Origin: Nitrospirota bacterium | GTDB lineage: Bacteria > Nitrospirota > Nitrospiria > Nitrospirales > Nitrospiraceae | Length of the DNA stretch: 64,000 nucleotides | Assembly (NCBI GenBank): GCA_030684575.1 | Contig: JAUXVD010000008.1 | Location: 558,001-622,000 of the forward strand | Direction of reading: 5' to 3' | Shown: in pieces, positions 1-64,000 of the stretch | How positions within the stretch are numbered: the first letter of the stretch is position 1 | Layout of the letters: each line of letters begins with the position of its first letter | Made by a program: the position numbers and the translations under genes | The notes under the pieces: model-generated | Databases searched by the model: none | What the model was told of the DNA's origin: nothing | What the model saw: only the letters and a program-made list of their open reading frames with translations

Positions 1-52
1 TAAGGGATGTGCGCTGGAGTGGCGCGAGTTGTTTCGTTGAATGAATAGGGGA

Positions 53-98
53 GCCAGGATTGTCCGTGTATGTGGGCAATTCTGGCTTTTCCGTTTTT
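53..98 (+). terminator. Intrinsic terminator of a gene upstream of the window
   Basis: A 13-bp stem (53-65 with 74-86, two G-T wobbles) with an 8-nt loop is followed directly by a T-rich run at 87-98. This is the classical layout of a rho-independent terminator reading on the plus strand. It would end transcription from whatever lies left of the window, so the pterin genes that follow probably have their own promoter. Confidence 0.72.
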
Positions 99-124
99 CC
101 GGATGAATGTGAGCTGAATCCACG

Positions 125-574
125 ATGGCACAGGCGAGTGTGACAAGGCGGTATCGGTTTTGCGCGGCACATCGGCTGCATACGGATCAATTATCCCCCG
201 CTGAAAATGTGGCGGCATTTGGAAAGTGTAATAATGCCAATGGGCATGGCCATAACTATGTCGTCTTGGTGACCGTCAACAGTACGGTCCCGACCGCGAC
301 GAATACAGGAGTGGACCTTGATCAGCTGGATCGGACCGTGGCCGACAAGGTGATTACGCGATTCGACCATCAGGATCTCAACCAAGATCCTGAGTTTGCC
401 GATCTCACCACGACGGGAGAAAACCTGGTGTTACTGATCTGGGACCTTCTCCTGAAGCACCTGCCCAACGGGCAGTTGGAAAAGGTCGGGCTCATCGAAA
501 CGCGCGACAATTACTTCGAGTATGCGGGGTCGGCAACACATGCCCCGGTGCTCAGAGAGGGACGAAATGGCTAA
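125..574 (+). CDS. 6-pyruvoyl-tetrahydropterin synthase / QueD family
   Basis: A 149-residue protein of the PTPS/QueD fold, which acts on 7,8-dihydroneopterin triphosphate, the product of the FolE enzyme encoded next. The zinc histidines are visible as H16, H41 and H43. The catalytic cysteine is C35 in [14 protein letters not shown], the Asp-His pair is D81/H82, and the substrate-binding glutamate is E125. The CNN.NGHGHNY spacing and the whole body of the protein look more like animal-type PTPS than short bacterial QueD. The product could therefore be 6-pyruvoyl-tetrahydropterin (biopterin branch) or the queuosine precursor carboxy-tetrahydropterin; the sequence alone does not settle which. 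Its last 8 nt overlap folE, so the two genes are translationally coupled. Confidence 0.9.
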
Positions 575-1214
575 GCAGGGAGTCAGGCGGAAGAGTGGGC
601 GTCCGATTGAAGACGTCAACGGAAGTGGGAAACCGGCCGATCTGGACGTGCTGCAATCTCTCGTCACCGAGATGTTGCTTGCCCTCGGCGAAAAGCCCGG
701 CCGCAACGGCCTCATGAAGACCCCAGAGCGCGTGGCTAAGGCATTAGCCTTCATGACTCAGGGGTACCAGCGGAATATCGACCAACTCTTAAACGGCGCG
801 CTGTTCCCGATCGAGTACGACGAGATGGTCATCGTGAAGGACATCGATTTCTTCAGCATGTGCGAGCACCATTTGCTTCCGTTCTTCGGCAAGGTCCATG
901 TGGGCTATCTGCCCAATAAGAAGGTGGTGGGGCTGAGCAAGATTCCGCGCATCGTGGATACCTTCGCGCGCCGGTTGCAGGTCCAAGAGCGGCTGACCGT
1001 ACAGATCGCCGAAACCCTCAAGACCAAGCTCAACGCCCATGGAGTCGGCGTGGTCGTTGAAGCGCGGCACCTCTGCATGATGATGCGGGGCGTCGAAAAG
1101 CAGAACACGGTCGCGGTCAGCAGTTCGATGCTGGGCGCCTTCCGTACACAGCCGCAAACCAGGATAGAGTTTCTCAAGTTGATACGTCGGAGCAACGTCG
1201 GCGACTCCGACTAA
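567..1214 (+). CDS. folE: GTP cyclohydrolase I
   Basis: Converts GTP to 7,8-dihydroneopterin triphosphate, the first step of folate and pterin synthesis, as a cytosolic homodecamer. The start at 567 is chosen because it follows a GAGAGGGA ribosome site and overlaps the preceding stop; an in-frame start at 522 would run 50 nt into the upstream gene. The 215 residues match the family's usual length. Zinc ligands are C99 and H102 in CEHHLLP and C170 in RHLCMMMRG. The [10 protein letters not shown] and [20 protein letters not shown] motifs are also intact. Its neighbour, the PTPS-family enzyme, uses its product. Confidence 0.97.
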
Positions 1215-1386
1215 GCAGGACGTTGAAAAGGTCTCCCTTCTCATCCGCCCAACCTCAGCGCGCCAAGACGCGCCTTTCCCTAGGCTGCGCTCTCGCCTCG
1301 AAAGCATTCTCAACGTAGCCATGAGGCTACGCTTCCGATGCTTCCATCGGCTGCGGCCTTGCCGGATGAACGTTTTGAACGTCCTT
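1215..1386 (+). repeat. Palindromic intergenic element, copy A
   Basis: Begins at the base after the folE stop. The outer ends are inverted (aggacgttgaaaa near 1217, ttttgaacgtcct ending near 1385; 12 of 13 match). An inner hairpin, CGTAGCC-ATGA-GGCTACG, lies at about 1313-1331, followed by the conserved block CTGCGGCCTTGCCGGATG. Copies B (48329) and C (51733) share the same ends, inner hairpin position and block. Copy A is longest and has an extra internal stretch. The rest of the spacer up to the rarA start (1387-1648) shows no gene I can support. Confidence 0.75.
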
Positions 1387-1648
1387 CGTGGCAGGTCCTA
1401 TCGCCCTCCTCGTTCCCTCGTATGCTCCTCCACTCGCTGCCGCTCGTGTTGTTCCGTCTGGCTTCTTGGGAATGGCATCCCGCTGATTTTTAGGGCACAG
1501 GGCACACACAAGTTCATGGGACCAAGTCGAGCCAGGGGTCAATGCGTGACCCCTGGACGAATGTGGAGGCAAAGACTGCGACGATGTGGCTGGCGTTTGC
1601 GATCATCTCGCCCGGCGTATACAATTCTCCCCATTCTTGAGGATTCAG

Positions 1649-2938
1649 ATGACCCCTTCACACGATCAGACGTCCGATTTGTTTGGGACTCCAGAGGGAG
1701 AGAAATCCGTTGAGGCTCCGTTGGCCGAACGTCTGCGCCCGCGAGAGTTTGCGGACTTCGTCGGGCAGGATGATATTACGGCGTCGGATCGACCGTTGCG
1801 CCGGGCGATCGAGGCAGATCAACTCTCCTCCGTCATCTTCTGGGGGCCGCCAGGTTCTGGCAAAACCACGCTGGCTCATCTTGTCGCACGTCATACCAAG
1901 GCGCAGTTCGTGCCTTTCTCGGCGGTTACGGGGGGTGTTCCTGAGTTGCGGGCCATCATCAAGACTGCGGAGCAACGTCAGGCGATCAACGGTCAACGGA
2001 CGATTCTCTTCGTCGATGAGATTCATCGCTTCAATAAGGCACAGCAGGATGCCTTTCTCCCTCATGTCGAGCGGGGAACCATTATCCTGGTTGGCGCGAC
2101 AACGGAAAATCCCTCCTTCGAAGTGATCTCACCGCTGCTGTCTCGTTCCCTGCTCATTGTGCTCAAGCCCCTATCGGATGAGGCGCTTGGGCAGATCCTT
2201 GATCGGGCGCTCACAGATCTAGAGATCGGGTTGGGGAAATGGAATGCTCGCCTTTCGCCAGAGGCCAGGCAGCGATTGACGGCCTATGGCAACGGCGATG
2301 CGAGGGCGCTTCTGACCGCGCTGGATTTTGTCGTTAGACAGCAGCCGGCTGGGCCTGATGGGACGCGCGTGATCGATGGCGCGGCGCTGGAAGCCGCGTT
2401 GATGAAAAAGTCGATCCGGTACGATAAGTCAGGGGAAGAGCATTACAACGTCATCTCCGCCTATATTAAGAGCCTGCGTGATTCCGATCCGGACGGCGCG
2501 CTCTATTGGCTCGCCAGGATGTTGGAAGGGGGAGAGGATCCGAAGTTTATCGCCCGTCGCCTGGTTATTTTTGCTTCCGAAGACGTAGGGAATGCCGATC
2601 CGACGGGGCTGCTAGTGGCAACCGCGGTCGCCCAGGCCGTGCAGTTTGTGGGGCTCCCCGAGGCGCAGATCAATTTAGCCCAGGGGACGACCTACCTCGC
2701 CACCAGGCCCAAAGATAATGCCTCCTATGTCGGACTCCTTGAGGCGATGGAAGATGCAAAAGCTCATGGAAATCTAGGGGTTCCGCTCCATTTACGGAAT
2801 GCCGTTACCTCCATGATGAAGGGGCTCGGGTATGGCAAAGGTTATCGCTATGTCCACGACGATCCTCAGGCCAAGGCGCAGGGGCACCTCCCTGAATCGC
2901 TCAAGGGCCGTCGGTACTATCGACCTAAGGACGCATAA
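1649..2938 (+). CDS. rarA: Replication-associated recombination AAA+ ATPase RarA/MgsA
   Basis: A clamp-loader-like AAA+ ATPase that acts at stalled replication forks. The start at 1649 is chosen for the GAGGA ribosome site six bases upstream and because family similarity begins there; an in-frame upstream start at 1586 adds 21 unrelated residues. The 429 residues are normal for the family. Walker A GPPGSGKT lies at 66-73, Walker B ILFVDEIHRF at about 119-128, and the sensor 1 region is ATTENPSF. The C-terminal SLKGRRYYRPKDA matches the conserved end of RarA proteins. It stands alone between the palindromic spacer and a small PilZ-like gene. Confidence 0.95.
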   Translation: MTPSHDQTSDLFGTPEGEKSVEAPLAERLRPREFADFVGQDDITASDRPLRRAIEADQLSSVIFWGPPGSGKTTLAHLVARHTKAQFVPFSAVTGGVPELRAIIKTAEQRQAINGQRTILFVDEIHRFNKAQQDAFLPHVERGTIILVGATTENPSFEVISPLLSRSLLIVLKPLSDEALGQILDRALTDLEIGLGKWNARLSPEARQRLTAYGNGDARALLTALDFVVRQQPAGPDGTRVIDGAALEAALMKKSIRYDKSGEEHYNVISAYIKSLRDSDPDGALYWLARMLEGGEDPKFIARRLVIFASEDVGNADPTGLLVATAVAQAVQFVGLPEAQINLAQGTTYLATRPKDNASYVGLLEAMEDAKAHGNLGVPLHLRNAVTSMMKGLGYGKGYRYVHDDPQAKAQGHLPESLKGRRYYRPKDA

Positions 2939-2993
2939 ATAGGGGGCAGGCAGAGTGGTGGACAAAGATTTCTAATCGGTTATACTTAGGCTC

Positions 2994-3383
2994 ATGAAAC
3001 GACAGAGCCCGAAGCTAGCTGCATCGATTGCCGCCACAAACGAACGGCGTAAGCTTGTGCGGGCAACGTTGGTCGGCTCCGCGTTGATTTCGCCGAAGAG
3101 TGGCTCGAAGGCAATTACGGCTGTGTTGGATAACGTCAATAAAGTCGGCGCGGGCCTGCATACGAAAGAGAAGTTGGCGGAGGCTCAGTCAGTGACGGTG
3201 TCGTTGGCATTTCTCGATTCTGACCGTGCGGAACAGATGGAGCGTCTCGACGGAAAAGTCGCATGGGTGAAGCCGTGGGAGAAGAGGTTTTTGATCGGCG
3301 TCGTCTGGGACGAGTTGGTGACGAAAGAGAAGAACCGCTGGTTGTACTATTATCTTGAAGAAACTGTTCGATCCTCGGTCTAG
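2994..3383 (+). CDS. Small PilZ-like protein
   Basis: A 129-residue soluble protein. An RxxxR pair (R19 and R23 in ERRKLVR) is followed by a beta-rich half ending in GKVAWVKPWEKRFLIGVVWDE, which resembles the last strands of PilZ c-di-GMP-binding domains. The second PilZ motif, D/NxSxxG, is not obvious, so binding of c-di-GMP is uncertain. There is no signal peptide or membrane segment. It lies 55 bases after rarA on the same strand and converges on the ABC-F gene. An HD-GYP protein in the window would degrade the same messenger, so a c-di-GMP role is plausible but inferred. Confidence 0.6.
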   Translation: MKRQSPKLAASIAATNERRKLVRATLVGSALISPKSGSKAITAVLDNVNKVGAGLHTKEKLAEAQSVTVSLAFLDSDRAEQMERLDGKVAWVKPWEKRFLIGVVWDELVTKEKNRWLYYYLEETVRSSV

Positions 3384-3461
3384 TCAAGGCCTCGACAGGC
3401 AATTCCTGATTTCTTACCTCTCGCTTCTCCCGCTAGTCTTGCCTGTCCCGCAGTGATTTTA

Positions 3462-5306
3462 CTACGCAAAAGCCGTCAGTTTTTGTTTCACGTCTTCCAG
3501 TTCAGCTGAGAGTGTTTCCCACTTGGCCGTGAGCCGCACAAGATCCTTCTTCCAGCCGTCATACTCAATCTGCAGCGCACTCCACTTGGTGGATTCATTT
3601 TTATAGAGTGCGGGGTTGGCCAGTTCGAGGTCCCGAGCTTTGATCTTCGTTTCACAGTCGGCGACCTCGGCTTCGGCCCGCACGAGCTGCTTCTCCAGGC
3701 GGGCTTGGGCCTTGCTCAAATCGCGGCGATCTCCGGATGAGGACTTGGCCGGGGCTTGCGACGCCATGGCTCTGGTCGGCCCGACGGTTTTTTCACGATC
3801 CACTCCCTTCAGGTCGTCACTCGATTCCTTGATGGATTCGAGTTCCTGCGCTTTCTTCCACAAGTAATATTCATAGTCACCGGTGAAGCTGCGGGCCTTG
3901 CCCTCTTCGATTTCAATGACGCGCGTGCAGACTCTGGTGAGAAAGGTGGGGTCGTGGGAAATGAAAATGATCGTACCGGGGAACTCCGAGAGTGCATCAG
4001 TCAACATATCGACCGACGCCGGGTCGAGATGGTTGGTCGGTTCGTCGAGCAGCAACGTATTCGCCGGTTCGACCAACATCCGCGCGAGTGCAACGCGATT
4101 GCGTTCCCCTCCGCTCAGTGCCTTGATGGGTTTCTTTTGATCGTCACCGGTGAAGAGAAAGGCGCCGGCAATTCCGCGGAGGAAGTTCGTTTCCGCCTGG
4201 TTGGACACTTCGGTGAGAGATTCCAGGATGGTATGTTCCGGGTTCAACGTCTCGGCCTGATGCTGAGCAAAATAGTGCAGCGTGACACCATGGCCGACCG
4301 TTCGTTTGCCTTTGTCCGGCTCCAGCGCGCCTGCCAGCATCTTGAGCAACGTACTTTTCCCAGCCCCGTTTTCTCCCACCAGCGCCACTCGCTGACCCCG
4401 TTCGATCGAACACTCGACTTTTTCGTAGACCACTTTTTCTCCATAGCGTTTGGATGCGCCCTGGAGTTCGAGCACTTGCCGGCCGCTCGCTGGGGGGATG
4501 GGGAATTTGAACTTCACCCGTTTGGGATCGCGCTTCACCTCAATCATCTTGACCTTATCAAGCTGCTTGATGCGCGATTGGACCTGGCTGGCTTTGTTCG
4601 CCTGGTAGCGGAATCGATCGACGAAGGTTTGGACGCGTGCGACCTCTTTCGCCTGGCGTCCTGCGGCGGCCTCTTGCTGTGCGTCTCGTTCGGCGCGGAT
4701 CTTTTGGAACGAGGTATAGTTGCCGCGATATTCTTCGATCTTACGATGCCGGAGATCCCAGATGTGCGTGACGACACGATCCAGAAAGGCCGTGTCGTGG
4801 CTGATGAGCAACAGGGTCATCTCCGATTCCAGAAGGAATTGCTCGAACCAGCGTTGCGTCGGTTTGTCCAAGTGGTTGGTCGGCTCGTCGAGCATGAGGA
4901 CATCTGGCTTGGTCAGCAGCAGATGCGCCAAGGCCACACGCATGCGATAGCCGCCTGACAACTTTTCGACTTCACGGGTGAAGTCGATCTCGGAAAAACC
5001 AAGCCCCATGAGGATACGTTCGGCCTCATGCTCTGGATAGAGATCGCGGTGCGTGGCGTCCAGGACGTTTTTGCCCGTGATGGTTTCAAGTTCCTGAGGG
5101 AGGTACCCGATGCGAAGTCGAGGCCGCTTCCGGATGCTGCCTTTATCCGGTGATTCCTCTTCGAGGATCATGCGGAAGATCGTGGTCTTGCCGGCGCCAT
5201 TGGGCCCCACCAGGCCGACCCGCGAGCCGGGGCGGAGATGCGCTGTGGCACCTTCAAGCAGAACCCTCGTGGAATATTGTTTATAGACGGACTCGATTTG
5301 AAGCAT
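3462..5306 (-). CDS. ABC-F family ATP-binding protein
   Basis: A soluble protein with two ABC ATPase domains and no membrane segments, of the ABC-F class that acts on ribosomes rather than in transport. Domain 1 has Walker A GPNGAGKT (34-41), signature LSGGY (116-120) and LMLDEPTNHLD (137-147). Domain 2 has GENGAGKST (311-319), LSGGE (398-402) and LLLDEPTNHLD. The charged linker between them (about 200-260) is the P-site tRNA-interaction motif. A C-terminal coiled coil covers about 530-612, as in the Uup/YheS group. At 614 residues it is full length. It could be a housekeeping translation factor or a ribosome-protection protein; the former is more likely here. Confidence 0.93.
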   Translation of the reverse strand: MLQIESVYKQYSTRVLLEGATAHLRPGSRVGLVGPNGAGKTTIFRMILEEESPDKGSIRKRPRLRIGYLPQELETITGKNVLDATHRDLYPEHEAERILMGLGFSEIDFTREVEKLSGGYRMRVALAHLLLTKPDVLMLDEPTNHLDKPTQRWFEQFLLESEMTLLLISHDTAFLDRVVTHIWDLRHRKIEEYRGNYTSFQKIRAERDAQQEAAAGRQAKEVARVQTFVDRFRYQANKASQVQSRIKQLDKVKMIEVKRDPKRVKFKFPIPPASGRQVLELQGASKRYGEKVVYEKVECSIERGQRVALVGENGAGKSTLLKMLAGALEPDKGKRTVGHGVTLHYFAQHQAETLNPEHTILESLTEVSNQAETNFLRGIAGAFLFTGDDQKKPIKALSGGERNRVALARMLVEPANTLLLDEPTNHLDPASVDMLTDALSEFPGTIIFISHDPTFLTRVCTRVIEIEEGKARSFTGDYEYYLWKKAQELESIKESSDDLKGVDREKTVGPTRAMASQAPAKSSSGDRRDLSKAQARLEKQLVRAEAEVADCETKIKARDLELANPALYKNESTKWSALQIEYDGWKKDLVRLTAKWETLSAELEDVKQKLTAFA

Positions 5307-5449
5307 GTTTCCCCGGACTGGCTAGGGGCTAGCGGCGTAAAGCTAGAGGCGATGAATTGAGGAGTCTGGATTGGCGTGAGACTTAGGAGCTACTTCTGAA
5401 GATTGCTCGTACCTCTAACCCCTTGCCCTGTGCCGCTGACCTGAAAATT

Positions 5450-5525
5450 TGGTGGAGCTGGCCGGGATTGAACCGGCGACCTCGTGAATGCCATTCACGC
5501 GCGCTCCCAACTGCGCTACAGCCCC
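5450..5525 (-). tRNA. tRNA-Ala (GGC)
   Basis: On the minus strand a complete cloverleaf runs from 5525 to 5450. The 7-bp acceptor is GGGGCTG paired with CAGCTCC (one G-T). The anticodon stem-loop is CGTGA-ATGGCAT-TCACG with anticodon GGC, and the T arm is GCCGG-TTCAATC-CCGGC. The CCA end is encoded. It lies between the ABC-F gene (same strand) and purA (opposite strand). Confidence 0.96.
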
Positions 5526-5704
5526 ACGTCGATTGGCTTGGAAATAGGCGAAAATCCTTGCAAAACAGCGGTGATGCTAACACGGCATTCCCTCAGCAGT
5601 CAAGAAAAGTAACGCAGGCTGGCCCACCAGTTTCTAGTGCTCGCGGAACGTGCGCATAAGAGACGGAGCGGTAATGCCTCATCACGGTTCTTGACAAACG
5701 ATAG

Positions 5705-7087
<1,383 letters not shown>

Positions 7088-7152
7088 TTGGTGAATTTTC
7101 TCTCTAGGCAGAGGCCGATCGTCGGTGGTAGAATTCGGCCCCTACATTCAGT

Positions 7153-7228
7153 GAGCCGGTAGCTCAGTTGGTAGAGCATCGCCCTTTTAAGGCGAGGGTC
7201 CTGGGTTCGAGGCCCAGCCGGCTCACCA
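7153..7228 (+). tRNA. tRNA-Lys (TTT)
   Basis: A complete cloverleaf: acceptor GAGCCGG with CCGGCTC, anticodon stem-loop TCGCC-CTTTTAA-GGCGA with anticodon TTT, T arm CTGGG-TTCGAGG-CCCAG, CCA encoded. Its 3' part (7188-7227) recurs at 18062-18101 with 38 of 40 bases identical, as expected if an integrating element once used this tRNA as its attachment site. Confidence 0.97.
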
Positions 7229-7485
7229 TACATCTTCCATAGATGACGCAGTTCGGACTGTCCGATGGCCAGGATTGGACGGTCATGGGATAGTTATCCT
7301 CCCTTGACCGCGCATCAGCGGCAACCAACATTGCAGCCCTGCAATCGACCTCTCTCGCGTCTGTCCCCGCCACATCCAGTTGCCAGAAAACTGCTTCGGT
7401 TCTCCTTCCAGGGGATGGCCCGGGACTCACCGAACAGACCGTATTACTAACCAACCCTCAGTCGGGCAACCTGGCGTGACCGAGC

Positions 7486-7883
7486 CTATCGCCGTAGGAG
7501 GGCGATCCAGCGCCACAGCTTCAGCAGGCTGGCAAGGGAGGCCGCCACGTAGGTGAGCGCGGCTGTGGTGAGGATGCTGCGCGCTACCGCTCGTATTCGG
7601 GCGACAGGTAATTGCCCTGTCGGAAGACTGGAAGGGCACGTCTGAAACTGGCGTCCCACTCGACCGGCAGCGTGACGAGGCCGACTAGCGTAGAGATCCC
7701 CACCGTCGCCAGTCCGGCCACCATGACGAGGAGGCCTGCCGCAGGGCTCTTGGCCAAGGACGCCGCGATCGGAATCTCCATCATCAGGACCACCCCGACC
7801 TTCTCCGCCCCCTGCGCGACCCGCACGAGCTCCGTCCGTTCCGCGAGCGGCTGGTAGCCCTGGAGATCTTGCATAGCATGGCC
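7486..7883 (-). pseudogene. Decayed YugP-type membrane zinc metallopeptidase
   Basis: Read on the minus strand, the remnant starts with GHAMQDLQGYQPL, the tail of the HEVGHAIQ zinc motif of the YugP (Zn_peptidase_2) family. It continues through hydrophobic segments to TLPVEWDASFRRALPVFRQGNYLSPEYER, then hits a stop near 7589. Shifting frame restores VARSILTTAALTYVAASLASLLKLW and ends at the stop at 7486. The N-terminal half with the HE catalytic pair is missing and a frameshift breaks the C-terminal part. It cannot encode an active peptidase. It sits directly behind tRNA-Lys. The rest of 7229-8196 shows no supportable gene. Confidence 0.75.
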
Positions 7884-8196
7884 GATGACTGTCCTCGCTT
7901 CCCTCTCCGGTTCAGCATCTACCCCAGAGGGGGTTACGTCTGTCTGATTCAGTGTGGGATACTACGCGACCGCTCCGTCGTGCTCCGATCAATGCCCGCA
8001 TCACGTCTGAACCGATTGCCTGTCGACATTCTCAAAAAGTCTTCTGAGTTTAGAATCAATCTTATAGACTGGCGGAAGTGGAACAGGCTCATCGCCGTTG
8101 GGCTGGCCTGGCTGCTTACCCTCGGCTGCTGTTCCTTTCTGCCTGAACCGGGGGCTAGGGATTCCGGGATACGGTCGTTACAGACGGAGTGCACAG

Positions 8197-9873
8197 ATGT
8201 CCTCTGCATTGAAAGCGATTCGCCAGTTGAGCGAAGCCCTATTTCAGTACACCCATGTAGACGACATGGTTCGTCAAACTCTGCATGCCGCGCTTGATGT
8301 CATCGGAGCAGATGCGGGGTCCGTGTTACTCGCGAACCCTGAGACTCGGAAATTGGTGTTTCACTACGTCGTCGGAGAGACTGCCGCGTCGTTGCAAGGG
8401 ACCAGCATTATCTGGGACGAGGGCATTGCCGGCGCGGTGTTTACCTCCGGCAACCCGGAAGTGATCTCTACGGTGCAAAAGGATGCGCGCCATTACTCCG
8501 CGATGGATATGCTGACCGGATTTCAATCCCGTGACATGATCGTCGTGCCCCTGAAGCGGCATGGAGGCAACCCGATCGGCGTTATCGAAATCCTGAACAA
8601 GAACACGGGCCCGATCACCCGTGACGACCTGGATACGCTGGTCGTGCTCGGCGCTATTGCCGCTTCCGCCATTGAACAGTCGAAGACCGTTGAGGCGTTA
8701 CGCGTCAAGGACGTCCAGCTTCAGCAGGCGCAGAAAATGGAAGCGGTCGGTCGCCTGGCGGGAGGCGTGGCGCATGATTTCAATAACCTGCTGACGGTGA
8801 TTCGAGGCTATAGCGAACTGATCGTCATGGGCGCCAATGGCAATTCGCCGACGCGATTGCATGCCGAAGAGGTGCTGAAGGCTGCGGACAGGGCCACGGG
8901 GCTTACGACCCAGTTACTGGCATTCAGCAGGAAACAGGTCCTTGAGCTGCGAGTCGTGCGATTGAATGAGGTCGTCGCGAATGTGGAGAAACTGTTGCGG
9001 CGTTTGATCGGAGAAAATATCCAGTTCATTTCAACCGTCGGACCCAGCCTTGGCTGGGTCAAAGCCGATCCGGGGCAGTTGGAGCAGGTCTTGATCAATC
9101 TCGCGGTGAATGCGAGAGACGCCATGCCTCAGGGCGGGACCTTGACCATCGGGATCGTCCAACGTGACCTCGATGAGACGTTTACCAGCCGGTACCTGGA
9201 TTTTGAGCCGGGAGCCTATTGCGTCCTCTCGGTGACTGACACCGGATGTGGGATGAACAAGGATACCCTTTCGAAACTGTTTGAACCCTTCTTTACCACC
9301 AAGGATCCTGGCAAGGGGACCGGGCTGGGCCTCTCCATCGTCCATGGGATTGTGAAACAAAGCCGTGGTCAGATCCTGGCTTCCAGCGAGCCGGGGGTCG
9401 GTACGACCTTCAACCTTTACCTGCCCTCCGTGGGGGCGCCTGTCGAGGTGGCGGCATCTCCTCACGAGGCTCCTGCCGCTTCGCTCGGAACAGAGACGGT
9501 CCTGGTCGTGGAAGATGAGGGGCAGGTCCGCACGCTTGAGTGCGGACTGCTTGAAGCCAGCGGCTATCACGTGTTGGCAGCCAGCCATGGCGGAGAAGCG
9601 TTGCGTATTTGCCAGGAATATTCAGGTACCATCGACCTTCTAGTGACGGATCTTATCCTGCCTCACATGAACGGACGGGAGTTGGCCAGCCGGGTCGTTC
9701 CGATCCGCCCGTCGATGAAGGTGCTCTATGTGTCCGGCTACCCTGACGAGACGCTCGTCGCAGCCGGGGTCGCGAGGAGCAAAGTGCCCTTTCTCCAGAA
9801 ACCCTTTGCGTCTGATGCCCTGTTGCAGAGCGTGAGGACCGTGCTCGACGGGACAGGCGATACTCCACTCTGA
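8197..9873 (+). CDS. Hybrid sensor histidine kinase (GAF-HisKA-HATPase-REC)
   Basis: A cytosolic 558-residue kinase without membrane segments. The start at 8197 follows a GGAG ribosome site; the reading frame is open 99 bases further up but with no family similarity. A GAF sensor covers about 15-165. The HisKA box has phosphorylated H193 (GGVAHDFNN), then the N box ([11 protein letters not shown], about 301-311), the G boxes ([15 protein letters not shown]), and a C-terminal receiver with phospho-acceptor D485 and K535. The receiver is fused to the kinase, so phosphate may be relayed internally or to a separate phosphotransfer protein not seen here. The HD-GYP gene starts 9 bases after its stop, so the two are very likely one operon. 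Confidence 0.93.
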
Positions 9874-9882
9874 CACGGGACC

Positions 9883-11376
9883 ATGGCAGACCATTCCCTC
9901 AGACAGATTCAGGAAATCAGCGCGCTGCTGAATTCCAGCCTCGATCCGACGACCATCCGCACCCATGCCATCGAAGCGGCCACCCTGCTCATGAACGCCG
10001 AAGCCGGTTCCCTGCTCTTGCTGGATGGCGCGACCGGGGAGTTGTACTTCGAGGTGGCCCATGGCGAAAAGGGCGCAGCCGTTCGCGCCTCACGTCTCAA
10101 GCCTGGACAGGGCATCGCAGGCTATGTCGCACGGACCGGTCAGCCGCTCATCGTCAACGACGTCCAGCGCGATCAGCGGTTTTTTGGACAGGTGGACCAG
10201 GCCAGCGGATTTGTCACACGTAACATGGTCTGCGTACCGGTCACGGCACACGGGCGTCTCCTGGGTGTACTCCAAGCGATCAATCGTAACGCCGGTCAAT
10301 CGTTCGATGAGGACGACCTTCAGAACTTCGTCGCGCTCGGCCATCAAGTCGGCATTGCCATTGAAAATGCCAATCTCTACGAGGACATTCATCTGCTTTT
10401 CGAGGGATTCATTTCCGCGAGCGTGCAGGCCATCGAAAGCCGTGACCCGACCACCAGTGGCCATAGTCAGCGTGTGGCCACCTTGACCTGTCGCCTTGCG
10501 GAGGAGGTCAGCCTGACCCGGTCCGGACTCTATGCGGGGATTCAGTTTACGGCGGATCAAATGAAGGAAATCCGTTATGCCGCGGTGCTTCACGATTTCG
10601 GGAAGGTCGGTATTCGTGAGAACCTGTTGCTCAAAGCCAAAAAACTATATCCGGCCCAGCAGGAACTGATCAAGGCACGATTTGATTTCATCAAGCGGAC
10701 GATGGAGGTTGATACATTACGCCGGAAACTCCGTGTCTATGAATCTACAGCTGGAGAAAAGAAGCAGGCTCTGTTGGCCGGACTGGATGAACAACTGGCG
10801 CGGCGGATGAGCGAAGTCGACGAATTGCTGTCCAGTATCCTCACTTGCAATCAACCGGCGTCTCACTCTCACAGTCAAACAGGGAAGCTGAAGGAGATCG
10901 CCCGTATGGAGTACCGTTCATACGACGGGCCCCGTCCTTTCCTCACGGATGAGGAACTCGGTGCGTTGTCGGTGCTCCATGGAAGCTTGACGCGGCAGGA
11001 ACGGAACGAGATCGAACGGCATGTCACCCACACATTCGAATTCCTGTCGAAAATTCCCTGGAGCAGGGCGCTGCAGCAGGTTCCTGCGATCGCGTGGAGT
11101 CACCATGAAAAGCTGGATGGCAGTGGGTATCCCCGCGGGCTGTCGAGCGATCAGATCCCGTTGCAGGCCCGCATGATGACCATCTGCGATATCTACGACG
11201 CCTTGACGGCCTCGGACCGGCCCTACAAAGCGGCGATTCCGTCCGCCACTGCGCTCGGATATCTTGAAAGTCAGGCGAAGGAGGGGAAGCTGGACTCTGA
11301 ACTCGTCGACTTATTCGCAGGCCATCACGTATACCAGGCCACGCAGTCCCACCAGACGATTCGCAAGGTCGGCTGA
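9883..11376 (+). CDS. GAF/HD-GYP domain c-di-GMP phosphodiesterase
   Basis: A 497-residue cytosolic protein: a GAF sensor (about 10-165) followed by an HD-GYP hydrolase (about 175-475) of the class that degrades cyclic di-GMP. The metal-binding HD pair is H237/D238 (AAVLHDFGKVG), and the GYP motif is HHEKLDGSGYP at 407-417. An insert of over 100 residues (about 250-380, helical and charged) separates the two halves, longer than in typical HD-GYP domains. Its GAF domain resembles that of the kinase encoded just upstream, and the two genes are 9 bases apart. The kinase and phosphodiesterase probably answer related signals. Confidence 0.92.
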   Translation: MADHSLRQIQEISALLNSSLDPTTIRTHAIEAATLLMNAEAGSLLLLDGATGELYFEVAHGEKGAAVRASRLKPGQGIAGYVARTGQPLIVNDVQRDQRFFGQVDQASGFVTRNMVCVPVTAHGRLLGVLQAINRNAGQSFDEDDLQNFVALGHQVGIAIENANLYEDIHLLFEGFISASVQAIESRDPTTSGHSQRVATLTCRLAEEVSLTRSGLYAGIQFTADQMKEIRYAAVLHDFGKVGIRENLLLKAKKLYPAQQELIKARFDFIKRTMEVDTLRRKLRVYESTAGEKKQALLAGLDEQLARRMSEVDELLSSILTCNQPASHSHSQTGKLKEIARMEYRSYDGPRPFLTDEELGALSVLHGSLTRQERNEIERHVTHTFEFLSKIPWSRALQQVPAIAWSHHEKLDGSGYPRGLSSDQIPLQARMMTICDIYDALTASDRPYKAAIPSATALGYLESQAKEGKLDSELVDLFAGHHVYQATQSHQTIRKVG

Positions 11377-11437
11377 GCAGGCTGCGCGGCCTGCGACCTT
11401 GCGAATCGACCATTTCAGCTCTGAAATGCGCAGGGGC

Positions 11438-13615
11438 TCAACTCGCGCGGGATTCCAGTTGCGCCTGTCCGGCGTTCGCCGCTCGATATTTTATGGTATA
11501 GGTTCCCACCGGCTCCTGGCGGCCTTTGACGGTGACGATCTGAAGCTTTCTGACCTGCACCTGACTGCGCCAGTCTCGCAGAGGGTCCGCTGTGTCACGA
11601 CGGATTTCCAGGGCCAGCTTCGATACGGTGAATTCGGTCAGCAATATCGGATGGCCCAACGTTCTGGTGAGTCCTTGGATACGCGCGGTCAGATTCACTT
11701 GATCACCAATCATGGTGTAATCCATTTTTTTGCCTTCGGCGCCAATGTTACCGACCAGGGCGATGCCCGTGTTGATGCCGATTCCGCTGTCGAGGATCGG
11801 TTTTCCCTGGGCCCTCCATCCGGCCTGGAGTGTCGTCAGGCTGGCCCGCATTTCCAACGCGCATTGGACGGCCAATTCGGCATGGTCCGGCTGGTCCAGC
11901 GGCGCCCCCCAAAAGACGACGATCTCATCACCGACGAATTTGTCCAGGGTGCCATTCCACTTGAAAATGACGTCCGTCATCGCGCTGAGATATTCATTGA
12001 GCTGCTCGACCACATCTTCTGCCGAACGGTGCTCGCTGAATGAGGTGAACCCGACCAGGTCGGTGAACAATATCGTCAACTCCTTGCGCTGCCCCCCCAC
12101 CGTCGCCTTCGAAGGGGACTTCATGAGTTCCTGCACGATTCGAGGGCTGACGTAACTGGCAAACATGGAATGAATCTCTCGAGCCTGTCGCTCTTTGAAG
12201 ACATAATTGAGGACGGTGGTCACCATGAAGACCGATCCGATGGCCAGGGTCGGCATCACCAGCGGCAGGCAGATGCCCTTGATGACGAACAGTGCCTGTG
12301 CTGTACCGACGTAGGTCAACCAGGTTATCCCTGCCAAGGATGCTCCATGGATGGCCCGCACCCGCGGCAGGGCATGAGTCAAGGTGAGCCCGAAGCACAG
12401 CACCAGGGCTAGTTCGACGGGGCCGGCCCACAATCCGCTGGACAGGAACCGCTGATGCAGGATGTTCTCGACCACGGTGGCATTTTTTTCGACACCGGGA
12501 ACATTGGCCGAAAACGGGGTGCTGAGTTGATCGTAGGTTCCCAGGGCCGCCGTGCCGACTAAGACGGCTTTTCCCCGGAAGTAGTCGGTGGGGATGCGAT
12601 CGTGGAGCACATCTGTCGCAGACACCCAGGGAAATGAACGTTCGCGACCGGCATAGTTGATCAGCAGGCGCAGCTTCTGATCCGTCGGAACGGCCATCGG
12701 ACCGATCTGGATTCCCTCTCCAAGCACTAAGGCCATTTGTTCTCTCGTGCGTCCGAGATACAACCGCGCGATTTCCAGCGCGAACGAGGGATAATAGGCA
12801 TCGTCATGGCGCAGGACGAGTACTTCTCGGCGGGTCACGCCGTCGTGATCCGGCAATCGATAGACATGTCCGAGCCCTTGTGCCTGCCTGGCAAAGATGT
12901 TGAGTGGAGGCAGGATGCCGGATGCGTCATAGGGGTGGAAATCTGCCGAGGACCCTGATTGCCGGACCAGCATGAACTCGCTTTTCTTCAAACTCTCGGG
13001 GACCCCGTGAGCCTTGTCCTGAGTGGTCTCGGCGACGGGGCCTTCCGGCACAAAGAAAGGCATGGCCAAGACGACGGTGCCTGCCCGGGCGAGGCTTTCC
13101 GCGAGACGCTGATCGCTGTCTAACGCAAGGAGTCCTTGCTCCAATAGGCGACCTGTTTCGCCCTGCAGGGGTTCACCCCTTCCTGCTCCGGCCAGCCTGG
13201 CCCTCAGGTCGCGAATCTCATCGGAGGTTTCCGTCTCGGCGTAGATAATGTCGAGGCCGATCAACGCCGGTTCGCCTGCATGGATTCGATCGAGGAGGCG
13301 GGCCTGTGTGTTGCGGGGCCAGGGCCATCGTCCAATCTCTTTCAGGCTCTTCTCGTCGACCAGGACGAGCACGACTTCCTGGCCGGGAGTTCGTTCGCCT
13401 CGCAGCCTGAATTGTAAATCCAATGCAGTATTGTCGAGCCGCACGATGAGGTTGGGGCCCAGCCAGGTCAGGAATACTAATCCGATCGTGACAGACAGGC
13501 CCAGCCAGAGCCCGAGTCGAAATCCGGTATCCGAGTAGTTGTGTGTCGAGAGGCTCACGACAGTCCATCCAGCGTTCGAGGCCAACGAAGGGGCTTCCCA
13601 CTCACTGAGTACCAT
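11438..13615 (-). CDS. CHASE2-domain class III adenylate/guanylate cyclase
   Basis: A membrane-bound 725-residue cyclase. An N-terminal membrane segment (about 32-52) is followed by an extracytoplasmic CHASE2 sensor (about 55-395), three closely spaced membrane helices (about 396-472) and a class III cyclase domain (about 510-690). The two metal-binding aspartates are visible in ILFTDLVGF (D519) and KFVGDEIVVFWG (D563). It should make cAMP or cGMP in response to an envelope signal. It lies downstream of the FecR-domain gene on the same strand, with a strong hairpin in the 197-bp gap. CHASE2 cyclases are often found with FecR and TPR/outer-membrane genes, as here. Confidence 0.93.
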   Translation of the reverse strand: MVLSEWEAPSLASNAGWTVVSLSTHNYSDTGFRLGLWLGLSVTIGLVFLTWLGPNLIVRLDNTALDLQFRLRGERTPGQEVVLVLVDEKSLKEIGRWPWPRNTQARLLDRIHAGEPALIGLDIIYAETETSDEIRDLRARLAGAGRGEPLQGETGRLLEQGLLALDSDQRLAESLARAGTVVLAMPFFVPEGPVAETTQDKAHGVPESLKKSEFMLVRQSGSSADFHPYDASGILPPLNIFARQAQGLGHVYRLPDHDGVTRREVLVLRHDDAYYPSFALEIARLYLGRTREQMALVLGEGIQIGPMAVPTDQKLRLLINYAGRERSFPWVSATDVLHDRIPTDYFRGKAVLVGTAALGTYDQLSTPFSANVPGVEKNATVVENILHQRFLSSGLWAGPVELALVLCFGLTLTHALPRVRAIHGASLAGITWLTYVGTAQALFVIKGICLPLVMPTLAIGSVFMVTTVLNYVFKERQAREIHSMFASYVSPRIVQELMKSPSKATVGGQRKELTILFTDLVGFTSFSEHRSAEDVVEQLNEYLSAMTDVIFKWNGTLDKFVGDEIVVFWGAPLDQPDHAELAVQCALEMRASLTTLQAGWRAQGKPILDSGIGINTGIALVGNIGAEGKKMDYTMIGDQVNLTARIQGLTRTLGHPILLTEFTVSKLALEIRRDTADPLRDWRSQVQVRKLQIVTVKGRQEPVGTYTIKYRAANAGQAQLESRAS

Positions 13616-13752
13616 TGTGCCTGGATGTATTGGCGGGACAAGACAATTTGCACAGTCCGCAGCAGCTTTTGTCCAGGGGAGGCGTGATGTGGGGGCGGGA
13701 AGTTGCAGAGGAGGGTCTGGGGTATGTAGGGCTCGATCACCGGCCTAAACTG

Positions 13753-13787
13753 CTGCGGCCCTTGCCCGGTTGGGGCAAGGGCCGCAG
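13753..13787. terminator. Strong hairpin between fecR-like gene and cyclase
   Basis: A perfect 15-bp GC-rich stem (13753-13767 with 13773-13787) with a 5-nt loop, 26 bases past the stop of the FecR-domain gene. No T run follows on the minus strand. It may work as an attenuator or an mRNA-stabilising structure rather than a full terminator, letting the cyclase gene be transcribed at a lower level from the same promoter. Confidence 0.6.
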
Positions 13788-13812
13788 GAGCCACAGCGAT
13801 GATCGATGGACC

Positions 13813-15027
13813 CTAATGTCCGAGCAAATTCAGGGCGCCATTAATGACCGCAGGGGGAATCGCAAGGACCGCCGGGATTATAGGTACGACCGGTACGACT
13901 GGCACGACAGCCACGACTGGAGCTATAACCGGCGCTACGACAGCCACGACCGGAGCCACAACCGGAGCCACGACAGCCGTGACCGGCGCGACAGTCACCG
14001 TGGCTGATGCCACAGGAGCGGCAGTCACCGCCGCCGTTGCTCCTGTGCTTCCGCCTACAGTGACGCTCGCGCTGACCTGTCCGGTTCCCTGCCCCGCTGT
14101 CGTGCCCCCAGCGTCCCCGTTCAAAGACTCGTTGGAAAGACTGGCCAGGGTTGTCATGGCCTTGACCAAGTGCCCATCTACGTTAAGTGCTTGAAGGGCT
14201 TGTGCCGGCAATTCAACGAGGGGGCCTTCGCGCAGGGTTGTGAGCTCGACTGCCATCAATGCTCGGGCCAGTCCCCCGGGAACAGAAGCGAGGATCAGTT
14301 CTGCCTTCTCACGTTGGGTCGTGACGGTGCGACCGGCATCATGAGTCAGGAGGGCGCTCGAGGCAGGTCGCTGCGTATGTTTCAGGCTCGATCCGGCCTG
14401 GAGATTGTCCATTTGATTATTGAGGGGGTGGGGCGCTGGAACCGAGGGAGCCTTTCCCTCCAAAGCGACGGAAAAGTAGCCTGGATCGACGGCCACGGTT
14501 ACTCCGCCCGAGGTAAAATCCACACGTCCCGTTTCTCCGATATTAATGATCCCTGACCGCCCGTTCTCTACCCACACGGTGAAATAGGTGCCTCTCGCCG
14601 CGGCGACAGCCGAGGGGGTATGGATTTCGAATCTCGACCCGTTGGCCTTGAACACCTTGCTGACGAGGGCCCGCACCTGGCCTTGCAGGAGTTTCACCAC
14701 GGCCTTCCGGACGTTCTGTTCCGGGTTGTAGATGTATTCATTGATCTCGACCCGGCTACTTTCACCCACCGTGAGCATGCTGTCGTCCTGGAAAAACGCT
14801 TTGGTTCTGGACTCTTCCTTGGTCTGGATCACATCCTTAAACAGCACCTGGTCATGAAGTTTGACCGGAAGGGTTTGCCCGTTATGGGGATGCGTCACAC
14901 CGACCTGCCCTGAGACTGCCATGTAGAACCCGATCCCTTCTGTGCCTAGCTCTGAAGCGAGGGCGGGGGCTGCTCCGAAGATCAGCGTGCCGGCGACGAG
15001 GCTTAACGCGAGTCGATGGGTGGTCAT
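13813..15027 (-). CDS. Secreted FecR-domain protein with Val/Ala/Pro-rich tail
   Basis: A 404-residue exported protein. A signal peptide covers about 1-25 (cut after APALAS). A FecR domain at about 50-180 includes SMLTVGESSRVEINEYIY and TPSAVAAARGTYFTV, the conserved core of the FecR beta-structure. The last ~95 residues are almost entirely V, A, P, T and I in short repeats (VAPVVAPVV-like), probably an extended or membrane-associated tail. It lacks the transmembrane anti-sigma part of true FecR proteins, so it is more likely a periplasmic sensor or structural partner of the adjacent cyclase and TPR/barrel protein than a sigma-factor regulator. Confidence 0.85.
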   Translation of the reverse strand: MTTHRLALSLVAGTLIFGAAPALASELGTEGIGFYMAVSGQVGVTHPHNGQTLPVKLHDQVLFKDVIQTKEESRTKAFFQDDSMLTVGESSRVEINEYIYNPEQNVRKAVVKLLQGQVRALVSKVFKANGSRFEIHTPSAVAAARGTYFTVWVENGRSGIINIGETGRVDFTSGGVTVAVDPGYFSVALEGKAPSVPAPHPLNNQMDNLQAGSSLKHTQRPASSALLTHDAGRTVTTQREKAELILASVPGGLARALMAVELTTLREGPLVELPAQALQALNVDGHLVKAMTTLASLSNESLNGDAGGTTAGQGTGQVSASVTVGGSTGATAAVTAAPVASATVTVAPVTAVVAPVVAPVVAVVAPVIAPVVAVVPVVPVVPIIPAVLAIPPAVINGALNLLGH

Positions 15028-15291
15028 AATATCCTCTCTCTCTGGACCGGAAACTTAGGTCATGCGTGACATTTCTTACCCGGTGGAATGGCAGGAACCA
15101 TACCCAGGCAGGTCTTTTTTGTGCGAGCTGTGACCCCTTGCCAACCTATTGAAATCACTGTGCATCCTGAGCCGTACGCTTTTGGAGCCCCGCGAAGGTA
15201 TTAGTTCGTTCGTAGCGGTTCCCGTCGAGCGAGGGACATAACTTGTCACCCTCTACAACATTTTGCGTCCTGATTGTCCGGCAGCGAAGGG

Positions 15292-16884
15292 CTAGAAACG
15301 GCTGTTCAGGGTGAGGGAGAACACACTGCGGTTGTAGTTAAATGCCGTGAGGTTGGACTGATCGCGCGTGTAGTTGTATTCCGCGGCGACCGAGAGCCAA
15401 TCGGTAATCGGCCGGCCGATCGTCGCAGTGAAGAAGAAAATATTATCGCGGCGGGCAGTGGTTCCGCCGGTGGAGAAGGAACTCGGATTATCGTAATTCT
15501 GACGGTAGTAGTCGAAGGCGAAGCTTGGTCTCAGTGTCCAGAATTCCGGTATGCCCAAACCCACGGATAGCCGGTGCGCATGGTAGGCCCAATCCGCATT
15601 GGTCTGCATGCCCACCGTTGCCGATGCGGGATGTCCGCCTCCGGTGCGATCGTTGTCGAAGGTATAGCCCAACCGGAGATGGCCGGTCCCGTTTGCGAAA
15701 TAGGCATATTGTGTGACACCTGCCAGCCAGTTTTTCCCGTCCCTGAGGGAATTCCCGGCAAAGCGGTCATCTTGGAAATCCTTGTCTTGATACCTGAGCT
15801 GTATCTGGGTAAAAAGGCTATTGCTCTCGGCAATCGTGATAATTGGTTGCAGGGCATGGGCAATCAGAAACGGATCCCCACCGACCCGCACATAGTCGAA
15901 GGCATATTGGAACCTCGCCGTCACGATACCGATCTGTCGTTGCACAAACACCGAGGGCGCGTGGTCTTGGATATCGAACGCGTTCAACGTCCGGTGAAGG
16001 CTCTGATAAAAGCCGTAGGTGACCCCTGCCGTCCAGAGGGACGTTTGAATCGCCCGATATTCGCCGCGGGCATAGTATGTCGTGCGGAAGTCGTCCTTTC
16101 GCGAGATACCGGTCGATCCGCCGGGAGGTTGGATTCCAATGGGAAGCAACACGACATTGGAGTCATATTGGCCACTGATGCTCAGGTTCAGATCCCACTG
16201 TTTGGGGCCTTTCGGCACGGCGGTTCGCTGTTGCAGGATCGCGCGAGCCATGCGAGCCAGCTCGGACTCTGGTTCACCTGAGGCCATGGCGGCGTCAAAC
16301 TCTTTCTGGGCCTGGTCGATTAACCCGCGTTCGTAGTAGGACATGCCTGTGTAGTAGCGGGCCGTGGGTGTGAGGTCGGGGCTGAGCGCCATTGCCCGCG
16401 AGAACAACTCAGGAGCCTGTGCGAAGGATTTCAATTCGTGCGACACCACTCCTTGGTAGAAATAGACCAGGGGATTTTGCGGATCGAGTGTCTGGACTTG
16501 TTCAAGCGACGCCATCGCTTCCTGGTACTTCCCGAGTTGAGTTTGTGTGATCGCCAGCCCCAGCCAGGCCTGCGCGCGAGTCGGCCGTCGTCTTGTCAGA
16601 TTACGAAAGAGGGTTTCGGCTTCAGGATATTGTTTCAGCCGTAGGAGCGCCTGGCCCAGGTATTCGGTTGCCTCCGGATCGTCGGGCACGGCCTGCTGGG
16701 CCCGTTCAAACAGTTTGGCTGCCTTCTCATAATGTTTCCGTCCGAACTCGACGGTGCCTTTCGCCATGCTGAAATCATAAGTCTCGTTCGGCGCCTGGGC
16801 CCAGGCCGCGTAATCGGACGAGACCCAGACCGTGCAGGCCCACAACAGTCTCCACCAAATGTTGTATCCGGATCGTTGCCGCAT
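15292..16884 (-). CDS. TPR / outer-membrane beta-barrel protein
   Basis: A 530-residue protein from the Met at 16884, chosen because it starts a classical signal peptide (arginines, hydrophobic WWRLLWACTVW, cut after AWA); an in-frame Met at 16935 would place 17 residues before it. No clear ribosome site favours either. TPR units cover about 40-215. The remaining ~300 residues alternate polar and aromatic residues in strands and end in a terminal phenylalanine (SVFSLTLNSRF), the signature of an outer-membrane barrel. The layout is like surface-lipoprotein-assembly-modifier (SLAM/DUF560) proteins. It is upstream of the FecR-domain gene on the same strand and is probably a functional partner of it and of the cyclase. 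Confidence 0.8.
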   Translation of the reverse strand: MRQRSGYNIWWRLLWACTVWVSSDYAAWAQAPNETYDFSMAKGTVEFGRKHYEKAAKLFERAQQAVPDDPEATEYLGQALLRLKQYPEAETLFRNLTRRRPTRAQAWLGLAITQTQLGKYQEAMASLEQVQTLDPQNPLVYFYQGVVSHELKSFAQAPELFSRAMALSPDLTPTARYYTGMSYYERGLIDQAQKEFDAAMASGEPESELARMARAILQQRTAVPKGPKQWDLNLSISGQYDSNVVLLPIGIQPPGGSTGISRKDDFRTTYYARGEYRAIQTSLWTAGVTYGFYQSLHRTLNAFDIQDHAPSVFVQRQIGIVTARFQYAFDYVRVGGDPFLIAHALQPIITIAESNSLFTQIQLRYQDKDFQDDRFAGNSLRDGKNWLAGVTQYAYFANGTGHLRLGYTFDNDRTGGGHPASATVGMQTNADWAYHAHRLSVGLGIPEFWTLRPSFAFDYYRQNYDNPSSFSTGGTTARRDNIFFFTATIGRPITDWLSVAAEYNYTRDQSNLTAFNYNRSVFSLTLNSRF

Positions 16885-17124
16885 GCTGTCGGTTTTAGTC
16901 GCAGGATATGGATGAATGATATTGATCAGATGCACGTAATAGGCAGGGTAGCAGAGGAAACGTTTGAGTCAACGAATAGCGGTAATTCTCGCAGGATAGA
17001 AGCGGGGTTTTGCGAGGCAAGTCAGGGACTTTGTGCTACTGTTTGGCGCGAGAGAATTGGCAGCGCAGGCTTGTCTGCCATACGAGGCGAGGCCGCCGAT
17101 GTCTCTTTGCCGAAAGGATTCTCT

Positions 17125-17913
17125 GTGAAAATACGCGTGCTCGGCTGTCATGGCTCCGATCAACTGCTGCACGAAAACGGTCGTACGCTGCAGTGCCAGC
17201 CCTGCGCCTTCTTAATCAATGACACCGTGCTGTTGGACGCTGGCACCATTGGGTCACGGCTGACGCTGCCGGAACAATTGAAGATCAGCCACGTTCTGCT
17301 ATCGCACCTCCACTTCGACCATATCAGGGGGCTCCCGACGCTTGCGGATAATCTCGTCGGGGAACCGGAGGCCTCACTCATTGTGGCCGGTATTCCTGAG
17401 GTGCTGGACGGCCTGGGCACCCACATCTTTAACTCTACGGTCTATCCCGATTTCTTCCGGCTTCCCAGCCCCGATCGGCCGGTGTTCGTTCCCCGCCCGT
17501 TGAAGTCGGGGGAGGAGTGGAAGGTCTGCGGTCTGAGCATTGTTCCCATCAGGGTGAACCATGTCGTTCCAACCGTGGGATTCCTGATTAGCGATGAGCG
17601 CACCACGATTGTCTATAGCGGAGATACCTACCAGACGGAGGATCTGTGGCATGCCGCGTCGTCCAAGTCGAACTTGAGCGCGGCATTTATCGAAGTCTCC
17701 TATCCGAATAATCAGGCCGCCCTCGCACAGATGGCCAAACACCTCACGCCCGAACTGATGGGAGGGGAGTTCAGGAAAATCGGCCGTCCCGACGTCCCCG
17801 TGTATGCCTACCACATGAAACCGCGATTCAGGAGTACGATCGAAGCGGAGCTGCGCGAGACCCGTATTCCAAATATTACGGTTCTTAACGAAGATCTGGA
17901 AATCAGCCTCTAG
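17125..17913 (+). CDS. Metallo-beta-lactamase-fold hydrolase, class II cyclic-nucleotide phosphodiesterase-like
   Basis: A 262-residue cytosolic hydrolase. The GTG at 17125 is chosen because AAGGA lies six bases upstream and the fold begins at KIRVLGCHGS. The zinc motif HLHFDH (H61, H63, D65, H66) is intact, followed by VNHVVPTVGFLI, YSGDTYQTEDLW and a late histidine in YAYHMKP. The layout, with an early GCHGS loop and no RNase Z exosite, resembles class II cAMP/cGMP phosphodiesterases and RNase Z-like enzymes. A nucleotide cyclase is encoded in the same island, so cyclic-nucleotide breakdown is an attractive but unproven role. Confidence 0.78.
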   Translation: MKIRVLGCHGSDQLLHENGRTLQCQPCAFLINDTVLLDAGTIGSRLTLPEQLKISHVLLSHLHFDHIRGLPTLADNLVGEPEASLIVAGIPEVLDGLGTHIFNSTVYPDFFRLPSPDRPVFVPRPLKSGEEWKVCGLSIVPIRVNHVVPTVGFLISDERTTIVYSGDTYQTEDLWHAASSKSNLSAAFIEVSYPNNQAALAQMAKHLTPELMGGEFRKIGRPDVPVYAYHMKPRFRSTIEAELRETRIPNITVLNEDLEISL

Positions 17914-18061
17914 TGAGACCGGGGAATTCGTGAAGAGACCCACTGCTTAAAGTAATCAGCCTGCCCAATTTATTTCATTCGTTCAGGTAAATGTCCTCGT
18001 AGTCTCAGCGCGAACGTCGCTCACGATTTTACTCCATCAGTATTTTCACTGGTCTCCATTC

Positions 18062-18101
18062 TAAGGCGAGGGTCCTGGGTTCGAGACTCAGCCGGCTCAC
18101 C
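18062..18101 (+). repeat. 3' fragment of tRNA-Lys, putative attachment-site copy
   Basis: Forty bases identical at 38 positions to 7188-7227, running from inside the tRNA-Lys anticodon loop through the T arm and acceptor to the first two bases of CCA. It is in the same orientation and about 10.9 kb downstream. There is no 5' half, so it is not a working tRNA. The rest of 17914-18347 contains no gene I can support. Confidence 0.85.
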
Positions 18102-18347
18102 CCACAACCCCATAACCCACGTCATCTCTCTTGTTCATTTCATTGCCAAGTCTGTAAGGGCGCACACCTGTCAGGCAGGGGCCCCTGTAGGAGCATGATC
18201 CCAACTGGAAAGCCCCTGTTCATCACAAAGGGCTCAATCGGTCTATCGCTTCTGCTTGACTGCGACAGGAGTCCGGTACTAGCTTGCCGTAAGCCTTGCC
18301 GCCGCAGGCCGACTCTAGTTGTGTGCCGTTTCTACCGAAGGAGTCCT

Positions 18348-21029
18348 ATGGCCTCTCATTCTCGGACCGCCTCCGCTTCTTCACCACCGATCCTCGCAGA
18401 ACAGCAGCGCCTCGAAGAGGATGCGAAGCGCCAGCGTCATTGGAAACGGTGGGGCCCCTATGTCAGCGAGCGGGCCTGGGGGACCGTGCGCGAGGACTAC
18501 AGCCAGAACGGGACCGCCTGGGAGGCGTTTCCCCATGACCATGCCAGGTCCCGCGCCTATCGCTGGAACGAGGACGGCCTCGCCGGCATCTGCGATCGCC
18601 ACCAGATGATCTGTTTTGCGATTGCCTTATGGAACGGGCGAGACCCGATTCTGAAGGAACGAGTCTTCGGTCTTACCGGCAACGAGGGCAATCACGGCGA
18701 GGACGTGAAGGAGTGCTACTTCTATCTGGACTCCACGCCGACCCATTCCTACATGAAATATCTCTATAAGTATCCGCAGGCGGCATTTCCCTATAGCCGG
18801 CTGGTCGAAGAGAATCGTTGTCGGGGGCGTCAGGATCCGGAGTTCGAACTCATCGACAGCGGTGTCTTCGACGACAACCGGTACTTCGACGTCTTTGTGG
18901 AATATGCCAAGGCGTCGCCGGAAGACTTGTGTATCCGTATCCAAGTTGTGAATCGTGGCCCCGAGCCGGCCGAACTCACGTTGCTGCCGACGATCTGGTT
19001 TCGCAACACCTGGTCCTGGGGATCGGACATTCGGCGTCCCCGGCTCAAGCAAGGAGAGCCGACGGACCAGATGAGCGTCATCGAGACGCAGCACGAATAT
19101 TATGGCTTGCGCCGGTTACTCTGCGAAGGCGAACCCACTTTGCTCTTCACGGAAAATGACACCAACAGCCGCCGGCTCTACGGCGATCAAGAAGGTCCCC
19201 GGTACGTGAAGGACAGTTTTCACGATTATGTCGTGCAGGGTGAGAAGGACGCGGTCAATCCTGACCACCTGGGCACTAAAGCCGCGGCCCAATATGTACT
19301 CAGGCTTGCCCCCGGCGAGACCAGGACCATTCGTTTGCGATTGACCAACGAAGCACAGAGCCCGGGTGTCGCAACTCCGGACTTCGATGCCGTATTTACG
19401 ACACGTACCCAGGAGGCGAACGAGTTCTATGACCGTCTTGCCCCGAGCCATCTGTCGGAAGACGCGCGCCTGGTGCAGCGGCAAGCCTTTGCCGGTCTGC
19501 TCTGGAGCAAACAATTTTATCACTACGATGTGAACCGATGGCTCAAGGGCGATCAGGTGGGGCAGGCACCCTCGCGTGAACGGCTGCGCGGTCGCAACTC
19601 GGACTGGACGCACCTCTATAACGCCGATGTCGTCTCGATGCCTGACAAATGGGAGTACCCCTGGTACGCGGCGTGGGATCTCGCATTTCACTGTATCCCG
19701 CTCGCGCTGGTCGACCCGACGTTCGCCAAGGAACAGCTCGTCCTCATGCTGCGCGAATGGTACATGCATCCGAACGGACAGATTCCGGCCTATGAATGGG
19801 CGCTCGGCGACGTGAATCCGCCGGTCCATGCCTGGGCGGCCTGGCGCGTTTATAAGATCGATAAGAAACGCACCGGCGTCGGGGATCGTCGCTTCTTGGA
19901 GCGCGTCTTTCACAAACTGCTGCTGAACTTTACTTGGTGGGTGAACCGGAAAGATGCCGACGGGAAGAACATCTTCCAAGGCGGCTTTCTCGGCCTCGAC
20001 AACATCGGGGTGTTCGATCGGAGCGCGCCGCTGCCGACCGGTGGCCACATTGAACAGTCGGACGCCACTAGTTGGATGGGCATGTATTGCCTCAATATGC
20101 TGACGATGGCACTGGAGCTGGCGCGAGACAACCAGTCCTACGAAGACGTGGCCAGCAAGTTCTTCGAACATTTCGTCTACATCTGCCGCGCCATGAACAA
20201 TATCGGCGGCGAGAAGATCGAACTGTGGGATCGTGAGGACGGCTTCTTCTACGACGTGCTGCACCTGCCGAACGGGGAAACCACACATATGAAGGTCCGT
20301 TCAATGGTCGGCCTGATCCCTCTGTTCGCGGTCGAGACGCTGGATTCCGAGCTCATCGATAGCCTTCCCCGGTTCAAACATCGCATGCAGTGGTTTATCG
20401 AAAACCGGCCGGACTTTGCGCAGCATCTCGAAACGCAGTCCTACGACGGAGGCGTGCGGCGGTTTCTGTCGCTCGTGAGTCGCGATCGGCTGAAATCCGT
20501 CTTGGGGTATCTGCTGGACGAAGAGGAGTTCCTTTCCCCTTATGGCATTCGCGCTCTCTCGCGTTATCACAAAGATCATCCCTACGTGGTCTCGGTCATG
20601 GGCCATGAACATCGCGTGGACTATGAGCCGGCGGAATCAGGGACAGGCTTGTTCGGGGGCAATTCGAATTGGCGAGGCCCGATCTGGTTCCCGGTTAACT
20701 ATCTCCTGATCGAGTCGCTGCAAAAGTTTCACTACTATCTCGGCGACCAGTACCAGGTGGAGTATCCGACAGGATCTGGCCGCTATACCACGCTTTGGCA
20801 AGTGGCGGCTGAGATCTCACGCCGTTTGACTCATATCTTCCTCCGGAACGCCGAAGGGAAACGTCCCGCGTTCGGCGGTGCAACGCGATTTCAGGACGAT
20901 CCGCATTGGCGCAACAATGTGTTGTTCTACGAGTACTTCCATGGAGACAACGGGGCAGGCATCGGTGCAAGCCATCAGACGGGATGGACGGGATTGGTGG
21001 CAAAGCTGATTCAGCAATCCGGGGAGTGA
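18348..21029 (+). CDS. MGH1-like / GH63-type glucosidase
   Basis: A large cytosolic 893-residue glycoside hydrolase. The ATG at 18348 follows GAAGGAG at ideal spacing; upstream in-frame codons carry no similarity. The N-terminal part ([35 protein letters not shown]) and the central [13 protein letters not shown] with later [11 protein letters not shown] and [11 protein letters not shown] blocks are typical of the GH63/MGH1-like (alpha/alpha)6 family that removes alpha-linked glucose. There is no signal peptide, so it works on intracellular sugars such as glycogen fragments or glucosylated solutes. A debranching-enzyme gene follows about 100 bases later on the same strand, which suggests a shared role in alpha-glucan use. 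Confidence 0.88.
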
Positions 21030-21033
21030 CGAA

Positions 21034-21118
21034 GCCGTCAGCTATCAGCGATCAGTCGGAGAGGGAAGCGGGATTGTTCTTTCTGAGGCTGTAAACTAAC
21101 GGCTGATAGCGAACAGCT
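21034..21118. repeat. Self-complementary intergenic spacer
   Basis: The gap between the two glucan genes carries inverted words: gctatcagc at 21041-21049 and gctgatagc at 21102-21110 (9 of 9), with further cagc/gctg words around them. It could fold into a hairpin with a long loop. Spacers of similar design occur at 41281-41340 and 54222-54340. Confidence 0.5.
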
Positions 21119-21130
21119 GGGATTCGCAGT

Positions 21131-23113
21131 ATGAAGGTGAACGCCCAAGATTGCCAAAATCTTGATCGAGCCTTGAGTCTCGAATGGCTCGACACGAACG
21201 GACGAGGAGGGTTTGCCTCCGGCACGGTTGCGGGGGCGAATAGGCGGCGCTATCACGCATTGTTGCTTGTGGCCCGCAAGCCGCCGAGCGAACGGTTCGT
21301 TCTGGTCAACCATCTTGAAGAATGGGTGGAGGTCAACGGTCGGACGATTCCCCTCTCGACCAATTGTTATCCTGGTGCCATCTATCCTGATGGATACAAA
21401 TCATGTAGCAGTTTTACCACCGATCCCTGGCCGACCTGGACCTATGACTGTGCCGGGGCTTCAATCCAACGAGAAATTCTCTGCGTTCAGGGGCGTGATC
21501 TCGTTATCGTCCGATGGCGTCTCCAGAAAAAATCGAAATTTCCCGTCACGCTCCTCGTACGTCCGATGCTGAGCGGGCGCGACTACCATTCCACGCATCA
21601 TGAAAACGCAGGACTCGACAGTCGTTTCTTGGAAAGCGACCAGACTGTAACCTGGCATCCCTATCATGATCTGCCGGCGGTGCATGCGTTCCATGCCGGA
21701 ATGTACCGTCATGATCCTAGGTGGTTTCAACAGGTTCAATTCACCGTCGATCAGCAGCGCGGGCTTGATTACGAAGAAGATTGGTGGTCGCCAGGCGAGT
21801 TTGCCGATCAGCTCAAAGCCAGCGAAGACGCGACCCTGGTCTTTACCACCGAGACCGTGAACGCCCTCGATGTCGCCGCCCTGATCGATGTCGAGCGGGA
21901 GCGCCGCACCCGTCTTCAAAAATCAGCCTCCAGTCGTGATCCATTGGCACATCAACTGTGGCGCGCTGCGGAACATTATCTGTCACAAAGAGGGAACCAG
22001 CAGACGGTCATTGCCGGGTATCCCTGGTTCACTGATTGGGGGAGAGATACGTTTATCTCGTTGCCAGGCCTCTGTCTCGTCACCGGCCGAGCGGATATCG
22101 CCTGGCAAGTCATCGAATCTTTTGCTGCGCATGTCTCGGAAGGTATGGTGCCCAATCGGTTCCCGGACGTCGGTGAGCAGCCGGAGTACAACACGATCGA
22201 TGCTTCGCTGTGGTTTATTCATGCGATCGATCGCTATCTTGCGGCGTCAGGAGAAGAGGCACGAGTTCGTGAGATCGCCTGGCCTGCGGTGAAAGAGATT
22301 CTCGACGGCTATCGACGAGGCACGCGCTACGGGATCAGGATGGACGAGGATGGGTTGATTGCAGGCGGAGTTTCCGGTACGCAGTTGACCTGGATGGACG
22401 CGAAGGTCGGCGACTGGGTCGTCACGCCGCGCCATGGAAAGCCAGTGGAAATCCAGGCCCTCTGGGTCCGAGCCTTGGCGGTGGGTGATACCCTTGCGCG
22501 CCGATTCGATGAAGCGGATTACGCCGATCGGTGCCGGAATGATCGCACTCGTGCGATTGTGTCATTCCGGAATCGATTCTGGTACGAGCAGGGCGGGTAC
22601 CTCTACGATGTGATCGATGGGCCGGAGGGGAATGATGCGTCGCTTCGGCCCAATCAACTCTATGCCATCTCCCTCGTTGACGACCTGGTCCCGCGCGACT
22701 GTGCAGAGCAGATTCTTCGTCTCGTGGAATTGCAACTCCTGACACCGGTGGGGCTCCGTACGCTCTCGCCTGCCGATAGCCGCTATCGCCCCCGCTATGA
22801 GGGTGGTGTGCTGGAGCGAGATGGAGCCTATCATCAAGGCACGGTCTGGCCCTTCTTGCTGGGTCCCTTTGTGACTGCCTGGATGAAAATATTCGGCCAA
22901 AGCACCGCGGTACGCAACAAAGCTCGTAGTTTTCTCACGGGCCTTGAGGCCCATCTGCAGGAAGCTTGTCTAGGGCAGGTCTCAGAAATCTTCGATGCAG
23001 AGGCTCCGTACCATCCCCGAGGCTGTTTCGCCCAAGCCTGGTCGGTGGCAGAACCGCTCCGAGCGCTGATCGAAGATCTTGATGTTCAGACCGATGCTGG
23101 AAAATCGCGGTAA
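21131..23113 (+). CDS. Glycogen debranching enzyme-type amylo-alpha-1,6-glucosidase
   Basis: A 660-residue cytosolic protein. The N-terminal GDE domain (about 15-260) begins EWLDTNGRGGFASGTVAGANRR, a hallmark of this family. The C-terminal (alpha/alpha)6 catalytic domain (about 285-650) carries AGYPWFTDWGRDTFISLPGL, NRFPD, YNTIDASLWF and YHQGTVWPFLLGP, the conserved active-site loops. It removes alpha-1,6-linked glucose at branch points. It follows the MGH1-like glucosidase and is probably co-expressed with it. No glycogen synthase or branching enzyme lies in the window, so the substrate may be made elsewhere. Confidence 0.93.
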   Translation: MKVNAQDCQNLDRALSLEWLDTNGRGGFASGTVAGANRRRYHALLLVARKPPSERFVLVNHLEEWVEVNGRTIPLSTNCYPGAIYPDGYKSCSSFTTDPWPTWTYDCAGASIQREILCVQGRDLVIVRWRLQKKSKFPVTLLVRPMLSGRDYHSTHHENAGLDSRFLESDQTVTWHPYHDLPAVHAFHAGMYRHDPRWFQQVQFTVDQQRGLDYEEDWWSPGEFADQLKASEDATLVFTTETVNALDVAALIDVERERRTRLQKSASSRDPLAHQLWRAAEHYLSQRGNQQTVIAGYPWFTDWGRDTFISLPGLCLVTGRADIAWQVIESFAAHVSEGMVPNRFPDVGEQPEYNTIDASLWFIHAIDRYLAASGEEARVREIAWPAVKEILDGYRRGTRYGIRMDEDGLIAGGVSGTQLTWMDAKVGDWVVTPRHGKPVEIQALWVRALAVGDTLARRFDEADYADRCRNDRTRAIVSFRNRFWYEQGGYLYDVIDGPEGNDASLRPNQLYAISLVDDLVPRDCAEQILRLVELQLLTPVGLRTLSPADSRYRPRYEGGVLERDGAYHQGTVWPFLLGPFVTAWMKIFGQSTAVRNKARSFLTGLEAHLQEACLGQVSEIFDAEAPYHPRGCFAQAWSVAEPLRALIEDLDVQTDAGKSR

Positions 23114-23348
23114 AACAAGTGGTTGTGCGGCAGCGTAAGGAAATGGCCTCTCCATCAACTCAGCGGAAGAAGGGGCGATCAGTGCTACGGGGGCGAGGTA
23201 GGGATGCGCCGCTCAATCCCTGATTTGTTCTTGTGAGGGGAGGTGCAGTTCGTTTCTCGAGTTCTTCTCTTTTCACCTTGGATTTGCCGTTCTCGCAGGC
23301 CGTGACCAGCTCATCCTCTTTGTTAATAGCGGTAATGATTCGCGCGCG

Positions 23349-23558
23349 CTAATCTGTGCGAGAACGTCGTGAACGGAAGACCAGGATCATGGCAATCAAC
23401 GCCATGAACGGGCCGAAGACGAACGCTCCGGTCATCGCGGCCTCCACTGAGTTGTCATGGGTGTTGCTGGAAAGAACTTCGATGAGCAGCATCCCGCTAA
23501 ACAGCCCAACGAGATACCTGCTGATGGCTGCCAACAGAGCGCGTCTAAAGGTTTTCAC
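23349..23558 (-). CDS. Small two-helix membrane protein, unknown
   Basis: A 69-residue protein I do not recognise. It has a basic start (MKTFRRALLAAISR), a first hydrophobic segment (about 15-28), a polar loop (SSNTHDNSVEA), a second hydrophobic segment (about 41-61) and a basic end (FRSRRSRTD). This pattern is typical of a real inner-membrane protein with both ends inside. It has no same-strand neighbour close enough for an operon. The 235 bases before it, after the debranching gene, show nothing I can name. Confidence 0.5.
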   Translation of the reverse strand: MKTFRRALLAAISRYLVGLFSGMLLIEVLSSNTHDNSVEAAMTGAFVFGPFMALIAMILVFRSRRSRTD

Positions 23559-23764
23559 AGGAGTAGGCTACGGGACAGAGGATGTCGTATCAACGGTGAG
23601 GAAGTATGATCGGGCGCTGCGAATCGATCGCGATTGTGGAATGCGAGTTATCGTACCCAGGCCATAGCCAGGTGCGGTCTGAAGCGTATCCATGAACACC
23701 GGTTCGATCATTGCCGAAACCAGCAGGTGCGAGAACAACGCTCCGCTGTCTACCGGTCCGAGAA

Positions 23765-23944
23765 TTATGCCGTGGCTTCTTCTACTTCTTTCGCGGCTAT
23801 GGCGGCAAGGCTATTTCTACGGTTATTGGAGATTGTCCGATCGATGACCGCGCCGCAGTTGATACATTTCCAGGCATAAAATACCAAGAAGAAGTCTGAA
23901 AATCGTTCCAACATCATCAGGCCTGTGCACTTTGGACAATCCAT
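23765..23944 (-). CDS. Small zinc-ribbon protein
   Basis: A 59-residue protein starting at MDCPKCTGLMMLERF, with AAAGGAG upstream at good spacing. A longer in-frame version from 24028 would add 28 residues with no family character. Two CxxC pairs (C3/C6 in CPKC and a second in CINCGAVID) about 30 residues apart make a zinc ribbon, with an aromatic segment (FFLVFYAWK) between them. The C-terminal tail is basic then acidic. It could be a small nucleic-acid or protein-binding accessory factor; the partner is unknown. Confidence 0.7.
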   Translation of the reverse strand: MDCPKCTGLMMLERFSDFFLVFYAWKCINCGAVIDRTISNNRRNSLAAIAAKEVEEATA

Positions 23945-24279
23945 TGTCGTCTCTCCTTTGGTTAGATAGGCGAACTTGTACGATGGTAAAGCAATTTGCG
24001 ATCCAGGTTGGCAAGATCGCAATATCAATAACTTAGCACTGTGGTGACTACTTATACGTACAATCCTGTACGCTCTGCTGCATTTATGCTTTCAATTTTG
24101 TGCAGCAGTCGTCTTTTGGTGAGAACGAAGGTGGGATGACGTCGAAAATATGGATATGAATACGTGCAGAAGCAATCTTTACCGTCGCTCGCTCTTCAGT
24201 AAGCCACCAAGGAAGTGAGTTGTGAAATGGTTTCCGAGGGAGGATCGCGTACTCGGTGAAGTGGTCTCTGCGCCCAGCG

Positions 24280-24311
24280 CGCCAGGGCCTCTTTCATAGG
24301 AGGCCCTGGCG
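24280..24311. terminator. Perfect hairpin 3' of the secreted beta-sandwich gene
   Basis: A perfect 12-bp GC-rich stem (24280-24291 with 24300-24311) with an 8-nt loop, 25 bases beyond the stop of the minus-strand gene ending at 24336. There is no T run on that strand. It is probably a terminator or mRNA-end structure. Apart from it, 23945-24335 holds no gene I can support. Confidence 0.6.
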
Positions 24312-24335
24312 GCTTGAAGGTGTTCGGTCTCAGTG

Positions 24336-24689
24336 CTACTGCACTTCGACGGTGATGGTCTGGCTTGCCGAGACGAGTTTGTGATCTTTGTTGGCGCCGG
24401 TCACGGTGATCTGGTGTTTTCCTTTGCTCAGACCCTTGAATGATCCGGGAAAACCCTTCTGATATTGAGTGTCCAGGTAAACGTGGGCATGAGCGGCCTC
24501 AGAGCCCTTGGTCAACTCGTACTTCAGTTCGAAGCTATCAGAGACCTTATCTCCATCCTTGGGAGAGGTGATAACCAGCTTCGACCCGTCCTCGATCGGG
24601 GCATCTGCCGCGAAGACCGGCGCTCCGCTGAGCGCACCCACCAACGCGATGCCCAATCCCATGAATCCAATACGTCCCATCATCTGCAT
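24336..24689 (-). CDS. Secreted Ig-like beta-sandwich protein
   Basis: A 117-residue exported protein with AAGGAG before the ATG. The signal peptide covers about 1-28 (cut after APVFA). The mature part, LVITSPKDGDKVSDSFELKY and then HAHVYLD, GFPGSFKGLSKGKHQITV and QTITVEVQ, reads as a single seven-strand beta-sandwich. It recalls DUF4399-type periplasmic domains with their short His-containing strand. No catalytic site is visible. The role is unknown; binding of a metal or small ligand through the HAH region is only a suggestion. Confidence 0.75.
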   Translation of the reverse strand: MQMMGRIGFMGLGIALVGALSGAPVFAADAPIEDGSKLVITSPKDGDKVSDSFELKYELTKGSEAAHAHVYLDTQYQKGFPGSFKGLSKGKHQITVTGANKDHKLVSASQTITVEVQ

Positions 24690-25353
24690 AACTGCCTCCT
24701 TGTGTGAACTGAGCTGAATGGCGGCTATACCTTACCACCCACTACGGACGACTTTCTTCTCCGGATGCATTTTTCTTTGTACGCGTGAGTCCCTTTCTTC
24801 GACTCCCTCCCAGCATCAAGGAGTTCTGTGAATGTGGGGGAGAGGCAATGTCGATGGTGGTAAGCAATGGATGGTGGTAACGCTTGCGCTGGGCCGTTAT
24901 GCGCTGGTTTTTCGCGCGACGGATGGAGAGGGAACAGTCCAAACATCGATCGAGCAAGATCCTGCTCCGGACGGTGCGACCGGACTCCATGAGATTTCCG
25001 TGACGGTTGCCCGGAAAATATTCACGCGGTTTATTTTTCGGCGATAGGACAGGCAGTGATGTGCCTTGAGCGGGGAGGCTATTTTCTGTCTGCTGTATGA
25101 TGAAATCCTCCGTCCTTTCTCCTGTTCTGGCTTGATATTCTCGGTTGGCACTCGTTACTGAAAAAGGTCTGCAGATCGGCAGTGCCGTTCAGCTCTATAT
25201 CCCAGTTTGCTGGTCGAGGAGCATTCGCGGGCGCGCTCGTTTGTTCACTCCCCCGCTCTTGGTGGGGACTGGCCATTTAGAGCGGCGAATCCTTGACGTG
25301 GGGATCGCGTGGACACTACACTTTTCGAATGCTGGTATTTAAGGAGGTGCTCC
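24690..25353. other. 664-bp spacer without a supported gene
   Basis: This gap between divergent genes has short open frames on both strands (one at 24832-25047, plus strand), but none has a ribosome site, a recognisable family or a convincing composition. The last part must hold the promoter of the MarR-like gene, whose strong ribosome site is at 25341-25349. I see no tRNA, array or clear repeat. Confidence 0.5.
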
Positions 25354-26046
25354 ATGGCTGAATTGCGCGTACTCAATAGCGGGAAGAAGTCATCATCATT
25401 GCAGGATGCGGTTGCAATGACCTCTCAGTTGGTGGCCGGTCTGGAAAAGATCGGGCTGGCGATGAAAAGCCGGACATGGCGACGTGAAGGTCGAGCAGGT
25501 CTCGGTCCATTGCAGCGGCAGGTCCTCACGCTCCTTCGATCTAAGCCTGGTCAACGTGCGACTGTGTCGACTGTCGCGAACGAGCTGGCAGTCAGGCTTC
25601 CCACTGCGTCGGAAGTTATTGCGACGCTCGAGCGAAAGCAGTTGGTCCGGCGGCGGCGAGACACGAGCGATGGACGGGTGGTGACGGCGCAATTGACGGC
25701 GAAAGGAAACCGGTCCTGCACTCCTTCTCCCGGTATGCCGGATCGGCTGGCGACGGCGACGGACACCCTTTCATCATCGGAGCAAGTGCTCCTCCTCACG
25801 TCCTTAGTGAAGGTGATTCGCAGCCTCCAGGAGCAGGGGGAGATTTCTGTCGCGCGGATGTGTATCTCCTGTCAGTATTTTCGCCCCAACCACTATGACA
25901 ACGCCGATCGGCCGCATCACTGCGACTATTTGAACGCGTCGTTCGGGGATCGTTCGCTTCGTTTGGATTGCCATGAATACGAGGCGGCTCCGGTCGCGCA
26001 GGTTGATGCGGCCTGGACCAACTTTTCCCGTTCACGTATCGCCTAG
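25354..26046 (+). CDS. MarR-like regulator with C-terminal cysteine cluster
   Basis: A 230-residue protein beginning after an excellent AAGGAGGTG site at 25341-25349. A winged helix-turn-helix of the MarR type covers about 45-135 (LGPLQRQVLTLL, ANELAVRLPTASEVIATLERKQLVRRRRDTSDGR). It ends in a separate module with CISCQYFRP, HHCDYLN and LRLDCHEYEA: four cysteines plus histidines that could bind zinc or an iron-sulfur cluster. The extra module suggests sensing of metal, oxygen or nitrogen oxides. The likely target is itself or a nearby gene. No obvious dimer operator was found by eye. Confidence 0.82.
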   Translation: MAELRVLNSGKKSSSLQDAVAMTSQLVAGLEKIGLAMKSRTWRREGRAGLGPLQRQVLTLLRSKPGQRATVSTVANELAVRLPTASEVIATLERKQLVRRRRDTSDGRVVTAQLTAKGNRSCTPSPGMPDRLATATDTLSSSEQVLLLTSLVKVIRSLQEQGEISVARMCISCQYFRPNHYDNADRPHHCDYLNASFGDRSLRLDCHEYEAAPVAQVDAAWTNFSRSRIA

Positions 26047-26127
26047 CGTTTGTCTTTCGGCTGTTCGTGCGAAGGTGTTTTGTGTTGGTCAGGGAGTAGG
26101 GGAAGGATGCGTGAAGGAAGAACAGCC

Positions 26128-26340
26128 ATGTCTGTGAAGAAAGGCTCGAACGACTCGTCTAAGGATGAATGGCTCGGGGCTGAATCCCATATGCCGAATC
26201 TCAATCGTGAGCTTCGTCGGCGTGAGCCAAGGCGAACGGGCGTTCCGCCCTTGTGGATGATCGGTGTCTTCTTCGCTGCTGGTCTCGCGGCAGGAGGTTT
26301 GGCGATGCGTCTTATCGACCGAAGGTTTCGACCCTCCTAA
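26128..26340 (+). CDS. Small single-pass membrane protein, unknown
   Basis: A 70-residue protein from the ATG at 26128, preceded by AAGGAAG; an in-frame ATG at 26107 is possible. The N-terminal half is hydrophilic and charged (SVKKGSNDSSKDEW, then RELRRREPRR). It is followed by one membrane helix (PPLWMIGVFFAAGLAAGGLAM) and a basic end (RLIDRRFRPS). It lies 81 bases after the MarR-like gene on the same strand and may be controlled by it. I do not recognise a family. Confidence 0.5.
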   Translation: MSVKKGSNDSSKDEWLGAESHMPNLNRELRRREPRRTGVPPLWMIGVFFAAGLAAGGLAMRLIDRRFRPS

Positions 26341-26358
26341 CGGATTGCTACAACGTCA

Positions 26359-26383
26359 CACGTGCCAGAAGTTCTGGCGCGTG
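26359..26383. terminator. Hairpin between convergent genes
   Basis: A nearly perfect palindrome, 12 bases each side of a single G (CACGTGCCAGAA / TTCTGGCGCGTG, one G-T), placed between the small membrane-protein gene and the lipoprotein gene that converge here. It could end transcription from both sides; neither side has a long T run. Confidence 0.55.
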
Positions 26384-26406
26384 CCTCCTCCTGGTTTCAT
26401 CTCTCC

Positions 26407-26964
26407 TCAACGCAGTCCTTTTCGATACAACAGGTAATCAGCTTCGATCTGCGTGAGCAGGTCATCCAACGCGGCTTGGACAGCCTCTGCGATGGGGTCC
26501 TGATCCGAAGACGTGATCCACCGAACGCTCGATCCCATCGCTTCTTTTTCCACCAAATAGGATTTGATCGGCGGCTTGTCCGATGGGCCCAGGTCTGATT
26601 CCAAGCGGAGACGGTAGCGATAGTTGCCGCGGGATCGCATTGTTAGCCAGGCGTTGACGGTCAGGGTGAGATCGGCAGGTTTGTCGCCTGCCGAGGCAAA
26701 GGTCTGACGCGATTGGATGTAGTCGATCGTGGCGGCGCGTAAGTCTTCTGCCGGCCATTCCATCAAGGCGATGCCCGGCATATGGTCGGCTCCTTCCAAG
26801 GCGACAAAGGGGACCACGACCGAGAGGGATTGAGGGATGATGGTCGGTGACACAGCTGAGGGCGCAGGGGCCACGTGAATGCGATGGCCACAGCCCCAGC
26901 TGAACAGCAGGAGCCCGCTGAGAATATATCCTGTGGATTGGCGCCGGAGACGGTTTCTGTTCAC
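26407..26964 (-). CDS. Lipoprotein, unknown
   Basis: A 185-residue protein with a lipoprotein signal: basic start, hydrophobic YILSGLLLFSW and a lipobox ending at the cysteine in SWGCGHR. The mature part has an alternating hydrophobic pattern (LSVVVPFVAL, DLTLTVNAWL, YRYRLRLESDL) followed by a helical end (AVQAALDDLLTQIEADYLLY). This resembles small outer-membrane auxiliary lipoproteins, but I cannot name a family. Its start overlaps the stop of the next upstream gene by four bases (ATGA), so the two lipoproteins are co-translated and probably work together in the envelope. Confidence 0.7.
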   Translation of the reverse strand: MNRNRLRRQSTGYILSGLLLFSWGCGHRIHVAPAPSAVSPTIIPQSLSVVVPFVALEGADHMPGIALMEWPAEDLRAATIDYIQSRQTFASAGDKPADLTLTVNAWLTMRSRGNYRYRLRLESDLGPSDKPPIKSYLVEKEAMGSSVRWITSSDQDPIAEAVQAALDDLLTQIEADYLLYRKGLR

Positions 26965-27449
26965 GGGTTCGTCGTGGCGGGCGTGGGTGGATTGAGCATG
27001 TCCAAATCTTTCAAAGCGCGCAGGGCCTGTTCACGATAGGGCTGGTCTGTGGGATTCGTATAAGTATCGATCACGCGTCGATAGGTGGCGCGGGCTTGAG
27101 GGTACTGGCGCTTAATGGCGAAGTATTGGCCCAATGCGAGCCAGTTTGTAGCCGAGGCTTCATTGGCAGTTTTCATCAACGCAAACTCTCGCTCGACATG
27201 CGTCGTGCCTTGTTGAGCGGCCCGTTTCTTGACGGTGTCTCCCATCTGGCTTGCCATGGCTTCAATCTGCTCGTTGGCTCGGATCGCGGATTCTACGCGA
27301 TTGGTTTTCAGGTTGTCATAAAACGTCTCAGCATGATTCTTGATCAGGTCCGCTCGTTCCTGGTAGGTATCGTGGGCGCAACTCGCAACGAGCAGGCCGC
27401 AGGCGACGAGCAGAATTGATGTACAGGGTACGAATCTTGGGCTGGTCAT
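26961..27449 (-). CDS. Lipoprotein with a TPR-like helical body
   Basis: A 162-residue protein: signal with lipobox LLVASC, then an all-helical body. The last helices (NWLALGQYFAIKRQYPQARATYRRVIDTYTN, split here by eye into two) have the spacing of a tetratricopeptide repeat, suggesting a protein-binding surface. The tail is Pro/Thr-rich. Translation is coupled to the following lipoprotein gene through an ATGA overlap. The pair is probably periplasmic, at the inner face of the outer membrane. Confidence 0.72.
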   Translation of the reverse strand: MTSPRFVPCTSILLVACGLLVASCAHDTYQERADLIKNHAETFYDNLKTNRVESAIRANEQIEAMASQMGDTVKKRAAQQGTTHVEREFALMKTANEASATNWLALGQYFAIKRQYPQARATYRRVIDTYTNPTDQPYREQALRALKDLDMLNPPTPATTNP

Positions 27450-27619
27450 GAGTCATGCTCCTTGGGTCTCTACCGGGTGAAGGGTCAACGCCTTCGGCAG
27501 GGTTTATCCTACCGAATTCGGAGCGGAAACGCGACCAGCTCCCTGGCCTTCGGCTGGCTCTAGTGACACATGAGTCTGAAGTATGATAAGAATCCACTTC
27601 GTTTTGCGGATCCCGTTTC

Positions 27620-27697
27620 GTCCCCATCGTCTAGCCTGGCCTAGGACATTGCCCTTTCAAGGCAGTAACACGGGTTCAAATCCCGTTGGGGACACCA
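27620..27697 (+). tRNA. tRNA-Glu (TTC)
   Basis: Acceptor GTCCCCA pairs fully with TGGGGAC. The anticodon stem-loop is TTGCC-CTTTCAA-GGCAG with anticodon TTC; the T arm is ACGGG-TTCAAAT-CCCGT; CCA is encoded. The D loop is long, giving 78 nt in all. It lies between the lipoprotein pair (opposite strand) and the SUMF1-like gene. Confidence 0.95.
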
Positions 27698-27834
27698 CTT
27701 TTCTCTCCTGCTCTCTCGTTGCCGGCTCGCTGTTTCAACCCTCTCGCTCCGTTGAGTTTGCCTCCTAAGCTGGATACACTGACTGGCAGTGGCTCGGTGA
27801 CCGCTTCTCGCATGTTGCCGTGATGGAGGTGGCG

Positions 27835-28692
27835 ATGAATGGGCAACAGATGATGGTCTGGGCAGGGCTGAGCCTGCTGGCAGGGGCCCTGTGCTTTGGG
27901 GCGGCAGAGCCACAGTCTTCGAAGGGCGGGCAGACTCTTTCGTCCGAGGTCGGTCGAGGAAGGGATGGCGCTCCGATGATGCGTATCCCTGCCGGTCCCT
28001 TCACCATGGGGAGCACTGATGGTCTCCCAAACGAGCGGCCTGAACATCGCGTCACGCTGGATGCCTTCTTCATCGATCAGTATGAAGTCACGCTCAGCCT
28101 CTATCGAAGGTTTTTAGAATCAGGAAAACACGAGTCTCCTCCAACCTGGGACGATGAGGCGGCGACGACGGTGGGAGATCGGCCCGCGACGGGGATGAAA
28201 TGGGAGTCAGCTGCGGCCTATTGCCGATGGACAGGGAAACGGCTTCCGACGGAGGCTGAGTGGGAGAAGGCTGCACGTGGGACCGACGGGCGCCGGTACC
28301 CCTGGGGAGACATGCAGCCCTTCGTCGATATTGCGAACTATAACCGGGGCATGTGGGTGAATGAAGCCATCACGTTGGTGGCGGTCACCAGCGGTCTTGA
28401 GGGCATGAGTGTGCGGCATGGGCTGAAAGAGGGCGGGAAGAGTCCCTTCGGTCTCTTCCATATGGCTGGGAACGCGGCAGAATGGGTGGCGGACTGGTAT
28501 GAGCGCGATTACTACGAGAAGACTCCTGAGCAAAACCCAGCCGGCCCGGCCACTGGTGAAAAACGAGTGATCCGGGGTGGATCGTGGGTAGACTTGCCGG
28601 CTGCCTTACGTGTGACTGCGCGGTTTTCAGCTGAGGCAGACTATGAGGATCGGACGATCGGATTTCGCTGTGCCATGAATGTGGCGAAGTGA
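27835..28692 (+). CDS. SUMF1/formylglycine-generating-enzyme-fold protein
   Basis: A 285-residue exported protein. The ATG at 27835 follows GGAGGTGGC; upstream in-frame starts at 27820 and 27823 are less well placed. A signal peptide (about 1-24) precedes an FGE-sulfatase domain (about 45-283) with the usual blocks: RIPAGPFTMGS, RVTLDAFFIDQYEVT, AYCRWTGKRLPTEAEWEKAARG, PWGD, GNAAEWVADWY and VIRGGSWVD, ending in RTIGFRCA. The paired cysteines of true formylglycine-generating enzymes near the C-terminus are not seen, so it is probably a C-type-lectin-fold binding or scaffold protein rather than an oxidase. Confidence 0.88.
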   Translation: MNGQQMMVWAGLSLLAGALCFGAAEPQSSKGGQTLSSEVGRGRDGAPMMRIPAGPFTMGSTDGLPNERPEHRVTLDAFFIDQYEVTLSLYRRFLESGKHESPPTWDDEAATTVGDRPATGMKWESAAAYCRWTGKRLPTEAEWEKAARGTDGRRYPWGDMQPFVDIANYNRGMWVNEAITLVAVTSGLEGMSVRHGLKEGGKSPFGLFHMAGNAAEWVADWYERDYYEKTPEQNPAGPATGEKRVIRGGSWVDLPAALRVTARFSAEADYEDRTIGFRCAMNVAK

Positions 28693-28795
28693 GTGCGGTC
28701 CGACTGGTATGGCTGGCGAAGTTCGCGATATCTAGGATGCCAGGTCTAATCAGCCACGATGTTTCATGGGATCACAACTCCGCCAGACTGTTTCT

Positions 28796-29287
28796 ATGAA
28801 CGATTCCATGCCTGAACGATTGCTTACACCTCTTATCATGATTGCGCTGGTGTTGGGGACCCTGTGGGCGCTCCACGCTATCAATTCATCTTCGGTGACG
28901 CCGGTGCTTGTCCCCTCGGTGGCGGCCCTTGTGCCGGACATGGTTCCGCTTGTCACGGGGGACGAGCCGATCGCAGAGATTTTCACCAAAGCCGGTTGCG
29001 CGGTGTGCCACACCGTCCCAGGTATTTCGGGAGCCGATGGGCGCGAGGGGCCGCCTCTCTTGTTAGGAGCCACTGGGCCTCTTCGGTTGGCCGATCCATC
29101 GTACCGGGGTCGTGCGCAGTCAGTGCATCAATATGTGATCGAGTCGGTGATCGAGCCGGGGGTGTTTGTTGTGGCGGGCTATCCAGATCACACCATGCCG
29201 ACATGGTATGGCGCGAAACTGAGCGCGCTCGCGTTAGAGAAAATTGCGTCGTACCTTGAGTTGCAAGGGATACCCGCCGTACCGTAG
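28796..29287 (+). CDS. Membrane-anchored c-type cytochrome
   Basis: A 163-residue monohaem cytochrome c. An N-terminal hydrophobic anchor (LLTPLIMIALVLGTLWAL) is followed by the haem motif CAVCH and, near the end, DHTMPTW, whose methionine is the probable sixth ligand. The helix LSALALEKIASYLELQG closes the fold. The start at 28796 is chosen over 28766 because it begins the anchor sooner; neither has a clear ribosome site. It would carry electrons on the outer face of the inner membrane. It follows the SUMF1-like gene by about 100 bases, with no obvious functional link. Confidence 0.85.
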   Translation: MNDSMPERLLTPLIMIALVLGTLWALHAINSSSVTPVLVPSVAALVPDMVPLVTGDEPIAEIFTKAGCAVCHTVPGISGADGREGPPLLLGATGPLRLADPSYRGRAQSVHQYVIESVIEPGVFVVAGYPDHTMPTWYGAKLSALALEKIASYLELQGIPAVP

Positions 29288-29326
29288 CCGCGATGGCTCT
29301 TGCCGGATTCGTGCAGGATGGTAGGA

Positions 29327-30502
29327 CTATCGTTTCCGTAGAGGAGTTACATTCCCCAAGGCTCCGCCTTGTATTTTAAACGCATTGTTTGACGTGTCGC
29401 TGGATTTTTTGTCGAGAAGTGCGTTCACCGCATCATCCCCTCTCAGACCTTCGATCTTGATCTTGAGCCGGAGATTGTTCGCGCTGTCGGCATTGATCAA
29501 GGCCTGTTCGAGCGAGATCCGTTCTTCCTTGTAGAGCTGGAAGAGGACGTGATCGAACGTTTGACAGCCTTCCTCCACGCCCTGCTCCATCGCCTCTTTC
29601 AGCGAATCGACTTCGGACTTCTTGATGAGGTCTTTAATGCGAGGCGTATCCAACATGATTTCCAGTGCCGGAGCCCGCTTCCCGTCGATGGACGGCACGA
29701 GCCGCTGTGAGATGATGGCGCGGAGATTCAGGGAGAGCTGGAGATAAATCTGTGCATGCCGCTCTACCGGGAAAAAGTTCATGATGCGCTCGATGGCCTG
29801 GTTCGCGTTATTCGAGTGGAGTGTGCCGATGCAGAGGTGTCCGGTTTCCGCAAAGGTGATTGCGGCTTCCATCGTTTCCGTGTCCCGGATTTCTCCGATC
29901 AGAATCACGTCCGGTGCCTGCCGCAGGGTATTCTTGAGCGCATTTTGAAAGGAAAGCGTGTCGAAGCCCACTTCACGTTGTGTAATGAGCGACCGCTTGT
30001 GATTGTGGACGAACTCGATCGGGTCTTCTACTGTGACGATATGGCCGGGATGGACGGTGTTGCGGTGGTCGATCATGGCGGCAAGGGTGGTGGATTTCCC
30101 GGAACCGGTCGCTCCGACGACGAGCACCAACCCGCGCTTTGTCATGGCGATGTCTTTGACGATCGGAGGCAGGCCCAACTGCTCGACGGTCTGAATCTCG
30201 GCCTTGATATGCCGGAAGACCAAGCCGACGTTCCCTCGTTGCCGGAAAATATTGACGCGGAAACGGCCGAGCTCTTTGTAATAGAGCGCCAGGTTCATTT
30301 CCATCTTTTCCTCGAATTCTCCGCGCTGCTGGCCGCGCATCAGCGCCAGTGCGAGGGCTTCGAGTTGTTCGTTGGTAAACGGCGGTGCGTCGGTTTGTTG
30401 TGTCGAGCCGTGGACGCGATAGGCCGGAGCTGAATCGACGGTCAGATACAGGTCTGACGCTTCCTGATCCACCATGACTTTCAAGAGACTGCGAACATCC
30501 AT
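29327..30502 (-). CDS. pilU: PilT/PilU-type type IV pilus retraction ATPase
   Basis: A 391-residue hexameric secretion ATPase. It has Walker A GATGSGKST, the Asp box (VTVEDPIEFVH), Walker B (VILIGEIRD) and the His box (TGHLCIGTLHSN). The longer C-terminal tail and GATGSGKST in place of GPTGSGKST fit PilU, the accessory retraction motor, rather than PilT. The true PilT is encoded 30 bases upstream on the same strand. The symbol is inferred from this pairing and the sequence character. Confidence 0.85.
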   Translation of the reverse strand: MDVRSLLKVMVDQEASDLYLTVDSAPAYRVHGSTQQTDAPPFTNEQLEALALALMRGQQRGEFEEKMEMNLALYYKELGRFRVNIFRQRGNVGLVFRHIKAEIQTVEQLGLPPIVKDIAMTKRGLVLVVGATGSGKSTTLAAMIDHRNTVHPGHIVTVEDPIEFVHNHKRSLITQREVGFDTLSFQNALKNTLRQAPDVILIGEIRDTETMEAAITFAETGHLCIGTLHSNNANQAIERIMNFFPVERHAQIYLQLSLNLRAIISQRLVPSIDGKRAPALEIMLDTPRIKDLIKKSEVDSLKEAMEQGVEEGCQTFDHVLFQLYKEERISLEQALINADSANNLRLKIKIEGLRGDDAVNALLDKKSSDTSNNAFKIQGGALGNVTPLRKR

Positions 30503-30532
30503 TGTGACCCCCGGTTCCCTCGGCTAAGTGTC

Positions 30533-31591
30533 TTAGGCTGCGCCGCCCATCGCGGACGTAAACAGGTTGGGATTCATACTGCGCGATTGGGCCTCACCCT
30601 TGGTGACGAGGCCACGGGTCACTAAATCAACCAGTGCCATGTCCATCGTTTGCATGCCGTCTTTCTGGCTGGCCTGCATGATCCCAGGGATCTGGTGCAA
30701 CTTGCCCTCGCGAATGAGATTTCTGACCGCGGTCGTCGCGACCATAATTTCGAGGGCGGCGACACGGCCGCCAGATTTTTTCTTCAACAGAGTCTGTGTG
30801 ATGACGGCTTCCAGCGCCTCGGCGATCTGGGTGCGAATCTGAGACTGTTGGTTGGGGGGGAAGGCATCGATGATGCGGTCGATGGTTTTCGGTGCACTGG
30901 ACGTGTGGAGTGTGCCGAAGACCAGATGTCCCGTTTCTGCAGCAGTCAACGCGAGTTGGATGGTGTCCAGGTCGCGCATTTCACCCACGAGGATGATGTC
31001 CGGGTCTTCGCGGAGCGCGGACTTCAACGCATTGGCGAACGACAGGGTATGGACGCCCAGCTCTCGCTGGTTGACCAGGCATTTCTTGGTCTTATGGACG
31101 AACTCGATCGGATCCTCAATGGTGATGATGTGGCCTTCGAAGGTGTTGTTCAGGTAATCGACCATGGAGGCGAGCGTCGTCGATTTGCCCGATCCGGTTG
31201 GGCCAGTCACAAGGATCAACCCCTTTTCCCGATCGCAGAGCTGCCGCACGATAGGAGGCATGCCGAGTTTTTCCATCGGAATGATCTCGGTGGGGATGTT
31301 TCGGAAAACGGCGCCAAGACCACGATTCTGGACGAAAACATTGACGCGGAATCGAGCGATGTCACCCAGTTCAAAGGAAAAGTCGCACTCGCGTTTTTCC
31401 TCGAAGTTCTTCCGCTGGGTATCGCTCATCATGTCATAGATCAGTGAATGCGTTTCCTCCGTAGTCAACGGAGGATGATCGAGTTTTTTGAGGTCCCCGT
31501 TCATCCGGATCATGGGTGGTTCACCGGCGCTGATGTGACAATCCGATGCGCCCTCCTTTGCTGTGAAGGTCAGGAGTTTCGATATATCCAT
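30533..31591 (-). CDS. pilT: Type IV pilus retraction ATPase PilT
   Basis: A 352-residue ATPase that depolymerises type IV pili at the inner-membrane base and drives twitching. Walker A GPTGSGKST, Asp box ITIEDPIEFVH, Walker B ILVGEMRD, and the His box HLVFGTLHTSSAPKTIDR are all present. The C-terminal retraction region contains AALEIMVATTAVRNLIREGK, the AIRNLIRE-type motif needed for retraction. It forms an operon with the PilU-like gene. A pilin and an ABC transporter pair linked to pilus biogenesis lie 12 kb away. Confidence 0.95.
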   Translation of the reverse strand: MDISKLLTFTAKEGASDCHISAGEPPMIRMNGDLKKLDHPPLTTEETHSLIYDMMSDTQRKNFEEKRECDFSFELGDIARFRVNVFVQNRGLGAVFRNIPTEIIPMEKLGMPPIVRQLCDREKGLILVTGPTGSGKSTTLASMVDYLNNTFEGHIITIEDPIEFVHKTKKCLVNQRELGVHTLSFANALKSALREDPDIILVGEMRDLDTIQLALTAAETGHLVFGTLHTSSAPKTIDRIIDAFPPNQQSQIRTQIAEALEAVITQTLLKKKSGGRVAALEIMVATTAVRNLIREGKLHQIPGIMQASQKDGMQTMDMALVDLVTRGLVTKGEAQSRSMNPNLFTSAMGGAA

Positions 31592-31728
31592 GAAGAGGAC
31601 TCCTCGGTAAGAAAGGATAAGAATGGACAGGGCACGGGTTTGTCAGCCTCAGTACCACTTGTGTGCATGATGCCACAGGGTGATGGGAAAGCAAGGAAAT
31701 AGCCGGAAGTGTCTGCCCGAATTCTCGG

Positions 31729-32889
31729 TCAGATCAGTCCCGCCGATTGCCCTGCGCGCTGAAAGGCTGCCAGTGCTTGATCGATGTGGCTAGAGTGGTG
31801 CTCCGAGGTCACCGTGACGCGGATACGGCTAGTGGCGTCCGGAACGGTGGGAGGTCGAATGGCCGGAGCGTAGAGGCCTTCTGCAAACAGATGCTCGGCA
31901 AAGGAGAGAGCGGTTTCAGCGCTGCCGACGAGGATCGGTATGATCGGGCTGACGCTGGGAGAGAGGGTGAATCCCATTTGTGTCAGCCCGGTGAACAGTC
32001 GTTCACGGTTCGTCCACAAGCGCGCCCGTCGCTCCGGCTCTCGTTGGATGATCCGTAAGGCTGCCGTGACGGCGGCAGCCGAACTTGGTGGCGGGGCCGT
32101 CGTAAAGATGAACGACCGGCTCGTGTTCATCAGATACTGGATTAACGTCGAGGGCCCGGCGATGTATGCGCCACTACTGCCGAAGGCCTTACCTAAGGTC
32201 CCCATCTGAAACGGGATCTGTGTATCAAGCCCGAAGTGTTCGACCGACCCTCGCCCATGCGGACCCATCACGCCTGTGCCGTGAGCATCATCGATATAGA
32301 GGTCAGCCTCATACTCCTGGGCGAGCCGGTTGAGTTCGGGCAACGGTGCGAGGTCTCCGTCCATACTGAACAGGCCGTCGGTCACAATCAGGGTGCGCCG
32401 TGGCTGGCGTCTTGCGGCCAGGAGAGACTGTAGGTGATCGGTATCGTTGTGACGATAGATGCGAAAGTCGGCTGCGCTCAGCCGGCATCCGTCGATCAGG
32501 CTGGCATGGCAGAGGCGATCGGCGAGGATCAATCCGCCTCGTCCGATCAATGCAGGGATAGTTCCGATGTTGGCCAGATAGCCAGAGCCATAGGTCAGGG
32601 CGGCCTCTGTCCCCTTGAACTGTGCCAATGCGGTGTCCAATTCTTGATGCGGTGGTAATGAGCCTGAGACCAACCGTGCGGCTCCAGATCCGGCACCAAA
32701 TCGTTGCGTCGCCTCGACGGCGGCCTGAATCACCTCCGGATGCATGGCCAATCCTAAATAATCGTTCGAGGCGAAGAGCAGCATTTGGCGTCCGGCCATT
32801 TCAACGACCGGGCCGACGCCGGAATGGAGCGGCGTGAGCCGTCTGGTAAGATGTCGCGCGGCCAACTCGTCGAGCTGTTTATTAAACAT
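31729..32889 (-). CDS. bioF: 8-amino-7-oxononanoate synthase
   Basis: A PLP enzyme of the alpha-oxoamine synthase family that joins pimeloyl-ACP/CoA and alanine in biotin synthesis. The 386 residues are standard. The PLP lysine lies in MGTLGKAFGSSGAY, and the cofactor contacts SNDYLGLA, YGSGYLAN and YIDDAHGTGVMG are conserved. A glycine-dependent relative (Kbl) is less likely because the N-terminal LFASNDYLGLA and the overall pattern match BioF. No other biotin gene is close. The gene is 137 bases upstream of pilT on the same strand, with an uncertain operon relation. Confidence 0.9.
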   Translation of the reverse strand: MFNKQLDELAARHLTRRLTPLHSGVGPVVEMAGRQMLLFASNDYLGLAMHPEVIQAAVEATQRFGAGSGAARLVSGSLPPHQELDTALAQFKGTEAALTYGSGYLANIGTIPALIGRGGLILADRLCHASLIDGCRLSAADFRIYRHNDTDHLQSLLAARRQPRRTLIVTDGLFSMDGDLAPLPELNRLAQEYEADLYIDDAHGTGVMGPHGRGSVEHFGLDTQIPFQMGTLGKAFGSSGAYIAGPSTLIQYLMNTSRSFIFTTAPPPSSAAAVTAALRIIQREPERRARLWTNRERLFTGLTQMGFTLSPSVSPIIPILVGSAETALSFAEHLFAEGLYAPAIRPPTVPDATSRIRVTVTSEHHSSHIDQALAAFQRAGQSAGLI

Positions 32890-33016
32890 AGTGTCTGAGT
32901 ACCATCTGAAAACTGAGAGAAATCCACTGCCTCATTGACAAGCTTGTGACATCCTTAGTATAAGGCGCGGACAGTATTTGACGAAACGGATCTCGCCCTC
33001 TTCAACGAATCTATCC

Positions 33017-33823
33017 ATGAGCTACCGCATTAAGGTCCCGGCAAAAGTTTTTCCGGTCGATGAAGCTCACATGTTGAGCGGGCTTGACCATACGCTGCAC
33101 CGACTGCAGGACTATCGGCGCCCCTTGCTGGTCGGTTTGGGGGTGTTGGTGCTTGCGGCTGTCGTGGTTGGCGGGGTGTTCTATGTTGACCGCCAGGCCG
33201 CGCAGAAGGCTCAAGATCTTGACCGTGAGGCGATGCGCTTCTTGACCGCTCCTTCCGCCAGCGATCCTCAAAAGGCCGATCATGCGCTCAAGGAAGCGAT
33301 CACGCGGTATCGGCAAGTGGTCGATCAATATCCTCGAACCCCCTCAGCCCCACTGGCGTTGTATCATTTGGGAAATACGTTGGTCCAGACCAATGAATTG
33401 AGTGCGGCCATTGAGGCCTACCAGCGCTTCTTGATGTTATACGGTTCGAATCCCTCAATGGTAGGGCTTGTACAGCAACGGTTGGCCTATGTGTATTTGC
33501 TCAAGGGAGACCGGGATTTAGCTGCTAAGGCACTGACCGCCATCTTGGAGACCCCCGGCACGCTGAATCGCGATCAGGCTTTGTTTGAGCTGGCGCGGCT
33601 GGAAGAGTCTCAGTCGCGGCCAGAAGGGGCGTTAGCCCATTATCAGGAGCTGATCAAGACCTATCCAAGTTCTCCCTTCGCCAGTGAGGCGACGATCAGG
33701 ACCAAAGTCATGGATGTGAAAAAGTCCCAGGAGTCGACGTCTGCGCCATCGTCGATGGCTCCGGCTGGTGCTGCACCACAGAAGAGTTCTGCTTCTCCTT
33801 CTCCTAAGCCTGGCAAGAAGTAA
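33017..33823 (+). CDS. Membrane-anchored TPR protein (YfgM/YbgF-like)
   Basis: A 268-residue protein starting at MSYRIKVPAKVF. After ~35 cytosolic residues a single helix (LLVGLGVLVLAAVVVGGVFYV) anchors it. The periplasmic part holds about four TPR-like units (ALKEAITRYRQVVDQYPRTP, ALYHLGNTLVQTNELSAAIEAY, AYVYLLKGDRDLAAKAL, ARLEESQSRPEGALAHYQEL). The tail is Ser/Pro/Ala-rich. The arrangement is that of YfgM and related envelope scaffold proteins. It is divergent from bioF, so the 127-bp gap between them should hold both promoters. Confidence 0.8.
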   Translation: MSYRIKVPAKVFPVDEAHMLSGLDHTLHRLQDYRRPLLVGLGVLVLAAVVVGGVFYVDRQAAQKAQDLDREAMRFLTAPSASDPQKADHALKEAITRYRQVVDQYPRTPSAPLALYHLGNTLVQTNELSAAIEAYQRFLMLYGSNPSMVGLVQQRLAYVYLLKGDRDLAAKALTAILETPGTLNRDQALFELARLEESQSRPEGALAHYQELIKTYPSSPFASEATIRTKVMDVKKSQESTSAPSSMAPAGAAPQKSSASPSPKPGKK

Positions 33824-34017
33824 TCCTAGCCGACAACGTTCTACGTTGATATCTGCAACTTATCCTGAGCCTGTTGCCGTGTCACAGCTATGGGTGTCGA
33901 ACTTCTCGTGAACTTACCTGAGATCGTTTTTTGTAATCTGTTAAACCGGCAGGCCGATTGCTGCCTCGGCTGGTGGTTTACTCTGCTCTGTGAGTCAGAG
34001 GGTAGGGAAGGCCGGAT

Positions 34018-35382
34018 CTAGCGACTGATGACGAGAAAGTCACCTGGTCGAATGGTCGGGCTGGAAAGATTATTCTTCGTCTTGAGCGTCTTGAGGGGGA
34101 TGCGAAACCGTTTCGATACTTTTTCCAGCGTGTCTCCCACGCGAACTTTATACCAGCGAGAGGGGCCGGCTGCGGCAAAACGCGCCTTTTCCGGGAGTTG
34201 CGGAAACTTATAGGATGGGATGCGATCAAGGAGCTGCTCCACCTTCGCTTTCATTCCCACCGGTACTTTGAGGTGGTAGGTCTCGTTGCCAGGAGGTGTC
34301 GCGTCTCGACGCAGCTCAGGATTGAGGAGCCGGAGTTCCTCATATGGAATGCCGGTTACATTGGCGATGGCGCGGAAATGGACGGTTCGAGTGATGATGG
34401 CCTCGTCAAACTCATGGGGGGCAGCGGACTCCTGCGTAAAGCCGTATCGATCAGGATTCCGGGCGATGATCGTTGCGGCCATGAACCGCGGCACGTACTC
34501 CTTCGTTTCCTTCCGAATCAATCGAGTCTTGGAAATTTCTGAAAAACTTTCGGCCTGGGCTTTGTGGAGGGCTCGCATCACCTTACCTTCTCCGGCATTG
34601 TAGGCGGCCATCGCGAGCGGCCAGGCGCCAAAGAGGTCATAGAGATCGCGGAGGTACCGTGCCGCAGCGACCGTTGACTTGATGGGGTCTCGCCGTTCGT
34701 CCACATAGTTATCGACGCGGAGCCCATAGGCCTTGGCCGTGCCCTGCATGAACTGCCAGGGGCCTGTGGCTTTGGCTCGGGAGTAGGCGTAGGGGTTGAA
34801 TCCGCTCTCCACCAGCGAAAGGTAGACCAGATCGCTGGGGAGATGAAACTCCGAGAAGATTTTATCGACGAGTGGCCGATAGCGGCTGAGCCGGAGGAGC
34901 CATTGCTCGAAGCGATCATGGATGCCGGTATTGAAGTAGCGAATATGAGCCTGGACGGAGGAGTCCATGACGATCGGCATATCGTAGTCGGCATATTCCG
35001 CTGTCGCGCTTCGAGGGGCGTCTTGCGTCGGGGCCAGTTCAGCCGGAGGATTCAAGGCATCTGAAAAACGTGCGGTTGCTGGAGAGTTTCCCGCTGGGTT
35101 CAGCTGTAAGAGGTCTTCGGCCCGCGGAACGCTGCTCGTCCGTATGGAGGGAGCGTTGGTGCCTTCCGTTGCCGGGCCTACCGTATCGAGCGGGACGAGA
35201 TTGCCGTCCGGGTCGTCTGCTGCTGATGCGGTCTCGTCCAGAACTGTGGACAGATCGGCTATAGCGGGTTCGGGAAGCACGGCGCTGTGCCCGTCCATCG
35301 GCAGAGAGAGGCTGAACCACATTCCAAGGAAGAGTGCAATAGGGAGGGCGGCATGTCTTAGCCTGAGCGGCGTCGTTGACAT
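34018..35382 (-). CDS. mltD: MltD-like lytic transglycosylase with LysM
   Basis: A periplasmic murein hydrolase of 454 residues from the Met at 35382, chosen because it opens a good signal peptide (RLRHAALPIALFLGMWFSLSL); in-frame Mets at 35418 and 35517 are possible. The SLT domain has the catalytic glutamate in LSLVESGFNPYA followed by ATGPWQFMQGTAKAYGL and AMAAYNAGEGKV. One LysM peptidoglycan-binding domain closes the protein (YKVRVGDTLEKVSKRF ... IRPGDFLVI). It cuts the glycan strand to 1,6-anhydromuramic ends and would help insert envelope machines such as pili. Confidence 0.9.
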   Translation of the reverse strand: MSTTPLRLRHAALPIALFLGMWFSLSLPMDGHSAVLPEPAIADLSTVLDETASAADDPDGNLVPLDTVGPATEGTNAPSIRTSSVPRAEDLLQLNPAGNSPATARFSDALNPPAELAPTQDAPRSATAEYADYDMPIVMDSSVQAHIRYFNTGIHDRFEQWLLRLSRYRPLVDKIFSEFHLPSDLVYLSLVESGFNPYAYSRAKATGPWQFMQGTAKAYGLRVDNYVDERRDPIKSTVAAARYLRDLYDLFGAWPLAMAAYNAGEGKVMRALHKAQAESFSEISKTRLIRKETKEYVPRFMAATIIARNPDRYGFTQESAAPHEFDEAIITRTVHFRAIANVTGIPYEELRLLNPELRRDATPPGNETYHLKVPVGMKAKVEQLLDRIPSYKFPQLPEKARFAAAGPSRWYKVRVGDTLEKVSKRFRIPLKTLKTKNNLSSPTIRPGDFLVISR

Positions 35383-35685
35383 GCGTTGGCTATCAGTCTG
35401 GTATTTGAAGTTCAACATGTTCTGTAAGGGTAGACTATCGAGCGACCTCGCGCTTGTCAAGGAATTGCAAGAGGATTGGCATTCTGTTCGTGGGGATATG
35501 GTGGTCTGCGCGCTCACGTTCGCACGAAATCATGCGTGGGCATCACGTCGGAAACTGGAGGGAAGAACCGTCTGAAAACACGCGTGCCCACGTGGTTCCT
35601 TGCCTTGACAGCTTTTGGGAGGCAATGGTATCGTCCCCCCTTCCTGCGTAGGATTTTTCACGTTTTATCCGAGGAGGATCCGTCG
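35383..35685. other. 303-bp spacer between divergent genes
   Basis: This gap holds the start regions of the lytic transglycosylase (minus) and the aminotransferase (plus). I see no RNA gene, no strong hairpin and no supportable small gene. A GAGGAGG site at 35671-35677 serves the aminotransferase. Confidence 0.5.
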
Positions 35686-36825
35686 ATGCTGAAGCGGTAT
35701 TTGCTAGCCCCAGGTCCCACGCCTGTGCCCCCTGAAGTGTTGTTGGCCATGGCGCGACCCATGTTCCATCACCGTGCTCCCGAGTTCGATAAGGTGTTTG
35801 CGGAAGTTCGTGATGGACTGAAGTGGCTGTTTCAAACGAAAAATAACGTGCTGATGCTGGCGGCATCCGGAACCGGAGGCATGGAAGGTTCGGTCTCGAA
35901 TTTTCTTTCTCCCGGCGACAAGGCACTCACCATTAATGGCGGGAAGTTCGGAGAACGGTGGACGAAGCTCTGTAAGACGTTCGGCGCAGAGGTCACCGAG
36001 ATTAAGGTGGAGTGGGGACAGGCCGTCGATCCACAGCTGGTAGCAGATGCCCTGAAGAAAGATCCTGGAATTAAAGCGGTCTATGTGCAGGCGAGTGAAA
36101 CCTCGACCGGCGTGGCGCACGACATTAAGGCGCTGGCGGAAATCGTGAAGCCCTATAGCGAAACGATTCTCGTGGTGGATGCCATTACGGCCCTCGGCGT
36201 GTTCGACATCAAGACCGATGAATGGGGGATCGATGTCGTGATCACAGGGTCGCAGAAGGCGCTGATGCTCCCTCCTGGCCTGGCATTCGTGAGCGTGAGT
36301 GATAAAGCCTGGCAATTGGCGGACAAAGCGAAGAACACCGCATTCTATTTCAATTTCAAGAAAGAGCATGAGAATCAGCAGAAGAATCAGACGGCCTATA
36401 CTCCGGCCGTATCTCTGATCGTCGGGTTGCAGGAAGTGTTGAAGATGATGCGAGCGGAAGGGCTCGAGGGCGTGTTCGGGCGTCAAGCCATGCTCGCGAA
36501 GGCCATGCGCGAAGGGTTAAAGGGTGCCGGGTTGGCGTTGCTTCCCAAAGATTCGCCCAGCGATGCCCTCACTGCTGTTTTAGCGCCGGAGGGCGTGGAT
36601 GGTCAGGCGATCTACAAGAACCTGCGCGTGCAATACGGTATTACAGCGGCCGGTGGGCAAGACCATTTGAAGGGGAAGATCTTCCGGCTCTCCCATATGG
36701 GCTACATGGACCGTTTCGATGTCATCATGGCGGTGGCGGCTGTCGAGATGGTTCTCAAAGGTCTGGGTCATCCGGTGAAGCTTGGAAGCGGCGTGGCGAA
36801 GGCGCAAGAAATTTTGATGGCGTAG
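35686..36825 (+). CDS. Class V aminotransferase (serine/alanine-glyoxylate type)
   Basis: A 379-residue PLP enzyme starting after GAGGAGG. The N-terminus MLKRYLLAPGPTPVPPEV is typical of the alanine/serine-glyoxylate aminotransferase group. The PLP lysine lies in TGSQKALMLPPGLAF; other contacts are SGTGGMEGSVSN and VVDAITALGVFDI. It may transaminate serine or 3-phospho-serine-pathway intermediates. The serA gene begins 37 bases later in the same direction, so the two probably make an operon for serine and glycine metabolism. Confidence 0.9.
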   Translation: MLKRYLLAPGPTPVPPEVLLAMARPMFHHRAPEFDKVFAEVRDGLKWLFQTKNNVLMLAASGTGGMEGSVSNFLSPGDKALTINGGKFGERWTKLCKTFGAEVTEIKVEWGQAVDPQLVADALKKDPGIKAVYVQASETSTGVAHDIKALAEIVKPYSETILVVDAITALGVFDIKTDEWGIDVVITGSQKALMLPPGLAFVSVSDKAWQLADKAKNTAFYFNFKKEHENQQKNQTAYTPAVSLIVGLQEVLKMMRAEGLEGVFGRQAMLAKAMREGLKGAGLALLPKDSPSDALTAVLAPEGVDGQAIYKNLRVQYGITAAGGQDHLKGKIFRLSHMGYMDRFDVIMAVAAVEMVLKGLGHPVKLGSGVAKAQEILMA

Positions 36826-36862
36826 CGGGTACGTCTCGGAACTTATATATAGGGCAGGCACA

Positions 36863-38452
36863 ATGGGCATGAAAATTCTCATCAGCGATAGTTTGTCAAC
36901 GCAGGGCGTAGAGCTCCTTGAAAAGGCTGGATTCACGGTAGTCGTGAAATCCAAGATGTCAAAAGAAGAGCTATTCAAGGAGATCAAGGATGCCGATGGC
37001 TTGATCGTGCGGTCCGGGACCAAAGTGACGGCAGAACTGATTGCGGCAGCCGAGAAGTTGAAGATTGTCGGACGTGCCGGGTCGGGGCTGGATAATGTCG
37101 ATACGCCGGCCGCAACGCGTCGCGGGATCGTGGTGATGAACACGCCAGGCGGCAATACTGTCACGACTGCCGAACATACGATGTCGATGATCTGGGCGAT
37201 GAGCCGTCGTATCCCCCAAGCTACCGCCTCTATCAAGGCGGGCAAGTGGGAAAAAGATAAATTCATGGGCGTCGAGCTCTATAACAAAGTGCTGGGCATC
37301 GTCGGCGTGGGCCAAATCGGCAGCCATCTCACAAAACTGGCGCAGGGGATCGGCATGAGTGTCATTGCCTACGATCCCTATTTAGCTGAAGAGCGCGCGC
37401 AGAAGATGGGCGTCACCATGATGCCGCTGGACGAACTCTTCAAACGTGCCGATATTATTTCTGTGCATACGCCGCTGACCCCTGAGACCAAGGGGCTTAT
37501 CAACGCGCAATCGATCTCGACGATGAAGCCGGGGGTGATGATCGTCAATTGCGCCCGTGGCGGGATTATCCATGAGGGTGATCTGTTTGATGCGTTGAAG
37601 GTCAAGCGCGTGGGGGCCGCTGCGTTCGACGTGTTTGAAGAAGAGCCGGTGAAAGCGGACCATCCGTTGTTGACGCTGGATAACTTTATCTGTACTCCGC
37701 ATATCGGAGCCCAGACAGCCGAAGCGCAAGAGAATGTGGCCGTCGGCATCGCGGAACAAGTCGTCGATTATTTCACCAAAGGCATTGCCCGTGGTGCCGT
37801 CAATATTCCGTCCGTCTCACCCGAGTTGCTCCCGAGGCTTCAGCCCTACCTGGCACTAGCGGAACAGCTAGGGAAGTTGCAGACCCAGTTATGCGAAGGC
37901 GGCCTTGAACGTGTGACCGTCGAATACAGCGGGGAGGTGGCAGGCCTGTCTGTCGCCGCGCTCACGATCGCCGTGTTGAAGGGGTTGCTGAACCCGATTA
38001 TGCAAGCGCCCGTGAACTATGTGAATGCGCCGATCGTGGCGAAGGAACGCGGAATTGAAGTGAAGGAAGTGAAGAGCACCGACGCGGGCGATTTCACCAG
38101 CCTGATTCGTGTGCGAGTGGAAGCCGGGAAGAAATCGCACCAGGTGGCTGGCACGCTCTATCACAAGAAAGATCCGCGCGTGGTCGAAATCGATCAGTTC
38201 AATGTCGAAGTCGTGCCGGAAGGGCACATGTTGCTGATCCTCAATGTCGACCGTCCAGGAGTGATCGGGATGGTGGGCAAGGTCCTCGGCGACAACCAGA
38301 TCAACATCGTTCGGATGCAATGTGCGCTGGAGAAGAGGGGCGGGACCGCGCTGCTCATCATTGGCTCCGACGCAGTTTTCCCGAACACGGTGCTTGAGAC
38401 GATCAAATCCAGCAAGGATATTCTCTCAGTCAAAGTCGCGGCTCTATCCTAA
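36863..38452 (+). CDS. serA: D-3-phosphoglycerate dehydrogenase
   Basis: Oxidises 3-phosphoglycerate to 3-phosphohydroxypyruvate, the entry to serine synthesis. The 529 residues fit the long form: substrate and NAD domains (1-310), an intervening domain (about 315-450) and a C-terminal ACT regulatory domain (about 455-528, VEVVPEGHMLLILNVDRPGVIG). NAD is bound at GVGQIGSHL; the catalytic Arg, Glu and His are in NCARGGI, FDVFEEEP and TPHIGAQT. The ACT domain predicts feedback by serine. An in-frame ATG two codons in (36869) is an equally good start. Confidence 0.97.
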   Translation: MGMKILISDSLSTQGVELLEKAGFTVVVKSKMSKEELFKEIKDADGLIVRSGTKVTAELIAAAEKLKIVGRAGSGLDNVDTPAATRRGIVVMNTPGGNTVTTAEHTMSMIWAMSRRIPQATASIKAGKWEKDKFMGVELYNKVLGIVGVGQIGSHLTKLAQGIGMSVIAYDPYLAEERAQKMGVTMMPLDELFKRADIISVHTPLTPETKGLINAQSISTMKPGVMIVNCARGGIIHEGDLFDALKVKRVGAAAFDVFEEEPVKADHPLLTLDNFICTPHIGAQTAEAQENVAVGIAEQVVDYFTKGIARGAVNIPSVSPELLPRLQPYLALAEQLGKLQTQLCEGGLERVTVEYSGEVAGLSVAALTIAVLKGLLNPIMQAPVNYVNAPIVAKERGIEVKEVKSTDAGDFTSLIRVRVEAGKKSHQVAGTLYHKKDPRVVEIDQFNVEVVPEGHMLLILNVDRPGVIGMVGKVLGDNQINIVRMQCALEKRGGTALLIIGSDAVFPNTVLETIKSSKDILSVKVAALS

Positions 38453-38479
38453 CCCCGCGCGCTATCCACCAGGTCAGCT

Positions 38480-39886
38480 ATGGTCTCCGTTCCACCGAAG
38501 CCGCGCCCCTCTTCGGGACAGGTCTCGTCGTCCCGCGAGCGTTCGCTCGTGCCCGTGGGCATGGCGACGATACTTCCCCATGCGGCGAAGCAGGTTCGCC
38601 GTCTCGAAGGACAGCTGCTCGCGCATATTAATCGGTGGGGCTATGACGAGATCATTCTTCCCACATTCGAGTACCTCGATGTCTTGGCTCCGGGGCTTGA
38701 GCCGGAACTGATCGATCACTGCTATCAATTCGTCGATCGCACGACAGGGCGCACGCTCCTTCTCCGTCCTGATGCCACGGCGCAGATCGCCAGGACGGTC
38801 GCGATGGGGCTCACGGGCGCGACGTTGCCGTTGCGGCTGTCGTACCGGACCTCTGTGTTTCGGTATGAAACAGAGCATGCCGGGCGCGGGCGCGAAATTT
38901 TCCAAGTCGGGGCTGAACTCATCGGCCTGGACGATGCCACGAGCGACAGTGAAGTGATCGGGTTGATGATCGAATGTCTCCACACGATCGGTCTACAGTC
39001 GTTCAAGGTATCGCTAGGGCATGTCGGATTTATTAAGGGGCTTCTCTCGAGATCCGGGCTGTCAGTGCAGGGGCAGAAGCTGGCTGAGCAGGCGGCTGCG
39101 CGAAAGGATTTGCCGAGACTCGAAGAGGTGCTGGCGAGTGAACGCATCTCTAAAACGGCAGCGCGTGCGATTCGGGAAGCGCCTGAGCTGTATGGCCAAG
39201 AGGAAGTCTTGGCACGGGGACGGGTTCTCGCTGCCGGCGATCCGGCATTGACCGCTCCACTCGCACGCCTAACGCAGGTGTATCAGCTGCTCTGTGCCGC
39301 GGGCCACAAAGATTCACTCCTCCTGGATCTCGGGGAGTTCAGAGGCTTCGACTATTATGACGGTGTCGTCTTCGACGTGTTCGCCGAAGGGATGGGGGCG
39401 GAGTTAGGCGGCGGCGGACGATATGACCATTTGATGGGTCGATTTGGCCGGCCATTGCCTTCAACCGGTTTTGGCTTGGACGTCGATCGGCTCTTTCGCA
39501 CCGTGGCTTTTCCCGAGGAAGGCGCAGGGTCATCGCGAGTCGAGTATCTTGTCGCCGCGCCACCCAAGGCCACGCAACGTTTGATGGAGGTATCCGCACG
39601 ATTGCGTCAGACAGGTGCACGAGTGGCACAGCAGACGATCAAGGGGAGCGACGCGGCGCTCGTGACTGCCGCAGTGACGGCGGGGCTGGCCCAGCAGGCT
39701 TCGGCAGTCGTCATTGTGGATGCCCCAGGCGTAGATCGTGATGATGTGCTGGTGGTCGAGTCCCTTGCCGCGCACCTGCCTGGCCGCCGAACCAGCAATC
39801 GCAGCCGTCAGTCGAAGAAAATTGGGCTTGATGATTTAGTGGCCGAGGTTCGTCGCGCTCTTCGGCAGCCCAAGAAACGATCATGA
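38480..39886 (+). CDS. hisZ: ATP phosphoribosyltransferase regulatory subunit HisZ
   Basis: A 468-residue paralogue of histidyl-tRNA synthetase that activates short-form HisG in histidine synthesis. The class II core is clear: motif 2 region SYRTSVFRYETEHAGRGREIFQ, then LGEFRGFDYYDGVVFDVF and motif 3 GGGGRYDHLMGRFG with STGFGLDVDRL. True HisRS would have RGLDYYTGTVFE in the second place. It carries a ~115-residue C-terminal extension resembling a degenerate anticodon-binding-like domain, longer than usual for HisZ, so a divergent HisRS-like role is the alternative. Its last four bases overlap dnaB. Confidence 0.87.
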   Translation: MVSVPPKPRPSSGQVSSSRERSLVPVGMATILPHAAKQVRRLEGQLLAHINRWGYDEIILPTFEYLDVLAPGLEPELIDHCYQFVDRTTGRTLLLRPDATAQIARTVAMGLTGATLPLRLSYRTSVFRYETEHAGRGREIFQVGAELIGLDDATSDSEVIGLMIECLHTIGLQSFKVSLGHVGFIKGLLSRSGLSVQGQKLAEQAAARKDLPRLEEVLASERISKTAARAIREAPELYGQEEVLARGRVLAAGDPALTAPLARLTQVYQLLCAAGHKDSLLLDLGEFRGFDYYDGVVFDVFAEGMGAELGGGGRYDHLMGRFGRPLPSTGFGLDVDRLFRTVAFPEEGAGSSRVEYLVAAPPKATQRLMEVSARLRQTGARVAQQTIKGSDAALVTAAVTAGLAQQASAVVIVDAPGVDRDDVLVVESLAAHLPGRRTSNRSRQSKKIGLDDLVAEVRRALRQPKKRS

Positions 39887-41238
39887 AATCCATGTCAGCC
39901 GTCGATCTCTCACAGCCTAAACTTCCTCCTCAGAATGTGGAGGCTGAGCAATCGGTCCTCGGCGCAATTCTTCTCGACAATAGTGCCATGGCCAAGGCAA
40001 TGGAATTGCTGGTCGAAGAGAACTTCTACCGGACGTCGCATCGGAAGATTTACCGTGCGATGTTGGAATTGTCTGACATCGGAGAAGTGATCGATCAGAT
40101 TACGTTGACGGAACGGTTGAAAGCGCTGGGGGAAATTGAGGCCGTCGGTGGCGCGGCGTATTTAGCAGAACTCGTGCAGAGCGTGGCCAGTTCGGCCAAT
40201 GTTCGGTATCACTGCAAGATCGTTCGCGACAAGGCGTTGCTGCGGGAGCTGATCAATACCTCCACCGAAGTCCTCACGCGCGGGTATGAGGGCAGCTCGT
40301 CCATCGACGACCTGCTGGACTTCGCGGAGCGGTCGGTCTTCGGCATCGTCCAGGGAAAACTGGATCGGTCGTTCACCCCCATTAATTCCATTATTAAGGA
40401 AAGTCTCGACCTCGTCGATAAGCTCTCGAAGCGAAAAGAGCATGTCACGGGCGTTCCTACCGGATTTTACGATCTCGACGACATCACCGCCGGGCTCCAA
40501 CCGTCAGACCTCGTGGTGATCGCGGGGCGGCCTAGTATGGGAAAGACCAGTTTGGCGTTGGGGATGGCCGTCCATGCTGCCATTCACGCGAATGCGGTGG
40601 TGGGAATTTTCAGTCTTGAAATGTCCAAGCCGCAAATCGTGTTGCGCATGTTGAGTTCAGAGGCGCGGGTCGATTCCCATGGACTCAGGACCGGCAAGCT
40701 TCAGAAAGAGGATTGGTGGCGTCTTGCAGAGGCGGCTGGTCGACTGGAACAAGCCCAGATCTACATCGACGACACCGGCGGTATTACCGTGCAGCAGATG
40801 CGGGGTAAGGCACGTCGGCTCAAGGCTGAACGGGGGCTGGATCTCTTAATCGTCGACTATCTTCAGCTGATGCAGGGGCGGAGCGATTCCGAGTCCCGCC
40901 AGCAGGAAATTTCTGACATCTCTCGCTCGCTGAAAGCCTTGGCCAAGGAGCTCAACGTGCCGGTTGTGGCGCTGTCTCAGCTCAGCCGCGCCGTGGAAGC
41001 CAGGAAGCCGCCAGTCCCGATGCTGGCTGACCTCCGCGAGAGCGGCGCGATCGAACAGGACGCCGACGTCGTGATGTTCATCTACCGTGAGGAGGTCTAT
41101 GACCAGAACTCCGAACGGAAGGGCATTGCCGATATTCTCATCAGTAAACATCGGAACGGTCCGATCGGAAAAAAAGAACTCTTCTTCCACGATCGTTTTG
41201 CCAAGTTCGAAAGCCTCGATAATCGCGAAGTCGTTTGA
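39883..41238 (+). CDS. dnaB: Replicative DNA helicase DnaB
   Basis: The hexameric fork helicase, 451 residues. The N-terminal domain (LPPQNVEAEQSVLGAILLD) binds primase; the RecA-like domain has Walker A AGRPSMGKTSLALG, Walker B LLIVDYLQLMQG, the SQLSRAVE block and an arginine finger region (FIYREEVYD). The protein is uninterrupted by an intein. The ATG overlaps the hisZ stop as ATGA; a second Met at 39892 could also be used. Translational coupling of dnaB to hisZ is unusual. Confidence 0.97.
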   Translation: MKSMSAVDLSQPKLPPQNVEAEQSVLGAILLDNSAMAKAMELLVEENFYRTSHRKIYRAMLELSDIGEVIDQITLTERLKALGEIEAVGGAAYLAELVQSVASSANVRYHCKIVRDKALLRELINTSTEVLTRGYEGSSSIDDLLDFAERSVFGIVQGKLDRSFTPINSIIKESLDLVDKLSKRKEHVTGVPTGFYDLDDITAGLQPSDLVVIAGRPSMGKTSLALGMAVHAAIHANAVVGIFSLEMSKPQIVLRMLSSEARVDSHGLRTGKLQKEDWWRLAEAAGRLEQAQIYIDDTGGITVQQMRGKARRLKAERGLDLLIVDYLQLMQGRSDSESRQQEISDISRSLKALAKELNVPVVALSQLSRAVEARKPPVPMLADLRESGAIEQDADVVMFIYREEVYDQNSERKGIADILISKHRNGPIGKKELFFHDRFAKFESLDNREVV

Positions 41239-41301
41239 CCCGGTCCCATCCCACTCGTATAATCTTTCTGACCTACATAGGCAGAGAGGCTGAAGGTAGA
41301 T

Positions 41302-41335
41302 AGGCTGAAGGTTTTTAGCCTTCGGTCTTCAGCCT
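41302..41335. terminator. Hairpin 3' of dnaB
   Basis: A perfect 9-bp inverted repeat, aggctgaag (41302-41310) with cttcagcct (41327-41335), in a spacer built of repeated gctgaag words. A second, shorter pairing (gaagg with ccttc) nests inside. It may end dnaB transcription; it also resembles the spacers at 21034 and 54242. Confidence 0.5.
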
Positions 41336-41374
41336 GAGCACCTGAGCCGTTATGCTACATCCAGCAAGGGGATC

Positions 41375-43228
41375 GTGCAAATTTTCACGATAGGCTTCAT
41401 CCTGAGTCGAACGGCGAGTAGCCGAGGCCGTTCGTTACTCAGAGGAGTGGCGGGCGCGCTGGTGCCCTTCGCACTCGTGGCCTGCGCCACAGCGCCTCAC
41501 GCGCCGAAAGAACCGCTCACCACTGCCAACGTGCCCAAGGCCATGTCCTCAATCCATTCTCCCGATGCCGCAGCCTCTTTCCATTTTATGCTCGGATACC
41601 AAGCCGAACTTGCGCAAGACATGGATCGTGCCATTCAGGAATATCAGGCCGCGCTGAAGACGGATCCCAGGTCCCAGTCTGTGAACGCAAGGCTGGCCGG
41701 TCTCTACTTTTCGTTGGGCGATGTGCCCAATGCCGTTCGTTATGCGGATCAGGCCGCAGAGGGAGCAAGCCAAGACGCTCAATTGCTCACACAGATGGCC
41801 GGCATCTTAGCCAGCGCGGGGCAGGGAGAGCGGGCGGTAACCTTGCTGGATCGGGCGATCGAAGTCGACCCGACATCCGGTGACCCCTATTTTACAAAGG
41901 GCCTACTGCTCCTGAATCTGAAACGGCAGCCCGAGGCCGAGCAGGCTGTTCGAGCTGGTCTGGCACGGGTTCCCGAATCGGCAGTCGGGTATTATCATCT
42001 GGGGCGTATCCTCCTCGATGAGGGAAAAGGGGAAGAGGCGGCGGCAAGTCTGGAGCGGGCGATTACAGTCAATGCCTCATTTGAACCGGCCTATCTTGCT
42101 CTCGCGTCGATCTATGAATCACGCCAGGATCAGGAGCGAGCGGTCTCGGTGTTGCGGAAATATCTCCAGACGGTGAATCCGCGAAACCGGGATATCCGGC
42201 ACCAGTTGGTGCGGCTCTATGTGGCGGCAAAGGACTTCCCGGGCGCCAGGAAAGAGTTGAGCGATTTGCTGACGGAAGATCCGTCGGATCTTGATGCCCA
42301 GCTTCGACTGGCGCTTGTGTATGGGGAAGAGAAAGAATATCCCAAGGCCATCGACCAGCTGCTCCAGATTCTCAAGGCGCGCCCGACGGAGCTCAAAATC
42401 AGAGATTACCTTGGGTTTCTCTACGAGGAGGCTAAAGATACGAAGAAGGCCATCGAGACCTATACCTTTAATGTTCAACTGGAGCCGTCCTACTTCGAAG
42501 GGCATCTGCATCTCGGCGTGTTGTTCTATCGATTGAAGCAATTTCCTGAGGCCATCACGCATTTGACCAAGGCGATTACGATCAATCCGAAGCAGCCAGA
42601 ATCCCACATTGTGCTGGGATTGACCTATCTGCAGCAGGACCAGTTCGATGATGCCGTCAGGGCTCTAGAAGAAGGCATCAGCCAGAACCCCGCGAGTGCC
42701 GACTTGCACTTTAATCTCGGCACGGCCTATGACAAGCTCAATCGCTTCGAGGACGTGGTGCGCGTCATGGAGACCGCGATTAAGCTGGATCCCCATCATG
42801 CCGATGCGCTCAACTATCTGGGTTATAGCTATGCAGAGCGAGGGCTCAAGATTGAGCAAGCACTTTCCTTGACCAGGCAGGCCGTCGCGCTGAAACCGAG
42901 TAATGGGTACTATGTCGATAGCCTCGCCTGGGCTCTGTTTAAGTCCGGCTTGTTGACCGAGGCATTGACCGAGATGAAACATGCGCTTACGCTCGCTGGG
43001 AACGATCCGGTGCTCTACGAGCATCTCGGCGATATCTACGCGAAGCAACAGAACCTCTCAGAGGCCCGCGAGGCCTGGCTCCATGCGCTGGAACTTGATC
43101 CCTCCAATACGAAGCTGATGGACCGATTTCGTGACCTCGGGATGGGCGATCCCGCCAAGGAGGAACGTATCCAACAGGCTAAACGGCGTGTATCAGAGAA
43201 GATACAGAGTCAGTCACCCAACCCCTAG
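41375..43228 (+). CDS. Large TPR lipoprotein
   Basis: A 617-residue protein starting with GTG at 41375, followed by a signal with lipobox ending at the cysteine of FALVACATAP. The whole mature part is a superhelix of about 14-15 tetratricopeptide repeats (for example FMLGYQAELAQDMDRAIQEY, YYHLGRILLDEGKGEEAA, ALNYLGYSYAERGLKIEQAL), ending in a charged tail. It should act as a protein-binding scaffold on the periplasmic side, in secretion, pilus or wall assembly. The pilin gene lies 480 bases downstream on the same strand. Exact partners cannot be read from the sequence. Confidence 0.85.
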   Translation: MQIFTIGFILSRTASSRGRSLLRGVAGALVPFALVACATAPHAPKEPLTTANVPKAMSSIHSPDAAASFHFMLGYQAELAQDMDRAIQEYQAALKTDPRSQSVNARLAGLYFSLGDVPNAVRYADQAAEGASQDAQLLTQMAGILASAGQGERAVTLLDRAIEVDPTSGDPYFTKGLLLLNLKRQPEAEQAVRAGLARVPESAVGYYHLGRILLDEGKGEEAAASLERAITVNASFEPAYLALASIYESRQDQERAVSVLRKYLQTVNPRNRDIRHQLVRLYVAAKDFPGARKELSDLLTEDPSDLDAQLRLALVYGEEKEYPKAIDQLLQILKARPTELKIRDYLGFLYEEAKDTKKAIETYTFNVQLEPSYFEGHLHLGVLFYRLKQFPEAITHLTKAITINPKQPESHIVLGLTYLQQDQFDDAVRALEEGISQNPASADLHFNLGTAYDKLNRFEDVVRVMETAIKLDPHHADALNYLGYSYAERGLKIEQALSLTRQAVALKPSNGYYVDSLAWALFKSGLLTEALTEMKHALTLAGNDPVLYEHLGDIYAKQQNLSEAREAWLHALELDPSNTKLMDRFRDLGMGDPAKEERIQQAKRRVSEKIQSQSPNP

Positions 43229-43706
43229 TCACCTATCGCCTTTCTTATTTTCTTACCGTCTCCGCTACTCTAAACGCCTCCCCATATGACGGTGCGATCC
43301 ATTTGGACCAGCGATGCCACCGCTAATCAGACTTCTTAGTCTCAGAATTATCAGCTAACTCGTTGGTATCACGGGGCTATGAACTCCAGACTGTTGGAGA
43401 CTCTATCTGAGCCATCCCGACATCCAAGAAGCTGCAGTGAGCTCCAGGCTCCGTACAATGGACGACAAATATTGGCAGGTCAAAGCAAAAACTGGAGTGA
43501 ATTTTCCTCCCATGGTCTCTTGTATCGTAGGATGAACATCGCAACCATATGATATTTAATATAACTCAGTATTTATCTCCCTGCGCTCATCTCCGGCATC
43601 GAACCTGCTAAAGGGTAAGGCAGCAGACAAAGATGTGAATCCTGGTAAGAGAAAATCAGGGTGTGAAGGGGGAAGGTCAGTGAACCATCAACAAGGAGGC
43701 AGTACG
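43229..43706. other. 478-bp AT-richer spacer before the pilin gene
   Basis: No gene is supported here. The second half is clearly AT-richer than its surroundings (atatgatatttaatataactcag near 43545-43567, split here), fitting a promoter region for a strongly expressed pilin. A ribosome site, AAGGAGG, is at 43693-43699. No convincing sigma-54 pair with the correct spacing was found. Confidence 0.5.
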
Positions 43707-44303
43707 ATGTTTAAGGCATTGCGTAAACAAGAGGGTTTCACCCTCATCGAGTTGATGATCGTTGTGGCGATCATCGGAATCTTGGCGGCCATCGCCATCC
43801 CGAACTTCCTGACCTATCAGTTGAAGTCGCGGCAGTCGGAAGCCAAGGTGAACCTGGGCGCGATTAAGACATCATTGATCGCCTTTCAGGCAGAACGCGG
43901 CTGCTATCTCGGCATTCCATCACCAGCACTTGGCGTAATAGCCCCAGCTGCGGGTACCAAGACAGTTGGTGTTGCCTGGCCCTCGGCGATCCTTTATCCA
44001 GCCAGTGCGGCTGGTACGGTATTTTGTACTGGTGCTGGTGCGGTATTCGTCGGTACGTTCACCGACATCGGGTTTGTCGCATCGGGTGTTACAAACTTTA
44101 GGTATGCAACTGGAGGTTCAGCCCTTGTCGCCCCCATTGCAGCCTGTCCGGCCCCCGCGGCCGTGGCTAGCGGAGTCGCAGTGGGTACTGATATCGGGGT
44201 TCTCGCCTCTGCCACATCGAATTTGGATGGGGATGCGAATCTCTCAATCTGGGGGGCGAGTAGTGATCAAGGAGCCCAGGACTGTTCAATCGGATTCTAC
44301 TAG
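43707..44303 (+). CDS. pilA: Type IV pilin (PilA-like)
   Basis: A 198-residue type IVa prepilin following AAGGAGG. The leader of 10 residues ends in glycine, and prepilin peptidase would cut at EG/FTLIE. Glu5 of the mature protein and the long hydrophobic helix (LMIVVAIIGILAAIAIPNFL) are intact. The globular part is rich in Ala, Gly and Val and has four cysteines (GCYLG, FCTGAG, ACPAP, DCSIGFY) that can form two disulfides, the last near the C-terminus as in disulfide-loop pilins. The following TPR and ABC genes probably serve its assembly. Confidence 0.93.
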   Translation: MFKALRKQEGFTLIELMIVVAIIGILAAIAIPNFLTYQLKSRQSEAKVNLGAIKTSLIAFQAERGCYLGIPSPALGVIAPAAGTKTVGVAWPSAILYPASAAGTVFCTGAGAVFVGTFTDIGFVASGVTNFRYATGGSALVAPIAACPAPAAVASGVAVGTDIGVLASATSNLDGDANLSIWGASSDQGAQDCSIGFY

Positions 44304-44322
44304 ATCCGTCTGATTCGCTCAT

Positions 44323-44352
44323 TTTCGCCGGCCACTCTTGTGGCCGGCGAAA
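44323..44352 (+). terminator. Terminator after the pilin gene
   Basis: A perfect 13-bp stem (44323-44335 with 44340-44352) with a 4-nt loop, 19 bases after the pilin stop, followed by a partly T-rich stretch. It would end most pilin transcripts and let the downstream TPR/ABC genes be expressed at a lower level. Confidence 0.75.
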
Positions 44353-44379
44353 CGCTTATTTCGCTCAAGTCTTTCTTGT

Positions 44380-45357
44380 ATGATTCCTGCACACATGCTC
44401 TCCGCCCGCCACGATCAACGGTTCGACTGGTTGACGCCGCTACTCATCGGAGTCAGTGCCTGTCTAGCTCTCGGGGCAGTGGTTCTGCTCCAGCAGAGAC
44501 TGGACCAGGTGCAAGATCGGACTTCCTCCCAAATCCAAGGTCTCGCGAGTCTTCCCAAGGGCGAGTACCTCAAACCGGCGTTGCTCGGCTATCATCACTT
44601 AGGGGCTGATTTTCTCTGGCTTAGCTTGCTGCAGGTTGCCGGGAATAAGCGAAATAGCGCAGACGAGTATGAATGGATGTATCACGCGTTGGACGTGATC
44701 ACCACCCTCGATCCCCAGTATGCCTACGCCTACTATGTCGGGGGCAATATCCTCGGCGATCTCGCCAACCGCCCTGACTTAGGCAACCGGCTGCTTGGAA
44801 AAGGTGCTGACGCGAATCCTGAGGTCTGGTACATCCCCTTTCTAATCGGATACAACCATTATTTTCTGCTCGGCGATCCAGCCAAGGGGGCAGAGTACAT
44901 TATGCAAGCGGCTAGTTTGCCAGGCCGCCCGGCCTATCTTCCAGGCCTCGCTACTCGCATGGCGGCGGAGGCGGGGAGTCCTGAGACGGCGCTGGCGTTT
45001 CTTGAAGCCCGTTTGCTGGAGACGCAGGACCCTCAGACGCGAGAATCCTTGGCGAGCAGGGCGAAAGAAGTTATCATCGAACGGGATCTTCGTATCCTAG
45101 AGCATGCTGTGGACATCTATTGGACGAAACATTATTCTTTTCCTGTGAGACTCACGGATCTCGTGACAGCGGGAATCCTTCCGATGCTACCAGCGGAGCC
45201 GTTTGGAGGAGACTATCGGGTGGAACCCACGACTGGCGCGATCTCTAGTTCGACTCATCCGGATCGGCTGCGCACGTTTTTTAAGCGTAAAAAACCGCTG
45301 GCCTACATTTTCCCCAAGGTAGAGCCTTCCTATAGTTTTCCTAGGACATGGGAGTGA
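44380..45357 (+). CDS. Membrane-anchored TPR protein of the pilus/ABC cluster
   Basis: A 325-residue protein; the ATG at 44380 is used, with 44395 as an alternative. One membrane helix near the start (LLIGVSACLALGAVVLL) is followed by a helical domain with TPR-like spacing (YHALDVITTLDPQYAYAYYVG, LGNRLLGKGADANPEVWY) and a C-terminal segment (LTDLVTAGILPMLPAEPFGGDY) like that found after TPRs in pilus-associated proteins. It ends four bases before the ABC ATPase gene. The order pilin, TPR protein, ABC ATPase, ABC permease resembles the pilA-pilGHI arrangement of Myxococcus-like bacteria. Confidence 0.75.
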   Translation: MIPAHMLSARHDQRFDWLTPLLIGVSACLALGAVVLLQQRLDQVQDRTSSQIQGLASLPKGEYLKPALLGYHHLGADFLWLSLLQVAGNKRNSADEYEWMYHALDVITTLDPQYAYAYYVGGNILGDLANRPDLGNRLLGKGADANPEVWYIPFLIGYNHYFLLGDPAKGAEYIMQAASLPGRPAYLPGLATRMAAEAGSPETALAFLEARLLETQDPQTRESLASRAKEVIIERDLRILEHAVDIYWTKHYSFPVRLTDLVTAGILPMLPAEPFGGDYRVEPTTGAISSSTHPDRLRTFFKRKKPLAYIFPKVEPSYSFPRTWE

Positions 45358-45360
45358 GCC

Positions 45361-46326
45361 ATGACGCCTAGTTCCGATCTTGTCGTACAGACAGAGCAAC
45401 TGTCGAAGATCTTCCACGTGGGATTTTGGGGGAAGCGCGTTACCGCTGTGGATGGCCTCAGTCTCGAAGTCCGGCGTGGGGAAGTGTTTGGTTTTCTTGG
45501 CCCGAATGGCGCGGGGAAAACCACGACCATCAAGATGTTGATGGGGCTCATCTATCCGACGAGCGGGCGCGCGCAGCTGTTCGGGCGGGATCTGGGCGAT
45601 CCGCAGACCAAGTCCAGGCTGGGCTTTCTTCCCGAGTCGCCATATTTTTACGACTACCTCACGAGCCGTGAGTTTCTTGGGTTCTACGGACATTTGTTCG
45701 GGCTGTGGGGCGCTGTTTTGAATAAGCGAATTGACGAACTCCTAGAGTTGGTCGGCATGACGCATGCGCAGAATCTCCAGCTCAGGAAGTTCTCAAAAGG
45801 CATGTTGCAGCGGATAGGGATCGCACAAGCCATGATCAACGATCCGGAGTTGGTGGTGCTGGACGAACCCATGTCCGGGCTGGACCCCATCGGGCGGAAA
45901 GAAGTCCGCGATCTGATTTTCCGTCTCAAAGAGTCCGGGAAGACGGTCATGTTCAGCTCCCACATCTTGCACGATGCCGAAGTGTTGTGCGATCGGGTCG
46001 CGATGATCCTGAAGGGGCGGCTGGTGGCCTGTGGCCGTGTGACCGATTTGTTAGATCAAGGGGCGAACCATCAAGTGGAACTGGTCGTGGATCGTCTGAC
46101 CCCTGCTGGATTAGATCACCTCCGTCCGCTCGCCGATAAAGTGGTCATGCAGGGGGACCGGATGCTGGTGGTACTGAAGAGCCAGCAACAGGTGGAGGGG
46201 GCGCTGGAGATTATACGCGCGGCGAAGGCTTGTCTGGTGTCGCTCAATCCTCAGAAGGGTTCATTGGAGGACCTCTTCATTCGGGAGGTCGAAGAACATC
46301 AGAGTCCGTCGGAGCATCGCGCATGA
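45361..46326 (+). CDS. ABC-2 transporter ATP-binding protein (PilH-like)
   Basis: A 321-residue ATPase: Walker A GPNGAGKTT, Q loop GFLPESPYFYDYLTSREF, signature (FSKGMLQRIGIAQAM, where KG replaces GG), Walker B LVVLDEPMSGLDP, and H loop FSSHILHD. A C-terminal ~80-residue domain follows, common in this class. It pairs with the permease whose start overlaps its stop. The position directly after the pilin and TPR genes suggests the PilH role in pilus biogenesis, but a general export function is possible. Confidence 0.88.
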   Translation: MTPSSDLVVQTEQLSKIFHVGFWGKRVTAVDGLSLEVRRGEVFGFLGPNGAGKTTTIKMLMGLIYPTSGRAQLFGRDLGDPQTKSRLGFLPESPYFYDYLTSREFLGFYGHLFGLWGAVLNKRIDELLELVGMTHAQNLQLRKFSKGMLQRIGIAQAMINDPELVVLDEPMSGLDPIGRKEVRDLIFRLKESGKTVMFSSHILHDAEVLCDRVAMILKGRLVACGRVTDLLDQGANHQVELVVDRLTPAGLDHLRPLADKVVMQGDRMLVVLKSQQQVEGALEIIRAAKACLVSLNPQKGSLEDLFIREVEEHQSPSEHRA

Positions 46327-47084
46327 AGATTCTGTCGATCGCGCTGAATACATTCCGGGAAAACCTGCGGGATAAGTTGCTCTATAATCTGTTGGTGTTT
46401 GCCCTGCTCATGATCGGTAGCTCGGTGCTCCTGTCACGGCTCACCTTGGGAGAGTTCCACCGGCTCATCCTGGATCTTGGGCTCGGGAGTATTAATTTCT
46501 TCGGGGTGTTGATTGCGATATTTGTCGGGATCGGACTGGTGAGCAAGGAGATTGAAAAGAAGACCATCTATACGATTGTGTCCAAGCCAGTGGCGCGTTA
46601 CCAATTTCTGCTCGGGAAATATCTTGGGCTCACGATCACCCTATTCGTCAACACGGCGATTATGGCGCTGGGACTTTTGGTGGTGCTCTATGCCCAAGAG
46701 GTTCCCATCGAGGGGGTGCTCTTCAAGGCACTGGCGCTGATTTTTGTCGAGTTCATGGTGGTCACGGCGGTCGCCCTCCTGTTTTCCACGTTTACGAGCG
46801 CGACCCTGAGCGCCATCTTCACGCTGGCGCTGTATGTGATCGGACATCTCACGGCCGACCTGAAAACATTCGGGGCGAAGATGGATGGTCTCAGCCGGGG
46901 AATCCTGAACGGGATCTACTATCTCCTCCCAAACCTCGAGCGCTTCAACTTGAAGGGCCATGTCGTGCATCATCTGGAAGTCAGTGGCTCGGATCTGATG
47001 CTGATCGTCGCCTATGGAGCGGCATACACGGCGTTGCTCCTCTTCATGGCCAGCCTCATTTTTCAACGACGCGACTTCCGCTAA
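46323..47084 (+). CDS. ABC-2 transporter permease (PilI-like)
   Basis: A 253-residue inner-membrane protein starting at the ATG that overlaps the ATPase stop (ATGA). Six hydrophobic segments are visible (including LLYNLLVFALLMIGSSVLL, FGVLIAIFVGIGLV, ITLFVNTAIMALGLLVVL, LSAIFTLALYVIGHL and LMLIVAYGAAYTALLLF). The amphipathic start (ILSIALNTFRENLRDKLL) is the coupling-helix-containing N-terminus usual for ABC-2 permeases. It forms a complex with the preceding ATPase. Confidence 0.87.
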   Translation: MKILSIALNTFRENLRDKLLYNLLVFALLMIGSSVLLSRLTLGEFHRLILDLGLGSINFFGVLIAIFVGIGLVSKEIEKKTIYTIVSKPVARYQFLLGKYLGLTITLFVNTAIMALGLLVVLYAQEVPIEGVLFKALALIFVEFMVVTAVALLFSTFTSATLSAIFTLALYVIGHLTADLKTFGAKMDGLSRGILNGIYYLLPNLERFNLKGHVVHHLEVSGSDLMLIVAYGAAYTALLLFMASLIFQRRDFR

Positions 47085-47209
47085 GCCTGCCAGCCATCGG
47101 TTCTGATTCTCCTCTTGCATTATATTAAGGAGCAAGGTATTGAAGGGGAGTGTCGCGACTGCCTTGTTGGTCCTTCGTGCGTTGAAATTCATACGGGAGT
47201 GCCGCTTCG

Positions 47210-48328
47210 ATGAATGTGCCATTGCTTGATTTGAAAGCTCAGTTCCAGCCTCTCCGTGCTGAGATCATGGCGGAGCTAGAAACGGTCTGTGACGAGCAGG
47301 GATTTATCCTGGGGCCGCGCGTCGTGGCGTTCGAGGAATCCGTTGCCAAGTATATCGGGTCTCGTTACGCGATCGGCTGCGCCTCCGGGAGCGATGCGCT
47401 GTTGCTCTCCCTGATGGCTATGGGTGTGAAAGCCGGCGATGAGGTCATCACCGTCCCGTTCACATTTTTTGCCACGGCGGGCGCGATTTCACGATTGGGC
47501 GCGAAGCCGGTGTTTGTGGACATTCAGCCGGATACGTTCAACATCGACCCCAAGCTGATCGAGCAAGCGATCACACCTCGCACAAAAGCCATCATGCCCG
47601 TGCACCTCTTTGGGCAATGTGCGGACATGGCTGCGATCAACGAGATGGCCAAGCGGAAGAAGATCTACGTCATCGAAGATGCCTGCCAGGCCATCGGCGC
47701 CGGTCAGCAGGGGAAGCGTGCCGGGGTTCTCGGCGATACCGGTTGTTTCAGCTTCTTCCCTACAAAAAACTTAGGCGGGTTCGGCGATGGCGGTCTCATT
47801 ACGACCAACGACAAGACGCTTGCCGATTCCATGTCGATGCTCCGTGTGCATGGGAGTCAGGTCCGTTACCTCCATGAGGCGATCGGCATCAATAGCCGGC
47901 TGGACGCACTCCAGGCAGCCGTGCTCCAGATCAAATTGAAGTATCTCGACCAATGGACCGAGGGGCGCCGCCGGAACGCCGAACGGTATCAGCAGTTGTT
48001 CGCCAGAACGAAACATACGGATCGAGTGACGCTGCCACCTACGGCGCCAGGAAATTTCCATGTCTATAACCAGTTTACGGTGCGAGTCCAGAAGCGCGAC
48101 GAGTTGCGCACCTTCTTGAAAGAGAAGGGGGTCGGCACGGAAGTGTACTACCCGCTTCCAATGCACCTCCAACAGTGTTATCGCGATTTAGGTCATCAGA
48201 AGGGATCGTTCCCTCTCTCAGAGCAGGCGGCTGAAGAGGTGATGTCGCTTCCAATCTATGCCGAACTGACGGAAGCGCAGCAGGTTTACGTGGTTGAGAT
48301 GATTGCAGAGTTCTATCGGCGCGCCTAG
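47210..48328 (+). CDS. DegT/DnrJ/EryC1 sugar aminotransferase
   Basis: A 372-residue PLP enzyme that transfers an amino group to a nucleotide-linked keto-sugar for surface polysaccharide. The PLP lysine is in SFFPTKNLGGFGDGG; other conserved blocks are SGSDALLLSLMAMGV, VPFTFFATAGAI, EDACQAIGA and INSRLDALQAAVL. It resembles WbpE/WlbC-type aminotransferases (UDP-3-keto-GlcNAcA), but the sugar cannot be fixed from sequence. No other polysaccharide gene is next to it. Palindromic element B starts at the base after its stop. Confidence 0.9.
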   Translation: MNVPLLDLKAQFQPLRAEIMAELETVCDEQGFILGPRVVAFEESVAKYIGSRYAIGCASGSDALLLSLMAMGVKAGDEVITVPFTFFATAGAISRLGAKPVFVDIQPDTFNIDPKLIEQAITPRTKAIMPVHLFGQCADMAAINEMAKRKKIYVIEDACQAIGAGQQGKRAGVLGDTGCFSFFPTKNLGGFGDGGLITTNDKTLADSMSMLRVHGSQVRYLHEAIGINSRLDALQAAVLQIKLKYLDQWTEGRRRNAERYQQLFARTKHTDRVTLPPTAPGNFHVYNQFTVRVQKRDELRTFLKEKGVGTEVYYPLPMHLQQCYRDLGHQKGSFPLSEQAAEEVMSLPIYAELTEAQQVYVVEMIAEFYRRA

Positions 48329-48454
48329 CAGGATGCTGAAACAGTCCACCAGCGGCGTTCTCGGCTCGCAAGAATCCTCAACGTACCCCTGAGGGTACGC
48401 CTCCGGTTCTTGCTCCGCCTGCGGCCTTGCTGGATGGACTTTTTGAGCATCCTG
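48329..48454 (+). repeat. Palindromic intergenic element, copy B
   Basis: The 126-bp element abuts the aminotransferase stop. Its ends, caggatgctgaaacagtcc and ggactttttgagcatcctg, are inverted (17 of 19 match). The inner hairpin is CGTACCC-CTGA-GGGTACG. In copy A the same stem is CGTAGCC/GGCTACG, so a G:C pair has become C:G on both arms: a compensatory change that supports a real stem. The block CTGCGGCCTTGCTGGATG is shared with copies A and C. Confidence 0.82.
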
Positions 48455-48548
48455 TGAGAACGGAGCGACATGGATAGATTGGATCTCTATCTCGTCTCGA
48501 CCGTCCCGCCAGTCGCGCTTGACTACCCTGCCAGAGAAGGAGGCCATG

Positions 48549-49547
48549 ATGAGGTCAATGACGTGGGCAGTCCTGTGCGTCGTATCTTTGATCTGGAGCC
48601 CGATGGCCATTGCCAAGGATTTATCGCCTCGAGAGATTTATGAGCAGGCGTCGCCGGCCGTGGTGATGGTGATGGGGTATGCGGATGGCGGCAGGAAGGG
48701 GAGTGGCGGAACCGGTTCGATCATTCAGGCGGACGGATTGGTCCTGACGAATGCCCATGTGGTGATCGAAGAGCAGACAGGGAAACCGTTCGCCCGCCTA
48801 TCTGTTTTTCTCAAGCCGGCCAGGGTCACGGGCGATTCCAAGAGCGATCTTTCCCGGATGGTCCGCGCCAAGGTCGTGGCCTATTCGCAACCATTAGACC
48901 TGGCCCTGTTGAAGCTCGAAGGTGTGACCGAAGTGCTCCCTGTCGTCGATGTCAGTGAGTCAGGCCAGGCGAGGATCGGGGATCATGTGGTCGCGATTGG
49001 CCATCCTGAACAGGGTGGACTGTGGACACTCACCACAGGCGTGATTAGCGCCGAGGTTGATAATTTCAATGGGGTCAGGGGAAAACACGTCTTTCAAACG
49101 GAGACAGGGCTGAATCGTGGCAATTCAGGTGGTCCATTGCTCGATGGTGAGGGGCATATGGTCGGGGTGAATACGGCGATTGCTCGTGTTGCCTCTGACG
49201 GCCTTCCGATCACGAGTATTAGTTTTTCGCTGAAGTCGAGTGTGGCGACGCAATGGTTGCGGGAACAGGGCGTGGGGGGACGAGCTGGACGAGGGACGCC
49301 GCTGCCAAGCGGACAGATGCAGCCTGCGACCGACCAACCATCTGCCCCGTCGGTGCAGCCACAAACCAAACCAGTCCGGCCTCTTCAGCTTGACTTGCCG
49401 CTCAAGCAGACCATGAAGCCGGAAGTGATTCAGCCGGCACCGGTTCGTCCCTACAACCTCGATGAGTTGGTTAGCGATCGTGCGAAGGCGGAAGCCGACC
49501 TCGACAGCATGATGTCGGAGATGCGTGGACGGATGAAGGGGAGATAA
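48549..49547 (+). CDS. Secreted trypsin-like serine protease (S1C, no PDZ)
   Basis: A 332-residue exported protease. The ATG at 48549 has AAGGAGG at the right distance; 48546 is too close to it. A signal peptide (about 1-22, cut after MAIA) precedes a chymotrypsin-fold domain. The catalytic triad is readable: His in TNAHVVIEE, Asp in PLDLALLKL, Ser in GNSGGPLLDGEG. Unlike DegP/HtrA there is no PDZ domain; instead the last ~90 residues are Pro/Gln-rich and end in a charged helix (DELVSDRAKAEADLDSMMSEM). It probably acts in periplasmic quality control. Confidence 0.9.
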   Translation: MRSMTWAVLCVVSLIWSPMAIAKDLSPREIYEQASPAVVMVMGYADGGRKGSGGTGSIIQADGLVLTNAHVVIEEQTGKPFARLSVFLKPARVTGDSKSDLSRMVRAKVVAYSQPLDLALLKLEGVTEVLPVVDVSESGQARIGDHVVAIGHPEQGGLWTLTTGVISAEVDNFNGVRGKHVFQTETGLNRGNSGGPLLDGEGHMVGVNTAIARVASDGLPITSISFSLKSSVATQWLREQGVGGRAGRGTPLPSGQMQPATDQPSAPSVQPQTKPVRPLQLDLPLKQTMKPEVIQPAPVRPYNLDELVSDRAKAEADLDSMMSEMRGRMKGR

Positions 49548-49580
49548 GCGCGAGAGAGATCTGTGCGTAATGAGTACAGT

Positions 49581-49613
49581 CTGTGCGCCCGGCACGACAT
49601 GCCGAACGCACAG
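49581..49613. terminator. Interrupted hairpin between convergent genes
   Basis: CTGTGCG pairs with CGCACAG and, after a 2-nt internal bulge on each side, CGGCA pairs with TGCCG. It lies in the 126-bp gap where the protease gene and ilvD converge, and may end transcription in both directions. Confidence 0.5.
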
Positions 49614-49673
49614 GCTGTGAACTGATAACCTTGTACTGCTAGCCGAATAATCCAGCCGCGACCTTGTTCATTC

Positions 49674-51347
49674 CTACGTGGTGATCGCCCCTTCCGACGC
49701 AGAGGAGACATGCCGCGCATACTTGCCCATGACGCCTGAGGTGTAGCGTGGCGCTGGCTGTTTGACCTTCTTGAGCCTGGCCTTGATCTCTTTCTGTGAA
49801 ACCTCCAGGGTCAGCGTTCGTTTGGCAATATCGAAGGCGATCATATCGCCGTTCTTCACGGCGCCGATCGGGCCGCCCTTGATGGCCTCCGGTGCGACAT
49901 GGCCTGCCATCAGCCCATGTGTGGCGCCGGAGAAGCGGCCATCGGTGAGGAGCGCAACGGAATCGCCCAAACCTGCCCCGACGATGGCCGCGGTCACGCC
50001 CAGCATTTCTCTCATGCCTGGGCCACCGGACGGGCCTTCGTAGCGAATCACTACGACATCGCCCGCTTTGATTTTTCGGGATTGCACGGCGGCAAAGGCA
50101 TCCTCTTCCCGATTGTAGACTTTCGCAGGGCCGCGGAATGTCATGATTGAATGTCCGGCCACCTTCAAAACGCAGCCATCTGGCGCAAGGTTCCCCTTTA
50201 AGATGACAAGCCCACCGGTTTTCTTGATGGGATTCGAGAGGGGCCGAAGCACTTGTTGGCCCGGAGTTTCCTTGGCGTCTTTGGCCTCTTCACCAATCGT
50301 TCGTCCGGTCACGGTCGGTTGGTTGGCATGCAGGATCCCGGCATCGAGCAGTCGTTTGGCGACCAAGGTGGTCCCTCCAGCTGCATACAGATCCGACGCG
50401 GTAAATCGTCCACCAGGCTTCAGGTCGGCGAGCAACGGCACCTTCCGATTGATCTTGTCGAAGTCGTCGATGCTCAACTTGATACCGGCTTCGCGTGCGA
50501 TGGCGAGTAGATGCAATACGGCATTCGTCGATCCGCCGGTGGTCGCGACCGCGGCAATGGCATTCTCCAGCGATTTCCGCGTGATGATCTGCTTGGGGCG
50601 CAGGTCTCGTTTGAGCAGATCCATGACCATCACGCCGCATTCGAAGGCCACGTCGTCTTTCTTTTGATCCATGGCCGGCACGCCATTCCGTCCCATCATC
50701 GAGATGCCGAGGAACTCGAAGGCGATCGCCATGGTATTGGCCGTGAACTGGCCTCCACAGGCGCCAGGGCCAGGGCAGGCATGGTCTTCGAGATCTTTGA
50801 GCTCGGCATCGCTCATCGTGCCGGCTGCATGTTTCCCGACCGCTTCGAATACGTCTTGAATGGTCACGTCATGACCTTGGAACTGGCCCGGCATGATCGA
50901 GCCGCCGTAGAGCATCACCGAGGGCAGGTTTAGGCGAGCGAGCGCCATCACGGTGCCTGGGATGGTCTTGTCGCAGCCGGAGAGTGCCACCACGCCGTCA
51001 AAGAGGTGTCCGCGAGCCACGAGTTCGATCGAGTCGGCAATCACTTCCCGGCTGATCAGCGAAGCCTTCATCCCTTCGGTGCCCATCGAAATGCCGTCCG
51101 ACACGGCGATCGTGTTGTATTCGACGGGGGTGCCGCCTGCGGCTCTGATGCCGGCCTTCACCCGCTCCGACAATCGGCGCAGGTGGAAGTTGCAGGGCAT
51201 AACCTCGATCCAGGTATTGGCGACGCCGATGATCGGACGAGACAGGTCCTCATCGGTAAATCCCACGGCTTTCATCATGGCGCGGGCCGGTGCCCGATCG
51301 GGCCCGGCTAGCAAATTGCGGCTTATCAGTTTCAACTCTTTCGGCAT
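49674..51347 (-). CDS. ilvD: Dihydroxy-acid dehydratase
   Basis: Dehydrates dihydroxyisovalerate and dihydroxymethylvalerate in valine and isoleucine synthesis, using an Fe-S cluster. The 557 residues are typical. The cluster cysteines lie in SGCDKTIPG and [14 protein letters not shown]; the catalytic region [14 protein letters not shown] near the C-terminus and the Lys-containing TRKSLENAI block are present. No other ilv or leu gene is adjacent. It is followed upstream (higher coordinates) by a PepSY gene 7 bases away on the same strand, probably read-through rather than a functional link. Confidence 0.97.
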
Positions 51348-51354
51348 GGCGTAA

Positions 51355-51693
51355 CTACTTTCCTTTCTTGCCTTCTTTTTTCTTCTCGTCCTTCTTCGCT
51401 TCCGTATCGATCACGGTGCCGGTGGCGGCGTCGATGTGGACTTCCGTGACATTTCCATCCGCGCCAAGGACCTCAACTTCCCAGATGGTCTTATCATGTT
51501 TCTTTTCGAGTTCTGCTTCGACGACCGTTCCCGGCACTTTCTCAGAGGCGGTCTTGATCGCCTGCTCGATGGTCACTTTCGCATCCTTGACGAGGTCCGT
51601 GACCTTGGCGTCCTTGCCGTCAGCCCAAGCTGTGGATCCCACCGCGAACAATATCCCCACGACGCCCGCTGAGATAATTCCCAATGTTCTCAT
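51355..51693 (-). CDS. Secreted PepSY-domain protein
   Basis: A 112-residue exported protein with AAGGAGG before its start. A signal peptide covers about 1-25 (cut after AWA). The PepSY domain ([31 protein letters not shown], shown in two parts in the sequence, followed by [23 protein letters not shown]) is intact, followed by a lysine-rich tail. PepSY proteins often inhibit periplasmic proteases; a secreted serine protease is encoded 2 kb away, but a link is only inferred. Element C and a Spy-like gene lie upstream. Confidence 0.88.
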
Positions 51694-51732
51694 GCTGCAC
51701 CTCCTTGGTGGATCACCCGGTTGCCTGCTCGT

Positions 51733-51853
51733 CGGCTGTTGAAACAGTCCGCCGGCTTCGTTCTCGCATCGCTCAGAGGCTCAACGTACCGAAGCGTACG
51801 CCTCGCCCCTTCGTTCGCTGCGGCCTTGCCGGACGGCCTTTTTGAACAGCCTG
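51733..51853 (+). repeat. Palindromic intergenic element, copy C
   Basis: The ends cggctgttgaaacagtcc and ggcctttttgaacagcctg are inverted. The inner hairpin is shortened to CGTAC/GTACG with a 6-nt loop, and the block CTGCGGCCTTGCCGGACG is shared with copies A and B. It lies 26 bases 3' of the Spy-like gene (minus strand) and ahead of the PepSY gene. Confidence 0.78.
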
Positions 51854-51879
51854 CACATGCGTGCCCTTCCTGCTCTGAA

Positions 51880-52500
51880 CTACTGTACTTTCATGCTCGC
51901 TGGAGGTGCCGGATGAGCTGCATCGCCGCTCTTGTGCGGGTTGCTTTTCATGGCGCCGCCATGGGGGCTGCCGTAACCCTTGCTGTCCCCCTTATGCTGC
52001 TGCATCACCTTGTCATGCTCGGCCTTCTCCTTGGTGCGCTGCTCCGGAGTCAAGAGGGCGAGCACATCCCGTTTGGCCTTGATGGCGGTCATGCGCAAGC
52101 CGGCCTGCAGATCACCGCTCTGCTTCAACTTGGCTTCGATCGCTCCCAAATCGGACTTTTCATCCTCGGTCAAGGCCTTTAACTCGCGCTCCGCCACCTG
52201 AATATCGGCCTCGCTCTTAATGCGAGTCTTGTCCAGGTTGAGTTGCATGTCCTTGAGTTTTGCCACTTGCTCCGCCGTCAACCCGATTTCCTTTTCGTGC
52301 TTGAGCAGATGCCGGATCAGATGGCCGGTGCTGTTGTGCATCATGCCCGCGCCATGTCCCCCCATCGAACCATGTCCGCCTTCGGCATGGCCTTCCTTAC
52401 CGTAGCCTGGCTCGTTAGCCCAGACCCCGTTCACCCCAACGGTGAGGGCGAAAATGGATGCGAGACCGAATGTTGCGATCGTCCCTGTGCTCCGCGTCAT
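51880..52500 (-). CDS. Spy/CpxP-like periplasmic protein
   Basis: A 206-residue exported protein. The signal peptide covers about 1-28 (cut after VWA). A His/Gly-rich stretch (EGHAEGGHGSMGGHGAGMMH) follows, then the helical Spy body with its two LTPEQ-like motifs (IGLTAEQVAKLKDMQ and LALLTPEQRTKEKAEHDK) and a His/Pro/Ser-rich tail. Spy/CpxP proteins are envelope-stress chaperones or metal-responsive sensors (also CnrX/ZraP types); the histidines at both ends favour metal binding. It is on the same strand as marC and dnaJ, 51 bases beyond marC. Confidence 0.83.
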   Translation of the reverse strand: MTRSTGTIATFGLASIFALTVGVNGVWANEPGYGKEGHAEGGHGSMGGHGAGMMHNSTGHLIRHLLKHEKEIGLTAEQVAKLKDMQLNLDKTRIKSEADIQVAERELKALTEDEKSDLGAIEAKLKQSGDLQAGLRMTAIKAKRDVLALLTPEQRTKEKAEHDKVMQQHKGDSKGYGSPHGGAMKSNPHKSGDAAHPAPPASMKVQ

Positions 52501-52551
52501 GAAGACCTCCTTAGGTTGAACCGATATGAAAACATGAAAAATGTCTTTTGC

Positions 52552-53187
52552 CTATTGCCCCAGTAACCCCTGCTCGCTTTTGAGTCCATTGAAGAGGAAC
52601 TGTACCGCCAGGGCCGCCAGCACCAGCCCCATCAAGCGCGTGATAATTTTCTCAACGATCGGACTCATCCACTTCGCACTGGAGGCTCCGATGGCCAAGG
52701 TGATGTAGCTTGCCAGACCGACCAAGACAACGCAAGCCAACAACATGCCCCGTTGAGCCCAGGAGACCGCCTGCGCTTCCAGTAGAATCACGGTCGATAT
52801 TGCAGCAGGGCCGGCCAACATCGGGACGGCCAGCGGCGTAATGGCAATGTCGTCTTTCGTCGTGCCTTCAGCCGTTTCGGCCGCCGTTTCCTGGACCGGA
52901 GACCGCTGTGCACGCAACATATCGAGGGCGACCAATAAGAGTACGAGTGCCCCGGCCACTTGGATGGCTGGGAGCGTGATTCCCAAGAGGGTAAAGAGCT
53001 GCTGGCCGATGAGCGCAAATCCCATCAAGATGCCGACGGCCACGAGGCAGGCGGTGCGAGCCATCTGAAGCCGGTGGCCGACCGAATCGCGTGCCGTCAT
53101 GGCCAAAAATGCCGGGACCGTGGCGATGGGATCGACGATGACAAAGAGAGAGCTGAACGACAAGACTGCGTATTCCGTGAGCGTCAT
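52552..53187 (-). CDS. MarC family inner-membrane protein
   Basis: A 211-residue protein with six hydrophobic segments of the MarC/UPF0056 family, for example SFSSLFVIVDPIATVPAFLAMT at the N-terminus and the repeat-related ITPLAVPMLAGPAAISTVILL in the second half. These are the two duplicated half-motifs of the family. Substrate unknown; early claims of a role in antibiotic resistance were not upheld. Its start overlaps the stop of the co-chaperone gene by four bases, so the two are translated together. Confidence 0.93.
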   Translation of the reverse strand: MTLTEYAVLSFSSLFVIVDPIATVPAFLAMTARDSVGHRLQMARTACLVAVGILMGFALIGQQLFTLLGITLPAIQVAGALVLLLVALDMLRAQRSPVQETAAETAEGTTKDDIAITPLAVPMLAGPAAISTVILLEAQAVSWAQRGMLLACVVLVGLASYITLAIGASSAKWMSPIVEKIITRLMGLVLAALAVQFLFNGLKSEQGLLGQ

Positions 53188-54212
53188 GGGTGCGATCGGC
53201 GGCGGGCCTGCGCGAGCAGTTCGGCTCGCGGATCCTGATGCTCGATGGCTCCAAGTTGGCCGTAGAGTGCGCGTTCCTCGTCGGTCATGGAGGGGGGCAT
53301 CACGATTTGAATGGTCAGGAAGAGATCGCCATGTCCGCCGGCTGCGGCAGGGAGGCCCTTGCCCTTGAGCCTGAGTTTGCTGTCAGCCCGACTGCCAGGC
53401 GGAACTTTCATTCGAACTGGTTCCATCAAGGTCGGGGCCATCACTTCAGCGCCCAAGGCCGCTTCCCAGGGGAAGACAGGGAGGGAGACATGAATGTCGC
53501 TCCCCTGCCGGCGAAAGACGTTATCCGGAGCGATCGTCACGCGCAGGTACAAATCGCCCGATTTGCCGCCGTTGGCGCCGGCCTGTCCTTTGCCGGCCAC
53601 GCGAACCCTTGTGCCATCCTGGACCCCGGCGGGGATGCGCACTTCGATGGTATTCGGTTGCAGCGTCGCGCCGTGCCCTTGGCAGGTCGGGCAGGTTCGC
53701 CCACGAAGGGCGCCGCTTCCGCGACAGGTGGTACAGGGCACGGGCTCTTGCAGGGTCATACGCTTCGTCACGCCGGTGAACACCTCGGCCAGCGTGAGCT
53801 GCACTTCCGTCTCAAGGTCTTCGCCCTGCATGGCAAAACCGCGACCAGTGCCGCCTCGCCCTCGCCCCTTGAACAGATTTTCGAAGATGTCGGAAAAACC
53901 TTCTCCGCCGGGCGCCTGGTTCTGGCCGAACCCCTGGGCTCCGGCCTGGCGGCGTGCCTGCTCATAGGCCTCGGCTTGCTCCCAGTTAGCGCCATGCTGA
54001 TCGTATTTTTTGCGTTTATCCGGATCGCCCAGGACTTCATGCGCCGCGTTCAGTTCTTTGAACTTCTTCTCCATCTCGGACTTCTTTGAACCGCTGTGGA
54101 GATCGGGATGGACCTGACGGGCGAGACGGCGATAGGCTTTTTTAATGTCATCTGCTGAGGCAGATTTAGGGAGTCCGAGCACCTGGTAGTAGTCGCGTTC
54201 TGTGGTTGCCAT
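53184..54212 (-). CDS. DnaJ-family co-chaperone with half zinc finger
   Basis: A 342-residue co-chaperone. The J domain (about 5-72) has the essential HPD at 35-37 and ends with KKYDQHG. A Gly-rich linker follows. The zinc region holds only two CxxC motifs (C160/C163 and C174/C177) instead of the four of DnaJ, enough for one zinc site. The two C-terminal substrate domains follow (IEVRIPAGVQDGTRVRVAGKG, LRVTIAPDNVFRRQGSDIHV, LKLRLKGKGLP-like). CbpA has no zinc region at all, so this protein lies between DnaJ and CbpA types. No dnaK or grpE is adjacent. Confidence 0.92.
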   Translation of the reverse strand: MATTERDYYQVLGLPKSASADDIKKAYRRLARQVHPDLHSGSKKSEMEKKFKELNAAHEVLGDPDKRKKYDQHGANWEQAEAYEQARRQAGAQGFGQNQAPGGEGFSDIFENLFKGRGRGGTGRGFAMQGEDLETEVQLTLAEVFTGVTKRMTLQEPVPCTTCRGSGALRGRTCPTCQGHGATLQPNTIEVRIPAGVQDGTRVRVAGKGQAGANGGKSGDLYLRVTIAPDNVFRRQGSDIHVSLPVFPWEAALGAEVMAPTLMEPVRMKVPPGSRADSKLRLKGKGLPAAAGGHGDLFLTIQIVMPPSMTDEERALYGQLGAIEHQDPRAELLAQARRRSHP

Positions 54213-54241
54213 AGTTGTCGATCGAGCGTGATGGGTGACGG

Positions 54242-54332
54242 GTGATGAGTGATAGGCAAGCGAAATGACCGTCTAATGAAGGAAGTCGCTATGCAGGAAT
54301 GACCAACGCACCAGTCACTGATCACTCATCAC
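54242..54332. repeat. Self-complementary intergenic spacer
   Basis: gtgatgagtgat at 54242-54253 is a perfect inverted match to atcactcatcac at 54321-54332 (12 of 12), with additional partial copies of the same word on each side (gtgatgggtgacgg; tcactgatcactc). It sits between the TtuA-like gene and the co-chaperone gene, both on the minus strand. Confidence 0.6.
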
Positions 54333-54405
54333 TGTTTCTACAGCAGCTTACGGGGTCGATCAGGGCTTTTCAAGTACTGATGAAGGGTGCGGAGAGGTGT
54401 GTTTG

Positions 54406-55344
54406 TCACTGTGGGACGACGGTCTTTGCCCGCGCCATCATCTTGCAGTAGGAGCAGACTTCGGCTGTGGTGGGCTGGCTGCACGAGGTGCAGGGGTGGA
54501 GGACGGCCCGGTCCTTTTCCGTCATGGTTGTCGCCGTGGGCTGCTTCTTTTTTTGCTTCTCAAGAAATCCCCAATAGAACGTCTGTTTGGTGCCTGGCGA
54601 CTCGGTTTCCAAACGGTTCAAGACCTCCTTGTACTGGAGCGTCTTGGAGCCTTTGGCCATGGGGCATTCTTCGACGATGTAGTCGATCCGGTTCAAGACC
54701 GCATAGGCGGCCAGTTCCCGTTCAGAGAGCCGGTAGAGGGGTTTCACCTTTTTGGCAAAGCCTGCCACCGAGGCCGGTAACGAGGGACCCTGCTTATCGA
54801 GGTATTCTTCCTGCCAATGCAGCACGTTGCCCAGCAGTCTGGCCGCTTCGTCGTCGAGATTATGGCCCGTAGCCATGACATCGTATTCCTGCTCGATCGC
54901 CACGCGATTGAACTGGTACCGTTTGATCGTCCCACAGGTCGAACAGGTGGGGCGATGGATGAGCATGGCCAGTTCCTTGATCCCTGCGCCGGCTTCCTGT
55001 TCGACGGTGTGGAGATGCAGCTTGGCTCCATGGGAGGCGGCAACCGCCTCGGCGAATTTTGTCACCTTCGCATGCGACTGCTCAGAATAGGCCCCGATGC
55101 CGAGATTCACATAGAGCGCATCGGCCCGATAGCCCAGCTTGAGGAGAATGTCCCAGAGCGCCAGGCTGTCCTTCCCGCCTGACACGGCGACGAGAATCCG
55201 TTCCTCTTTGCCGAACATCCATTCCGACTTGATCGCCCGCGCCACCTGATCGTGCACGAAGCCATTGAAGCAGCCTTTGCAGAAGGCCGCATTGTGGCGG
55301 GGGAGGCCGATGACCGCTTTGGTTTTACATTTTGTGCAATTCAT
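54406..55344 (-). CDS. TtuA/Ncs6-type tRNA 2-thiolation enzyme
   Basis: A 312-residue sulfur transferase from the Met at 55344; an upstream frame from 55413 adds 23 residues with no family character, before the first zinc pair. The N-terminal zinc finger uses C3, C6, C22 and C25. The PP-loop SGGKDS is at 55-60. The central CSTC pair and the later cysteine in EECPMAKGSK are the ligands of the catalytic iron-sulfur cluster. A second zinc finger (HPCTSC and CSYC) closes the protein. This is the TtuA/CTU1 layout, which thiolates U54 or U34 of tRNA, rather than TtcA. It needs a sulfur-carrier protein not seen here. Confidence 0.88.
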   Translation of the reverse strand: MNCTKCKTKAVIGLPRHNAAFCKGCFNGFVHDQVARAIKSEWMFGKEERILVAVSGGKDSLALWDILLKLGYRADALYVNLGIGAYSEQSHAKVTKFAEAVAASHGAKLHLHTVEQEAGAGIKELAMLIHRPTCSTCGTIKRYQFNRVAIEQEYDVMATGHNLDDEAARLLGNVLHWQEEYLDKQGPSLPASVAGFAKKVKPLYRLSERELAAYAVLNRIDYIVEECPMAKGSKTLQYKEVLNRLETESPGTKQTFYWGFLEKQKKKQPTATTMTEKDRAVLHPCTSCSQPTTAEVCSYCKMMARAKTVVPQ

Positions 55345-55583
55345 AATTCTGGTGTGAGGAGCGTTGTAGGGTTTGTCTGGTTTATTCGGTCTGCCCAGAT
55401 TGGGCCAGATCAACGAAACAATCCAGTGAATGAACGGGCGCCATGAGTTGAACGAGTTCGATCATAAGACCTGGGTTGGGAGGAATGCAAATGCCGATTG
55501 CGAGTGCCAGCAGGCAGCATTGTATGGGTGGGGTCCGTCGGTCGTGAATGGGGTCATTGTGAAATTTCGTGAAACAGAATCAG

Positions 55584-55616
55584 CCCTATGCGTACCACGG
55601 GGGGGGACGCATAGGG
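55584..55616. terminator. Hairpin upstream of the rhs operon
   Basis: A perfect 10-bp stem (ccctatgcgt at 55584-55593, acgcataggg at 55607-55616) with a G-rich 13-nt loop containing eight consecutive G. It lies 114 bases before the rhs operon start and may insulate it. The rest of 55345-55729 shows no gene I can support; GAGGAG at 55717-55722 is the ribosome site of the operon's first gene. Confidence 0.55.
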
Positions 55617-55729
55617 AGACGCTGGTATTTCCGTAATTTTATTCTTGCATGACTAGATAGTTCGGTTTACAAACGTTGGCATTCGCTTCGCGCGAGACAA
55701 CGGACGACACCCACGAGAGGAGTGTGCGT

Positions 55730-58384
55730 ATGGCCAGCCGAGTCCAAGACCAACCGATCGTGCCGCGGATGGGGCAATGCGTGCGTCGGTGGTTCGCCTC
55801 GATCGGCCTCGTGAGCATGGTGCTCATCTGTGGGCTGAGTCCAGCCGGCGACATCAGCTACGTGTACGACAACCTCGGGCGGCTGATGGCGGTCATCGAT
55901 CCCGCCACAGATACGGCGGTCTATCAGTACGATGCCGTTGGCAACTTGACCGGCATCACGCGGCAAACGTCGGCGACCCTCGCAATCTTCCAATTCACGC
56001 CCTCCAGCGGGCCAGTTGGGACCCCTGTAACCATCTATGGTACGGGTTTCAGCGTCACGCCCGCGTCGAATACCGTGAAATTCAACGGCACCACCGCAAC
56101 GGTGCTCACGGCGTCGGCCACAGTACTCACGACTGCGGTTCCGGCAGGGGCGACCACTGGCACGATCAGCGTCATGGTCGCAGGGACGACGGCCACCAGT
56201 GCCGCGGCCTTTACTGTCGGCGCCGGCGGAGCCCCCACATTGTCTAGCTTCAGTCCAACGGTAGCTGGGTATGGCGCGACCGTCACCCTTACCGGGACCA
56301 ACTATGACACCACGCTGATTAACAACCGCGTGGCATTTACGGCGGCAATCGGTTCCGCCGCGACCGCGACGACGACCACGATCACGGTGCCGGTTCCGGG
56401 GAGCGCCCAAACCGGTCCGATTGCGGTGTCCACGACTCAGGGCAAGGCCACGAGCGTCCAGGAGTTCTTTGTGGCGCCTCCCGGGGTCCTGGCGACAGAT
56501 ATCCAATACACCGGCCGCATTACGGTGAACGGGCCGACCGCCACCGCGTCCATCCCCACGGCAAATAAGAATGGCCTGATGGTTTTCGACGGCGCTGCGG
56601 GGCAGCGCCTCAGCATCGGACTCAGCAGTGCGACGATCGCGAGTTTCTATGTGTCGGTCTATCGTCCAGACGGCGGGGCGCTGACGATACCGGTCTCCTA
56701 CAACAGCAGTGGTGGCGGGCTCGACATTCCGGTCTTGCCCATGGCCGGGACCTATACGATTTTCCTGGATCCCTATTCGACCTATACCGGCAACGTGACG
56801 GTCACGCTCTCCACTGAGGTGATGGGCAACATCACTCCTGGTGGCGCCGCCGTGCCGGTTTCCATCAGCCGAGTTGGCCAGAATGCGCGGTACTTCTTTA
56901 CCGGGACGGCTGGTCAAACCGTGAGTCTCAACCTCAGCAGCGTGACGATCACCACGGGCAATGTGTCCCTTATCAAACCGGATGGGAGCCTGCTCACAGG
57001 GCCCACCTCCTTTGGGACAGGCGGGGGGGTGATCGACACGCAGGTGCTGCCCACCTCCGGCACCTATGCCATCTTCGTCGATCCGTCGAGCAGCTACACC
57101 GGCAACGTGACGCTCACGCTCTACAATACAGCGGATGTCACCGGCACGATCACCATCGACGGTGCCTCGGTCGCATCCACACTCACCGTGCCAGGTCAGC
57201 GGGCCCGCTACACGTTTACGGGCACCGCCGGACAGTGGGTGAATCTGGGCTTCTCCAGCGTCAGCATGGCCACATCGACCGTCTCGCTGCTCAAGCCAGA
57301 TGGCAGCACCTGGACGAGTACCACGATCTATAGTAGCGGCGGCAGCCTCGATCCCACGACCGCTCTCCCGACGACTGGAACCTATACGATTGTGGTCGAT
57401 CCAACCGGTGCCTATACCGGTAGCATGACGCTGACCTTGTCGTCCGCGTTGACGGGATCGGTCACGCTTGATGGCGCGTCGGTGCCGCTGACTATCGGCC
57501 GGGTTGGTCAACAGGCGCGTTATACGTTCAGCGGGACGAGCGGCCAGTGGGTGAGTCTCGGCCTCACCTCCGTGACGATGACCACTGCCAATGTGACGCT
57601 CTTGAAGCCGGATGGCACGACACTCGCCTCCACGTCGGTCGGCACGGCTGGTGGTGGCTTGGAACCACCCGGTGCCCTGCCCTCGACCGGGACCTACACC
57701 CTCGTCGTCGATCCCTCGGGTGTGTACACGGGGAACATCACGCTCACGTTGATGTCCTATCTCACCGGTGTGCTGAATCTGGATGGAGCTGCCACGTCTG
57801 CGACCATCGCGACGGTCGGCCAAAATGCGCTCTATACGTTCAGTGGCACAGCCGGTCAATGGGTCAGTTTCGGATTCACCGGCGTGACCCTCCCCTCTGC
57901 CTTCATCTCACTCCTCAAACCGGACGGGACCTACTTGACGGGAGCTTCGATCGGCACCGGCGGCGGCAGCCTCGATCTCTCGACAGCCCTGCCGACGACG
58001 GGGATCTATACTCTCACGGTGAATCCCGCCGCGGCCTATACCGGCGTGATGACCATCACGTTGTCGTCGGAGGTGACTGGCACGGCTACCATCAATGCGG
58101 CGGCAACACCGGTTACGATTAGCCGCGCTGGTCAGAATGCGCGCTATACGTTCGCGGGTACGGCGAGCCAGCAGGTCACGGTGAGAATTACCGGCAATAC
58201 TCTGGGAACCGTGACGGTGAATCTCTATACCCCGAGCGGCGGTTATCAAACCGGGACGACCCAAGCGGGAGCCAGCTTCAATCTGCCCACCGTGACTCTT
58301 GCCACGACCGGCACCTACACGATCACCCTCAATCCTTTGACGACCACCACCGGCAGTCTCAACCTACAGGTGACCAACCCATGA
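55730..58384 (+). CDS. Secreted YD/IPT protein with six tandem ~104-residue repeats
   Basis: An 884-residue exported protein starting at 55730 behind AGAGGAG. A signal peptide covers about 1-40. One YD-type repeat unit (YVYDNLGRLMAVIDPATDT followed by YQYDAVGNLTGITR, about 44-78) is followed by two IPT/TIG Ig-like domains (about 85-163 and 168-248) and then six repeats of about 104 residues to the end. Each repeat has GQ.ARY.F.GTAGQ, LLKPDGS and LP.TGTYT..VDP...YTG, like bacterial pre-peptidase C-terminal domains. No catalytic domain is seen. Its stop overlaps the rhs start (ATGA), so the two are co-translated. It is likely a surface scaffold or carrier for the Rhs protein; this is inferred. 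Confidence 0.85.
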   Translation: MASRVQDQPIVPRMGQCVRRWFASIGLVSMVLICGLSPAGDISYVYDNLGRLMAVIDPATDTAVYQYDAVGNLTGITRQTSATLAIFQFTPSSGPVGTPVTIYGTGFSVTPASNTVKFNGTTATVLTASATVLTTAVPAGATTGTISVMVAGTTATSAAAFTVGAGGAPTLSSFSPTVAGYGATVTLTGTNYDTTLINNRVAFTAAIGSAATATTTTITVPVPGSAQTGPIAVSTTQGKATSVQEFFVAPPGVLATDIQYTGRITVNGPTATASIPTANKNGLMVFDGAAGQRLSIGLSSATIASFYVSVYRPDGGALTIPVSYNSSGGGLDIPVLPMAGTYTIFLDPYSTYTGNVTVTLSTEVMGNITPGGAAVPVSISRVGQNARYFFTGTAGQTVSLNLSSVTITTGNVSLIKPDGSLLTGPTSFGTGGGVIDTQVLPTSGTYAIFVDPSSSYTGNVTLTLYNTADVTGTITIDGASVASTLTVPGQRARYTFTGTAGQWVNLGFSSVSMATSTVSLLKPDGSTWTSTTIYSSGGSLDPTTALPTTGTYTIVVDPTGAYTGSMTLTLSSALTGSVTLDGASVPLTIGRVGQQARYTFSGTSGQWVSLGLTSVTMTTANVTLLKPDGTTLASTSVGTAGGGLEPPGALPSTGTYTLVVDPSGVYTGNITLTLMSYLTGVLNLDGAATSATIATVGQNALYTFSGTAGQWVSFGFTGVTLPSAFISLLKPDGTYLTGASIGTGGGSLDLSTALPTTGIYTLTVNPAAAYTGVMTITLSSEVTGTATINAAATPVTISRAGQNARYTFAGTASQQVTVRITGNTLGTVTVNLYTPSGGYQTGTTQAGASFNLPTVTLATTGTYTITLNPLTTTTGSLNLQVTNP
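56500..58380 (+). repeat. Six tandem in-frame ~312-bp repeats
   Basis: The DNA encoding the C-terminal two thirds of the preceding protein is a direct repeat with a period of about 310-315 bp. Units start near 56500, 56822, 57137, 57449, 57761 and 58073. Middle units are most alike; the first and last are most diverged, the usual pattern when an array expands from within by recombination. Confidence 0.75.
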
Positions 58385-61300
58385 GATATACATCCATCGT
58401 CACATCGCTGACCCGCATTGTTGTGGTGCTCAGTCTGAGTCTTGTACCGACAGTACTCTTAGCACAAACGTTTCTACCGCCCGGTGATGTGAACGGAGTT
58501 CCTCTCAAGCCTGGCCAGTTGCTCAGCTCCGGCACTAGTGCGACAACCTATTTCATGGGGCAGGCCGCCATGATCACGCTGAATTCGAACCCGACGTATG
58601 ATGCCATGACATGGTTCAAGTCATGCTGCCCAGCTGATCCGATTCCTCCAAATTGGATCACAGGATTTGGGGGATATATGGTGCAATGTCAACCGAATGG
58701 AGGAGATCGTGGGGGATTCCAGTACCGTGTTCCATTATTAGGTGGGAATGACATTGTCACCGTTGAATGGGGCACATCCTGCTCGGGGGGATGGAACCCT
58801 CAGTATGTCACCGGGTTCCATTACGCAGGCCAACCCAACGGGCCCGTGTTTCAGGCTTATCCGCCGGTGAAGTCCAAGAATCCTGGTAATGCGCTGACCT
58901 GTTCTATGGCAGGCGATCCCTGCGATACCAAGACCGGGTTGTACTATCAGCAAGATACCGACATCGAAGTCCCCGATGTCATGCCGATCAGGTTCACTCG
59001 CACCTATCGCACGGAGGATACGGCCTCTCGCGTCTTCGGAATCGGGGCGAGCCATCCCTACGATCAATACATGCTCCGCGATGATTTGTGCACTGCTACA
59101 CGAGTGATCTTGCCGGATGGGGCCTACATCCACTTCACCCGCACGAGCGGCACGAACTGTCTCGACTCGGTACTCCAACACAGCACCACCCATACGGCTT
59201 TCTATGGCGCGACGCTGGCGTGGGATACCACGTTCATGCGCTATCGGTTGAAGTTCAAAGACGGCACCGAATGGCGCTTCAGCGACTACGGGTCCCTCGT
59301 GGCGATGCTGGATCGCAATGGCAATACGATCACGCTTACACGCGCGGCGGGCGGGGGGCTCGCGGGAAATCTCACCAAGATCACCTCTCCGAACGGACGG
59401 TACCTCATGTTTACCTACGACGCGAGTAACCGTATTACCCAGGTGACCGACATCCTGGGCCGCACGATCGCCTATACCTATGACGCCAGCGGTCGCCTGT
59501 GGAAAGTGACCAATTCGCTCACCGGCGTGGCCGAATACACCTACGATGCTTCACATCGGCTGCTTACCATGAAGGAACCAGGGGGGAACATCCACGTCAC
59601 GAACACCTACGATGCCAATGGCCGCGTGGCCACGCAGACCCAGGCCGACGGGACCACCTATCAATTTGCCTATGCACTGGATGGAAACGGCAACGTCACG
59701 CAGACCGACGTGACCGATCCGCGCGGCTATGTGAAACGGTTTGTCTTCAACAGCTCCGGGCTCACCACCTCTATCACCGATGCCTCTGGCCAGCCCGAAG
59801 CCCAGACCACAACCTACGAATGGCAGGCGACGACGAATCTTTTACTCAGCGTGACCGATGGGTTGAACCGCAAGACGGCCTATACCTATGATGCCAAGGG
59901 CAATACCCTCACCGTGACCAAACTCGCCACGACGCCGAATGCCGTGACGACGACCATGACCTATGAGCCGGTCTTCAACCAGGTCGCCACTGTCGCCGAT
60001 CCGCTCAATCACCAGACCACGTTTGCCTACGATGCCAAGGGCAATCTCACCACGATCACCAACGCGTTGAACAAGACCACCACGATCACGGTGAATGCCC
60101 AAGGTCAGCCCCTCACCATCACCGATCCTCTCAGTAACGTGACGACGTTTACCTATGAAGTGGGCGATCTGGTCAAAGTCAAAGATCCGTTGAATCGAGA
60201 AACCCAACGGATTCTGGATGCGGCGGGGCGCCCCAGGAACCTCACCAATCCGCTCGGGCAGAAGACCCTCTATACACCGGATGCTTTGGATCGCATTACG
60301 CAATTGACCGACGCGATCAATGGGAATACGGCTTTTGCCTACGACGCGAACAGCAATCTACTAACTGTCACCGATGCCAAATCCCAGAAGACGATTTACA
60401 CCTACTCGAATATGAATCGGACAAGTACCCGTAAAGACCCGTTGGTGAATACCGAGACCTATACCTACGACAACAACGGGAATGTTGCCACGGTGACGGA
60501 TCGGAAGAGCCAGGTCACGACGAACACCTACGATCCCTTGAATCGAAGAACCAAAGTTTTGTTCCAGGATGGGACCTCGACCAATTACACCTACGATGCG
60601 GGGAATCGGGTGACGCAGGTGCAAGAAAAAGACGCGAGCAACATTGTGACCGCGACGATCACGCGGACCTATGATGGACTCGATCGGCTGACCCAAGAAG
60701 TCACGGCGCAGGGGACGGTGAATTATGTCTACGACAACGCCTCTCGTCGAACATCCATGACCGTAGCGGGCCAAACGGCGGTGACCTATACCTACGACAA
60801 TGCCAACCGATTGACCCAGGTCCAGCAGGGCACGAGCACCGTGACGATCGGGTACGATGATGCCGATCGCCGAACCAGTCTCACACTCCCTAACACCAAC
60901 AGCATCACCTATGCCTACAACGCGGCGTCAGAACTCACGAGCCTCACGTACAAGCAAGGGGCGAGCGTTATCGGCGATCTGACGTACACGTACGATTTGG
61001 CTGGTAATCGGATCAAGCAGGGCGGAGCCTTTGCGAGAACGACGATCCCTCCCGCTCTGTCCACCGTCAGCTACAACGCGAACAACCAGCAGGCCACGTT
61101 CGGGACCAATGCCCTCGGCTACGATTTCAACGGCAACCTGACGAGCGTGGCCGATCCCTCAACCGCTGCCACGTATAGCTGGAATACCCGGAATCAACTG
61201 GCAGGCATCACCGCGACCGGCTTCGCCGCCTCCTTTACCTACGATTCCTTTGGCCGACGAACCGGCAAGACCATCCAGGGCGTCACGACCAATTTTGTCT

Positions 61301-62124
61301 ACGACGGGTTGAATCCGGTACAAGAAAAGGCAGGAGCGACGGTCACGGCCAATCTGCTAACAGGACTGGGAATTGATGAGTTCTTTCAACGAACTGACGG
61401 GGTTGGAAGCCGCGCCCTGCTCACGGACGCGCTCGGCTCAACCGTTGCATTGGGGGATAGCACCGGCACATTGCAGACGCAGTACACCTATGAACCGTTT
61501 GGCTCTGCGACGACAGTTGGACAGACGAATGCGAGCAGTTATAAGTACACCGGACGAGAAGTTGATGGGACAGGGCTCTACTATTATCGAGCCAGGTATT
61601 ACCACCCAAGGTTGCAGCGGTTCATTGCGGAAGATCCGATTGGGTTTGCTGGCGGGGATATCAACATCTATGGCTATGTGCAAAACGATCCAATGAGTGG
61701 CATTGATCCTTTGGGGCTTGAGACAGGAGCAGTCACCATGCAATCGTTGCTATTATCAACCTGCAACTGCCCTAATGTACCCCCTGGTCCATCCGGGGCC
61801 TCGTGTCCAGCGAACATCGGACAGGCACAACAGAGCTACAACCCGTTTTGGTTTTACAAGCAAGTCGATGATATTGGGCCGTGGGACTATAAACGACAGG
61901 GGATCCAGTACGAGAACTTTGGCAACTTTAATTATGGTGCTTCAGGGAGTGCCTTCGGATTCCCTGATCAGATCTTGTATCGAATGGCGGGGTGGGCACA
62001 TCAGCGCAAGGGCTCCATGCCAGGATTGGGAGTCTGGTATGGCAGCTATCCGTATGGAGATGACCCGAAAGACCAGCAATGGATTCAGCGAGGGATACAA
62101 TACTACCGGTGCAAATGTTACTAA
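58381..62124 (+). CDS. Rhs protein with Sec signal and type 44-like toxin tip
   Basis: A 1247-residue YD-repeat shell protein. A Sec signal peptide covers about 1-28 (VVVLSLSLVPTVLLA). A DUF6531-like domain (GDPCDTKTGLYYQQDTDIEV, from about 177) is followed by some 25 YD repeats (about 270-1040). The Rhs core (YYYRARYYHPRLQRFIAEDP, about 1054-1113) ends at DPLGL, the conserved self-cleavage site. The last 134 residues (1114-1247) are a separate tip containing WFYKQV, GPWDYK, FGNFNYGASGSAFGFPD and YGDDPKDQQWIQRGIQYY. These match what I recall of polymorphic toxin type 44 (Ntox44). No PAAR or VgrG domain is present, so delivery is not a standard type VI route. Confidence 0.9.
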   Translation: MRYTSIVTSLTRIVVVLSLSLVPTVLLAQTFLPPGDVNGVPLKPGQLLSSGTSATTYFMGQAAMITLNSNPTYDAMTWFKSCCPADPIPPNWITGFGGYMVQCQPNGGDRGGFQYRVPLLGGNDIVTVEWGTSCSGGWNPQYVTGFHYAGQPNGPVFQAYPPVKSKNPGNALTCSMAGDPCDTKTGLYYQQDTDIEVPDVMPIRFTRTYRTEDTASRVFGIGASHPYDQYMLRDDLCTATRVILPDGAYIHFTRTSGTNCLDSVLQHSTTHTAFYGATLAWDTTFMRYRLKFKDGTEWRFSDYGSLVAMLDRNGNTITLTRAAGGGLAGNLTKITSPNGRYLMFTYDASNRITQVTDILGRTIAYTYDASGRLWKVTNSLTGVAEYTYDASHRLLTMKEPGGNIHVTNTYDANGRVATQTQADGTTYQFAYALDGNGNVTQTDVTDPRGYVKRFVFNSSGLTTSITDASGQPEAQTTTYEWQATTNLLLSVTDGLNRKTAYTYDAKGNTLTVTKLATTPNAVTTTMTYEPVFNQVATVADPLNHQTTFAYDAKGNLTTITNALNKTTTITVNAQGQPLTITDPLSNVTTFTYEVGDLVKVKDPLNRETQRILDAAGRPRNLTNPLGQKTLYTPDALDRITQLTDAINGNTAFAYDANSNLLTVTDAKSQKTIYTYSNMNRTSTRKDPLVNTETYTYDNNGNVATVTDRKSQVTTNTYDPLNRRTKVLFQDGTSTNYTYDAGNRVTQVQEKDASNIVTATITRTYDGLDRLTQEVTAQGTVNYVYDNASRRTSMTVAGQTAVTYTYDNANRLTQVQQGTSTVTIGYDDADRRTSLTLPNTNSITYAYNAASELTSLTYKQGASVIGDLTYTYDLAGNRIKQGGAFARTTIPPALSTVSYNANNQQATFGTNALGYDFNGNLTSVADPSTAATYSWNTRNQLAGITATGFAASFTYDSFGRRTGKTIQGVTTNFVYDGLNPVQEKAGATVTANLLTGLGIDEFFQRTDGVGSRALLTDALGSTVALGDSTGTLQTQYTYEPFGSATTVGQTNASSYKYTGREVDGTGLYYYRARYYHPRLQRFIAEDPIGFAGGDINIYGYVQNDPMSGIDPLGLETGAVTMQSLLLSTCNCPNVPPGPSGASCPANIGQAQQSYNPFWFYKQVDDIGPWDYKRQGIQYENFGNFNYGASGSAFGFPDQILYRMAGWAHQRKGSMPGLGVWYGSYPYGDDPKDQQWIQRGIQYYRCKCY

Positions 62125-62129
62125 TACTT

Positions 62130-62573
62130 ATGTCTAGTGTTCACCGCTCTGGTCAAGCGCCAGTACTTTCCTGGCTAGGATTCTTGTCTGTAATTACCAT
62201 GCTGCTCTTGGGAATTGCTTTGGTTGGATGTCCCGCACGTGAAGGTCGCGAGATTGAACGCCACACATCACTGGATAAGGTCGTAGACGCAGTGGTAGTT
62301 GAGCCAAAATCGCATGCGACGGCTCCTATAATGACAGATATATACTTGGTAGCGTCAGGGAAAAATTGGAAGGACGAAATTCCAGTGATCACAGGAGACT
62401 ATATAGAGGGGCTGCGAGTACAGTGGGAGCGTCCACGTTTTCTGACAATTCATTATAAGAAAGGTCGTATTCGACATTTTACCAATATTTGGTACACGAA
62501 AGACGTTCAGAATTTCGAGTACGTGATTGAACTTCGCTTAGTGCCTGAGACAGATTCTACTCTTCCTAACTAG
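62130..62573 (+). CDS. Small lipoprotein, candidate immunity protein of the Rhs tip
   Basis: A 147-residue protein starting five bases after the rhs stop (an in-frame ATG at 62115 overlaps the stop). The signal (LGFLSVITMLLLGIA) ends in the lipobox LVGC. The mature part (KVVDAVVVEPKS, IYLVASGKNWKDE, GLRVQWERPRFLTIHYKKGR, FEYVIELRLVP) looks like a small beta-sandwich related to unnamed lipoproteins with an SPDGK.DAV.VE opening. It is visibly AT-richer than the rhs shell, as is the toxin tip. Position and composition make it the likely immunity protein, anchored in the envelope. This is not shown by the sequence. Confidence 0.65.
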   Translation: MSSVHRSGQAPVLSWLGFLSVITMLLLGIALVGCPAREGREIERHTSLDKVVDAVVVEPKSHATAPIMTDIYLVASGKNWKDEIPVITGDYIEGLRVQWERPRFLTIHYKKGRIRHFTNIWYTKDVQNFEYVIELRLVPETDSTLPN

Positions 62574-62605
62574 AGTTACACGCTACCAGTAACCTCCTCT
62601 CCGCC

Positions 62606-62720
62606 ACTGATGCCAAATTCAACAGACGGTCTACACCTATTCGAATATGAATCGGGCGAGCACGGGCAAAGATCCGCTCCTCAAGACCGAGACCTATACG
62701 TACGACAACAATGGGAATGG
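62606..62720 (+). pseudogene. Orphan rhs fragment
   Basis: About 115 bases similar to 60369-60483 inside the rhs gene (roughly four fifths identical by eye). In frame they read QQTVYTYSNMNRASTGKDPLLKTETYTYDNNGNG, split here as an internal YD unit. The fragment has no start and runs into the left end of the transposase element. It is a relic of a former rhs tail or a second rhs copy. Confidence 0.8.
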
Positions 62721-62725
62721 ACTAA

Positions 62726-63629
62726 AAGGGGTCAGGTCTTGCAATCGAACATGGTGAGGGGGTAGCCTCCGCCACATGGCCCGTCCACTTCGCCTTGAGT
62801 TCCCTGGAGCCGTCTACCACCTCACCAGTCGGGGCAATGCCCGGCAGGACATTGTGGCGGATGACCGCGATCGAACCGACTTTCTCTCCCTGCTCGCACA
62901 TGTGATCGATCGGTACGGCTGGCTCTGTCACGCCTACTGTCTGATGGACAACCACTACCATCTCCTGATTGAAACGCTTCAGCCCAATCTCTCGCTGGGC
63001 ATGCGGCAGCTCAATGGCCGCTATACCCAGGCCTTCAACCGGCGACATGAACGGGTAGGGCATCTCTTTCAAGGGCGGTTCACCGCGATCTTGGTGGAAA
63101 AAGAAGCGCACTTACTGGAGCTCTGTCGCTACGTGGTCCTGAATCCGGTGCGGGCGAAGATGGTCACGCATCCCCGGCAATGGGCGTGGAGCAGTTATCG
63201 GGCGACGGTGGGGGAGACGACGGCTCCGGCTTGGCTGACGACCGATTGGGTGCTCAGTCAATTTGGCCAACGGATGGGACCTGCGCGGGAGCATTATCGG
63301 ACCTTTGTGTCCGAAGGGCGGGGTGGACCGCGACCCTGGGAGCAACTGACGGGGCAGATCTATCTGGGCTCCGAGGCGTTCGTGGCGGAGCACCAGCCCA
63401 ATCGGGTCATTCGCGATGTCCCCCGCAAGCAGACGCAGGCCCAGCGGCCCACATTGCGCGTCCTCTTTCAGCGAAACGACACGGAGGCGTGGCTCATTTA
63501 TATGGCCTATCGACAGTATGGCTATCGATTAGCCGAGATTGCCGACCATGTGGGCGTGCATGCTGCCACGATCAGCCGGAGACTCAAGCGAGCGGAGCAG
63601 TCAATGTCATGATTGCAAGATCTCTCCCT
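62726..63629 (+). mobile_element. REP-associated transposase element with inverted ends
   Basis: The left end AGGGGTCAGGTCTTGCAATC (ending at 62746) is matched in inverted form by gattgcaagatctctccct (63611-63629); the inner ten bases TCTTGCAATC are identical and the outer bases partly so. These ends bracket a single transposase gene, whose stop lies inside the right end. Such GGGGTCAGGTCTTG-type ends are common around single-gene Y1 transposases. The right end has diverged, so mobility may be lost. Confidence 0.7.
62776..63612 (+). CDS. REP-associated Y1/HUH transposase
   Basis: A 278-residue protein of the Y1_Tnp (IS200-like/RAYT) family. It begins MARPLRLEFPGAVYHLTSRG, typical for this group. 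The HUH metal motif is NHYHLLIE, and the single catalytic tyrosine is in QLNGRYTQAFNRRH, with GHLFQGRFTAILVE and YVVLNPVRAKMV following. A C-terminal helix-turn-helix (YRLAEIADHVGVHAATISRRLKR) would recognise DNA. It cuts single-stranded DNA at short hairpins. It is intact in sequence and sits within rhs relics. Confidence 0.92.
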   Translation: MARPLRLEFPGAVYHLTSRGNARQDIVADDRDRTDFLSLLAHVIDRYGWLCHAYCLMDNHYHLLIETLQPNLSLGMRQLNGRYTQAFNRRHERVGHLFQGRFTAILVEKEAHLLELCRYVVLNPVRAKMVTHPRQWAWSSYRATVGETTAPAWLTTDWVLSQFGQRMGPAREHYRTFVSEGRGGPRPWEQLTGQIYLGSEAFVAEHQPNRVIRDVPRKQTQAQRPTLRVLFQRNDTEAWLIYMAYRQYGYRLAEIADHVGVHAATISRRLKRAEQSMS

Positions 63630-63688
63630 AGGTATGTACCCATTTGGGGCCCACAGGCTCAGGTCAACGGTGTTCTCTTCACGTATGA

Positions 63689-64000
63689 TTAACCGAGAAT
63701 TGTGGTGAGGGCGTGCCGGAGGAGGGCTTGTTCGTTGGCAGTCAGCCGTCCGAGTTTCTTGAGTACGAGGGCCGGCTCGATCGTCGTGAGCACCGGTTTG
63801 AGGACGGAGGGTTTCAACAGCCCCGCGCCACGCCAGTCGTGAACCAAGACCTCACCCACGGCGTCCGGGGTAAGGGGCTGACTCGTGACGGCCATGATAA
63901 TCAGATCTGGGCGCTGGCGATGATAGGCCGGGCTACTGATCACGACGGCAGGGCGGCGCTTCGTGGTGGATTGATCGGTGAAGGGGAACGGGACGAGAAC
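63689..64000 (-). CDS. MazF/PemK-type toxin, 5' end outside the window
   Basis: Read on the minus strand from the window edge, the frame gives VLVPFPFTDQSTTKRRPAVV then ISSPAYHRQRPDLIIMAVTSQ and ends at 63689. This is the beta-barrel core of MazF/PemK endoribonucleases (the VLVPFPFTD and KRRPAVVIS blocks). The first codons, usually a few before GdiVLV, lie beyond 64000, where an antitoxin gene is expected. An internal GTG at 63943 would drop the conserved N-terminus and is not the true start. The gene lies next to the rhs relics, typical of defence or toxin islands. Confidence 0.85.
   Translation of the reverse strand, partial: VLVPFPFTDQSTTKRRPAVVISSPAYHRQRPDLIIMAVTSQPLTPDAVGEVLVHDWRGAGLLKPSVLKPVLTTIEPALVLKKLGRLTANEQALLRHALTTILG

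Follow-up and report, generated by a model that had tools for sequence, protein, structure and literature searches.

Introduction

Genomic islands in tRNA genes are catalogued by Islander, which looks for an intact tDNA with a cognate 3′ fragment downstream in the same orientation, an interval of 2-200 kb, and a fragment outside conserved coding domains and full tRNA genes, and which requires an integrase ORF within the interval (PMC4383910). Targeting of tRNA genes is known for tyrosine integrases only (PMC4383910). Direct repeats in a tRNA are also accepted as canonical att sites for inovirus prophages (PMC6813254), which are further recognized by a Zot/pI-like ATPase and a replication initiator. 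A narrow literature search yielded no description of a purA/tRNA-Lys hotspot in Nitrospira, and the literature on Nitrospira islands, inoviruses and the CHASE2/FecR module offered no direct precedent.

Here we analyzed a segment of a 64,000-nucleotide stretch of DNA (the window) from a Nitrospira-type genome. Positions 7229-18061 most probably represent the decayed remnant of an integrative element inserted in the anticodon-loop region of tRNA-Lys(TTT) (probability about 0.86). The segment resembles Islander-type islands of the anticodon-centred attachment subclass, in which crossover occurs in the anticodon-loop region: an intact tDNA is followed in the same orientation by its cognate 3′ fragment, the interval measures about 10.8-10.9 kb, and the fragment at 18062-18101 lies outside conserved coding domains and full tRNA genes. 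The integrase ORF is missing, so the island is a relic of an Islander-type island rather than an intact one. The window likewise lacks the Zot/pI-like ATPase and replication initiator of inovirus prophages. We therefore read the segment as a relic of a tRNA-targeted integrative island carrying a signalling module at an active hotspot. The mechanism is already known and indeed textbook; the advance lies in mapping the hotspot, together with an empty/occupied pair, and in an integrase that can be tested.

A displaced 3′ copy of tRNA-Lys bounds the segment

The features of the region are listed by window position and strand.

5762..7087, +, purA, left chromosomal neighbour
7153..7228, +, tRNA-Lys(TTT), intact (ARAGORN); left boundary of the island (attL side)
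7229..7477, no strand, left interior without integrase; unlike the conserved left end of relatives
7480..7885, −, 3′ remnant of a decayed gene for a YugP-type zinc metallopeptidase; its intact paralogue lies at G000:C8:781301-781705
8098..9873, +, hybrid histidine kinase with GAF and receiver domains; start codon uncertain
9883..11376, +, GAF and HD-GYP protein, probable c-di-GMP phosphodiesterase
11438..13615, −, CHASE2 and class III nucleotide cyclase
13813..15027, −, FecR-domain protein
15292..16935, −, TPR protein, probable outer-membrane barrel (barrel predicted from sequence)
17113..17913, +, metallo-beta-lactamase-fold protein, weakly similar to class II cyclic-nucleotide phosphodiesterases
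17976..18038, +, just within the right boundary; remnant of the end of a dispersed repeat, 73% to G031:C86
18062..18101, +, displaced tRNA-Lys 3′-half copy, 38/40, with homology from 18053 (sequence comparison); right boundary (attR side)
18102..18194, +, original tRNA-Lys 3′ flank, common to G017 past its own tRNA copy
18195..21029, +, MGH1-like/GH63-like glucosidase, chromosomal neighbour outside the island

The original prediction of a 40-base direct repeat of the tRNA-Lys 3′ end with 38 identical positions was confirmed by ungapped comparison, in which the match at 18062-18101 ran in direct orientation from the anticodon loop to CC, the final A of CCA being absent. BLASTN extended the similarity to tRNA nucleotides 27-75 against 18053-18101 (44/49, E = 4.5e-14 within the window). 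Searching all 23 contigs of the genome (3.79 Mb) for the pattern with ≤3 mismatches yielded two places only, tRNA-Lys and this copy, which are thus a unique pair in the genome; the reversed control gave 0 matches. The other two tRNAs of the window have no 3′ copy. The displaced copy sits after the stop at 17913 and before the ORF that starts at 18195, ARAGORN called no tRNA there, and an Rfam search of the island returned tRNA-Lys itself and nothing else.

The purA/tRNA-Lys interval varies among relatives

We compared the locus across species-level genomes of relatives, many of them draft assemblies. A recurrent arrangement in the genus places a variable spacer between purA/tRNA-Lys and the MGH1-like glucosidase, and the best named relatives of the window glucosidase are from Nitrospira MAGs. 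The spacer differs in gene content and in length, from about 2 to 39 kb: 1.7-2.6 kb in G024, G007 and G026, 8.9 kb in G027, 10.9 kb in the window, 13.4 kb in G031, 14.7 kb in G019 and about 38.7-38.8 kb in G017. It differed in every genome compared, and the gene set found at 8-18 kb of the window was absent from it, as expected of the insertion that the original prediction had proposed to look for. Conservation of the gene order across relatives, named there as evidence against an insertion, was looked for and not found.

In G017, the closest relative tested, the interval ends, directly before the orthologous glucosidase, in a copy of the tRNA-Lys 3′ half that matches at 47/47 positions, and the flank past this copy aligns with the window's flank past 18101. 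G020, which has no glucosidase, carries tRNA-Lys without an insert; its tRNA-Lys and flank match the tRNA 3′ copy and flank of G001 (86.8% over 205 bp). G001 has an integrase after tRNA-Lys, with the 3′ copy and G020-like flank on another contig. G020 (empty) and G001 (occupied) thus form an empty/occupied pair, with the two ends of G001 presumably linked across contigs, and tRNA-Lys is therefore a true attachment site. Beside the glucosidase no clean empty site was found; G007, G026 and G024 still hold about 2 kb there. About ten tRNA-Lys 3′ copies occur in the single genome G031 (L034, L217-L223), some in tandem with duplicated flank, which suggests repeated integration.

Integrases lie at the same tRNA-Lys in relatives

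In G017, G001 and G008, a tyrosine integrase of 379-392 aa (about 91% identical) lies beside tRNA-Lys, beginning some 80-120 nt past the tRNA and oriented towards it. In G031, G027 and G013, integrase C-terminal remnants alone occupy the same place. The view that the repeat is the trace of a tRNA attachment site thus gained support from three relatives with an integrase at the same tRNA-Lys, from the perfect copy in G017 and from the G020/G001 pair.

The genes next to tRNA-Lys in G017 encode the integrase, a Zot-family ATPase and a Rep_trans initiator (L031:10963-17907, G017:C15), followed further on by UmuC/SRAP and then by a PLD-SNF2 helicase, type IIG restriction-methylation and AAA cluster. 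As judged from sequence, the integrase, Zot-like ATPase and Rep_trans initiator form a putative inovirus-like module, and the G017 element in this respect resembles inovirus prophages at tRNA genes. Zot is also present in G005, G008, G014, G019, G023 and G026, and partially in G012. The purA/tRNA-Lys site is thus a repeated docking site in Nitrospira, used by integrase elements, among them one that carries inovirus-like genes and one that carries restriction genes.

The window island shares the target gene and core with the elements of G017, G001 and G008, and its chromosomal neighbours with G017. Unlike these integrase-bearing elements (class A), it has no integrase of ~380 aa 3′ of tRNA-Lys and neither of their conserved ends, and unlike the G017 element it has no Zot gene, replication-initiator gene or restriction cluster. 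No similarity to the class A integrase appeared in the window even at E < 10; nothing in the window resembled the class A left end (G017/G008/G001/G031/G027/G013); and the class A right-end sequence (...AAACGGGGAAACC...), which stands before tRNA copies in many genomes, was absent from the window. An exact scan of viral contigs for this right end gave no match. Tblastn with the relatives' enzymes detected neither tyrosine nor serine recombinases in the island, bearing out the reported absence of an integrase; the Zot search was negative across the whole window genome, and no replication initiator occurs among the island genes. Relatives of the tRNA-Lys integrase lie elsewhere in the window genome, beside tRNA-Lys(CTT), tRNA-Met, tRNA-Val and tRNA-Arg (L293, L287, L294 and L187; G000:C8, C18, C20 and C15).

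Under the preferred reading, the incoming DNA would have brought its own tRNA-Lys 3′ half, leaving tRNA-Lys whole at the left end, while the host's original 3′ half would have been pushed right, before the glucosidase gene, where it is now drifting. Later loss of the integrase and left end would have made the island unable to excise by itself, with HD-GYP, CHASE2-cyclase, FecR, TPR/outer-membrane, histidine kinase and phosphodiesterase-like hydrolase genes retained. We infer this order of events, as well as a signalling role for the cargo and its arrival by site-specific recombination rather than by later homologous exchange.

The right end resembles the end of a dispersed repeat

Just inside the right boundary, positions 17976-18038 align at 73% with the G031:C86 sequence immediately before the tRNA-Lys copy of G031. 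The alignment scored 44, none of 2000 shuffles exceeded 27, and this was the best place in the window. The matched G031:C86 sequence is the end of a ~350-bp non-coding repeat that is dispersed in G031, G013 and G006 and also present, sparsely, in the window's own genome. Its copies (L222:666-960, L280:647-1015, L282, L288 in G000:C4, L287 in G000:C18, and others) have a mean pairwise identity of 81%, and an Rfam search with it returned nothing. We had considered the right-end repeat as a defined element end, a notion weakened when it proved dispersed in relatives beyond element ends; since it is not confined to such ends, it cannot alone name the element.

The most unusual by-product of the analysis is that the right edge of this repeat is a perfect tRNA-Lys anticodon-arm hairpin (TCGCC-CTTTTAA-GGCGA). 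Its last 20 bases, the anticodon arm, are 97% conserved, compared with 88% elsewhere in the repeat, and its flanks vary except in copies that abut the tRNA-Lys 3′ half. A speculative and rather unlikely extension is that the repeat with its anticodon arm acts as a portable attachment site, a mimic in which tRNA-Lys-aimed elements land or which they carry, including a serine-recombinase element in a viral contig and G031, and through which the window island entered tRNA-Lys.

In an IMG/VR contig (L296:3110-5062) and in G031:C86 (L222:379-665), a tRNA-Lys 3′-half copy joined to the ~350-bp repeat has a large serine recombinase ending about 110 nt away. Since the known tRNA-targeting integrases are all of the tyrosine type (PMC4383910), this arrangement merits a separate look, and the nearness of the putative recombinase to the junction does not prove that it uses the site.

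The cargo occurs as a block at a second locus

The description of the enclosed genes as mainly signalling and envelope genes holds, and the peptidase gene described as decayed is a truncated Zn_peptidase_2 (YugP-type) gene, with an intact paralogue elsewhere in the genome at 83% DNA identity. By eye, the cyclase, HD-GYP and metallo-beta-lactamase proteins seem to retain their catalytic motifs. The metallo-beta-lactamase-fold gene is on the same contig as a related cyclase in several Nitrospirales, an arrangement that would fit cyclic-nucleotide turnover.

The HD-GYP, CHASE2-cyclase, FecR and TPR genes form a colinear block in G023:C31 and G026:C22 (58-75% protein identity), where the blocks share one chromosomal locus without a tRNA; G023 has the histidine kinase too. 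In G018, G005, G009, G017, G001, G031 and the window genome (G000:C11:21219/21358), which lack the block there, 50-140 bp separate the two flanks of this locus. The block is therefore a presence/absence unit, and in the window genome it occurs at tRNA-Lys only. Among the other relatives compared, no cargo genes were found at the tRNA-Lys site except for distant histidine-kinase similarity in G013 (51%) and G033 (37%). The island illustrates how blocks of second-messenger signalling genes can be acquired by a nitrifier.

It is possible, though we doubt it, that the scar is genuine and the signalling genes arrived later, by homologous recombination or another insertion into the occupied hotspot, replacing the original element; as regards the scar this is a sub-case of the preferred reading. 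The first cargo could have given way to the present one through a deletion or homologous exchange, and phage and conjugation genes and the left element end are indeed all missing. The truncated yugP copy, foreign to the cargo, adjoins the left edge; the module moves or is lost as a unit at the other, tRNA-less locus; and tRNA copies have built up in tandem at the same site in G031. Against late arrival, the cargo fills the interval, with the right-end repeat directly between it and the tRNA copy.

That the genes at 8-18 kb are ancestral at the tRNA-Lys site and were lost by relatives is very improbable. Their base composition is ordinary, and their relatives in G023 and G026 show strong constraint: dN/dS between window and G026 was about 0.11-0.16 for the cyclase and FecR genes, synonymous sites being saturated for the other two block genes. 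However, none of the relatives compared in which the glucosidase follows tRNA-Lys has the gene set there, not even the closest, G017; a tRNA copy marks the boundary; and the related module sits at another locus in G023 and G026.

Partial tRNA copies can result from duplication, yet it is scarcely credible that part of this tRNA was duplicated by chance or by recombination without any link to integration, as integrase-bearing relatives have the same type of fragment at the locus with the same start and orientation, the G020/G001 pair contradicts it at this tRNA-Lys, and the sequence just inside the window copy is conserved.

Age and composition of the island

The island has a GC content of 58.1%, and the rest of the window, taken in stretches, one of 57.1 ± 0.8%, so that the GC comparison with the flanks proposed in the original prediction gave no signal either way. 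With integrase, left element end and composition difference all missing, the island is probably an immobile relic.

Between the window genome and G017, 26% of fourfold-degenerate sites differ in purA and 39% in the glucosidase. If neutral, the 40-base copy should have accumulated 5-8 changes since the split; 2 were observed. Because the tRNA copy changed less than neighbouring silent sites predict, this comparison of few bases suggests that the insertion is younger than the split from G017. Of the characterization of the island as old and fixed, the decayed, integrase-less part therefore stands, whereas its great age is doubtful (2/40 changes against a fourfold divergence of 26-39%).

Further repeats

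Two genomes carry further copies of the 3′ end of the YugP-type gene close to the intact one (L181:4463-4568, 7302-7706; L182:4088-4552, 9980-10135, 11071-11154); truncated in the island, this 3′ end is possibly another insertion point. Another repeat, of ~120-200 bp, occurs at 51759-51854 and 48325-48454 (−) of the window, at L180:10535-10735 and in dozens of places across the Nitrospira genomes searched.
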